DNA of 36,483 nucleotides, taken from IMG/VR virus record IMGVR_UViG_3300023223_000712, positions 1-36,483 of that record, one strand, 5' to 3'. Each line of letters opens with the position of its first letter. Within the stretch, counting starts at the first letter, position 1. This DNA comes from a virus. The notes beneath the pieces are model-generated. The model did not search any database and was not told where the DNA came from. It was given only the letters and a program-made list of their open reading frames with translations. Below, piece after piece: positions 1 to 36,483 of the stretch. The position numbers and the translations under genes were made by a program.

Positions 1-1
1 T

Positions 2-49
2 AATCCTTCTACCTTCACATTGAAAAGCGCAGTGATAGACAATGAATAG
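2..49 (+). CDS. 3' end of the giant LamG/DUF2341 adhesin gene (duplicate of 36341-36388)
   Basis: The sixteen codons ending in TAG at 47-49 are the C-terminus of the 1096-residue protein described at 33098-36388. They appear here only because the window repeats its ends. This is not an independent gene. Confidence 0.95.
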   Translation, partial: NPSTFTLKSAVIDNE

Positions 50-58
50 CATGATTAC

Positions 59-84
59 AACTATAATTTTTATAACTTATAGTT
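59..84. promoter_or_regulatory. Inverted repeat between adhesin gene and 747-aa virion gene
   Basis: Perfect 8-bp arms AACTATAA (59-66) and TTATAGTT (77-84) enclose a 10-nt spacer. The repeat sits 10 bp after the adhesin stop codon and 35 bp before the next start. It could act as a stem-loop at a transcript end or as a protein-binding site at the promoter of the next gene. A TATA-like TTTTATTACAATA (about 83-95) follows it. Confidence 0.45.
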
Positions 85-118
85 TTATTACAATAAATCA
101 AGGAGTAAATGATAAAGT

Positions 119-2362
119 ATGGTAAATATTGATGCAGTAGTAGCAATTGGTGATCTTTTAGAAGCAGATACACAACCTTCTGATGGAGTAGCAGTAGATC
201 AAGATGGTAAAACAAGAAAAATCACAGATCCCGAAACCTATGGAGTAGGAGAGTTTCCAATAAACTCATTATCAGATTTTACTACTCCTGTATCAAGTGT
301 TATTCTTTTAGATACTGCTAAACTATACAGACAACAGGCAGAACTAGTGCTAGTAACTGCTAGATTTGAATTTCCAGCAGACAGCACAATATCCTGGCTC
401 ATTGCAAATAATGCAATAAACCAACTACTCTTTGATTTGAATAGTACAGCTCTTTTCTCAGGTAATGGTGCAGGCGCAGGTTCACCAATTATTACATTCT
501 TCTTTAGAGATACACCAGTTATTGCAATAGGTACAAACCAAACATTTGTTGACTTTATCGGTAAATTATCCACTAGTGCATCTAATTTCTTGTATGAAAA
601 AGGTGGAATATTCAACTTTGAGAATTTAGGTAACTTGGAATTATTCAATAATGTGCAAATCGCTGATCAAGATATTGCTAATTATGTAAAAGGATTCAAA
701 TTAAAAAACAATGAAATAGTCACCATAAAAAATATGAACATTACAGGCAAAGCAGGCAACGATGATGTTTTCGTTAGTATTGAAGGATCTCTTAGTAAAA
801 AAATAACAATCAAAGATTTGGAACTAAAATTAAATGATACAGATGCAATAATAAATATCAAACCTGATATTGCAGATGATGCTAATGTAGTAATTAGTAA
901 CGTAATTCATGAAGGTGGAAACAGTAAATTTTTCAAGAAAAAAGCAGAAGCACCATTTAGTGCAACTGCTGCTCATGACGTGGCAAGCCTTGTTATCCTT
1001 CCAGTTGTTAATGATGGTGGAAATGCTGCATTTGTCGGCACTAATCTTTCAGAAGTATTTGACAATGATCTTGTTACTCATGTAAGTTCTAGTGAGCCTA
1101 GCTATAATGTAGCAAATTATGAAGTGTTTGGGCGTAGTGGTGTAAAGTATAATCTACGTCACCCAATCACCAAAGTACCAATAGCTTTTGCAGGTGATCC
1201 ATCAATATATCCAATAGCAAGCACAACAAAAACTAGAGTAACAGCAGCTAGAACTACAGGCCTAGCTAGTGGCATCTATGTTGATCTAAAATTAGATAAT
1301 TATACTCCAGCAAAAATAAGTGGGCCTGTACTATCGACTCAATTCGATCTTAGTATTCCTTTTACTGGTCCATCAGAAGCAGGTGAATATGAAGCAGAAA
1401 TTGGTGATATTACAGCAGTAGCAGATGCAGGTGCAGTTAATGCCATTGCATCAGTTAGTACATCAGGTGATGCAGTATTTGATAAGGGCAGCGCATTAGT
1501 CAATGTACAAGATGGTGATATTATGGTTCATTCAACATTTACACCCGAAGTAGCTTACAATGTTACAGGAATCGTACTAGGAAAAACAGCAAATACATAC
1601 AGACTATTATTAGCTGATGGCTCAGTTTTACAATCAACAGGTACAACAGATTCAGGCTCAGGTAAAGTATCACTCACACAATTTACCAGCAGATCACATA
1701 ATCAACCAGTAGGCAAACCAATTAAAGTAATCACTGAAAATTACCCTGATTTAACAGGTTCTATTAGATCAATTGGTGCTGAAACTTCACCTAGTACATT
1801 TACAATGAGAACTATATTTATCTCAGGCTCAGGCAGTGATACAGGAACCTGGAATACTAACTCTTTAGATCATACAGATCCGAGAGTAAACGTATCTAAT
1901 TCATCTAATTCTTCATCAAAGAATATCATTACAGTAAAGGTATTGCAAAATACATCAATCAGTTTCACTCCTACTACTAGTTTTGCTCCTTATGACGTTG
2001 GAGTAGGTGGTTCAATAGTTGGTAAAGGTGTGCAGCGTTGGCAGTTAATTGATGCTCAAAAGATGAGAATTAGATACATCGGATTAACACCATTTGACGG
2101 TATGTGTAACATGGTACAAACTCTATTATCAAACGGATCAGAAACTCATACATTCACTATGAGAAAATTTGCAGGTGGTATAGGTACAGGTGTCACTTTT
2201 GAAGAAGAATCAGGGCCAGTACAACTTAACGCAGAAATTGTTGTACCATACAATGCAGAAGTGCAAGCAGTATTTGGTGATGAATTTGAACCAAATGTAA
2301 AACAGGCATCAGGTACTAATCCACTTAATGTAAGAAACGTATCATTCACATTTGAGGAATAA
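119..2362 (+). CDS. Large beta-rich virion protein, probable fibre or spike (747 aa)
   Basis: I do not recognise a named family. The protein is rich in Thr, Ser, Gly, Val and Asn, with alternating short hydrophobic strands, few Cys, and no signal peptide or membrane segment, which is typical of phage fibre or spike proteins. Residues about 170-290 have a repetitive strand-turn pattern with NLELFNNVQI-like runs that could form a beta-helix. The C-terminal part ends in a compact beta domain. The gene follows the giant capsid-side adhesin in the same direction and precedes small membrane proteins, so it belongs to the late structural block. The ATG at 119 was chosen because the ATG at 109 is followed by an early stop. 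An AGGAG sequence lies at 101-105, rather far (13 nt) from the start. It could be a head fibre, a receptor-binding spike or an enzyme-less adhesin. Confidence 0.85.
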   Translation: MVNIDAVVAIGDLLEADTQPSDGVAVDQDGKTRKITDPETYGVGEFPINSLSDFTTPVSSVILLDTAKLYRQQAELVLVTARFEFPADSTISWLIANNAINQLLFDLNSTALFSGNGAGAGSPIITFFFRDTPVIAIGTNQTFVDFIGKLSTSASNFLYEKGGIFNFENLGNLELFNNVQIADQDIANYVKGFKLKNNEIVTIKNMNITGKAGNDDVFVSIEGSLSKKITIKDLELKLNDTDAIINIKPDIADDANVVISNVIHEGGNSKFFKKKAEAPFSATAAHDVASLVILPVVNDGGNAAFVGTNLSEVFDNDLVTHVSSSEPSYNVANYEVFGRSGVKYNLRHPITKVPIAFAGDPSIYPIASTTKTRVTAARTTGLASGIYVDLKLDNYTPAKISGPVLSTQFDLSIPFTGPSEAGEYEAEIGDITAVADAGAVNAIASVSTSGDAVFDKGSALVNVQDGDIMVHSTFTPEVAYNVTGIVLGKTANTYRLLLADGSVLQSTGTTDSGSGKVSLTQFTSRSHNQPVGKPIKVITENYPDLTGSIRSIGAETSPSTFTMRTIFISGSGSDTGTWNTNSLDHTDPRVNVSNSSNSSSKNIITVKVLQNTSISFTPTTSFAPYDVGVGGSIVGKGVQRWQLIDAQKMRIRYIGLTPFDGMCNMVQTLLSNGSETHTFTMRKFAGGIGTGVTFEEESGPVQLNAEIVVPYNAEVQAVFGDEFEPNVKQASGTNPLNVRNVSFTFEE

Positions 2363-2369
2363 TAATAAA

Positions 2370-2684
2370 ATGGGATTACCTAAAGTCTGCAGTGAAAAAT
2401 CATTCAAAGTAGCTACTGGTTCAACAATTACCACTGTTATTATTGCACTTTTGGCAGTGTTACAACCAGGCATCAATGCTAATGCTGATGATCTCATGGC
2501 AATCAATGATAAAATTAACCAAATAGACAAAACAACTGCAACAGCAATAGCAGTATCAAATGAACGCTTTATACAAATTGCAAGAGATCAGGCCCACACA
2601 AAAGACAACACCAAAATGATTTATGACAAACTAGATGATCTATACATCATTGTTTGTTCACATAATGAGTTTAATTGTACTTAA
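2370..2684 (+). CDS. Small membrane-anchored helical protein (104 aa)
   Basis: The ATG at 2370 is preferred over an in-frame TTG at 2352 that lies inside the end of the preceding gene. One hydrophobic segment (about residues 17-34, TTVIIALLAVL) is followed by a polar, probably coiled-coil helix with regular Ile/Leu spacing and a short Cys-containing tail. It lies 7 bp after the 747-aa gene and is presumably co-transcribed. A single membrane segment plus a helical domain is compatible with a holin-like or spanin-like accessory, or a virion protein, but no family is recognised. Confidence 0.65.
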   Translation: MGLPKVCSEKSFKVATGSTITTVIIALLAVLQPGINANADDLMAINDKINQIDKTTATAIAVSNERFIQIARDQAHTKDNTKMIYDKLDDLYIIVCSHNEFNCT

Positions 2685-2694
2685 TTTTAAATAT
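2685..2694 (+). promoter_or_regulatory. TATA-like box for the 2716 gene
   Basis: TTTTAAATAT is centred about 26 nt before the ATG at 2716, the distance expected for an archaeal leaderless transcript. It overlaps the stop codon region of the preceding gene. Confidence 0.6.
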
Positions 2695-2715
2695 GGTTTC
2701 ATAATTCATAATTTC

Positions 2716-2877
2716 ATGCCTAATGATAGCGAACAGATCAAAAATTTTGCTCTAATTGGAATTGCATTAAATACTGCAGCAGTTGAAGCAGTAGACTCAA
2801 ACCAAGCCAAAGCAAAAAAGCTACTAAATGAAGTGATAGACAGAACAAAAGTGATGATTTCACAACTATCACCATAA
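2716..2877 (+). CDS. Small helical protein (53 aa)
   Basis: The ATG at 2716 is chosen because it lies the right distance from TTTTAAATAT at 2685-2694. An upstream in-frame start at 2635 would overlap the previous gene by 50 bp. The product is a single amphipathic helical protein rich in Ala, Lys, Ile and Leu, with no Cys and no clear membrane segment. No family is recognised. A run of eight T (2881-2888) just after the stop is a plausible terminator. Confidence 0.6.
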   Translation: MPNDSEQIKNFALIGIALNTAAVEAVDSNQAKAKKLLNEVIDRTKVMISQLSP

Positions 2878-2880
2878 TCA

Positions 2881-2888
2881 TTTTTTTT
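2881..2888 (+). terminator. T-run after the 53-aa gene
   Basis: Eight consecutive T bases lie four bases after the stop codon, as in archaeal oligo-T terminators. The next promoter begins immediately afterwards. Confidence 0.45.
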
Positions 2889-2896
2889 AAAATAAA

Positions 2897-2908
2897 TCTA
2901 TAAATATC
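2897..2908 (+). promoter_or_regulatory. TATA box for the 2928 gene
   Basis: TCTATAAATATC is centred about 25 nt before the ATG at 2928. This is a textbook archaeal TATA box for a leaderless mRNA. Confidence 0.7.
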
Positions 2909-2927
2909 AATTTTATCTCAAATTATT

Positions 2928-3479
2928 ATGAGCTTAAAAACTCTCAATTCAAAAAAATGGACAGCAGCAACTTTTGCTGGTACAATCACTACACTAGTTT
3001 TGTTTGTACTTAATGCACTAGGTATTACAGCAATACCACAAGAAACAATATACCCAATGATCTTGATGGTGGTTTCAATGTTTGTAACAGGTGCAGCAAA
3101 TAAGCACAGTAAAAGAAAAGCTGAAACTGAACAGAAAAAAATCATTATACATGATGATGTAAAATCATTTAGTGGTGACGGTTGGTTTAGTGTTGCAGAA
3201 TTTAAGAAAAGTGCAACACATGGTAATGTAATAGAGCATGGCACAAAGCTCTTGACTATATCATCTGATAAAGTAAGATCATACCTCACTGTAATACTAC
3301 GTGATGCAAACCAAAATGTGTTAATGATTGATCAAGGCTCTGCAGGCAAACCATGCAGACTGAAACTAGCTGATAGAACTGGCAAAGATTTACCCAAAGG
3401 CAACTACAGTTTGGTTGTTCAAGGTGACTATGGATCAAGTGATGCAGTGCGTGTAACTGATCAATTCAGCATCAACTAA
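2928..3479 (+). CDS. Two-membrane-segment protein with C-terminal beta domain (183 aa); holin candidate
   Basis: The N-terminal third has two hydrophobic segments (about residues 13-33 and 40-58) separated by a short polar turn, then a strongly basic stretch (KHSKRKAE). Residues about 68-183 form a soluble beta-rich domain. Two closely spaced membrane helices followed by charge resemble small phage holins, but the extra domain of about 115 residues is not usual for one, so a membrane-anchored host-interaction protein is equally possible. The gene has its own TATA box and is followed by a T-run, so it looks like a single-gene transcript at the end of the fibre block. Confidence 0.75.
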   Translation: MSLKTLNSKKWTAATFAGTITTLVLFVLNALGITAIPQETIYPMILMVVSMFVTGAANKHSKRKAETEQKKIIIHDDVKSFSGDGWFSVAEFKKSATHGNVIEHGTKLLTISSDKVRSYLTVILRDANQNVLMIDQGSAGKPCRLKLADRTGKDLPKGNYSLVVQGDYGSSDAVRVTDQFSIN

Positions 3480-3480
3480 A

Positions 3481-3498
3481 TCTTTTTTTCTTTTTTTT
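3481..3498 (+). terminator. T-rich terminator after the 183-aa gene
   Basis: TCTTTTTTTCTTTTTTTT begins two bases after the stop codon and has two T-runs of 7 and 8. It runs directly into the TATA-like sequence of the next transcript. Confidence 0.6.
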
Positions 3499-3510
3499 AA
3501 ATATTTATTA
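3496..3510 (+). promoter_or_regulatory. TATA-like box for a candidate non-coding RNA
   Basis: TTTAAATATTTATTA sits after the T-run. Its second half is centred about 26 nt before base 3532, where a foldable, more GC-rich segment begins. No start codon of a long reading frame lies at the expected distance. Confidence 0.4.
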
Positions 3511-3531
3511 ATGAACTGTTTTATGTTAATC

Positions 3532-3614
3532 TGGGTTAATACGCATAGTGTAATATTCATGAGTTGCGTGCAGTAGTAGATGTCTTTGCAAGGACAAAAA
3601 CTAGAAATGGCCCA
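3532..3614 (+). ncRNA. Candidate structured RNA with three-stem fold
   Basis: This segment between two genes can pair as an outer stem TGGGTTA (3532-3538) with TGGCCCA (3608-3614, two G-U pairs), an inner hairpin ACGCA (3541-3545) with TGCGT (3565-3569), and a hairpin GTCTT-TGCA-AGGAC (3582-3595, one G-U pair). It is more GC-rich than its flanks, is preceded by a TATA-like box at RNA-gene distance, and has no long reading frame. It does not fit a tRNA cloverleaf. The fold was found by eye without energy calculation. Confidence 0.4.
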
Positions 3615-3630
3615 CGATTTAATTTTATAT

Positions 3631-3640
3631 TTTAAAATTT
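3631..3640 (+). promoter_or_regulatory. TATA-like box for the 3667 gene
   Basis: TTTAAAATTT is centred about 31 nt before the ATG at 3667, leaving at most a very short leader. It probably opens the connector-tail operon. Confidence 0.55.
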
Positions 3641-3666
3641 ATTAACATTAACCAATCATACCAATC

Positions 3667-4080
3667 ATGTCTTTACCATTAACTGAAATGCTAGTAGGTT
3701 CATTTCTAACAAAAGCAGAACGGATAAAATCAATTAGAGAATTAGCATTATCAATAAAAACTGAAACGTTACCTGATGATGATATCAACAAAATTGCAGT
3801 GAGAAAAGATAGAAGGGTTTTCAATCTCACTGCCAAATCTGATTGGACTGACACAGATGAAAAATTCCCACTAGTAATTGATGCATCAAACTGTTACACA
3901 GCTATAGAAATCCTAATGGGAGTGGCAACACCAGATGCACTATCAGAAGCAGATGCTTTAACACTAAAAGCCAATGAAACAATCAAAGAGATTAATGATC
4001 AATCACCACTTGCCATTACAAATGAAACACTAACAACAGAAGGCATTGGCAGCAGTAACAACAAAGGACACTTCAATTAA
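3667..4080 (+). CDS. Probable head-tail connector/adaptor protein (137 aa)
   Basis: The protein is mainly helical in its N-terminal part and has no Cys or signal peptide. A size of 137 aa and a place just ahead of the tail terminator and tail tube genes match the adaptor (gp6/gp15-like) proteins that join the portal to the tail in HK97- and SPP1-type phages. There is no recognisable signature motif, so the call is from position and size. The stop lies 5 bp before the next gene, indicating one operon. Confidence 0.6.
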   Translation: MSLPLTEMLVGSFLTKAERIKSIRELALSIKTETLPDDDINKIAVRKDRRVFNLTAKSDWTDTDEKFPLVIDASNCYTAIEILMGVATPDALSEADALTLKANETIKEINDQSPLAITNETLTTEGIGSSNNKGHFN

Positions 4081-4085
4081 TTATA

Positions 4086-4631
4086 ATGTCAGCAGTAACA
4101 TACAACTATCTAGTAGGAACATTTGAAGATCCAGCAGAGTCAATTAGAAAATTCATTTATGACAATTGGATCATAGCAAACACTGACAATGTAAAGCCAA
4201 AAATGTATTCACCACTAGGCTTTGATACCTCAGTGGCATCAACTGTAACTGCAAAAGAGCATAGACACGCAGACTGGAACAAGCCAAAGACAGGTGACTT
4301 TATCAGATTCACATTATTCAATACAGAAGAAGTTGATGCAGCTAGTTTATCAAACAACATATCACGTGCATATTGGAATGTTTCAGTTGATGTGTTTGCT
4401 GTAAATTCTTACAGACTAGTACTATTCATGCAAGAAATTGAAAATGTAATGTTTAAACATTTGACAAATACAATTAATCGAATCAACAAAACCAATGGCC
4501 AAGCAAGCGCCATTGCATCAATTAAAAAACAGGTGTTTGTCTGGTCACCAATTGGTGCATACTTTGACACTGGAATTATTAGGGGAAAAAATACCGTTAT
4601 TGGTTGCACCATTGAAAAAGTGCTAAGTTAA
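4086..4631 (+). CDS. Probable tail terminator / tail completion protein (181 aa)
   Basis: The pattern is an N-terminal helix, a basic loop rich in His and Trp, a strand pair, a long helix around residues 120-140 and a C-terminal strand. This mixed alpha-beta layout is seen in gpU-like tail terminators. Gene order connector, this gene, tail tube supports it. Such a protein would cap the tail tube and dock it on the connector. The family call is inferred from order and predicted secondary structure, not from a motif. Confidence 0.6.
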   Translation: MSAVTYNYLVGTFEDPAESIRKFIYDNWIIANTDNVKPKMYSPLGFDTSVASTVTAKEHRHADWNKPKTGDFIRFTLFNTEEVDAASLSNNISRAYWNVSVDVFAVNSYRLVLFMQEIENVMFKHLTNTINRINKTNGQASAIASIKKQVFVWSPIGAYFDTGIIRGKNTVIGCTIEKVLS

Positions 4632-4668
4632 TGTTATAAACCACTATGCCATCTAAAATAGTAACAAA

Positions 4669-5034
4669 ATGATCAGTCATTCTAAATTAATTCTACTAAA
4701 AAGAACAGAGCTAGAATCATTGCTAGCTAAAAATAACATTTACCAGCCAAAAGGCATGATTGATGAATCACTAATTGATTTCTGTACATCTAGATTGCAT
4801 GGTATTGAGTTTATCCACATTGATGAGCAAATAAAGGATGGAAAAATTATACAAATACTGCAAAAACCAAAGCCACCTGTACCTGGTGAAAAATGCCCAC
4901 ACTGCAGCAACGCAGAATTGAGATTTTACAATGTACCAAAAGATACAGCTTATTATGGTTTCAAGCAATGTGGTTTTTGTGGCATTGTACTTACACCAGA
5001 AGAAATAAAAAAACTAGGAGCTAATACAAAGTAA
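4669..5034 (+). CDS. Zinc-ribbon protein inside the tail operon (121 aa)
   Basis: The C-terminal half holds two Cys pairs, CPHC (about residues 76-79) and CGFC (about 102-105), separated by about 22 residues, the arrangement of a zinc ribbon. The N-terminal half is helical with a proline-rich linker before the zinc knuckle. A tiny reading frame of eight codons (4646-4672) ends in TGA overlapping this ATG, which could couple translation. It lies 1 bp before the tail tube gene. It may be a minor tail or neck component, or a regulator of late genes. No named family is recognised. Confidence 0.75.
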   Translation: MISHSKLILLKRTELESLLAKNNIYQPKGMIDESLIDFCTSRLHGIEFIHIDEQIKDGKIIQILQKPKPPVPGEKCPHCSNAELRFYNVPKDTAYYGFKQCGFCGIVLTPEEIKKLGANTK

Positions 5035-5035
5035 T

Positions 5036-5977
5036 ATGGCTGCACAAAAACTAATCACTCAACGTAATACAAAGAAACACCCACAATATGTTGTAGAAGG
5101 AATGACAGCAGCAACATATGGCATAATACCTGCAACACCAACTGCAAAAGCATTGGGCATTAATGCAATTATAATTAACAACAGTGATCCTATTGCAGTT
5201 GAACAGGTTGAAGCAGGCAAATTTGACAGATCAAAGAAAAACAAAATTTCTGAAAATGTATCTATAACAATAAGATACAACATGACAAAATCAGTAAACG
5301 ACACAGACACATTACTATCAATTGGTAATACTGTAACATTCCCAACATACAGTGCAAAAACACCAGATGAATCAAGAGTATATTTCGATTCATATATCGA
5401 TAATTCTAACGTAGAAATTTATAGAACTTTTCTAGGTTGCAAAGTCACTAGCTGGACCTACACAATAGACAGAGCTGGCTATGTAACAATGGAAATCAAT
5501 TATTTTTGCAAACTAGCTATTGAAAACTCAACAGTACCAACAGGTGTTGGTTCAACAACAATCACATTTGTTACTACTGCATTAACTGATGATGCATACA
5601 AACATGGTGATGCAGGTGCAACACCATTTACTTATGATGCTGTTGCAAAATCATTTTCAACCATCACAATCACATGCACCATCACAGAAGCGCCACAAGA
5701 TGCAATTGGAACAGAAACAGCATTAAACGTGACACCAACAACCAGAAGGATCACAGGATCAATATCATTATACAAATTAGGTAATGCATTTCAGGTTAAT
5801 GCACTAGCACTAACACCCGAACCTGCAGTTTATACCTTTGACAGCTCAGCAGCAAGCACAATGACATTCACAGACTTTTTATTTTTACCATCAAACGAAG
5901 AATTTTCAGGTGATGATGCAACAGCATTAATGGAAATCAAAAGCTTTGAAGCAGATGCGCTGGTAATAGCAATTTAG
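5036..5977 (+). CDS. Major tail protein (tail tube), 313 aa
   Basis: The protein is beta-rich, with many Thr, Ser and Ala, no Cys pair and no signal peptide. Its length matches tail tube subunits carrying an extra C-terminal domain (residues about 190-313, strand-rich, Ig-like in pattern). It lies directly before the tail assembly chaperone with its frameshift, the almost invariant position of the tube gene in siphovirus-like genomes. Non-contractile morphology is inferred because no sheath gene is seen. The start codon is 2 bp after the preceding stop. Confidence 0.75.
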   Translation: MAAQKLITQRNTKKHPQYVVEGMTAATYGIIPATPTAKALGINAIIINNSDPIAVEQVEAGKFDRSKKNKISENVSITIRYNMTKSVNDTDTLLSIGNTVTFPTYSAKTPDESRVYFDSYIDNSNVEIYRTFLGCKVTSWTYTIDRAGYVTMEINYFCKLAIENSTVPTGVGSTTITFVTTALTDDAYKHGDAGATPFTYDAVAKSFSTITITCTITEAPQDAIGTETALNVTPTTRRITGSISLYKLGNAFQVNALALTPEPAVYTFDSSAASTMTFTDFLFLPSNEEFSGDDATALMEIKSFEADALVIAI

Positions 5978-5981
5978 ATGT

Positions 5982-6682
5982 GTGATAATTATGGAAAAAA
6001 AATCACCCAAAACAACTGAAACTGTTGAACAAATCAAGACAAATGTATCAAAATCATCTGAAAAAATCAAACAAGACAAATTAAAGAATGAAGCACTAGA
6101 AAAATTAACAACAGAAATTAATGAATACACAAAAAACCCTGATATTGGTGTTGATTATGACAAATTACACTGCTACATTCACAATCACAGATGGCATATC
6201 AAATCAAATGCACATATCAGCTCAATTAGAAATTCAATAAGAGATTGGTACATAGAATTATTGGAATTGCCATCACAAATTAAAACATCATTAGACGTGT
6301 ACAAAATTCAACCACAATTTGATGCACTATCAAAAAAAATACTTGAAACTGGACTATCAGATTTTGATTATGACAAAGAAGCTGATGATCCTGAGCTTGG
6401 ACCTGTTGCATTAAAACTATTGGCACAGGAATTAGCAGCTTTTTTAGTGGTAAGGGGTGGCAAGGTCGCAGCTACGCACTCAAAGATGCTGCAGAAACAG
6501 GCTCTATTAGAGCATTTGAACGATTAAAATTTTACCCTGACTTATCTAAAAAATTTGATGTTACAATCTACTTTAGGAATGGTTATGGCAATCTCTTTGA
6601 ATGTCACAAGTTTGTTTTTAACAAAAAAGCAACAAAAGCAGACATGATAGAATACAACATCATATTTGGTTCAATGAAATGA
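5982..6682 (+). CDS. Tail assembly chaperone, short form plus -1 frameshifted long form (G/GT type)
   Basis: The zero frame runs 5982-6527 (181 aa). A classic heptamer T TTT TTA occurs at 6440-6446, in register for -1 slippage (zero-frame codons TTT TTA at 6441-6446). The -1 frame is closed by TGA at 6392-6394 upstream, has no usable start codon, and is open from 6395 to TGA at 6680-6682. The slip would give 155 zero-frame residues plus 78 new ones (SGKGWQG... to ...IFGSMK), about 233 aa. This matches lambda gpG/gpGT: the short form coats the tape measure and the extended form recruits tube subunits. Position between the tail tube and gp10-like and tape measure genes supports this. The long form ends overlapping the next start codon (ATGA). 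The frameshift itself is inferred. Confidence 0.85.
6440..6446 (+). promoter_or_regulatory. Slippery heptamer TTTTTTA for -1 frameshifting
   Basis: T TTT TTA is in the correct zero-frame register inside the tail chaperone gene. Shifted reading gives AGT GGT AAG and so on. A G-rich stretch follows immediately (6447-6460), which could help pausing. I did not resolve a downstream pseudoknot. Confidence 0.8.
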
Positions 6683-7134
6683 GCAGCCCAATCAAAGGCA
6701 AAGTTAACTTCACTGAAATTCAAAAATTTTTTGATGATTTTGAACAAAGAATTGCAACACTGAAAAAAAATGTATTAATCAAAGCTCAAGAATTATTATT
6801 AATCACCATCAAAAGACTAGCACCACGAAACACAGGTACTTATGCTGACTCTTGGATAAATGGCCCAATTACTGACAACAGCATGACCATTGAAACACCA
6901 CTAGGCCAACTATACATGATTTTAGAATTTACTGGTGCTGCAGCACAAAAACGCAGAAGGAAACCACCACAAAAACCCTATGTATTCAAAGATGCATCAG
7001 GCAATACAGTTTTCACATACAAAATTGATTGGCCTGGCTTTGAGAAAATACCACATGCAAGAATTGCTTTGGAGCTAACCATGGAAGAGCTAGGTGATAT
7101 TCTTAAAGAAGAATTTGCTAAAATTTTTAAATAA
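6679..7134 (+). CDS. HK97 gp10-like tail/neck protein (151 aa)
   Basis: The central motif LAPRNTGTYADSW resembles the AP-x-DTG-x-L signature of HK97 gp10-like proteins, which act at the head-tail joint or in tail completion. The C-terminal motif PHARIALE followed by an amphipathic helix also fits that family. Usual length is 110-160 aa. The gene overlaps the end of the frameshifted chaperone by 4 bp. Its position after rather than before the tail tube gene is unusual. A basic patch (KRRRKPP) lies in the middle. Confidence 0.65.
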   Translation: MSSPIKGKVNFTEIQKFFDDFEQRIATLKKNVLIKAQELLLITIKRLAPRNTGTYADSWINGPITDNSMTIETPLGQLYMILEFTGAAAQKRRRKPPQKPYVFKDASGNTVFTYKIDWPGFEKIPHARIALELTMEELGDILKEEFAKIFK

Positions 7135-7177
7135 AAAGGTGGAGGAATTTTTCAAATTTTTTACAATTCAAATTATT

Positions 7178-7618
7178 CTATGGTTTTAAACAATCACGTA
7201 TCACCAAATCATTGTACACTGAATTGATCTCTTTTTCTAAGAGTTTGTTATCTCGAATCATTCTATCAATTCTGTCTTGATCTGGTGTGTTGCTGTTTCT
7301 ATCATCATCTATCATGTTTTGCCTTCGCTCATGCAATGTTATTGTTGCTTCTAGATTCACTTTTCTTTTCTGACATGAATCTTTTGTATATGGCTCAAAA
7401 CCATCATTCCAAGATACAGTACCAATTTCAGGTACAACATTTGCCCAAGCATCTTGCCAATCTATAACCTGGTGTTTTTGTATTTCCTGTGTAACAGGTA
7501 TTGCATCAATTGTTGCAACCTGTTCTGTACCTACATCTTGAACTGCAATAGCTGCTACCATCACACCTACTATGATTATTGCAATAATTGCAATAGGTAT
7601 TGTTTTGCTATTTGACAT
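7178..7618 (-). CDS. Membrane-anchored accessory protein on the opposite strand (146 aa)
   Basis: The start at 7618 (MSNSKTIPIAII) is chosen over an in-frame ATG six codons upstream because a TATA-like CTTAAA (7646-7641) lies 25 nt before it. One hydrophobic segment (about residues 6-26) anchors the protein. The rest is soluble, acidic then highly charged, with two Cys near the middle and end. It interrupts the tail operon, faces the opposite way and has its own operator-flanked promoter, so it looks like a moron: an independently expressed gene, perhaps active when late genes are silent, for example in host surface alteration or superinfection exclusion. Function is unknown. Confidence 0.75.
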   Translation of the reverse strand: MSNSKTIPIAIIAIIIVGVMVAAIAVQDVGTEQVATIDAIPVTQEIQKHQVIDWQDAWANVVPEIGTVSWNDGFEPYTKDSCQKRKVNLEATITLHERRQNMIDDDRNSNTPDQDRIDRMIRDNKLLEKEINSVYNDLVIRDCLKP

Positions 7619-7664
7619 GTTATGTCTAAAACACATCTTGTTTAAGTGTGTTATGATGATAACA
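7618..7664 (-). promoter_or_regulatory. Promoter with two operators flanking a TATA box (minus-strand gene)
   Basis: Read on the minus strand: operator TGTTATCATCATAACA (7664-7649), TATA-like CTTAAA (7646-7641), then a degenerate operator TGTTTTAGACATAACA (7633-7618) that overlaps the start codon. The two operator centres are 31 bp apart, three helical turns. The same op-TATA-op layout occurs before the gene at 20710, and a single stronger copy lies at 15511-15530. This implies a common DNA-binding regulator. Confidence 0.7.
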
Positions 7665-7692
7665 TGAATGAATTAATAATACAAACACAATT

Positions 7693-7704
7693 TTTATTTA
7701 AATC
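7693..7704 (+). promoter_or_regulatory. TATA box for the tape measure gene
   Basis: TTTATTTAAATC is centred about 25 nt before the TTG at 7723. It supports TTG as a leaderless start and restarts late transcription after the inserted minus-strand gene. Confidence 0.6.
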
Positions 7705-7722
7705 GACTTACACCATATTGTA

Positions 7723-9843
7723 TTGTCTGCTGAACAACTCAAAGGAGTAATTGAAGTTGAATTTGATGAAGGTGATGTTGTAAAAGCTGCAAAAAGTACA
7801 TCTGGTGCAATTGGTACAATGGGCAAATCCATTGAAAAAGATTTAGATGATATTGGCAAATCTGCTGATGGTGCTGCATCTGATTTACAAGGAATGGGTG
7901 ACAAAGGATCACGCTCATTTGATAAATTAGAAGCTGGTGCAGATAGCGCAACAGCATCAGTTAAAGATACAGCACTTGAAGTTGTAGCACTAGGTGAAAC
8001 ATTCAGTGGTGTTGCAGAATCAGCATTTGGATTTGCAGAAAAATTACTATCAGTAGAGCGTGCAATGGTAGGTATTGAACAATCAGCACTTGGTTTGTCA
8101 AGACAGATTGAAGATTTTGAAACTGCAATGAAAAATGGTGAATTATCAACACGTGATCAACAACGTGCAGTACAAGATATTCAAGCAGTTTACAGAGATT
8201 TTGAACTGCAAGGCAGAGAACTTGAAGGACAGCAACAAGCACTTAATGGTGAATTTGTTTCTTTTGGTTTACAAATGTTAACAACAATCACAGTTAGTGG
8301 TGTGATGCTAAAACAATTAGGTTTAACAAATGTTGCACTAGTCAAACAAAAGATTGCATTATTGGCAAACAGCAGAGTTTTAAAATTTTTGAAATTTGAT
8401 CTGGTAGCTGCTAGGGCTGCATTTGTTACAACTACTGGTGCAATGGGTATTATGACATCATCAACCAGAGTGGCCACCTTCTCTGTTGCTGGTTTGCGTG
8501 CAGGTATTCATGCAACCACGCTGGCATTAGGTCCAATAGGCATTGCAATTATTGCAATTACTGCAGCCTTTACCATCTGGGAAACAAATGCATTTGGTGT
8601 ACAAGAAAAGATAGCGCAATTATGGGAGACATTAAAGCAATTCATACCAACTTTAGTTTTATTAGAAGCTACAACCAAAGCACTATTTCCACCAGAAGAA
8701 ATTAAAAAAGTTGGCCAATATGGCATTGAACTTGGTGGCCTAGATGATGTAGCAAAAAATGTTGATGGCCAATTTGCAACACTAGATGAAACCACTGGTA
8801 CTTACACTACAACCATTGGTACTATGACAACAGCAAATCGTGAAGCAATTGAAGTTATGGGCACTGGTGGCATTGGCACTATGGATGAATCATTAACTGG
8901 TGCATTTAATTCAGTTGGTGAAGCAATCAATGAAACCACCCAGGCACTTGTGATGCATCAAGGTTTAATTTTTAGTGCTACTGGTAACATGATTGATCTA
9001 TCAAAACGTGTGGGTAACACAAATGATGTTTATAGAATATGGCAAGAAACACTGAAAGGTGTAAACAAAGAACTTGGTGAAAATAGTGTTTGGTTGGACA
9101 AAGTAAAAAAAAAACAAGATGAATTAAACAACTCTGAAAAACAGAGTGGCATCATTACAACACCATCAGATTTTACAACTACACCAGATGGTGTAGTGCG
9201 CAGACAGCCAACCAGACGTGGACTAGTAACACAAGAATTTTTTAACTCATTGCCACCAGAATTAAAATCAGGTTTCAGGCCCACACGTGGCCCAGGTCCA
9301 GCACCAGGTACTAGGGAACGTTTAGCAAGAGCTAGATCATTTAGAAATTCAGTAGCAGGTATTATTGCTCAAGCATTAACAGGTCGTGGCCCTTTAGACA
9401 GAACCCAATCAGGCATTGCACAAAGAAATCAAGCTACAATTACCTCAATTGTTACACCAATCAGAACAGCCCGAGCTATGGGTTTATCATTTTATCAAGC
9501 AGCATCACAAACAGTTGGTGAATTTAACAAATCTGCACAATCAGCTAGAGCAGCTATAGCAGCAGAGCAGCAAAGAATTTTTAATGAACGTGTTAGCTCC
9601 TTTGGTATTTTATCAAGGGAATTAAGAGTAAATGCAAGAGATTTTGTAACAAGATCAGAGCAAGAATCAATTGCAAATTTTGCAGAACTAGTAGATTTGG
9701 ACACTACACAAATATCAAACCTACAAGCTAGACAATTACTAGCAGCAGGCAGCAGTGAACAAAGCACCAGGAACAGACGAAACGCAACAGCACACAAATT
9801 GGCTTTTTTAAATAGACAGGAAATGATACAAAACTTACCATAA
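7723..9843 (+). CDS. Tail tape measure protein (706 aa, TTG start)
   Basis: This is the longest gene of the tail block, placed after the frameshifted chaperone module. Helical and coiled-coil N-terminal regions rich in Ala, Gly, Asp and Lys (residues about 1-110) are followed by a hydrophobic region around 230-290 (ALGPIGIAIIAITAAF), then a helical C-terminus rich in Arg, Gln and Ala. These are hallmarks of tape measure proteins, which set tail length and pass into the host membrane. By the usual rule of about 0.15 nm per residue the tail would be near 100 nm. The start is TTG TCT GCT, set by the TATA distance. The stop overlaps the next start (TAATG). Confidence 0.85.
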   Translation: MSAEQLKGVIEVEFDEGDVVKAAKSTSGAIGTMGKSIEKDLDDIGKSADGAASDLQGMGDKGSRSFDKLEAGADSATASVKDTALEVVALGETFSGVAESAFGFAEKLLSVERAMVGIEQSALGLSRQIEDFETAMKNGELSTRDQQRAVQDIQAVYRDFELQGRELEGQQQALNGEFVSFGLQMLTTITVSGVMLKQLGLTNVALVKQKIALLANSRVLKFLKFDLVAARAAFVTTTGAMGIMTSSTRVATFSVAGLRAGIHATTLALGPIGIAIIAITAAFTIWETNAFGVQEKIAQLWETLKQFIPTLVLLEATTKALFPPEEIKKVGQYGIELGGLDDVAKNVDGQFATLDETTGTYTTTIGTMTTANREAIEVMGTGGIGTMDESLTGAFNSVGEAINETTQALVMHQGLIFSATGNMIDLSKRVGNTNDVYRIWQETLKGVNKELGENSVWLDKVKKKQDELNNSEKQSGIITTPSDFTTTPDGVVRRQPTRRGLVTQEFFNSLPPELKSGFRPTRGPGPAPGTRERLARARSFRNSVAGIIAQALTGRGPLDRTQSGIAQRNQATITSIVTPIRTARAMGLSFYQAASQTVGEFNKSAQSARAAIAAEQQRIFNERVSSFGILSRELRVNARDFVTRSEQESIANFAELVDLDTTQISNLQARQLLAAGSSEQSTRNRRNATAHKLAFLNRQEMIQNLP

Positions 9844-11528
9844 TGAGTTATCCATTAAACCACAATGCAAGAGGATTGGCAGCAATTCTAGTAGTTTTTG
9901 ATTTGACTGGTACAGAAATGTACAGATATGAAATGCCATCTGTAGCTGTAACACCTGTGCAAAATTTCCCATTCACAGGTGTTGATCTCAACATGGGAAT
10001 CAATGAAAATTCTGGTTTAATTTCAATTTTCATAGATGATAGAGATAAAAATTTTATTGAAAATATTGGTGGTGATATCAGATCAAAATTCAAGCCTGGT
10101 TGGACCATACAAATATTTTGTGGCAAAGAGCCTGCATCAGTCACCCTGTGGGCATTAGCTGTATTGCAAGACATTGATCTAAACTACGATACCAACAATT
10201 TTTTTCAAACTTTACATTGCAATGGCTATGGCATCAGACTACAACACAGATATTCAATAATGAAGCGCTCACAAAAAAGACTAGCTGATGCAATCACACC
10301 TGATCCAGCAGATGTATCAACATATGTTTCACAATTATTCAAAGACGTTTTAATTGATACTGATCATCTAGCAACACAAGGTTTGGGCCAACTAGATATC
10401 ACAACAGGAAATGTACAAGAAATTGCAATCCCGATTGCAGAATTTGATAAAAATATTGTATCATTTGGTACTATTCTCACAGAGCTTGCAGTAATGGGTT
10501 TTGCTTGGTATGGAGTTGATCAAAACAAGGTGGCATTTCTATACAAAAAAGGTGAAGTGTCCAGTGGTTTTCTTGTATCAAATGACACATCACCTGAACC
10601 AAATGATACTTCACTTTGGGCCACAGATAAAAGAATGTTTTTCAGAAACATGCCAAACATAATCCATGATCAATCATCTGACTCAGCCTTTAGTATCTTG
10701 CAAGCTGTAGGCGCTCAAAGGTTGGTGGTGGACCATGATAAACAAGTACACACCACTAGTGACATTGACACAAACAATGCTATCTTTGCCTTCAAATTTG
10801 TACCAATAGTTGACAATGTTGCACAGATTATTGTATTTCTTAGCAGCTCAGGTGCAATTGGTTCTGATTTAATTGTATCAATTGTTGGTGAATCAGGTGG
10901 CAACCCAAATTTATTAAACATAAGAAAATCAGTAACAATTAACAGCGCCCAGCTTCAAAAAGAAATTGATGTAACAGGCAAATTCTTTAAAATTAGATTT
11001 GATAAAATACCAGTGACAAAAGGTGAAACACTATTTGTTGTATTCAGTAAAACAACTAACGTAGGTGTGAACGCATTGAATCTGTCATATGAAGCAGGTA
11101 CAGGCAATTATTTTAGATCAACTGATGGTGGTGCATCATGGACTACACCAGCAGGTGAACCAGCTTTTGTAACTTACAGCTCAAAAAACACAAGAATCAT
11201 TGCAGAAAGTGCAACAACTACAGGCAAACTACTACCAAAAGAAGCAATAATTAACCTGCCTGACACGCCAACTGAGCAAGCTGTGTTTCAGGTTCTTGAA
11301 TCACTGCTACAAACTTTGACCAAAGTTATCAGAAATTATGATCCAATCACTGTATCAACTCCAAATGTACCACCAGAATTAGGCAAATCAATAAGGCTAA
11401 TCAACACTAATCTAAGTATGGACACAGAAGTTGATTTGATTGGCTACAGTTTATCTATCAATGCACATGATAATTCAAATCGTGGTGCAACTGAAATGCA
11501 GCTAATGTTTCAAGGAATCTACATCTAA
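9843..11528 (+). CDS. Tail hub / baseplate protein (561 aa)
   Basis: It lies immediately downstream of the tape measure gene, as tail hub (gp27- or Gp37-like) proteins do. The N-terminal half is beta-rich with a segment where an aromatic-rich strand alternates with helices. Residues about 300-460 look like an inserted beta-sandwich with a WTTP strand and several Thr/Gly turns, possibly a carbohydrate-binding or Ig-like insertion. The end returns to a hub-like strand pattern. It starts in TAATG overlap with the tape measure and shares the TAATG junction with the next gene at 11528, indicating translational coupling. Confidence 0.65.
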   Translation: MSYPLNHNARGLAAILVVFDLTGTEMYRYEMPSVAVTPVQNFPFTGVDLNMGINENSGLISIFIDDRDKNFIENIGGDIRSKFKPGWTIQIFCGKEPASVTLWALAVLQDIDLNYDTNNFFQTLHCNGYGIRLQHRYSIMKRSQKRLADAITPDPADVSTYVSQLFKDVLIDTDHLATQGLGQLDITTGNVQEIAIPIAEFDKNIVSFGTILTELAVMGFAWYGVDQNKVAFLYKKGEVSSGFLVSNDTSPEPNDTSLWATDKRMFFRNMPNIIHDQSSDSAFSILQAVGAQRLVVDHDKQVHTTSDIDTNNAIFAFKFVPIVDNVAQIIVFLSSSGAIGSDLIVSIVGESGGNPNLLNIRKSVTINSAQLQKEIDVTGKFFKIRFDKIPVTKGETLFVVFSKTTNVGVNALNLSYEAGTGNYFRSTDGGASWTTPAGEPAFVTYSSKNTRIIAESATTTGKLLPKEAIINLPDTPTEQAVFQVLESLLQTLTKVIRNYDPITVSTPNVPPELGKSIRLINTNLSMDTEVDLIGYSLSINAHDNSNRGATEMQLMFQGIYI

Positions 11529-12493
11529 TGCCATCACCATTTGATTTTGCAGCAAATCCTACACCATCAACTAGATCATTAAATGTCACTGACTTGATCA
11601 GAAATTACACAAACCTAATCAAATCATTGCCACGTCAAGAAGAAGATATTATTATTCAAGGTTTCAGGTTACAAACAGAATTAGACATACATGATTTTGA
11701 ACTAATAACTGGTACACCAGAAGATGTGATACAAGATGAATTTGTTGATCATGTTGATCCTGTTGCATATCATGTTTCCATACCAGCAGTTGTACATTCA
11801 GATCCTTTAGTATATGACAACAGTAATGCATCAGGTGTTACATTTCCAACACCTGATGCTGGTATTGGCAACAAATTTGCAGGTGCAGTAGTAACACCTG
11901 GTAATAAATATATGATAATTAATGATGATCCAGTTTTAAAACCTAGTGATAAAATAACAATTGCATGTCAAGTTTACATACCAACCAGCCCAACACCAAC
12001 AAGCCATCACTTAATTTCAAAAATTGATGCAACCAATGGTTATCTCATAGATTATAACAACACCAATATTACATTTGGTATTGTTACTGCAACAGGTTTT
12101 GCACAACTGGCATTGCCCTACCCAAAAGATGTTTGGTTTTCTATTGTTTTTTCGTATAGCTCAACATTTGGCATACGTGGAAAAATAAACAATGGTACAT
12201 TATTTTCTAACACATCAAAAACTGGTGCAATATCACACACAGCAGTACGATTAACTATATTTGCAGATAGAACTGGTACTTTTAATGCAACATCTGGTAC
12301 TGCTATTGCTTGGTTAGTAATGCTGCATGGTGAAGTATTAGCAGCTACTTCATGGACCACTGATTATGAAAATGGAATAATAGATAAAAATACAGTGACT
12401 AACAGCAACTTTGAAGAAATTACAACTATACCATACTTGGGTGATTTAGAAGCTCAAACAAATATGACTTCTGGTTTGTTTGTATCTAGTTAA
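11528..12493 (+). CDS. Baseplate-associated LamG-like adhesin (321 aa)
   Basis: A short helical N-terminus (residues about 20-60) is followed by an acidic linker and then a jelly-roll domain (about 90-300). It has the concanavalin/LamG pattern: ITIACQVYIP, HHLISKIDATNGYLIDY, and a late strand with WLVMLHGEV. Such domains bind glycans. A position after the tail hub suggests a tail-tip receptor-binding protein. It overlaps the hub stop codon. A perfect inverted repeat that can terminate transcription in both directions lies just after it. Confidence 0.7.
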   Translation: MPSPFDFAANPTPSTRSLNVTDLIRNYTNLIKSLPRQEEDIIIQGFRLQTELDIHDFELITGTPEDVIQDEFVDHVDPVAYHVSIPAVVHSDPLVYDNSNASGVTFPTPDAGIGNKFAGAVVTPGNKYMIINDDPVLKPSDKITIACQVYIPTSPTPTSHHLISKIDATNGYLIDYNNTNITFGIVTATGFAQLALPYPKDVWFSIVFSYSSTFGIRGKINNGTLFSNTSKTGAISHTAVRLTIFADRTGTFNATSGTAIAWLVMLHGEVLAATSWTTDYENGIIDKNTVTNSNFEEITTIPYLGDLEAQTNMTSGLFVSS

Positions 12494-12506
12494 AAAAAAG
12501 AAAAGA

Positions 12507-12531
12507 AAAATATGATCATAGATCATATTTT
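12507..12531. terminator. Bidirectional hairpin terminator between convergent genes
   Basis: Perfect 11-bp arms AAAATATGATC (12507-12517) and GATCATATTTT (12521-12531) enclose a 3-nt loop. A-rich sequence precedes and T-rich sequence follows, so both strands read stem then T-run. It sits between a plus gene ending at 12493 and a minus gene ending at 12516. Confidence 0.75.
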
Positions 12532-12617
12532 GATTTTAACATTTTGTTGTAAATTCCATCTATCCTATCTAGTAATGGTTGGATCTCTTGTTTCCATTTT
12601 GGTACAATTGGCATCAT
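12516..12617 (-). CDS. Very small helical protein (33 aa), coupled to upstream gene
   Basis: The minus-strand ATG at 12617-12615 overlaps the TGA of the 75-residue gene (ATGA). It runs 33 codons (MMPIVPKWKQ... to ...SKYDL) to TGA at 12518-12516, inside the terminator hairpin. The sequence is an amphipathic helix with Trp, Ile and Leu spacing. The exact ATGA coupling and the end at the terminator argue that it is real despite its size. Function is unknown. It could also be an extension reached by frameshift from the upstream gene. Confidence 0.55.
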   Translation of the reverse strand: MMPIVPKWKQEIQPLLDRIDGIYNKMLKSKYDL

Positions 12618-12841
12618 TTCTTTTCAATAACTGTTAGACGTGCATTGATATTAAATAATTCTGTTTCAACCTTTTCAATTCTAATTGTTAAATCAAGTAT
12701 TTTCATTGCACTTCTTATTGATAAACCCATTACAGATCGTTGTATTGCCATAAATTGCTTCAAATTTGGATCTGTTGCTTTTTCACCAATTATTTTACAT
12801 CTTTGTAGCAATTCGATATGTATTTCTCTTAAATCTTTCAT
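12614..12841 (-). CDS. Small helical, coiled-coil protein (75 aa)
   Basis: The protein is almost entirely helical, with heptad-like Leu/Ile spacing in the C-terminal half (about residues 45-75) and a single Cys. Reverse orientation within the tail block and a dedicated promoter-leader element (12869-12909) mark it as an independently expressed accessory gene. The leader contains a GGGGGTGA ribosome site, a two-codon mini-frame and a six-codon mini-frame whose TGA overlaps this ATG, so translation may be coupled through upstream frames. No family is recognised. Small coiled-coil dimers of this kind are often regulators or anti-host factors, but that is only a guess. Confidence 0.65.
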   Translation of the reverse strand: MKDLREIHIELLQRCKIIGEKATDPNLKQFMAIQRSVMGLSIRSAMKILDLTIRIEKVETELFNINARLTVIEKK

Positions 12842-12868
12842 TGTTTCATCATGTTCATATGTTATTTC

Positions 12869-12909
12869 ATTTCACCCCCTTGGTTTGGCTCACAAAATTT
12901 CTATTTAAC
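12869..12909 (-). promoter_or_regulatory. Duplicated promoter-leader cassette, minus copy
   Basis: Read on the minus strand: TATA-like GTTAAATAG (12909-12901), then AAATTTTGTGAGCCAAAC, then a run leading to GGGGGTGAAAT (12879-12869), a strong Shine-Dalgarno. About 36 of 40 positions match 24164-24203 on the plus strand. The two copies control unrelated small helical genes, so the shared part is regulatory. The leader is an exception to the mostly leaderless genes here. Confidence 0.75.
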
Positions 12910-12920
12910 AACAACAATCA

Positions 12921-12932
12921 AATTTATTTACA
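12921..12932 (+). promoter_or_regulatory. TATA-like box for the 12958 tail fibre gene
   Basis: AATTTATTTACA is centred about 31 nt before the ATG at 12958. It lies back to back with the minus-strand promoter at 12901-12909, making a divergent promoter pair about 20 bp apart. Confidence 0.5.
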
Positions 12933-12957
12933 TCTAATTCATTACAATAACAGATTC

Positions 12958-13587
12958 ATGGACACCATCAATGATAAAATCAATAGAATTACAAATGATC
13001 CAGGTTTATCAAGTGGCATTTGGAATGTTGCATTATGGAATGAATCAGATTATCCCGAATTAGCTATTAACAATCAACATCTTTTAGGTAAGATAGATAA
13101 AATTTTTGCAGAAATTGCAGCAACAGACAGAAACACAGTCATTGAACCTTTACAGCTAGAAGTACAAGCTTTTGGCAAATCCTTCTTTGCTCAAAGAGAT
13201 ATCTGTAACATTTTGCCAAACATCGGTTTAACTGAAATGGCAAAACGCTCAGTTGGTACATCTACTACAACTAATGTAGCTCATGCAATTGGAACAGACA
13301 ACACAACACCTGCATTAACTGACACACTACTTGGTGCAGAAATTTTTAGAAAAGCAATAGGCACAAAAACTGTAGTTGGTCAGACAGAACGATACGGATC
13401 TGTTTTCACTGGTTCTGAAATTGCAAGCCCACCAAAAAATATTGTTGAAGCTGGCATATTCACTGTGTTAACTGCAAACACTGCAATCATCATTGCACAT
13501 GTCACCTTTACAACATTCGTTTTAGATGTTGGCAAATTATTCACCATACAATCAAACATTTCACACAAAAATGGTGTAGCAATATAA
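12958..13587 (+). CDS. Tail fibre / virion structural protein (209 aa)
   Basis: The ATG at 12958 (MDTINDKIN) follows the TATA distance. The open frame extends upstream to 12766 but overlaps the opposite promoter region there. The region around residues 100-160 has the pattern AIGTDNTTPALTDTLLGAE, an AxGTGxTxPaxxDTxLGxE-like segment frequent in phage tail fibre proteins, followed by paired beta strands. There are no catalytic motifs. It precedes the tail collar gene by 1 bp, forming a receptor-binding fibre module downstream of the baseplate. Confidence 0.65.
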   Translation: MDTINDKINRITNDPGLSSGIWNVALWNESDYPELAINNQHLLGKIDKIFAEIAATDRNTVIEPLQLEVQAFGKSFFAQRDICNILPNIGLTEMAKRSVGTSTTTNVAHAIGTDNTTPALTDTLLGAEIFRKAIGTKTVVGQTERYGSVFTGSEIASPPKNIVEAGIFTVLTANTAIIIAHVTFTTFVLDVGKLFTIQSNISHKNGVAI

Positions 13588-13588
13588 C

Positions 13589-14245
13589 ATGGCAGCACCA
13601 GTAGATGCACCATGGGCCAAAACCAATGCAACTGATGCAGATTTAAACAAAACAACATATGGTCAAGGTCCATTATTCCCTACTGTTTGGCCTGTTCAAA
13701 GATTATTTCTAAGAACTGATCAAAATAAAATTTATACAAACATTGGTACACTAAATTCACCAGTATTTACTTTGATTACAGGTACAGCAGCAGGTGCTAT
13801 TATTGATTTTGCAGGCCCAATTGCACAACACCCACTAGGCTATCTAAGATGCAATGGCAATGCAGTATCACGTGGTACATTTAGTGTATTGTTTGCAGTA
13901 ATTGGTACAACATATGGTGTTGGTGATGGTTCAACAACTTTCAATGTGCCAAATTTAGAAACTGATAACAAATTCACTAGTGCTGCAGATGCAGATGGTG
14001 ATCTAAATAATAACGATGGTGAAAATACAACCACATTAACTGTTGCACAATTGCCATCACACAACCACCCATATGTTGACACTGTACTTATTGGTGTAGC
14101 TGGCAACCATGTTACCAGTGGTAACACCACCGTATCATCATTTAGCAACTCAGCAACTAACAAAACAACTAGCAATACAGGCAGTGGTACATCACACAAC
14201 AACAGGCCAAGCAATCTTAAAGTATTCAAATTAATCAAAACTTGA
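13589..14245 (+). CDS. Tail collar domain fibre protein (218 aa)
   Basis: Residues about 70-125 match the phage tail collar domain (PF07484, also in microcystin-dependent proteins). It reads GAIIDFAGPIA, then GYLRCNGNAVSR, then LFAVIGTTYGVGDGSTTFNVPNL. The C-terminal section has TLTVAQLPSHNHP, a conserved part of this family, followed by a Thr/Ser/Asn-rich stretch and the ending HNNRPSNLKVFKLIK, a typical terminal motif. These proteins form short trimeric fibres for host recognition. The start lies 1 bp after the preceding stop and the next gene begins 1 bp downstream. Confidence 0.9.
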   Translation: MAAPVDAPWAKTNATDADLNKTTYGQGPLFPTVWPVQRLFLRTDQNKIYTNIGTLNSPVFTLITGTAAGAIIDFAGPIAQHPLGYLRCNGNAVSRGTFSVLFAVIGTTYGVGDGSTTFNVPNLETDNKFTSAADADGDLNNNDGENTTTLTVAQLPSHNHPYVDTVLIGVAGNHVTSGNTTVSSFSNSATNKTTSNTGSGTSHNNRPSNLKVFKLIKT

Positions 14246-14246
14246 T

Positions 14247-14891
14247 ATGTTGAACAATTCACCTGAAATACTAGTTGTAGATGATTTTCTATCAACCAAC
14301 CAATTATTTCAATGCCAACAGGAAATCACAGCTAACAAATCAAAACGTGAAGCAGAAAAAAATGGCAAACATGCATCATATTCTAGATATTACCCAGATG
14401 TAAACACAATGATCCCAAACACAATTAATGATACTTTATTCACTGACAAAATCCACAATTTAATCAAAGATTTTCACGATGGATTTTGGAAATTATTTAA
14501 TGAACAACTAGCACTAGGTTTTGAGGTACAAGTAACAGCATACAAAAAGAAACTAAAAAACAAATATGATTGGCATGTTGATCATAGAATTGAGAATGAT
14601 AGATATCCTGGCATCAGAGTTTTGAATTATATTTTGTACATGTCTGATGTTGCAGATGGTGGTGAGCTGGAAATAGCAGATTATTATGGCAAACATGATC
14701 CAAATCGCAAAAAATACAACATCATCAAAACCATCAAGCCAAAAACAAACAGACTAGCACTAATGCCTTCTTGGATGGTCCACAGAGTAAAGCCAATAAA
14801 ATCAGATGATACCAGGATCACAATCAATGGCCATGTTTTTCTACAAAGTATTCAAATGATAAATAATAAATTCAACATTGTTGTACAATAA
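14247..14891 (+). CDS. 2-oxoglutarate/Fe(II) oxygenase, prolyl-4-hydroxylase-like (214 aa)
   Basis: The double-stranded beta-helix signature is complete: iron ligands H110 and D112 in WHVDHR, H179 in SWMVHRV, and R190 eleven residues later in RITINGHVF as the likely 2-oxoglutarate carboxylate binder. A GGELEIADYY strand lies between them, as in prolyl 4-hydroxylases and related phage oxygenases. Family enzymes hydroxylate side chains using O2 and 2-oxoglutarate. The next gene, 5 bp downstream, encodes a proline-rich repeat protein, a plausible substrate. Setting it within the fibre module suggests modification of virion proteins. Substrate specificity is inferred. It could instead act on nucleobases or a host protein. 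Confidence 0.85.
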   Translation: MLNNSPEILVVDDFLSTNQLFQCQQEITANKSKREAEKNGKHASYSRYYPDVNTMIPNTINDTLFTDKIHNLIKDFHDGFWKLFNEQLALGFEVQVTAYKKKLKNKYDWHVDHRIENDRYPGIRVLNYILYMSDVADGGELEIADYYGKHDPNRKKYNIIKTIKPKTNRLALMPSWMVHRVKPIKSDDTRITINGHVFLQSIQMINNKFNIVVQ

Positions 14892-14896
14892 TTAAC

Positions 14897-15391
14897 ATGT
14901 CACGACCAGAAGAAGAAACACCAGAAGAAGAAACACCAGGCCCAGAACCTACACCAGAACCTACACCAGAACCAATACCAGAACCTACACCAGAACCAAT
15001 ACCAGAACCAGAAGAAACACCAACACCAACACGTGATCCCAGAGAACCACCATTTGAATTAACTTCACCAGAATCAACATCACAATTACCACCAATGACA
15101 CACCCTAAAGCAATTGAAAAAGCTATAGTAGAACTAATGAAATTTCAAGATACTTTTGTCAGACATATGGCTGATGAACTTTTGGCACTGTACAAATCAA
15201 CACCAATCAACCCACACAAAAGACTTGTTGATATTCCTTTTTCACAAATGACAACAGATGAATCAAAAGAATTTTTACAATTTCAGACTTATATCTATTC
15301 AACACTTAACGTGATCTTCAATTCATATGCTGAAAAAATCAAAACAACAGACATTGAAACACATGAAAAATTAAAAACTGCTGAAAAATAA
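14897..15391 (+). CDS. Proline-rich repeat protein, possible hydroxylase substrate (164 aa)
   Basis: Residues about 3-50 are low-complexity repeats of the type EEETP and PEPTPEP/PEPIPEP. This is an acidic polyproline-type extended arm. Residues about 75-164 are helical and charged without Cys or membrane segments. Position after the oxygenase and at the end of the fibre operon suggests a virion or tail-associated protein whose arm could be hydroxylated or glycosylated. No family is recognised. The final gene of the structural operon is followed by a structured intergenic region. Confidence 0.75.
   Translation: MSRPEEETPEEETPGPEPTPEPTPEPIPEPTPEPIPEPEETPTPTRDPREPPFELTSPESTSQLPPMTHPKAIEKAIVELMKFQDTFVRHMADELLALYKSTPINPHKRLVDIPFSQMTTDESKEFLQFQTYIYSTLNVIFNSYAEKIKTTDIETHEKLKTAEK
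14907..15022 (+). repeat. Tandem short repeats coding for Pro-Glu-rich arm
   Basis: The coding sequence repeats CCAGAAGAAGAAACA twice (14907-14936), then runs of CCAGAACCTACA and CCAGAACCAATA with 12- and 18-bp periods to about 15010. Near-identical units suggest expansion by slippage, so length could vary between strains. Confidence 0.8.
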
Positions 15392-15395
15392 CTAA

Positions 15396-15405
15396 TTTTT
15401 ATATC
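15396..15405 (+). promoter_or_regulatory. TATA-like box for a candidate non-coding RNA
   Basis: TTTTTATATC is centred about 26 nt before base 15427, the start of a strongly foldable segment with no reading frame. Confidence 0.45.
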
Positions 15406-15426
15406 ATTACTTCTTTGTATCATCAA

Positions 15427-15494
15427 GTGGTAATAGTCTGTGCAGGTTTGTTGTTAGTGTACCTGCCTACCAATGCAATTGTGGCTATTACCAC
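15427..15494 (+). ncRNA. Candidate three-way-junction RNA
   Basis: The outer stem is a perfect 10-bp pair, GTGGTAATAG (15427-15436) with CTATTACCAC (15485-15494). Inside are a perfect 6-bp hairpin, GCAGGT (15442-15447) with ACCTGC (15461-15466), and a 4-bp hairpin, CAAT-GCA-ATTG (15471-15481). The 68-nt unit is GC-richer than its surroundings, lies in a gap between operons, follows a TATA-like box at the right distance and lacks a T-run, so it is unlikely to be a simple terminator. It is not a tRNA and I recognise no known RNA family. Confidence 0.5.
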
Positions 15495-15510
15495 CCACTC
15501 ATAATATCAC

Positions 15511-15530
15511 TGTGTTATACTGATAACACA
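15511..15530. promoter_or_regulatory. Operator, best copy of the shared palindrome
   Basis: Perfect 8-bp arms TGTGTTAT and ATAACACA are separated by ACTG. The right arm abuts and partly overlaps the TATA-like ACATAATAAC (15528-15537), which lies about 25 nt before the ATG at 15558. A bound protein would block TBP/TFB. Related sites occur at 7618-7664 and 20661-20708. Confidence 0.75.
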
Positions 15531-15537
15531 TAATAAC
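15528..15537 (+). promoter_or_regulatory. TATA-like box of the accessory operon starting at 15558
   Basis: ACATAATAAC is centred about 25 nt before the ATG at 15558 and overlaps the operator's right arm by three bases. Confidence 0.5.
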
Positions 15538-15557
15538 CCCAAAGTGGTACAGATATC

Positions 15558-15719
15558 ATGAGTAAAACACTAACACAAAAAAGCCATAGTACATCAAATG
15601 CAATAGATTTTTCAAAAATTGCAGTTGAAAGCACACAAGGCTTGATCAAAGACGATTTATTATTAGAATTTGATCAACTTGAAAATACAATCAATGAGTC
15701 ATGGGATTTGATATCTTAA
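15558..15719 (+). CDS. Small helical protein, first gene of an operator-controlled operon (53 aa)
   Basis: The frame begins MSKTLTQKSHSTS and ends NESWDLIS, with an acidic amphipathic C-terminal helix. It is the first gene after the best operator copy and has a leaderless-type start. Its stop overlaps the next start (TAATG). No family is recognised. The position under its own operator would suit a small regulator, though no clear helix-turn-helix is visible. Confidence 0.6.
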   Translation: MSKTLTQKSHSTSNAIDFSKIAVESTQGLIKDDLLLEFDQLENTINESWDLIS

Positions 15720-15862
15720 TGTCTGACTGTACAAGCTGCCACCTAAGATTAGAAACATGCCAAGGCCATGTTGCACCATTTTGTGCAAATGAAGAATGTA
15801 AAAACTTTGACAAAAAAGCAATGTCAAAAGCAATTGCATACATCAAGAGGTTAAATAGATAA
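15719..15862 (+). CDS. Small zinc-binding protein (47 aa)
   Basis: The start ATG overlaps the TAA of the preceding gene and its own TAA overlaps the next ATG, so it is a coupled operon member. Cys residues occur as CTSCHLRLETC near the N-terminus and CANEEC about 10 residues on, with a His nearby, enough for one zinc site. A basic helix follows. Function is unknown; it is probably nucleic-acid- or protein-binding. Confidence 0.65.
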   Translation: MSDCTSCHLRLETCQGHVAPFCANEECKNFDKKAMSKAIAYIKRLNR

Positions 15863-16221
15863 TGTCTACAATGAAGTGTAGATGTGGATCAGATGATAAA
15901 TTAATTATCGTCAAAGGCATCATCACCAGAAAAGCAGACAACAAGCCACACGTTTGTTTGGGCAATCAAGATACAATAGCACCAGAACCACCAACACCTG
16001 CAGAAGCAGCAGCAGAAATTGGCATCATACCAGCACCAGGTGAAACATACACCATAGAAAAAATCAGAGCTGCATACAAGCACATCAGGTTGATTGAAAA
16101 AACACTACTTGATGAAGATGTAGAAGTCTATGATGGCAAGCTACAAAACAACCTGCCAAAACTAGGTATGATAATGAAGATGGTGGATAACATTCTCAAG
16201 GAAAAGCCACATGATCTTTGA
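15862..16221 (+). CDS. Zinc-binding hypothetical protein (119 aa)
   Basis: The N-terminus has CRCGSDDKLIIVKG and a later HVC, giving a candidate Cys3His zinc site in residues 6-32. A Pro/Ala-rich linker (about 40-55) leads to a helical C-terminal domain. It is translationally coupled to both neighbours: start overlaps the previous stop, and the next gene starts 11 bp before this one ends. No family is recognised. Confidence 0.7.
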   Translation: MSTMKCRCGSDDKLIIVKGIITRKADNKPHVCLGNQDTIAPEPPTPAEAAAEIGIIPAPGETYTIEKIRAAYKHIRLIEKTLLDEDVEVYDGKLQNNLPKLGMIMKMVDNILKEKPHDL

Positions 16222-16435
16222 TGAAAAACGTGTAGTTATCACCACTACAATCAACTCAGTTGAAGATGTAAAAAAACTAATCACTGTAGCAGTTGATCGT
16301 GTCACCTACAAATACAACATGTCAAATGGCAGCATACATTTTACAACTTTGATGCACATGTATTTTGAAGAAATAGAAAAAGTTAGATTGCTTGTATTAG
16401 GTGCAATGCCAAAATCTAAAGGACCATTGAATTAA
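16211..16435 (+). CDS. Small hypothetical protein (74 aa)
   Basis: Mixed strand and helix pattern without Cys: an N-terminal strand (KRVVITTTI), a helix with VEDVKKLITVAV, a strand, and a helix with His and Met. It may form a small alpha-beta fold. It overlaps the preceding gene by 11 bp and is 2 bp ahead of the next. Function is unknown. Confidence 0.65.
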   Translation: MIFDEKRVVITTTINSVEDVKKLITVAVDRVTYKYNMSNGSIHFTTLMHMYFEEIEKVRLLVLGAMPKSKGPLN

Positions 16436-16437
16436 TA

Positions 16438-16569
16438 ATGAAATCCATACAAATCATCAAAACATATTGTATCTGTGACTGTGGATGTATCAACACACCT
16501 GACAATTGCAAAGATTGGATGTGTAGCTCTTGCAGTGGCCAAAACCATTTGGGTGATCGTACACAATGA
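16438..16569 (+). CDS. Cys-rich zinc-finger microprotein (43 aa)
   Basis: It begins MKSIQIIKTYCICDCGC and has a second pair CSSC about 15 residues later, seven Cys in 43 residues with one His. The ATG at 16438 follows the preceding stop by 2 bp, and its TGA overlaps the methyltransferase ATG (ATGA) at 16566, a strong sign of a real coupled gene. It may bind zinc and partner with the methyltransferase, but this is inference. Confidence 0.65.
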   Translation: MKSIQIIKTYCICDCGCINTPDNCKDWMCSSCSGQNHLGDRTQ

Positions 16570-17126
16570 ATGGTACAGTAAAATCAGACTCATCACAGAA
16601 CCTATGGCGCACACCAAAAGGTGACAAATTACTTGGTCGTGGACCATACACAATAAACAAGCTGATAAAGGAGTTTAATCTAATATTAGATCCCTGCTGC
16701 AGTGGTCCAATTGACTCACTGATCCACATAGAAGATGGTGGTAAATTTTTCACAAAAGAAGATGATGGCCTAGCTCAAGAATGGAAATACAACAGTATCT
16801 TCAACCCACCATTTGCTAAACTAACTTACAATGATGATGGCACAGTCAGAACAAAGTATGATTTAAAATTAAAAATGGATGTTCCAATGTACAAATCAGC
16901 AATTGAGGATTGGATCATCAAAGCAGTATCACAAGTTGTACAACATGGCATAACAGCTATCGGTATTCTACCAGTCTATACATCACCTAAATGGTTTCAC
17001 CAATACATCAATGGCATAGTACCAGTTGAATTTATCAATGGGCGTGTACATTACACAAACCCAGATGGCAAAACAGGATCACCAAACTTTGATACTATGC
17101 TAGTTTTTTGGATCCCTAGAAAGTAA
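16566..17126 (+). CDS. DNA N6-adenine methyltransferase, phage Dam type (186 aa)
   Basis: The layout matches the phage N-6-adenine methyltransferase family (Dam, PF05869): an early W-x-TP segment, LDPCCSG (D42-C45) as the AdoMet-side motif, FFTKEDDGL, the catalytic NPPF at residues 80-83, then W..KA, LPVYTSPKWFH and a final DTMLVFW strand. Length is typical. It probably methylates viral DNA to evade host restriction or to mark packaging or replication sites. Target sequence is unknown. It is the last gene of the 15558 operon and starts on the ATGA overlap. Confidence 0.88.
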   Translation: MNGTVKSDSSQNLWRTPKGDKLLGRGPYTINKLIKEFNLILDPCCSGPIDSLIHIEDGGKFFTKEDDGLAQEWKYNSIFNPPFAKLTYNDDGTVRTKYDLKLKMDVPMYKSAIEDWIIKAVSQVVQHGITAIGILPVYTSPKWFHQYINGIVPVEFINGRVHYTNPDGKTGSPNFDTMLVFWIPRK

Positions 17127-17149
17127 CATCAACATCTAATCTGCAATAC

Positions 17150-17160
17150 ATGTAAATACC
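17150..17160 (+). promoter_or_regulatory. TATA-like box for the 17181 gene
   Basis: ATGTAAATACC is centred about 26 nt before the GTG at 17181, supporting that GTG as a leaderless start. Confidence 0.5.
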
Positions 17161-17180
17161 TTACATCATAATTACTTCTA

Positions 17181-17981
17181 GTGGCAGTACAACAATTTGG
17201 AATAATGGACCAGGCAGATGAAGATATTTGTCAAGTTGAAATTGAACAATATAACAATTCCATGTCAAACAAAACAGAAATCATATTATCTGCAGCAACT
17301 AAATTAGAAAAATCAGAAAAATACAAAAAACCAGACATTGCAAACAGAATAGTAAAGCTATTCCCTGAATGGAAACGCTCAACTATTTACAATGCACTAG
17401 ATGAAACTTTCAAAAGAGAATACAACGACTCATCAGATGATGATGCACAACACCAGACAACTTTGCTTGAAGAAATTTTCTATCATTTGATTGACACATC
17501 AGAAAATCTTAAAAAAATTGCAAAAACAATAATCAAGCGCTCAACAGAGTCAGTTGAATTAGCAAAAACACTAGATGAAGAATTAACACAGGCCATTCAC
17601 AGTTTGCATGATGATGATTACTTTAATGAAATCAAATCTGAATTGTCTAACATTAGACAAATACAAAACCTGGTTGAATTTGCAAAAAAGATGGCATTTG
17701 ATACACAATTAATTGCAGATAAGATAGATTCAAGACAAAAAATAGATATGGCAATGAAATTGGGATTAAAATTAAAACTTACTCTAAGTTTACCACGAAC
17801 ACTTGCAAAGAAACTGGCAATTTCACCAAAATGGATTTCACAAATTGACAATGACTCAACAATTTTAAATTTTATTGAAAATGTACCATGCTGCCCAAAG
17901 TGTTTGTTTAATTTCAGAGATTACATCAATGAATGTGATGCTGCAGAAAAAGCAGGTTTACCAAAACCTGAAATCAAATAG
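17181..17981 (+). CDS. Helical protein with possible winged-helix and zinc end (266 aa, GTG start)
   Basis: The GTG start is chosen from the TATA box. An ATG eight codons later is the alternative. Residues about 45-80 (KPDIANRIVKLFPEWKRSTI) read like a helix-turn-helix. The middle (about 95-200) is long and helical, possibly coiled coil. Near residues 205-225 a second helix pair (LAKKLAISPKWISQI) again resembles a DNA-recognition unit, and the C-terminus has CCPKC and a later Cys that may bind zinc. It stands alone between operons. It might be a transcription factor or replication initiator, and it is a candidate for the palindromic-operator regulator, but no family is recognised. Confidence 0.7.
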   Translation: MAVQQFGIMDQADEDICQVEIEQYNNSMSNKTEIILSAATKLEKSEKYKKPDIANRIVKLFPEWKRSTIYNALDETFKREYNDSSDDDAQHQTTLLEEIFYHLIDTSENLKKIAKTIIKRSTESVELAKTLDEELTQAIHSLHDDDYFNEIKSELSNIRQIQNLVEFAKKMAFDTQLIADKIDSRQKIDMAMKLGLKLKLTLSLPRTLAKKLAISPKWISQIDNDSTILNFIENVPCCPKCLFNFRDYINECDAAEKAGLPKPEIK

Positions 17982-18076
17982 AATTCTAGCGATCAACAAC
18001 AAAAATTTTTAAACTATTCTACATTAACCAATCATAGCATGGTAGGCATAGGTAAAAATTCATGTTTATGTAAATA

Positions 18077-18622
18077 ATGGTCACTCACATGAATAAAAGG
18101 CAAAGGGAATTTTGGTTAAGAAAAAAAACTATTGGTAAATATCTTTTCTGTAAAGGTTGCTGTATCAATTTAAACTGGTACAAAGATCCACAAGCATTAG
18201 TTGATCATAAAGATAATATCCCAACAAACAACACAGATGAAAATATACAAATCCTTTGTAGAAGTTGTAATCATAATAAAAATTCGAGAGGTAAAGCAAA
18301 ATCAAAAAAACAAAAACCAAAACCAAACAACCCACTACAACAATTGACACGTTCAGAAGCTACAAACCTTAGAGCAGAACCACAATTTAGAGAATGGGTA
18401 GTTAATAGTGTAAAGTCTTGTGGCCTTGATGGTTTTGAAATAGAAGATGCAATTAACTCTGGTGCAGAAATGTTTAGTGTTTCAATTGCAACAACACCAA
18501 AATGGTTAGCAAAAATGACTTCACCAGCAGGCAAACTACGTGTCATTGGTGCATGTCTATTTACCAAACATGACGTAGATCGCAATTTTGACGAAGATGG
18601 CAATGTAAAAAACAATTTTTAA
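18077..18622 (+). CDS. HNH endonuclease (181 aa)
   Basis: The N-terminal half has the zinc-dependent HNH pattern: FCKGC (first Cys pair), VDHKDNIPTNNTDENIQIL with the catalytic His, and LCRSCNHNK with the second Cys pair and final Asn/His. A Lys/Pro linker leads to a C-terminal helical domain of about 95 residues. Phage HNH nucleases near terminase genes stimulate cos cleavage. Others are homing nucleases. The next gene downstream is a small-terminase candidate, which favours a packaging role, but homing or host-DNA attack remain possible. Confidence 0.85.
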   Translation: MVTHMNKRQREFWLRKKTIGKYLFCKGCCINLNWYKDPQALVDHKDNIPTNNTDENIQILCRSCNHNKNSRGKAKSKKQKPKPNNPLQQLTRSEATNLRAEPQFREWVVNSVKSCGLDGFEIEDAINSGAEMFSVSIATTPKWLAKMTSPAGKLRVIGACLFTKHDVDRNFDEDGNVKNNF

Positions 18623-18918
18623 ATCCTATTTTCAAACACGCCTAAATTAATTTATCATTATTAATCTTTAGGGTAGAGCACAAATTTTTAAATTGTGTGT
18701 GTGAGAATCAGCTATAAACATTTTTTATTTTTTCTAGATACTCAGGCGTAGTGTCAATCTAGCTAGATCGACATATTGAAATTATTACAACTTTTTTTTA
18801 CCTTCATAATATTTGATCTCTACCCTGTGACTATTTGCATTCTACATTGTGTGTGTGTGAGAATGATCGAGAGAATGTAAGATCGTGTATATGTTTATGT
18901 AAATGTATGAATGAATGT
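18623..18918. other. Repeat-rich non-coding region, possible packaging site or origin
   Basis: No convincing gene is seen in these 296 bases. The region holds a 9-bp inverted repeat AGGGTAGAG (18670-18678) and CTCTACCCT (18818-18826), spaced 139 nt; two near-identical direct repeats ATTGTGTGTGTGAGAAT (18692-18708 and 18846-18864, the second with one more GT); the self-complementary TCTAGCTAGA (about 18758-18767); and several T-runs. The sequence TGTGTGAGAA recurs at about 26240. Placement between an HNH nuclease and a small-terminase candidate suits a pac/cos site. Iteron-like repeats would also suit an origin. Confidence 0.5.
18886..18900 (+). promoter_or_regulatory. TATA-like box before the interrupted small-terminase candidate
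   Basis: GTGTATATGTTTATG is centred about 25 nt before the ATG at 18919. Confidence 0.4.
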
Positions 18919-19167
18919 ATGGTTAAACTACACAAACACATCAAAATTTACACCAGAAAAAAGTTAAAACGTGACTACAGTAAATGCAATTGGTGATCAA
19001 TTATAGGCACTACCAACATTAAGAAATCAGTCAAGCAAAAGCACAAGAGAGTTACAGCTAAACAGCTAAAGCGCAGAGCAGAAGTATTATTTTTACTAAT
19101 CAAAGGTTTCAATGTCACCTACATTGCAAACCATCTAGATGTAGCACACAACACAGTAAAACAAGAT
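18919..19167 (+). other. Upstream reading frame joined in-frame to the next gene, broken by TGA
   Basis: From the ATG at 18919 (MVKLHKHIKIYTRKK) the frame runs 25 codons to TGA at 18994-18996. After it the same frame stays open into the gene at 19168 without any ATG, GTG or TTG before 19168. The segment 18997-19167 encodes a basic stretch and a helix-turn-helix-like run (RRAEVLFLLIKGFNVTYIAN...). A helix-turn-helix lacking a start codon implies readthrough, a non-standard start (ATT at 19000), a sequencing error, or a recent nonsense mutation. Confidence 0.5.
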
Positions 19168-19650
19168 GTGCAAGACATGGTTGGTGAAGTTATAGACTGG
19201 ACCAACAACCTTGCATTGGTTGCATGGCTCAAAAAAGTTGAAGAACTATACCAGGAAACAATATCATCAATTGATAAAATAATAAAGCTCCAGGATCAAA
19301 TTATTGAACGAAGCACCTTTGATGGTGATTTCACATTCCCAGAAAACCCCTTCAACCCAAACACACAAGAAAAGCAGCATCTAAGACACCTGGAAATTCA
19401 AGGCCAAGTAATGACAGCATACTACACCAGGCGCAATGAATACAGTGAATATGCACAGCTAGAAAATGCCAAAAACAAATCTAAAGAACTACTAATTGGC
19501 ATGACCACCCACATACCACTATTTGCAGCAACACAACGTTTAGCAATCAGCTTTGATCAAAACAAGCCACCAGAACTAGAAGCAATACCTAATGTTATCA
19601 CAACACCATCAGAGCCAAAAACCAAATTAGATACTAATAAAAGCAAATAA
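19168..19650 (+). CDS. Candidate small terminase subunit (at least 160 aa; true start uncertain)
   Basis: The first canonical start is GTG at 19168, but coding character clearly continues upstream to 18997, where a helix-turn-helix and basic segment lie. With that extension the product has a DNA-binding N-terminus, then long helices (LKKVEELYQETISSIDKIIK) and a Pro-rich tail. This resembles small terminase subunits, which recognise the packaging site. It follows an HNH nuclease and a repeat-rich non-coding region. The large subunit is about 5 kb downstream, farther than usual. It could instead be a transcription regulator. Confidence 0.5.
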   Translation: MQDMVGEVIDWTNNLALVAWLKKVEELYQETISSIDKIIKLQDQIIERSTFDGDFTFPENPFNPNTQEKQHLRHLEIQGQVMTAYYTRRNEYSEYAQLENAKNKSKELLIGMTTHIPLFAATQRLAISFDQNKPPELEAIPNVITTPSEPKTKLDTNKSK

Positions 19651-19748
19651 TACTTCTCAAAATCATTGAAACCTTCACGAAATAAACCAAACAAATCAAT
19701 TTTAATTCTTCATACAACTAATCAAGTATCAATTGAGGATTTCAAATA

Positions 19749-19829
19749 ATGCAATGCAATGATGATCTTTTTATAAAAAAGAAACAAAGACGAATATTTA
19801 CAGATACAATTGGAGTATCAAAACAATGA
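19749..19829 (+). CDS. Microprotein (26 aa) coupled to the 19826 gene
   Basis: The ATG at 19749 opens a short basic frame (MQCNDDLFIKKKQRR...) ending in TGA that overlaps the next ATG (ATGA). A GAGGAT sequence lies about 11 nt before it and a TATA-like TTTTAATTC about 45 nt before it. It may be a leader peptide rather than a functional protein. Confidence 0.35.
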   Translation: MQCNDDLFIKKKQRRIFTDTIGVSKQ

Positions 19830-20251
19830 TACCAACCTGTACTGCATATGACAGAAGCAAAGTAAGCCCAGGTCATTCACGTGCAGAAGTTGAAGATATG
19901 CTTTCAACCTGGCACATCACCAAAACAATGTGGATGCGTGATGATCCATTAACAACATATTTTGTATTTGAAAAACCCTTTGATGGTGTAAAACAAGCAC
20001 TTGCATACAAGGTAGCAGTACCATACATTCAAAAAAATAACAAAGAGTACGATGAAACAAGATCATACAGATTCTTTTATCACATATTCAAAGCAGCAAT
20101 GCTAAACTTTGATATTGGAATGGAGTTTGAACAAATCTTTGGAAATTACCTTATAGTTGACAAACTAGCAGATGGCACACCATTATCAATACAAGATAAA
20201 ATACATCAAAATCTTGTAGTAGGCAAAGTACCTGCACTGGTGATGAACTAA
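19826..20251 (+). CDS. Conserved-looking hypothetical protein (141 aa)
   Basis: The protein has no Cys cluster, signal or membrane segment. It combines a strand-rich first half (TYFVFEKPF, YKVAVPYI) with a helical second half (RFFYHIFKAAMLNF, EFEQIFGNYL) and looks like a compact globular domain. Aromatic-rich segments suggest conservation, but I cannot assign a family. It begins on an ATGA overlap with a 26-codon frame and its stop directly abuts the next start at 20252, so it belongs to a small operon with the next two genes. Confidence 0.7.
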   Translation: MIPTCTAYDRSKVSPGHSRAEVEDMLSTWHITKTMWMRDDPLTTYFVFEKPFDGVKQALAYKVAVPYIQKNNKEYDETRSYRFFYHIFKAAMLNFDIGMEFEQIFGNYLIVDKLADGTPLSIQDKIHQNLVVGKVPALVMN

Positions 20252-20431
20252 ATGAAATCAGACGAAGTTAGATCACATCGTTTAAACTATTTACTACGTG
20301 CATATCGTAACAATCCAAATGAAAATGCACTATATGCAAGAGCATTTGCCATGAATGTATCACCAGCTACAGCACAAGAATACACAAAAACAGTTATTGC
20401 ACAAGCAAACAAAATGAAACCATTAACATGA
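20252..20431 (+). CDS. Small helical protein, possible DNA-binding (59 aa)
   Basis: The ATG follows the preceding stop with no gap and the TGA overlaps the next ATG (ATGA at 20428). The protein is helical with many Arg and Asn. The run LYARAFAMNVSPATAQEYTK could form a helix-turn-helix. Too short for a secure call. Confidence 0.6.
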   Translation: MKSDEVRSHRLNYLLRAYRNNPNENALYARAFAMNVSPATAQEYTKTVIAQANKMKPLT

Positions 20432-20643
20432 TTACATGCAAATCTACCTGCACAACTTACAAGCCTACTGGTCCAGTGTACAATGGCATCAGGTATGCAG
20501 CAGGTCAAAAGCGCTGCACATTCTGTGATATCTTTATCATATGGACTGGTCGATACTGTCCTTGTTGTGGTACAAAACTCAGAACCAAACCAAGAAAAAA
20601 ACAAGCAAAAGAGCAATACAACAAAATCATAGCTGCGCAGTAA
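20428..20643 (+). CDS. Thaumarchaeal-type CPCCG zinc-ribbon protein (71 aa)
   Basis: Cys positions are CKSTC near the N-terminus, KRCTFC in the middle and YCPCCG then LRTKPR at the C-terminal side. The pattern YxAGxKRCxxC ... GxxCPCCGxxLRTxPR is one I associate with small proteins common in ammonia-oxidising archaea. It probably folds as a zinc ribbon and binds nucleic acid or protein. It is the best single-gene hint for host lineage and may have been taken from the host. It overlaps the previous gene by 4 bp. Confidence 0.8.
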   Translation: MITCKSTCTTYKPTGPVYNGIRYAAGQKRCTFCDIFIIWTGRYCPCCGTKLRTKPRKKQAKEQYNKIIAAQ

Positions 20644-20660
20644 TGACAAATAATAAACAT

Positions 20661-20708
20661 TGTTATACACATAACACATATTAAGCGCAGTGTGTTACAC
20701 TCATAACA
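20661..20708 (+). promoter_or_regulatory. Promoter with two operators flanking a TATA box
   Basis: Operator A is TGTTATACACATAACA (20661-20676, perfect 6-bp arms). TATA-like CACATATTAAG (20675-20685) follows. Operator B, TGTTACACTCATAACA (20693-20708), ends two bases before the ATG at 20710. Centres are 32 bp apart, close to three turns, the same design as at 7618-7664. Binding at B would cover the transcription start, and at A the BRE. Confidence 0.7.
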
Positions 20709-20709
20709 G

Positions 20710-20847
20710 ATGGCAAAACCAAACACTCAATGTCTAAACGCTGAATGTAACAATCAATTTGTTTCATCAAAAGATCCAGCAGCAGTAACACAAAGAGCAA
20801 AGCCACAATGTACTTTATGCAACCAAAGGAATTGTAAAACAATATGA
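20710..20847 (+). CDS. Zinc-finger microprotein under operator control (45 aa)
   Basis: It begins MAKPNTQCLNAECNNQF and ends with CTLCNQRNCKTI, so two Cys pairs (C8/C13 and C34/C37, with another at 42) are spaced for one zinc finger. The ATG follows operator B directly. The TGA overlaps the ATG of the secreted Fn3 protein at 20844, coupling the two. It is a candidate small regulator, possibly acting on its own promoter, but this is inference. Confidence 0.65.
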   Translation: MAKPNTQCLNAECNNQFVSSKDPAAVTQRAKPQCTLCNQRNCKTI

Positions 20848-22697
20848 ATAAACTGCTCTTACTAATTCCAATAATTTTTACGTTATTACTAATCCCAACA
20901 GCTATACATCAAGATGCATCAGCTACACATCAAGGTGGCCCACCACCAAACTCAGCAGATGAAGTGACTTTTGAAGTCAACCAAATTGGCAAGTCACTAA
21001 AAATTGATTGGGTATATGACAATGCAAATATTCCTTATGGAAACACAATGGAGAAATTTAATGTAATTCTAGATCCACAAGGCCATTGGAGAGATATAAT
21101 TTACATCAATGCTGATCCTAATTGGAGATCATACACAGTTGACAACCTGACTGTAGGAACTGAATACATCATAAAGGTACATCCAGTTTCAGTAAATGAC
21201 AAAGGCAATTATTATAGTGGTTGGTCAACACCACAAAATGTTCGTGTGTTGACACCTGCACATATATTGGATTCAGTTATTTGGGATTCTGATAAAAACG
21301 TCATAGTAGACTGGTCATACTTTGAACCAATAACAGATTCAGAACTTGTAAACATGATATTCTGGTCCGAAATTGGCAATCCATCAAACACAGATAATCT
21401 ACTTCTTACAGGTGAACACACAACAGCAACAATACCAGACATTGACACCACAAAGAATTGGAATTTTAAACTATCATACTCTGCACCATCAGTAGGTGAA
21501 TCTGATTGGTCAAACTCTATAACATTGGCAAAGTTACCAACACCTGATCCAGTAATGCCAAAAACATTTACACTTGAAAATACCAAAAACTCTGTAAAAA
21601 TAAACATTAGTGAAGCAAAATTTTTATCACTACACACTGACAGACCAGAGTACTACACCTTCAAAGTATATCATTCAAACACTGAAAAAATAGATGCTAA
21701 CCTGGTTGATTATAGTTTTGCTGTTTCAACAACTTTACCTACAATTTGGGATTTCAACAACAACAAATATCATACTGAAAGTTATCCATCATACAATACA
21801 CGTGATGTTTTTCAACCACTCTATATGCAATGGTTAAATCTACAATGTGGCACAAATTACACAATTGATGCTGGCCAATATCTTCAAGGGAGTTGGACAC
21901 CTGCAATTGTTGACACCTTCACCTTCACAGCTTGTGGTGCAGCAGAACCAACAGCACAACCAACAACACAACTAGAAGTAATGAAAAAGAAAAAACACAG
22001 CAGCACCAATGATCAGCCACCATGGTTAGGCATTGACAAAGATGGTAAAGTCAAAGTTGATGCTGGTGTAATAATTAATGGTTCACCAATAGATGCTGCA
22101 AATTTCCATACTACAACCATTATACCAAACACCACACTAGGCGCACTAAACCACATTCAATTAACATACCACGATGTTAAAGGCCCATCAAACATCAAAT
22201 TAACTCAACTATGCAGTGTTGATGAGATTGGTACACCACTTGGTGCTGCTCAATGGTGTATTGAGGTTTACATCAACTACTTTGGCAATGATATCACAAA
22301 CCCAACCATACAAGAAATCAAAGTAATTGATCTAGACAACAACATCACCTTTGATACTGCTGCACTAGAACTAAGAGAATGTACAGCAAATTCATCAGCT
22401 AAAGCATGTCTAACAACTCACATTACTTACAGTTACAATACAGTACCAAATAGCCCTGTCCTTGCTAGTAGTGCAGTAAACTACCAGCAAGCAACCTGGC
22501 ACAATTATTTCAATGATGGTTTGAATGTCATTGATCCAAATCCAACTGCACCTGTTGTTGTTACTCCATACAAATATGAGTGCAAAGATCCAGCACTTGA
22601 TACTATCAATGTACCAACTAGAATGAATTGTAACTTTAAAGACTTGATAGCATCAGAAGCACAAAGAGCCTTGGAGTCATTGAATCAACTTGAATAA
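20844..22697 (+). CDS. Secreted multi-domain Fn3-like surface protein (617 aa)
   Basis: A signal peptide (residues 1-28: hydrophobic LLLLIPIIFTLLLIPTAI, then an ASATHQGG site) is followed by two or three Fn3-like beta-sandwiches (about 35-127, 130-225, 228-370; motifs LKIDWVYDN, YTVDNLTVGTEYIIKVHPVS, WNFKLSYS). A basic linker (MKKKKHSS) leads to a domain starting PPWLGIDKDGKVKVD (about 391), a phrase like those in thaumarchaeal S-layer-associated proteins. Several N-x-S/T sites could be glycosylated. It may remodel the host surface, block superinfection or aid exit. Co-expression with the operator-controlled 45-aa gene implies regulated, perhaps early, synthesis. Confidence 0.85.
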   Translation: MNKLLLLIPIIFTLLLIPTAIHQDASATHQGGPPPNSADEVTFEVNQIGKSLKIDWVYDNANIPYGNTMEKFNVILDPQGHWRDIIYINADPNWRSYTVDNLTVGTEYIIKVHPVSVNDKGNYYSGWSTPQNVRVLTPAHILDSVIWDSDKNVIVDWSYFEPITDSELVNMIFWSEIGNPSNTDNLLLTGEHTTATIPDIDTTKNWNFKLSYSAPSVGESDWSNSITLAKLPTPDPVMPKTFTLENTKNSVKINISEAKFLSLHTDRPEYYTFKVYHSNTEKIDANLVDYSFAVSTTLPTIWDFNNNKYHTESYPSYNTRDVFQPLYMQWLNLQCGTNYTIDAGQYLQGSWTPAIVDTFTFTACGAAEPTAQPTTQLEVMKKKKHSSTNDQPPWLGIDKDGKVKVDAGVIINGSPIDAANFHTTTIIPNTTLGALNHIQLTYHDVKGPSNIKLTQLCSVDEIGTPLGAAQWCIEVYINYFGNDITNPTIQEIKVIDLDNNITFDTAALELRECTANSSAKACLTTHITYSYNTVPNSPVLASSAVNYQQATWHNYFNDGLNVIDPNPTAPVVVTPYKYECKDPALDTINVPTRMNCNFKDLIASEAQRALESLNQLE

Positions 22698-22716
22698 TAA
22701 AAACATACTAAAAATT

Positions 22717-22818
22717 ATGAGTGATATTGTAACTGTAGATCATCAAATTGCAGAACTAAATATCAAACGAGGTAGCTTAGGTATGAAATTAATGAAGGAA
22801 TTATTGAGTGATAATTAA
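22717..22818 (+). CDS. Microprotein (33 aa)
   Basis: The frame starts MSDIVTVDHQIAELNIK at 22717, about 20 bp after the Fn3 gene, and ends at 22818, one base before the ATG of the next gene. It is an amphipathic helix. Tight packing between neighbours supports it. Function is unknown. Confidence 0.45.
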   Translation: MSDIVTVDHQIAELNIKRGSLGMKLMKELLSDN

Positions 22819-22819
22819 A

Positions 22820-23029
22820 ATGCCACGCATAAATGTCTACAAAGCCAAACCTACAAAATTATCTTATATCAAACAAACATACTATATTGGTGGCCTAGGT
22901 GTTGTTGTCTATAAATCAGGTCATGTATTGGTGACATATCCAATGCTACATAATAAAAAAGCAGCTTTGAATTTGAAACCAGGAACTAAAGAAGCGTTAT
23001 TTTTTAAAAGAATGGTTAGGGAAAAATAA
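22820..23029 (+). CDS. Small basic protein (69 aa)
   Basis: The ATG at 22820 is preferred to an in-frame GTG at 22808 inside the preceding frame. The protein is strongly basic (many Lys, Arg) and mixed strand/helix, with a central glycine-rich hydrophobic strand pair (YYIGGLGVVVYKSG) that reads like a short beta-hairpin rather than a membrane segment. It may bind nucleic acid. The stop is 1 bp before the next start. Confidence 0.6.
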   Translation: MPRINVYKAKPTKLSYIKQTYYIGGLGVVVYKSGHVLVTYPMLHNKKAALNLKPGTKEALFFKRMVREK

Positions 23030-23030
23030 C

Positions 23031-23399
23031 ATGAATTGTCCAGTTTGCAACATTGTAATTTATGAAGAATTAGAATGCGCTGATCCTAAATTCTGTTGTC
23101 AATGTGGTGCATCACTTGATGCAACAGAAAATAATAATTTATCAATCACCACTGTTGAACTTGACAACCTGGTTGAATTTTTAGATAAAAATAACTCTAT
23201 AGTTGAAGATGCAGCAATACCATTACACCATACAATGCTAACTTTGACATTTTTAATGGAAAATAAACTACTAAAACCAAATCCTATGACTTTAGCTATT
23301 CTTCAATACATGTTTGTATATTCAGACGAACACAGACATAAAATTTCAACTAATTCAGATGAAGTACCTTTTAGTGGTACAGGTAAAAAAAAACATTGA
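23031..23399 (+). CDS. Zinc-ribbon protein (122 aa)
   Basis: An N-terminal zinc ribbon has CPVC (residues 3-6) and CCQCG (about 23-27). The rest is helical and acidic, with an HHT segment and a Lys-rich end. It may contact transcription machinery, but no family is recognised. Its TGA overlaps the TTG start of the next gene. Confidence 0.7.
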   Translation: MNCPVCNIVIYEELECADPKFCCQCGASLDATENNNLSITTVELDNLVEFLDKNNSIVEDAAIPLHHTMLTLTFLMENKLLKPNPMTLAILQYMFVYSDEHRHKISTNSDEVPFSGTGKKKH

Positions 23400-23578
23400 T
23401 CAGAAAATTAATTGATTACCTCAAAGGTGTTGTTGAATTGCCACACAATGAGCTGTACATATGGAAATGCTTGTATTGTAATGCAGAAATTGATGGTGCA
23501 AACATGGATCTAGTAATTTTGCATGAAATCAAATTCAATCACAAGAAAAAGTGGCGCAGAATTAAAAAAGTAGACTGA
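23396..23578 (+). CDS. C2H2-like zinc-finger microprotein (60 aa, TTG start)
   Basis: The TTG at 23396 overlaps the TGA of the preceding gene. A basic helix comes first, then WKCLYCNAEI with two Cys and, about 18 residues later, HEIKFNH with two His: a C2H2-like finger. The end is very basic (KKKWRRIKK). A DNA- or RNA-binding role is likely. Confidence 0.65.
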   Translation: MIRKLIDYLKGVVELPHNELYIWKCLYCNAEIDGANMDLVILHEIKFNHKKKWRRIKKVD

Positions 23579-23585
23579 CAATAGA

Positions 23586-24164
23586 ATGGATCTAACACAA
23601 GATAACTACAACTACCAAAACAGTACATACACATCTGGTTTTATCTTTGATTTTTGGAGCTGTGGATCTGCTCAAAAAGATGAATACAAAATCAAATTTC
23701 CTGGTGCATACCCTGCAGGTTTCTTAAAACGCTGGCGTGCAGCATTTGAATCTACTTTCTTAGAATCAAATAATACCATCTTACATGTTTGTGCAGGTCG
23801 TGTACCATTCAGTGAAGGACTCACACAAGATATCAAGCCTGATTACTCACCTGATTACAAATGCAATGCAGAAGAAATACACATCACATACCCAGAACTA
23901 TCAAACAAATTCCAGTGGACCATAGCAGATCCACCATACAATCAAGCTGCATCAAAAAAATATTATGACATGCCACTACTAAACAAACACAAGATGCTAA
24001 AGAGCATGGCAGCAGTAACAAAACCAGGTGGCTACATAGGAATACTTGATCAAAATGCCCTAATTGGCAAACCTGCAAACCTAAAGAAAATAGCACACAT
24101 TGCAGTGACATCAATACCAAACACTGATGCTAGACTATTCACTGTATATAGAAAATTATCATAG
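23586..24164 (+). CDS. DNA methyltransferase with DPPY motif (192 aa)
   Basis: The catalytic motif IADPPYN lies at about residues 113-119 and marks an amino-methyltransferase (N6-adenine or N4-cytosine). The AdoMet-binding side is probably ILHVCAGR (about 65-72) with a following acidic strand. After the catalytic loop come KPGGYIGILDQN and a final RLFTVYRK strand. It differs from the Dam-type enzyme at 16566, so the virus encodes two methyltransferases. No target domain is obvious and no restriction partner is seen, which suggests self-protection. Confidence 0.8.
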   Translation: MDLTQDNYNYQNSTYTSGFIFDFWSCGSAQKDEYKIKFPGAYPAGFLKRWRAAFESTFLESNNTILHVCAGRVPFSEGLTQDIKPDYSPDYKCNAEEIHITYPELSNKFQWTIADPPYNQAASKKYYDMPLLNKHKMLKSMAAVTKPGGYIGILDQNALIGKPANLKKIAHIAVTSIPNTDARLFTVYRKLS

Positions 24165-24203
24165 TTAAATACAAATTTTGTGAGCCAAACTAGGGGGTGA
24201 ATT
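24164..24203 (+). promoter_or_regulatory. Duplicated promoter-leader cassette, plus copy
   Basis: TATA-like GTTAAATA (24164-24171), AAATTTTGTGAGCCAAAC (24173-24190) and GGGGGTGA (24193-24200) precede the ATG at 24204. The Shine-Dalgarno matches the archaeal 16S tail (GGAGGTGA) with one mismatch. The same block lies at 12909-12869 on the minus strand. The homology even reaches into the first codons (ATGAAACAA). Confidence 0.75.
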
Positions 24204-24419
24204 ATGAAACAAACCAAGTATAGCAAAGGAAATGAAATCTCTGTACTTCTAGATGAAATAGATATCATTCATAGAAGTACAAGACACATGGAAATTCTAT
24301 CAAATCTTAAGCCTGTGCAAGGCATCAAAGCAGAAAAAATTGATGAATCTTTAGAACTTTTAGCAGAAGCACAAGCCTACAGAATACATAGACTCCATGA
24401 ACTTGTAGTGAAACAATAG
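24204..24419 (+). CDS. Small helical protein (71 aa) under the duplicated promoter
   Basis: The protein is helical with charged heptad-like repeats and a C-terminal His/Arg cluster (RIHRLHELVVK). It has no Cys, signal or membrane segment. It shares its promoter-leader with the minus-strand 75-aa gene but not an obvious protein sequence. It could be a small regulator or anti-host factor. It is unrecognised. Confidence 0.65.
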   Translation: MKQTKYSKGNEISVLLDEIDIIHRSTRHMEILSNLKPVQGIKAEKIDESLELLAEAQAYRIHRLHELVVKQ

Positions 24420-24467
24420 ACTAAGACAATATTGTTAATTACAACTCCCTTTTATTTTTTTCCTTCT

Positions 24468-24487
24468 TTTTATTTATCATTTATTAG
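24468..24487 (+). promoter_or_regulatory. Pyrimidine-rich tract and TATA-like box before the large terminase
   Basis: A pyrimidine-rich stretch (24445-24475) may end the upstream transcript and runs into TTTATTTATCATTTATTA, whose end is centred about 27 nt before the ATG at 24510. A short palindrome ACAATATTGT lies upstream at 24426-24435. Confidence 0.4.
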
Positions 24488-24509
24488 TGAAATTAGCTAA
24501 TATCACAAC

Positions 24510-26078
24510 ATGATTGGTGGCACATTTGTATCAAAAGACTACATACAATTAGTCAATAATTCATCTGATCCAGCAGACAGCAAACAATCACAAGAATTAT
24601 CACTTGATCCTGTTACCTGGACTGAGCAAACACGATATGTTCGTGGCGCTCAATTCACATTTGACAAAAGGCAATATCTTCACCAAATTTATCGTGACAC
24701 AGCACAGAGAATTTACATCAAAAAAGGTAGACAAACTGAAATGTCAGAATGGTTAATCAACATGATTTTAATTAATGCTTGGAAATATCCTGGAACAGTA
24801 CACGCATACATTGCAGACAGACAGAGCCACACCTTCAAATTCTCAAATCAACGAATGAAAATTGAAGCTATAAGAAATTCTCAACTAATCCAAAAAATTG
24901 TACACCTAAAAAATCATACAACAACTAAAATGACACTCAACAATGGCAGTATCGTTTATTTCATGTCAGCATGGAATGGTTTTATAGAGTCAGAATCAGT
25001 AACAGCAGATTTTGGTTATATCGATGAAATACAAAATATGGATCTCATAAATTTTGCATCATTCATTTCATCAATGTCACATAGTAAACATCAAAAATTA
25101 TATGGTGTTGGCATTGGTACAATCGAAGGTTCAGAGTGGGATAAACTATTCAACAATACAACAATGAATAGATGGGATGCAAAAGCTAAAGCATGGATTC
25201 CAAAAAAACCAAATAAAGAATATTCAGGCTACTTAATCCCACAAACTATCGTACCATGGATCACTAAAGCTATGATTGAAAAAAGCAGGCGTGAATTTCC
25301 ACCAGCTCAATTTGCAATTCAAGTTATGGGTGAATCAATCAAGGGTGATGCAGTACCACTATCAATTGAAGATATGAAAAAGATTCTAGTACCTGGTGGC
25401 TTTACTATGCCAAAAGCAGTTGATCATTCATTAGGTCCAATCACAATTGGCATTGATGTTGGTGGTGGTACAAAAGCATTCACAGTACCATACATTGAGC
25501 AATGGACAGACACAGACATACCAATATCAAAATTACTCTACACAACACGCATCACAGATGTTGATACTGAATCACAAATTTTCAAACTTGGCAACCTCAT
25601 TGATGCATACGAACCTAATATTGGTGCAATAGATTTAGGTGGTGGCACAAGGCAAACACAGGAAATTGAAAATAAATATGGCCACATCATCTGCAAATGT
25701 AACTACTCAGCACCACTACAAACACCCTACGTCTACAACAAAGTATCATCACAAAATCTGCTTAAAGTGAATCGTAGCTATCTCTTAGAACAGGTATTTG
25801 ATCAAATCAAAACACCACACATTCAAGATGGCCACATAATTCAAAAAATTCAAATTCCCTTCAAAGACAACCCAGAAGAAATAACTTGGCTGCTAAATGA
25901 TTTTACAGCAATGTTTGGTACATACAAAAAAGCATCAAATGGCCAAGAACACATGGATTATGATAAAGCGCCAACAGTAACAAATGATGCATTAATGGCC
26001 AAAGGTTTCTCTACTGCAGCATTCCAGTTATGGAAACGAAACAACCAATCTGGTGAAAGCTATGTTGACTATAATTAA
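24510..26078 (+). CDS. terL: Large terminase subunit, TerL (522 aa)
   Basis: The N-terminal ATPase has a deviant Walker A around residues 69-78 (KKGRQTEMSE, lacking the usual GK[S/T]), a Walker B with catalytic Glu in FGYIDEIQ (about 167-174) and a following coupling segment. The C-terminal RNase H-like nuclease shows GIDVGGG (about 313), AIDLGGG (about 372) and a late Asp in TNDALMAKG (about 490), giving three acidic residues. Size and gene order (portal next) are typical. It cuts and pumps viral DNA into procapsids. Many phage terminases have KxRQxxxS-like P-loops with the lysine moved earlier, so loss of function is not implied. Confidence 0.92.
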   Translation: MIGGTFVSKDYIQLVNNSSDPADSKQSQELSLDPVTWTEQTRYVRGAQFTFDKRQYLHQIYRDTAQRIYIKKGRQTEMSEWLINMILINAWKYPGTVHAYIADRQSHTFKFSNQRMKIEAIRNSQLIQKIVHLKNHTTTKMTLNNGSIVYFMSAWNGFIESESVTADFGYIDEIQNMDLINFASFISSMSHSKHQKLYGVGIGTIEGSEWDKLFNNTTMNRWDAKAKAWIPKKPNKEYSGYLIPQTIVPWITKAMIEKSRREFPPAQFAIQVMGESIKGDAVPLSIEDMKKILVPGGFTMPKAVDHSLGPITIGIDVGGGTKAFTVPYIEQWTDTDIPISKLLYTTRITDVDTESQIFKLGNLIDAYEPNIGAIDLGGGTRQTQEIENKYGHIICKCNYSAPLQTPYVYNKVSSQNLLKVNRSYLLEQVFDQIKTPHIQDGHIIQKIQIPFKDNPEEITWLLNDFTAMFGTYKKASNGQEHMDYDKAPTVTNDALMAKGFSTAAFQLWKRNNQSGESYVDYN

Positions 26079-26114
26079 AATTTAAATATTATCATAATTA
26101 AATACATTTGTGTT

Positions 26115-26280
26115 TGTTACCAATCTATCAATAACAAGGCTCACAGTGATAGAAACGGCAGCCAAATTAAAGTAAAAGACTAGAATAACTTTGATAAGAG
26201 TTTTTCGTATTCTCTGTCATTGGCTCTACGCTAAACAATGTGTGAGAAGTCCTGACCTCGGAATGATGGGCGCATTAAAT
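26115..26280 (+). ncRNA. Candidate structured RNA between terminase and portal
   Basis: The 255-bp gap after the terminase has no long reading frame but contains the most GC-rich non-coding stretch seen (about 26222-26275) and several pairings: AGCCAA (26160-26165) with TTGGCT (26220-26225), AGAG (26197-26200) with CTCT (26212-26215), and AATGTG (about 26237-26242) with CGCATT (about 26271-26276, one G-U). A CTGA followed by GATG within it resembles box D'/C' of archaeal C/D RNAs, but the full box set is not clear. TATA-like sequence lies upstream (26081-26105). Confidence 0.35.
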
Positions 26281-26302
26281 TTTAAATAACTAGAAACAAT
26301 AA

Positions 26303-26310
26303 TATTTTAA
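26303..26310 (+). promoter_or_regulatory. TATA-like box for the portal gene
   Basis: TATTTTAA is centred about 27 nt before the ATG at 26334, separating portal transcription from the structured gap upstream. Confidence 0.45.
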
Positions 26311-26333
26311 CTGACTTCATACTTTAAAAAGCA

Positions 26334-27704
26334 ATGCCAAATTGGTTGACTGAAAAAGTAGCAAATTATCTAGCAAATTTCATTGAAACAAATGCACATG
26401 GCGCTGATGGTTCAACTGCATTTACAACTGAGCAAACCAGCTTTGGTTATGGTGAAGCAGCAGATATACCACTAGAACGAATTGTTAACAGATTCAAAAC
26501 CAACATAAAATTTGATTACACATGCCAACAGCTAATGGGTTACTCAGTAGCTGGTGGTTTCACAAACACTATAGACTCAGAAACACCAAGGGCCAAAGCC
26601 TGCTTGGAAATGATAGATCAATTCACAACAGACTGGAAGCTACAGAAAAAAAACAAAATTGCAGCTTATGAGTCGTATGCATCAGGTAATTCATTTCTAA
26701 ACACACCTGGTGAAGGTGGCAAGATTGATGGTTTATTCTACATTCCACTAGCAAGCATTGTTAGAATTAATCGTGATGATACAGAAGTCATTGAATATGA
26801 ACAACGTTTAGGTGCAAGGCAAAAGATACTACCAGCAGATCAGGTGGCCCACTTCAAGATGGGTGAAAAGAATGGTGCAGCATATGGTGAAGGAATTGGG
26901 CAACCCATGGAACGTAAAGGTTTAGGCTACAAATCATCAAATGGTAAGTGGATTCACAAGCCATCAACATTTGATGCAGATGAAATGATCGATGATATCA
27001 TTGTCAAAATCATCTATGCACTACAGCCAAAATACATTGTAACACCAAAAGACAAAGAAACAAAGCTATCATCAAATGCATTATCTAAATTAAAAAATGC
27101 ATTTGAGAAACTAGATCCATTAAAGCATGTACTCACTGATCAATATGTAGATGTGATTGACTCAGCATTATCATCACAAGGCAAAAATGATACCTTCATT
27201 GAAAAACATGAACGAAATTTTGTTATCGGTATGAAGTCACCATTTATACCATTAATTGCCAACCCAGACTTTAGCTATGCATCATCACAAACTGCACTTG
27301 AAACTGCACTACCAATAGTGAAAATGTTTAGAACAGAGTGGGAACAATTCATTGAAGATGAAATTTACAAGCCACTAATCATACAAGATGGCAAGAACCC
27401 TGATAAAATACCAGTACACATGAATCTTGTTTCAATTGACAAACTAGACATTGATACTATAGTTAAAATGGATGCTATAGCATCACGCACAGAATTTGCA
27501 GATATCATTGATCCAATAGATTCAATTAAAATGCTCAATGAAAATGGTGCATCATATACAATTAAAGAGAATCTACCAGCAGATATTGTAAATCGTATGA
27601 TTAGAGAAAATCAAATCCAAAAGGCAATTGCAGAAGTATACGACAACAGACAAAAAGCAAATGAAGTGTTACACAAACTCAGAGAAAACAAAAATAGAAT
27701 TTAA
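26334..27704 (+). CDS. Portal protein (456 aa)
   Basis: The length, position after the large terminase and pattern fit portal proteins: an N-terminal helical clip region, a strand-rich wing (YIPLASIVRINRDDTEVIEYE, then QVAHFKMGEK), a long stem helix region (about 220-270, MIDDIIVKIIYALQPKY) and a C-terminal helical crown rich in Lys and Glu. It forms the dodecameric ring through which DNA enters the capsid. There is no MuF-like fusion at this gene's end. Confidence 0.88.
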   Translation: MPNWLTEKVANYLANFIETNAHGADGSTAFTTEQTSFGYGEAADIPLERIVNRFKTNIKFDYTCQQLMGYSVAGGFTNTIDSETPRAKACLEMIDQFTTDWKLQKKNKIAAYESYASGNSFLNTPGEGGKIDGLFYIPLASIVRINRDDTEVIEYEQRLGARQKILPADQVAHFKMGEKNGAAYGEGIGQPMERKGLGYKSSNGKWIHKPSTFDADEMIDDIIVKIIYALQPKYIVTPKDKETKLSSNALSKLKNAFEKLDPLKHVLTDQYVDVIDSALSSQGKNDTFIEKHERNFVIGMKSPFIPLIANPDFSYASSQTALETALPIVKMFRTEWEQFIEDEIYKPLIIQDGKNPDKIPVHMNLVSIDKLDIDTIVKMDAIASRTEFADIIDPIDSIKMLNENGASYTIKENLPADIVNRMIRENQIQKAIAEVYDNRQKANEVLHKLRENKNRI

Positions 27705-27732
27705 TAACAAGTTATGATAATTAAAATCAATC

Positions 27733-27966
27733 ATGCCAACAACACCTTTGACTGTAAACAATAGAGTATTTTATAAATTAATAATTGGTAATAGACGTAC
27801 TAGAACCACAATAGATGAAACAATTAATAAATTAATTGTTGATGTACTAGAACCTGCAAATAGAATGATCGTAGATTGGCACATACAAATAAACCCAGAT
27901 TATACCCATAAGACACTAATTGTAATTAGAACAGCACCAATACCAACAGAACCACAACCACCCTGA
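27733..27966 (+). CDS. Small protein (77 aa) with possible +1 frameshift extension
   Basis: The frame has an N-terminal strand pair, an amphipathic helix (TIDETINKLIVDVLEP) and a strand ending in a Pro-rich tail. It ends CCA CCC TGA. Shifting +1 at CCC-T gives CCT GAA CGT AAA and 13 further codons (GHGKRGPPEPP) to TAA at 28007-28009, continuing the Pro-rich character. CCC-T is a known +1 slip-prone context. The gene lies between portal and protease genes and may be a minor head protein. Function is unknown. Confidence 0.6.
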   Translation: MPTTPLTVNNRVFYKLIIGNRRTRTTIDETINKLIVDVLEPANRMIVDWHIQINPDYTHKTLIVIRTAPIPTEPQPP

Positions 27967-28010
27967 ACGTAAAGGGCATGGCAAACGTGGCCCACCAGAA
28001 CCACCATAAC

Positions 28011-28018
28011 TTTTTTTT
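28011..28018 (+). terminator. T-run before the secreted Fn3 gene
   Basis: Eight T bases begin two bases after the stop of the +1 extension and directly precede the next promoter. Confidence 0.45.
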
Positions 28019-28023
28019 ACTAT

Positions 28024-28036
28024 TCATTTATTAATC
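28024..28036 (+). promoter_or_regulatory. TATA-like box for the 28056 gene
   Basis: TCATTTATTAATC is centred about 26 nt before the ATG at 28056, so this secreted protein has its own promoter within the head gene block. Confidence 0.5.
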
Positions 28037-28055
28037 GTATAATCTCAACAACAAC

Positions 28056-28481
28056 ATGAAAAAATTATTATTCACATTACTAGCAATAATAGCAATCAGT
28101 CTATCACCTATTGCAGCAGCATCACACCCACATGCACCAACATCAATACCAGCACCAACCAACTTGAATCTCAACCAACCACACAGTGATGATATAATCG
28201 TCACCTGGAATTATCCATCAAATGTAAACAACATCACTTTTGTTGTGGCAATGGACAGCAACGATGGTTATAGAGAAAATACACACAACATTCATGGCAC
28301 AACTTACACCTTTGATGCAACTGAGCATTTCATAGGCAAAGTGATATCATTTTACGTGTATGCAATGCAAGACAATCACCCTGCAAAAACAATAATTTCA
28401 AACAATTCAACCACACAATCAATACTAGTTTGTGGCAATGTTTGGAATGAAACATCACTCCGTTTAGGCGCACAGTGTTAA
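28056..28481 (+). CDS. Secreted single-domain Fn3-like protein (141 aa)
   Basis: A signal peptide (residues 1-22, MKKLLFTLLAIIAISLSPIAAASH) is followed by a Pro-rich linker and one Fn3-like sandwich (about 32-120; strands IIVTWNYP, TFVVAMDS, ISFYVYAMQD). The end has two Cys (CGNVWNETSLRLGAQC) that may form a disulfide. It is a smaller relative in style of the 617-residue protein at 20844. Insertion between portal and protease with separate promoter and terminator marks it as a moron acting at the host surface. Confidence 0.8.
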   Translation: MKKLLFTLLAIIAISLSPIAAASHPHAPTSIPAPTNLNLNQPHSDDIIVTWNYPSNVNNITFVVAMDSNDGYRENTHNIHGTTYTFDATEHFIGKVISFYVYAMQDNHPAKTIISNNSTTQSILVCGNVWNETSLRLGAQC

Positions 28482-28495
28482 TTGCACATACCCAT

Positions 28496-28508
28496 CTTTT
28501 TTTATTTT
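28496..28508 (+). terminator. T-rich terminator after the secreted Fn3 gene
   Basis: CTTTTTTTATTTT lies about 15 bases after the stop codon. It isolates the transcript from the protease gene, whose TATA-like TTTTATAA (28531-28538) follows. Confidence 0.45.
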
Positions 28509-28559
28509 AAACTTGAGATACAAAAATAGTTTTATAAGCAAACAATCCAATTACAAATC

Positions 28560-30763
28560 ATGCAGATGAAGCTATCAGAGATTGCAAACCACAAAAAGCT
28601 AGGTGCTATCATCAAAACTTTAGATTCTTCATTCAATGAAAAGGACATGCCAAAATTTAGAAAAATACTTCTTGCTAAAACCAAAGACAATGATAAAACA
28701 ATTGATCAAAATCAAATGTATGATTACTTAACAAGAGAAATTGTAGAATTTAACCAAAAAGAAAAAATTAACAAATTAATGACTACTACTAATTCAGCTC
28801 ACACCAATTCATTTGATTGGACTAAATCAATGGGCATCACATTAAAGGATGCTAACGAATTACGATTAATCAAGGGTGTTGCAATGAGCAGTGGCATCAA
28901 AAAGGATGGTGTAAAAGAAACACAAGACAACATTGCATTTGGCACAGGTACAATGCAAGCATACATTCTAAACGGTACTGTAGTTTGTGATATTGATCAT
29001 TTCAAAGAAGAATTGCCTAGTGATGAATACAGTGATTACCCTGTAAAAGAAATCAATGCAGAATATCCACCAGCAACAATGCTAGCTGTTGGTTTAGGTC
29101 GAAACACAGTAGGCAACAAAGGTGAAGAAAAAGTACAGACTGAATTTTTAGCAGTTTGCTCAAATAAAACAGTCTATGACATGATTGGCAAGGGTGAATT
29201 TGTTGGCTGCTCAACAGAAGAAATTATGAGAAACAGAGTGTGCAAAGAAGATGGCACAGAATGTACAGCAGAAGGATCACACCTACCAGCTAATACTTTA
29301 CTACTCAAGGGAGTGCCAAACAGCGATTCAACATGGGTGGCACAAGTTAATGAAAAAGACATTGGCACAATACTATCAAAAGAAGGTGAAACAAACCATA
29401 TTTCAAATTCACTCAAATCAAAGCTAATGCTAATCTTAAAAAACAGATACCTAAACCACGTCACCAAAAATGAAGAACAAATTGTTGACATTACCAAATA
29501 TTACAATGAAGATGGGAAATGGAAAAATGGCGCTGACTCTATCAATGAATTTCTTACTGTTGAAAAGAAAGTAAACAATGAAAAAGCTAAACTCATTGCT
29601 GATTATCTATTTGTTAATCCTGGTGCATTAAATGAGGTTCATCTAACATTCTTTTCTGCAGATGATCTAGTTGCATGGTTTGACAATCTAAACTTTAACA
29701 AAATAATCAAAGAGCAAAATGCTCAGCTAATCCAAATCAAATCAAAAATGCGCAAAGATAACGCTGTTCAATTTGGCCAAGGTGAAGTTGAATATGGTGA
29801 TTACCCAGAAGGCTCAAAGTGTTATCAATGCAGATGGTTCACATCATTTGAAGCAGAAATTGAAGAAATACCAAACTCATTAGGATCATGCAATATTGTT
29901 GCAGGTGATATTATGGGCCAAAAAGGTTGCAATAGATTTGAAGCAATACCAGGTGGTTCAGCAGTAGATCCAGCAGCAGCAGATGGTGCAGCAGCAGCAG
30001 CAGCAGAACCAGGTAACTTATCACATCAAGAACCAGATGCAGATGGCAATTGCCCTGACACTCACCATTTAGGTGAAGTTGATGGTGTGCCAATGTGCAT
30101 ACCAAACGATGAACCAGCAGCAGATGCAGATACTACAGCAAATGTTGATCCTTTACCAGTAAATGAAGATGGCACATGCCCTGATGGCTATGAACTAGGT
30201 GAAGATGCAGATGGCAATGAAATGTGTATGCCAACTCAAGCTACAATTGATGCAGCAGATGCAGCAGCAGCAAACAAATCAAAAGAAACACTAACCAAAG
30301 AACAAATTAACAAATTGCTTGGCAAAAATAAAAATTCTGTTAAATCATCTGCATTAACTGAAAAGGATCCAAAGTCAACACACAACCAAAAGATTATAGC
30401 TATAAACAAAGACATTGAACTACTAAAGAAGAATCTAAAACAAATCCCAATACGTTATGGCATGGACAAAGAAGCAAAGAACCTGATCGAACAACGAAAA
30501 TCAATTCAAAACCAGATTAGAGAGCTGCAACAAAAAAAAAGAACTCTATAGACAATTTTCTAGTCATTTACAATCAAGGCAGATCAGCAACATCAGGTAT
30601 TGAAACAATTTTACTTGAAATTTGGAACATTCATGGCGCAGAAGATGAATTATGCACACAATATGATGGTACAATCTGGGATGTGAACACTGGACCACAC
30701 CCAATTACTGATACTCACCCTAATTGCAACTGTACACGTGATGTTTTCTCTACAAAACTGTAG
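28560..30763 (+). CDS. Prohead protease/scaffold, with candidate -1 frameshift to a MuF-like zinc tail
   Basis: The zero frame is 28560-30551 (663 aa). The protease part is at about 95-230, with CDIDHF (H147) and GEFVGCSTEE (S218) as likely catalytic His and Ser of an HK97-type prohead protease. It is followed by a helical scaffold-like part, a CYQCRWF segment, an Ala/Asp-rich linker, two Cys repeats (DGNCPDTHHLG...MCIP and DGTCPDGYELG...MCMP), and a Lys-rich end. Near the end, a run of nine A and G (30532-30541) offers A AAA AAA in -1 register (30533-30539). The -1 frame lacks a start, is open from 30521 to TAG at 30761-30763, and adds 74 residues ending ELCTQYDGTIW...HPNCNC, the zinc-binding C-terminus of Mu gpF-like proteins. 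Total would be about 734 aa. The shift is inferred. A homopolymer sequencing error would give the same picture. Confidence 0.75.
29970..30006 (+). repeat. GCA triplet repeats in the protease linker
   Basis: Two runs of GCA codons encode an Ala-rich linker between the protease/scaffold part and the Cys repeats. They are prone to length change by slippage. Confidence 0.7.
30533..30539 (+). promoter_or_regulatory. Candidate slippery heptamer AAAAAAA (within A9G)
   Basis: Zero-frame codons AAA AAA (30534-30539) preceded by A form A AAA AAA. After slipping, the next codon is AAG at 30539. It links the protease frame to the start-less MuF-like frame. Confidence 0.6.
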
Positions 30764-30812
30764 CTATTGCACAACAATTACACTAAAATAAAACAAAACT
30801 TTTAATCATTCA

Positions 30813-31247
30813 ATGAGAAAACCACGCAAATCTAACAAGCCAAAAATCACAAACAAGGCTACATTAGATGCAAAAAAGCAAGAATCAGAGCAAATGGCAG
30901 AAAGATCCACTATAACATCAAGTAATGAAAATACAATGGCACTTGGTGCTGACAATGCATCAGAAAATACAGAAAATAATGCAAATTCAGCAACAGTACA
31001 AGCAGAATGGGATAAAGCAGTACAAGCAGCTAGTACAGCAGCAGCAGACAATGTAGCTGCACAAGTTGCAGCAGCACAAAAACCAGAAGATACACCCACA
31101 AGAAGAAAAAAACCTAAATTAGTCATTGCTCACTGCTGCCCTGATGAACGATGTAATTTTAAAACAACATCTGATGAAAAAACCTGTCCTTATGATGGCA
31201 ACAAATTGATTTATGATAAATATCTAAATCGAAAATCAAACCAATGA
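30813..31247 (+). CDS. Ala-rich protein with C-terminal zinc site (144 aa)
   Basis: The N-terminus is very basic (KPRKSNKPK), the middle is low-complexity Ala/Asn/Glu (about 40-95) and the C-terminus has CCPDERC and TCPYDG, four Cys suitable for zinc. It lies between the protease and decoration genes, so it may be a scaffold, an internal head protein or a cofactor of assembly. It is not recognised. The start is leaderless-like, with TATA-like TTTTAATC about 20 nt upstream. Confidence 0.65.
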   Translation: MRKPRKSNKPKITNKATLDAKKQESEQMAERSTITSSNENTMALGADNASENTENNANSATVQAEWDKAVQAASTAAADNVAAQVAAAQKPEDTPTRRKKPKLVIAHCCPDERCNFKTTSDEKTCPYDGNKLIYDKYLNRKSNQ

Positions 31248-31280
31248 TCTTATAAGGCACAATATCTATTTTATTTTATT

Positions 31281-31727
31281 ATGGTTTTTGTTGATAACGC
31301 ACCACAATACGAACTAGGTGAAGATATTGATGGTGATGGATCAAATGGTGGTTCAATTAAGAAACCAATTAAATTAACTGGCACTGTTTCTAAAGGTGAT
31401 CCAATTCTCATAGCTGGTGGTACAGCATCAGATGATGTTGAAAGTGGATCTAAAAACGTAACAGGTGTGGCATCATTAACTAGGGGTGTTGCAATGGAAG
31501 ATGGTGTACAAGGTGATATAATTATGATGATACAGCAAGGCAGAACCAAAGTAAAGTTTGGTGCTGCTGTTGCATTAAATGCTAATCTAGGTATTGAAGT
31601 GACTAGTGGTGACTTTGTAACCAATGTTGCTGCTGCAGTTATCCTTGGCTTTGCAATGCAAGCTATTGTAGCTGATGGTGATTTCGGTATAATCTATTTT
31701 GATGGTATTACAGGAGCTATAAGTTAG
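31281..31727 (+). CDS. Capsid decoration/stabilisation protein, DUF2190-like (148 aa)
   Basis: The protein is beta-rich with many Gly, Ala and Val, and contains VSKGDPILIAGGTA and GVASLTRGVAMEDG, resembling DUF2190-type capsid cement proteins that cover the HK97 lattice. It ends 1 bp before the major capsid gene, a very common arrangement. TATA-like CTTATAAGG lies about 27 nt before the ATG. Confidence 0.7.
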   Translation: MVFVDNAPQYELGEDIDGDGSNGGSIKKPIKLTGTVSKGDPILIAGGTASDDVESGSKNVTGVASLTRGVAMEDGVQGDIIMMIQQGRTKVKFGAAVALNANLGIEVTSGDFVTNVAAAVILGFAMQAIVADGDFGIIYFDGITGAIS

Positions 31728-31728
31728 A

Positions 31729-32724
31729 ATGGCAAACATAGACATTGAAGCAATCAAAAGAAAGCTATTAGAAAACCCATTATCACAAACTAATGAAAAT
31801 CTAAACACATTAAATTCATTGATGGGTGACATGCACAAAAACAGTGAAAAAGGTGATATGACACTTGAAAACTTGGTACAATCAAGCATGATGAAGTCAT
31901 GGCAAAAGTCACAAAACACTGCAACATCTGATTTGGCCCATGGTGCAAAGGTTCTTACACAAACAGTAATTGAAGCACCAGCTCAAGCAGCAATTGGTAG
32001 ATCACTTGTTAACGTTTCAGAAACTACAGAGCAATCTTTGATATTACGTTTACCTAAACTTGCATTAGCATCAGAAACTACACGTAAAGCCAAAGCCAAA
32101 TCAACTGGTGAGCGAAATGCCTTCTTAACCATGACACCTAATGATGAAATCGAAGCATCAGATGAATATGATGATAATTACCTTGAAGATTCACCATGGA
32201 ACGTTACACAAAGAGAAATTGCAGCCATTAGTGCAGCACATGACATTAAAGAAACCATTAAAATCTTAAAATTCTATGATGATCAAATAGCAAACTCTGC
32301 ATCAGGCTCATTGGCAACAGCAAATTCACCAAATAATTTAACTTATGATGATATAGTTGATCTCTGGGAATCATTAGGTGATTTCGATGGTAAAGTTATA
32401 GCTGTTTCCAAAAAAGGCATGGCTGAATTAATGAAAAGTAATGATTTCAAAGATCAAACATTCTTTGGTGATGGTGATGCATCAAAAACTGGCCTTGTTG
32501 GCAGAAACATCTTAGGATTTGACATTATGATGAGTACTCTGGTTTCATCTACCAAAGCATATGCAATTGATACTGCTGCTGCAGGCCAATATGTAATTAG
32601 ACGTAACAAAGTGTTAAAGACATTCCAGCCATCAATCAATTCTGAAATGGTACAAGTATCATCAAGAGTTGATCTTAAACTTGGTAGAAACAAAACCTTT
32701 GAAATTCTTGATTGGTCAACCTAA
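31729..32724 (+). CDS. Major capsid protein, HK97 fold (331 aa)
   Basis: The helical N-terminal arm (residues about 1-55) is followed by the E-loop and spine helix regions. The C-terminal A/P-domain pattern is clear: LVGRNILGFDIMMST, then TKAYAIDTAAAGQYVIRR, then a final strand set ending in EILDWST. Position after the decoration gene, size and this ending support the call. Whether the N-terminus is removed by the upstream protease is unknown; the arm is shorter than HK97's delta domain. Confidence 0.9.
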   Translation: MANIDIEAIKRKLLENPLSQTNENLNTLNSLMGDMHKNSEKGDMTLENLVQSSMMKSWQKSQNTATSDLAHGAKVLTQTVIEAPAQAAIGRSLVNVSETTEQSLILRLPKLALASETTRKAKAKSTGERNAFLTMTPNDEIEASDEYDDNYLEDSPWNVTQREIAAISAAHDIKETIKILKFYDDQIANSASGSLATANSPNNLTYDDIVDLWESLGDFDGKVIAVSKKGMAELMKSNDFKDQTFFGDGDASKTGLVGRNILGFDIMMSTLVSSTKAYAIDTAAAGQYVIRRNKVLKTFQPSINSEMVQVSSRVDLKLGRNKTFEILDWST

Positions 32725-32770
32725 GATATCATAGACATTCTTTTATTCTTCTTTTCTACTTTAAACTAAC

Positions 32771-33094
32771 ATGGCAAGACGAAAAATAAGAAATATTGTT
32801 AATCTAACACCAGGTACTTCACTAGATGCTTTAACTGATCTATTTGGTGCAGGTATCGTTATCCCTGGTGGTAATCTTTTACGCATTGCAATCACACCAA
32901 GAACAGCAACAAAGCTATCAACTACTGCAACATTTGGTGTTGGCAATCGTGGTGATGTTAAAGAAGGTGTTGATCTTGTTGCAGGTGCAGATACAATATT
33001 TGAATCAGTAATATCAGGCAAACTATTCAATGCACAAGTCACAGTTGCAACAATTGTTGATAAATTCATTGTAGAAGCTTATTTGGATTATTAG
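32771..33094 (+). CDS. Small head protein, probably minor virion component (107 aa)
   Basis: A basic N-terminus (ARRKIRN) is followed by a beta-rich domain with Gly/Thr turns. There is no Cys. It lies between the major capsid gene and the giant adhesin, and its stop is 3 bp before the adhesin's TTG. A role as a head decoration protein or the base for the adhesin is plausible from order, but no family is recognised. Confidence 0.65.
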   Translation: MARRKIRNIVNLTPGTSLDALTDLFGAGIVIPGGNLLRIAITPRTATKLSTTATFGVGNRGDVKEGVDLVAGADTIFESVISGKLFNAQVTVATIVDKFIVEAYLDY

Positions 33095-33097
33095 AAG

Positions 33098-36000
33098 TTG
33101 TCAACTGAAACAGTACCATACTTACCACAATTTATTTTTCAACAGCCAAACTTTAGGCACTATTTCCCACAAGGTGAACCAGGTGGCTCAGGTGGTATAT
33201 CAGCAAAAATACTAGCAGCAATAATGCCTGCAGCACTAGATACTACCTATGAAAATTTAAGATTTTTCCAATTAATGAGAAATCATTTAGTTACACCATC
33301 ATCAAACATCAGGCCATTCTATAACATCAAACTAGGAGCTAATAGACTCTTAAGCTTAGCTGGTGATGATATCAAAATTGGTAATATTGCAGCATCACCA
33401 AGTACTATACCACAGCATTTACTAAAAATTGACAAATCACAAGGGTGGATTCGTGGTTTTGTTAATCCATCATCATTCAAAGACCTTGATGCTTTTCAAA
33501 TCAACTATGGTAAAACAGTAGCACCTGGTACATCAACCCCTGAAACAGTATGGGATACTGCTCACTTTAACAATGTATTCACCTTTGAATCTGATACACC
33601 AACTACATTTGACGATAAAACATCAAACAACAACAATGGTTCATCTGCCTCACCTGGAAAAATTGTTACAGGCTTATATGGATTAAACGCATATTCTACA
33701 AACGCCAATACAAATGCACAAATAAACATACCAAACAGTGCATCATCTGATTTATCAGGCATTTTCACACAGTTAATTTTACTTGAAATCTCATCTTCAC
33801 ACGTTGGCAATTTCTCAGTAATGTCAAAAAAGTTTGCCATAGATGGAAACGAGCCAGGAATTATGATAAATTACAATTCTGCAAACGAAGCTGCATTAGA
33901 ACTAAGAATCAATAACGGCTCAATGTCAACTGATGAAGTAATTAAACTACCAAACAGTCGAGATCATCTTAGACTAAATCAATTCCATGTTATCGCATTG
34001 TCAATTAATAATACAACTAGAGCATTTCAGCTAAGCATTGATGGAGATCCTACATTGACAATTTCAGGAACATACACTACTACAGGTTCTATACTTACAA
34101 GTAATATTACAGAATTAGGCAAAAATATAGGAGCAGGTATCTTTGATGCAATTTATCAAACATACATCAATGCTAAAGCCTTTTGGACACTAGACGAAAT
34201 TAAAACATTTACAGATAACATGCTAGACTATCCTAATACAATTCACCAAACAAACATAGACCTACCAGCTTTAGCAGCACCTAACTTTGCATTAGGTGTT
34301 GTCACACAAAATTGGCCAAAACGTGACTGGCTTGATAGAATTGATTTAGAAGTAGCACCAGGCATGATGGGCCAATCAGAAAACAATTTTGTAATACTAG
34401 TTGAAAAGACAATACCTAGCTTAATTGGCAAAGTCAAACCAAATGGTGAGGATATCAGATTTACAGATATTGATGGTACTGATCTAGATTATGATATTGA
34501 GGCATTTGATAACCTTACAGGCAAAGTTGTCATTTGGGTTTTTCATAAATCTGCTTTTGTTGGCATGAGATTTTTCCTATACCATAACAACCCAAGCGCA
34601 GTTGATGCACAAAGCTCACATCTAGTATGGAATGCATACGATGCAACATTCCATTTGAGTCAACCATTTGTATTAAATTCACCATCGATGCTTGACTCTA
34701 CACGAAATGAAAACAATGGCACACCAACAGGTACAGGTATTTCACAAGTTGCAGCAAAAATTGACAAGGGAATAGCTAATGATGGTGGTGATAATCTTAG
34801 CAGAATTACAGCTACCCTACCAATTGATGAATCATTTTATGTTTCTGTATGGGCCAAATGTAACACTACAACTTATGCAAAAAATACAGCTCTAATTTCA
34901 TCAAGAGGTAATAACGGTATGGGATTATTCCCAAGCCCAACAGTAGGTGCAGGCAAAGGAATTAGAGTTTTTATAATGAATAATTCAGCAGTTGTTACAG
35001 AAATTACAGCGATTATACCTAGTGATATTACAGTATGGCACAAATATGGCCTTGCATGGAACGCATCAACAGGTATAGCTATTTCACTTTTGGATGGTGA
35101 AATAGTTGGCTCACTACCTAAAACAATCGTAAGAGATGCACATTCAAACATTACATCAACTATGGCTTATGATATTTCACCAGGTGATCCTAATCGTGAA
35201 TATGATGGTGAAATTGATGAAATAGAAATTTGTAGAGTATTCCCAACTGTTGAATTTTTAAGATCAGAATACAAAACACAAAATGATCCAGCAGGCTTTT
35301 TAATTTTAGGTACACCTGAATCACTATTAACTGCAAATACAGCCATAGATGTTACTCCACATCTTATTAACCCTGCCTGGAAAAAACGTATGAATTTAAC
35401 AACTCAATCAGGCCAATTCCAAGGTGTAGGAAAATTAACAGGATATCAAATATATGTAGAAATTCAAGATGATTTACTAAAAACTGAAACTAATCTAGAT
35501 GGTAGTGATTTACTATTCACTGATAAAAAAGGTGATCTAATTCCATTTGAAATTAAAGAATTTAACAGAACAGCAGGTACTATCAAGGTCTATTTCAAAC
35601 AAACCATATCCTCACTAGATAATACAATTAATCACCTGTTCTTTAGTAATCCTGTTGCAGTAGATGCACAAAATAAAAATGGTGTATGGTCAGATTATGA
35701 TGCAGCATATCTATTTGCAGAACCTTCACCCTTAGCTATTGGTGGCACATTACTAGACAGTACAGCAAGCCCTCTAAATGGTATTGTTCAAGATGATCCT
35801 TTAGTTGATAGAGCAGGCCAAACAGGAAACGCTAAAAATATGGGAACAGCAACAGCAGCAGATGTGGCATTCCTATCCTCTACTAAATTAGCTGGTTCAA
35901 CTTTCACATCTTTTGAAATTATGGCTGAAAGGATAGTGAGTTCAGGTGGAATATTCCCAATGCTTTTTAATTTAGGTGCAACAGTAAATACAAATGTCAG

Positions 36001-36388
36001 CATATTTCTTGCAACTGGCACAGTCCCATCTGTTAATTATACACTAAGTGATCTAACATCACACAGTGTAGCATCACCCACTGCAATTAATGACGGTAAT
36101 TTCCATCTAATTCACGTTATCTTTGATAATACTGGAATGTATCTATACGTTGATAAAATCCTCAAAGCATCCAAAGCTCACATTAACAAATCACTAAAAA
36201 CAACAGCTACTCCTGCACAAATTGGATCATCGGGTATAGCAGGTTTACCTTGGGGGCCAAACGAATCTATCAACTTTGTCAAGAAAACCAACAGAGCATT
36301 ATCTAAAATTTACAGAGATACATCATATCAAAATTACTTTAATCCTTCTACCTTCACATTGAAAAGCGCAGTGATAGACAATGAATAG
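33098..36388 (+). CDS. Giant modular adhesin with repeated DUF2341-LamG units (1096 aa, TTG start)
   Basis: The start is TTG TCA ACT, 3 bp after the preceding stop. The N-terminal 150 residues are unique and may anchor to the capsid. Then come a LamG-like jelly roll (about 150-380), a DUF2341-like domain (about 405-515: DWLDRIDLEV...FTDIDGTDLDYDIEAFD...YHNNPSAVDAQ), LamG (515-740), a second DUF2341-like domain (757-865: WKKRMNLTT...LLFTDKKGDLIPFEIKEFN...FFSNPVAVDAQ) and a third LamG (865-1096). The two DUF2341-LamG pairs are an internal duplication. LamG domains bind glycans, so this is probably a head fibre or receptor-binding protein. The gene crosses the circular junction; its end is repeated at bases 2-49. 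Confidence 0.9.
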   Translation: MSTETVPYLPQFIFQQPNFRHYFPQGEPGGSGGISAKILAAIMPAALDTTYENLRFFQLMRNHLVTPSSNIRPFYNIKLGANRLLSLAGDDIKIGNIAASPSTIPQHLLKIDKSQGWIRGFVNPSSFKDLDAFQINYGKTVAPGTSTPETVWDTAHFNNVFTFESDTPTTFDDKTSNNNNGSSASPGKIVTGLYGLNAYSTNANTNAQINIPNSASSDLSGIFTQLILLEISSSHVGNFSVMSKKFAIDGNEPGIMINYNSANEAALELRINNGSMSTDEVIKLPNSRDHLRLNQFHVIALSINNTTRAFQLSIDGDPTLTISGTYTTTGSILTSNITELGKNIGAGIFDAIYQTYINAKAFWTLDEIKTFTDNMLDYPNTIHQTNIDLPALAAPNFALGVVTQNWPKRDWLDRIDLEVAPGMMGQSENNFVILVEKTIPSLIGKVKPNGEDIRFTDIDGTDLDYDIEAFDNLTGKVVIWVFHKSAFVGMRFFLYHNNPSAVDAQSSHLVWNAYDATFHLSQPFVLNSPSMLDSTRNENNGTPTGTGISQVAAKIDKGIANDGGDNLSRITATLPIDESFYVSVWAKCNTTTYAKNTALISSRGNNGMGLFPSPTVGAGKGIRVFIMNNSAVVTEITAIIPSDITVWHKYGLAWNASTGIAISLLDGEIVGSLPKTIVRDAHSNITSTMAYDISPGDPNREYDGEIDEIEICRVFPTVEFLRSEYKTQNDPAGFLILGTPESLLTANTAIDVTPHLINPAWKKRMNLTTQSGQFQGVGKLTGYQIYVEIQDDLLKTETNLDGSDLLFTDKKGDLIPFEIKEFNRTAGTIKVYFKQTISSLDNTINHLFFSNPVAVDAQNKNGVWSDYDAAYLFAEPSPLAIGGTLLDSTASPLNGIVQDDPLVDRAGQTGNAKNMGTATAADVAFLSSTKLAGSTFTSFEIMAERIVSSGGIFPMLFNLGATVNTNVSIFLATGTVPSVNYTLSDLTSHSVASPTAINDGNFHLIHVIFDNTGMYLYVDKILKASKAHINKSLKTTATPAQIGSSGIAGLPWGPNESINFVKKTNRALSKIYRDTSYQNYFNPSTFTLKSAVIDNE

Positions 36389-36483
36389 CATGATTACAAC
36401 TATAATTTTTATAACTTATAGTTTTATTACAATAAATCAAGGAGTAAATGATAAAGTATGGTAAATATTGATGCAGTAGTAGC
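36340..36483. repeat. Terminal direct repeat, right copy
   Basis: The repeat is identical to bases 1-144, with an offset of 36,339 bp. It contains the end of the adhesin gene, the inverted repeat AACTATAA...TTATAGTT (36398-36423) and the first nine codons of the 747-aa virion gene. Confidence 0.97.
36458..36483 (+). CDS. 5' end of the 747-aa virion gene (duplicate of 119-144)
   Basis: The ATG at 36458 and following bases repeat the gene start at 119. It is cut by the window end and is not an independent gene. Confidence 0.95.

Follow-up and report, generated by a model that had tools for sequence, protein, structure and literature searches.

The window analyzed here is the whole viral record IMGVR_UViG_3300023223_000712 (36,483 bases). 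One part of it codes for tail fiber proteins, a putative oxygenase, and a proline-rich protein, all on the plus strand. The features, with their best family matches, are listed below, where L003 is the sole close relative of the virus that was found.

12958 to 13587, plus strand: conserved tail gene just 5' of the fiber gene (phrog_5417, 5.9e-8; 78% identity in L003)
13589 to 14245, plus strand: collar-domain tail fiber (PF07484, 1.7e-17; phrog_9116 tail protein, 7.8e-24)
14247 to 14891, plus strand: 2OG-Fe(II) oxygenase, PKHD/PHD-like, 214 aa (PF13640, 3.4e-13; phrog_81, 1.5e-9)
14897 to 15391, plus strand: PEP-repeat protein, 164 aa (Pro/Glu arm in residues 1 to 64 plus a predicted helical hairpin)
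15392 to 15861, plus strand: 470-bp stretch with no ORF of at least 60 aa, the end of the cassette described below

The coordinates and reading frames of the oxygenase and PEP genes, and the 5-bp gap between them (14892 to 14896), were exact on recheck. The collar fiber gene and the oxygenase gene are spaced more tightly still, at 1 bp. Because of this spacing and the 470-bp stretch that follows the PEP gene, the initial annotation's description of the pair as the end of a tail fiber operon fits.

The oxygenase matches PF13640 at 50.8 bits, against a curated cutoff of 27, and also matches PF13661, PF13759, and the phage family phrog_81. The complete HxD...H...R motif previously read from the sequence is there: the metal ligands H110, D112, and H179 are invariant in an alignment of 51 sequences (the window protein and 50 viral relatives), while R190, presumed to bind 2-oxoglutarate, is kept in at least 90% of them. 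The GGE and WHxD core is retained as well, and the AlphaFold2 model (mean pLDDT, 76) has the double-stranded beta-helix fold. With its catalytic residues and predicted fold kept, the enzyme is apparently intact.

The nearest solved fold to this model is human PHD2 (EGLN1; Foldseek E 2.7e-9, TM ~0.6), a rank helped by the many PHD2 entries in the PDB, and the two proteins share ~20% identity. Family profile searches matched PKHD/PiuC enzymes first and then prolyl 3- and 4-hydroxylases. The best profile-to-PDB sequence matches are the PKHD hydroxylases PiuC and YbiX (PDB 9ghl, 9qn1; 3dkq), with which the window oxygenase has a GGEL and HRV...R core in common; nevertheless, it falls far below the equivalog cutoff of NCBIfam PRK05467 (PiuC/YbiX), at 22.9 versus 180 bits. 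The family profile also reached the prolyl 4-hydroxylase in PDB 5c5t (6e-14), which we take to be the PBCV-1 enzyme. Given these matches and PHD2 as the nearest fold, "prolyl-hydroxylase-like" is a fair description of the predicted fold, and it is a statement about fold, as the substrate is not readable from sequence. The chlorovirus PBCV-1 offers a precedent for a virus-encoded prolyl hydroxylase; its prolyl 4-hydroxylase acts on proline-containing peptides, its role is unknown, and it has no demonstrated virion substrate (PMC7019647).

The window oxygenase is a further member of a known viral enzyme family. The phrog_81/PF13640 oxygenases of cyanophages and pelagiphages belong to the same Pfam families, contain the same HxD...H...R core, have a length of ~190 to 214 aa, and are its best tblastn matches (27 to 34% identity). 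Unlike many of the cyanophage copies, it lies directly behind a same-strand fiber gene and belongs to what is probably a virus of an archaeal ammonia oxidizer. An origin from the host was considered and rejected; only 6 of 200 Nitrosopumilaceae genomes have a PF13640 match above the cutoff, and all of these matches are distant. A different, distant PF13640 oxygenase, on contig L248 from Nitrosopumilaceae genome G076, lies beside genes that by eye are glycosyltransferase-like and Erf-like, and L248 is apparently another viral contig of an ammonia oxidizer.

The proline-repeat arm reported for the neighboring protein is likewise real, with 21 prolines in residues 1 to 64 and six PEP units. This protein is the most proline-rich product of the 42 window ORFs (18 prolines in 40 aa; the next best has 7), and the chance that the most proline-rich gene would be one of the oxygenase's two neighbors is ~5%. 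Codon use and GC3 of the PEP gene are broadly as in other window genes. A single-sequence model, of low confidence, predicts that the arm is disordered and is followed by a helical hairpin (residues 70 to 101 and 120 to 162), and a structure search with this model gave no significant match. Homologs of the protein were found neither in phages, IMG/VR, and BFVD structures nor in Nitrosopumilaceae genomes. A Pfam scan of 20 window proteins turned up no glycosyltransferase.

An aerobic ammonia oxidizer had been proposed as the host, and relatives of the window terminase lend this support. The terminase profile has matches in 20 of the 200 Nitrosopumilaceae genomes that made up the search (best, 3.7e-121), a count in which binning errors are possible and beside which matches to other taxa may exist; the best phage terminases share only ~30% identity with it. 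One terminase-positive Nitrosopumilaceae contig (L256) has five further matches to window genes, in conserved order, including the gene at the portal position and the major capsid protein (MCP) gene. Some of the terminase matches are on long chromosomal contigs; for instance, that on L259 lies amid histidine-biosynthesis-like genes (function judged by eye). A provirus search of genome contigs by a peptide pattern of the terminase had returned nothing, and the profile search of Nitrosopumilaceae genomes later succeeded. A host within the ammonia-oxidizing Nitrosopumilaceae is therefore well supported by these sequence matches, though not proved.

Several other window genes deserve mention. The gene at 20844 to 22697 codes for a 617-aa, secreted-looking protein with an fn3 domain, the C-terminal part of which (residues ~380 to 570) recurs in 37 of the 200 Nitrosopumilaceae genomes; the protein may be host derived or surface acting. 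A virion-like protein of 1096 aa (33098 to 36388) contains laminin-G/concanavalin-like domains and DUF2341 and is possibly glycan binding. The genes at 16566 to 17126 and 23586 to 24164 include a Dam-family N6-adenine methyltransferase (PF05869); the other member of the pair is methyltransferase-like by eye and matched no Pfam family.

Comparison with L003, which is syntenic with the window and has a terminase of 86% identity, suggests how the fiber locus evolves. A search of IMG/VR for further relatives via the MCP, terminase, and tail gene returned one contig only. The window fiber matches PF07484 at 63.5 bits (curated cutoff, 24) and is a typical collar fiber with an LPSHNH motif, but its N-terminal 60 residues were matched only within the window's archaeal virus group. 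Residues 1 to 60 are 60% identical to the L003 fiber, the match is confined to them, and the L003 tip is glycine rich and unrelated to the window tip. Judged from these alignments, residues 1 to 60 are a conserved anchor, and the remainder is a putative exchangeable, receptor-binding tip. On its left side, the exchangeable region is bounded by the 78%-identical tail gene at 12958 to 13587, and synteny resumes at ~16211, where L003 ORF 2526 to 2741 resembles 16211 to 16435 (by eye). An oxygenase of the window type is absent from the whole L003 record, and the PEP gene was not found in the L003 loci read from the record. Since L003 lacks all three together, the fiber tip, the oxygenase, and the PEP gene appear, in this single comparison, to behave as one exchangeable fiber-end cassette. 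Elsewhere, L003 carries a gene (8775 to 9872) for a 365-aa protein with tandem QSPEYKAKQKAY-type repeats and zinc-finger-like ends.

The initial annotation, which proposed a survey of co-occurrence across viruses, also put forward the oxygenase and the PEP-repeat gene as a specific pair. As a general pattern, this pairing did not hold. When viral contigs (IMG/VR) were scanned for PEPTPEP, 80 loci were recovered, and 78 proteins had the motif in frame. An oxygenase of the window type is present at just one of these 78 loci (L151), where it is not adjacent but 3.3 kb away beside the terminase, and PF13640 is missing from 12 of the 15 whole records in the set. At the motif level, each gene is frequent without the other, an outcome that the initial annotation had named as counting against its proposal, and viral proteins commonly use PEP repeats as linkers. 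Most neighbors of the viral oxygenases are not proline rich; the recurrent neighbor is a collar or other fiber protein. Proline-rich genes seemed overrepresented next to viral oxygenases (2.0% versus 0.4%, for stretches of at least 25% proline), but a few redundant loci drive the difference, and we make no claim from it. From the earlier reading, the PHD-like oxygenase, the fiber operon, and the ammonia-oxidizing host are supported; the specific pairing of the two genes is not.

Other loci contain proline repeats of different kinds. At six of them (L028, L045, L048, L052, L068, and L070), a PKHD oxygenase directly follows a tail-like protein that carries long NPxxPGNP or NIIPGP/TGTYNIVPGN repeats, and these are better candidates for a proline-repeat/hydroxylase pair than the window. 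Long collagen-like GPQGPKG proteins at L035 and L057 have two or three 2OG oxygenases a few genes away.

Collar fibers gave a different picture. A PKHD-type oxygenase lies within 4 kb of the collar fiber at 23 of 80 collar loci, compared with 1 of 78 PEPTPEP loci (Fisher 6e-7, ignoring relatedness). One pelagiphage-type group accounts for 21 of the 23, the other two being L271 and L299; with the window counted, there are only about four independent collar/oxygenase lineages. When 45 collar records, selected by prior presence or absence of an oxygenase in the collar flank, were searched whole, 22 of 22 oxygenases were by the fiber and none were in the other 0.98 Mb. The pelagiphage-type group is exemplified by the isolate HTVC027P, in which, as in the window, a collar fiber (gp70) and a PF13640-type oxygenase (gp73) lie within 1 kb of each other. 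HTVC027P differs in that its oxygenase is on the opposite strand, small genes intervene, there is no PEP-repeat gene, and the host is a bacterium; its authors linked gp73 to iron demand (PMC12753301). In the pelagiphage-type genomes (among L266 to L345, and in L346 [HTVC027P], 6001 to 8032), one to four distinct 2OG oxygenases stand right behind one to three tandem collar fibers, mostly on the opposite strand and among other accessory genes. Noncollar fibers with Pro/Gly repeats (L028, L068, and L070) and a glycine-rich fiber (L074) also directly precede an oxygenase. Many cyanophage homologs, in contrast, are near RNR, tRNAs, or uvsW, away from fibers, and a scan of upstream neighbors with PHROGs revealed no enrichment of tail genes 5' of viral oxygenases generally. 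The recurrent association of this oxygenase type thus appears to be with fiber loci in several viruses and not with proline repeats.

What the enzyme does can be read in more than one way. We lean, tentatively and short of calling it probable, toward a viral PKHD/phrog_81-type accessory hydroxylase, in a head-tailed virus of Nitrosopumilaceae, that moves along with the exchangeable fiber-operon end and acts on a protein of that module. We favor this reading because the enzyme is PHD2-like and intact, the genes are spaced by 1 and 5 bp, they are jointly absent from L003, and the enzyme type recurs beside fibers. Late in infection, the oxygenase would be produced together with the adsorption proteins; using Fe(II), 2-oxoglutarate, and O2, it would hydroxylate at least one residue in the fiber tip, the PEP-arm protein, or both, which might tune stability or receptor binding. 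Proline is a possible but not specifically indicated modified residue, and we infer the steps that lead from gene location to protein target. The narrow lineage base of the collar loci, the mostly opposite-strand position of the pelagiphage oxygenases, and the way the whole-searched collar records were selected weaken the fiber-module reading, as do the many cyanophage homologs away from fibers and the lack of upstream fiber enrichment. Nearly as likely is a host-directed moron that sits in a recombination hotspot at the fiber end and modifies a host translation factor or surface protein or shifts 2-oxoglutarate/nitrogen metabolism. The class assigned to the phrog_81 family is moron/auxiliary metabolic gene, cyanophages commonly carry its members away from fibers, and modulation of host nitrogen/2OG metabolism has been proposed for the cyanophage enzymes, without direct tests (PMC4164917; PMC9602691). 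Fiber swapping at the window locus itself suits such a hotspot, as do the pelagiphage collar islands, in which the opposite strand carries several oxygenases together with additional accessory genes. However, under a general metabolic role one would not predict the lack of oxygenases away from the fiber in the collar records checked, and the window gene is on the fiber's strand with tight spacing on both sides.

A special case of the fiber-module reading, in which the enzyme is a prolyl hydroxylase devoted to the PEPTPEP arm and would yield a hydroxyproline-bearing virion arm, seems to us improbable. The PEP protein is the virus's only strongly proline-rich protein, it adjoins an oxygenase whose nearest fold is PHD2, and both genes are missing from L003. 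Nevertheless, the enzyme is hardly ever encoded alongside PEPTPEP proteins, such repeats are common linkers, homologous oxygenases adjoin fibers with few prolines, and the oxygenase family includes members for which proline is not a known substrate. Moreover, the PEP protein is only putatively in the virion, and attempts to detect hydroxyproline in PBCV-1 virion proteins failed (PMC7019647). The PEP protein could instead be a small assembly or regulatory protein, such as a fiber chaperone, that is functionally unrelated to the oxygenase and a mere neighbor in the cassette. We regard this as somewhat unlikely; it can hold together with either the fiber-module or the host-directed reading of the enzyme. 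The predicted disordered arm and two helices, the chaperone gene beside the collar fiber in phage Alexa, and the absence of PEP protein relatives near other oxygenases speak for it, but the model is of low confidence, and no homolog has a known function.

The position of the oxygenase, in an archaeal virus and within a fiber cassette, makes a useful lead but does not amount to a novel type of system. Marine phages widely carry 2OG-Fe(II) oxygenases, and published guesses about the targets point to host nitrogen or iron metabolism. That the archaeal virus uses the cassette enzyme to hydroxylate its own PEP arm, with hydroxyproline as the product, or its fiber tip, and that the pelagiphage fiber-locus enzymes do likewise, is a long shot. 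HTVC027P is a culturable phage, so the idea of hydroxylation at fiber loci is testable now. If virion arms or fiber tips were hydroxylated, the assembly of infectious particles would depend on O2, iron, and 2-oxoglutarate. More broadly, if fiber-locus oxygenases hydroxylate adsorption proteins, a large gene family would gain a testable function, and host recognition would be tied to oxygen and iron.
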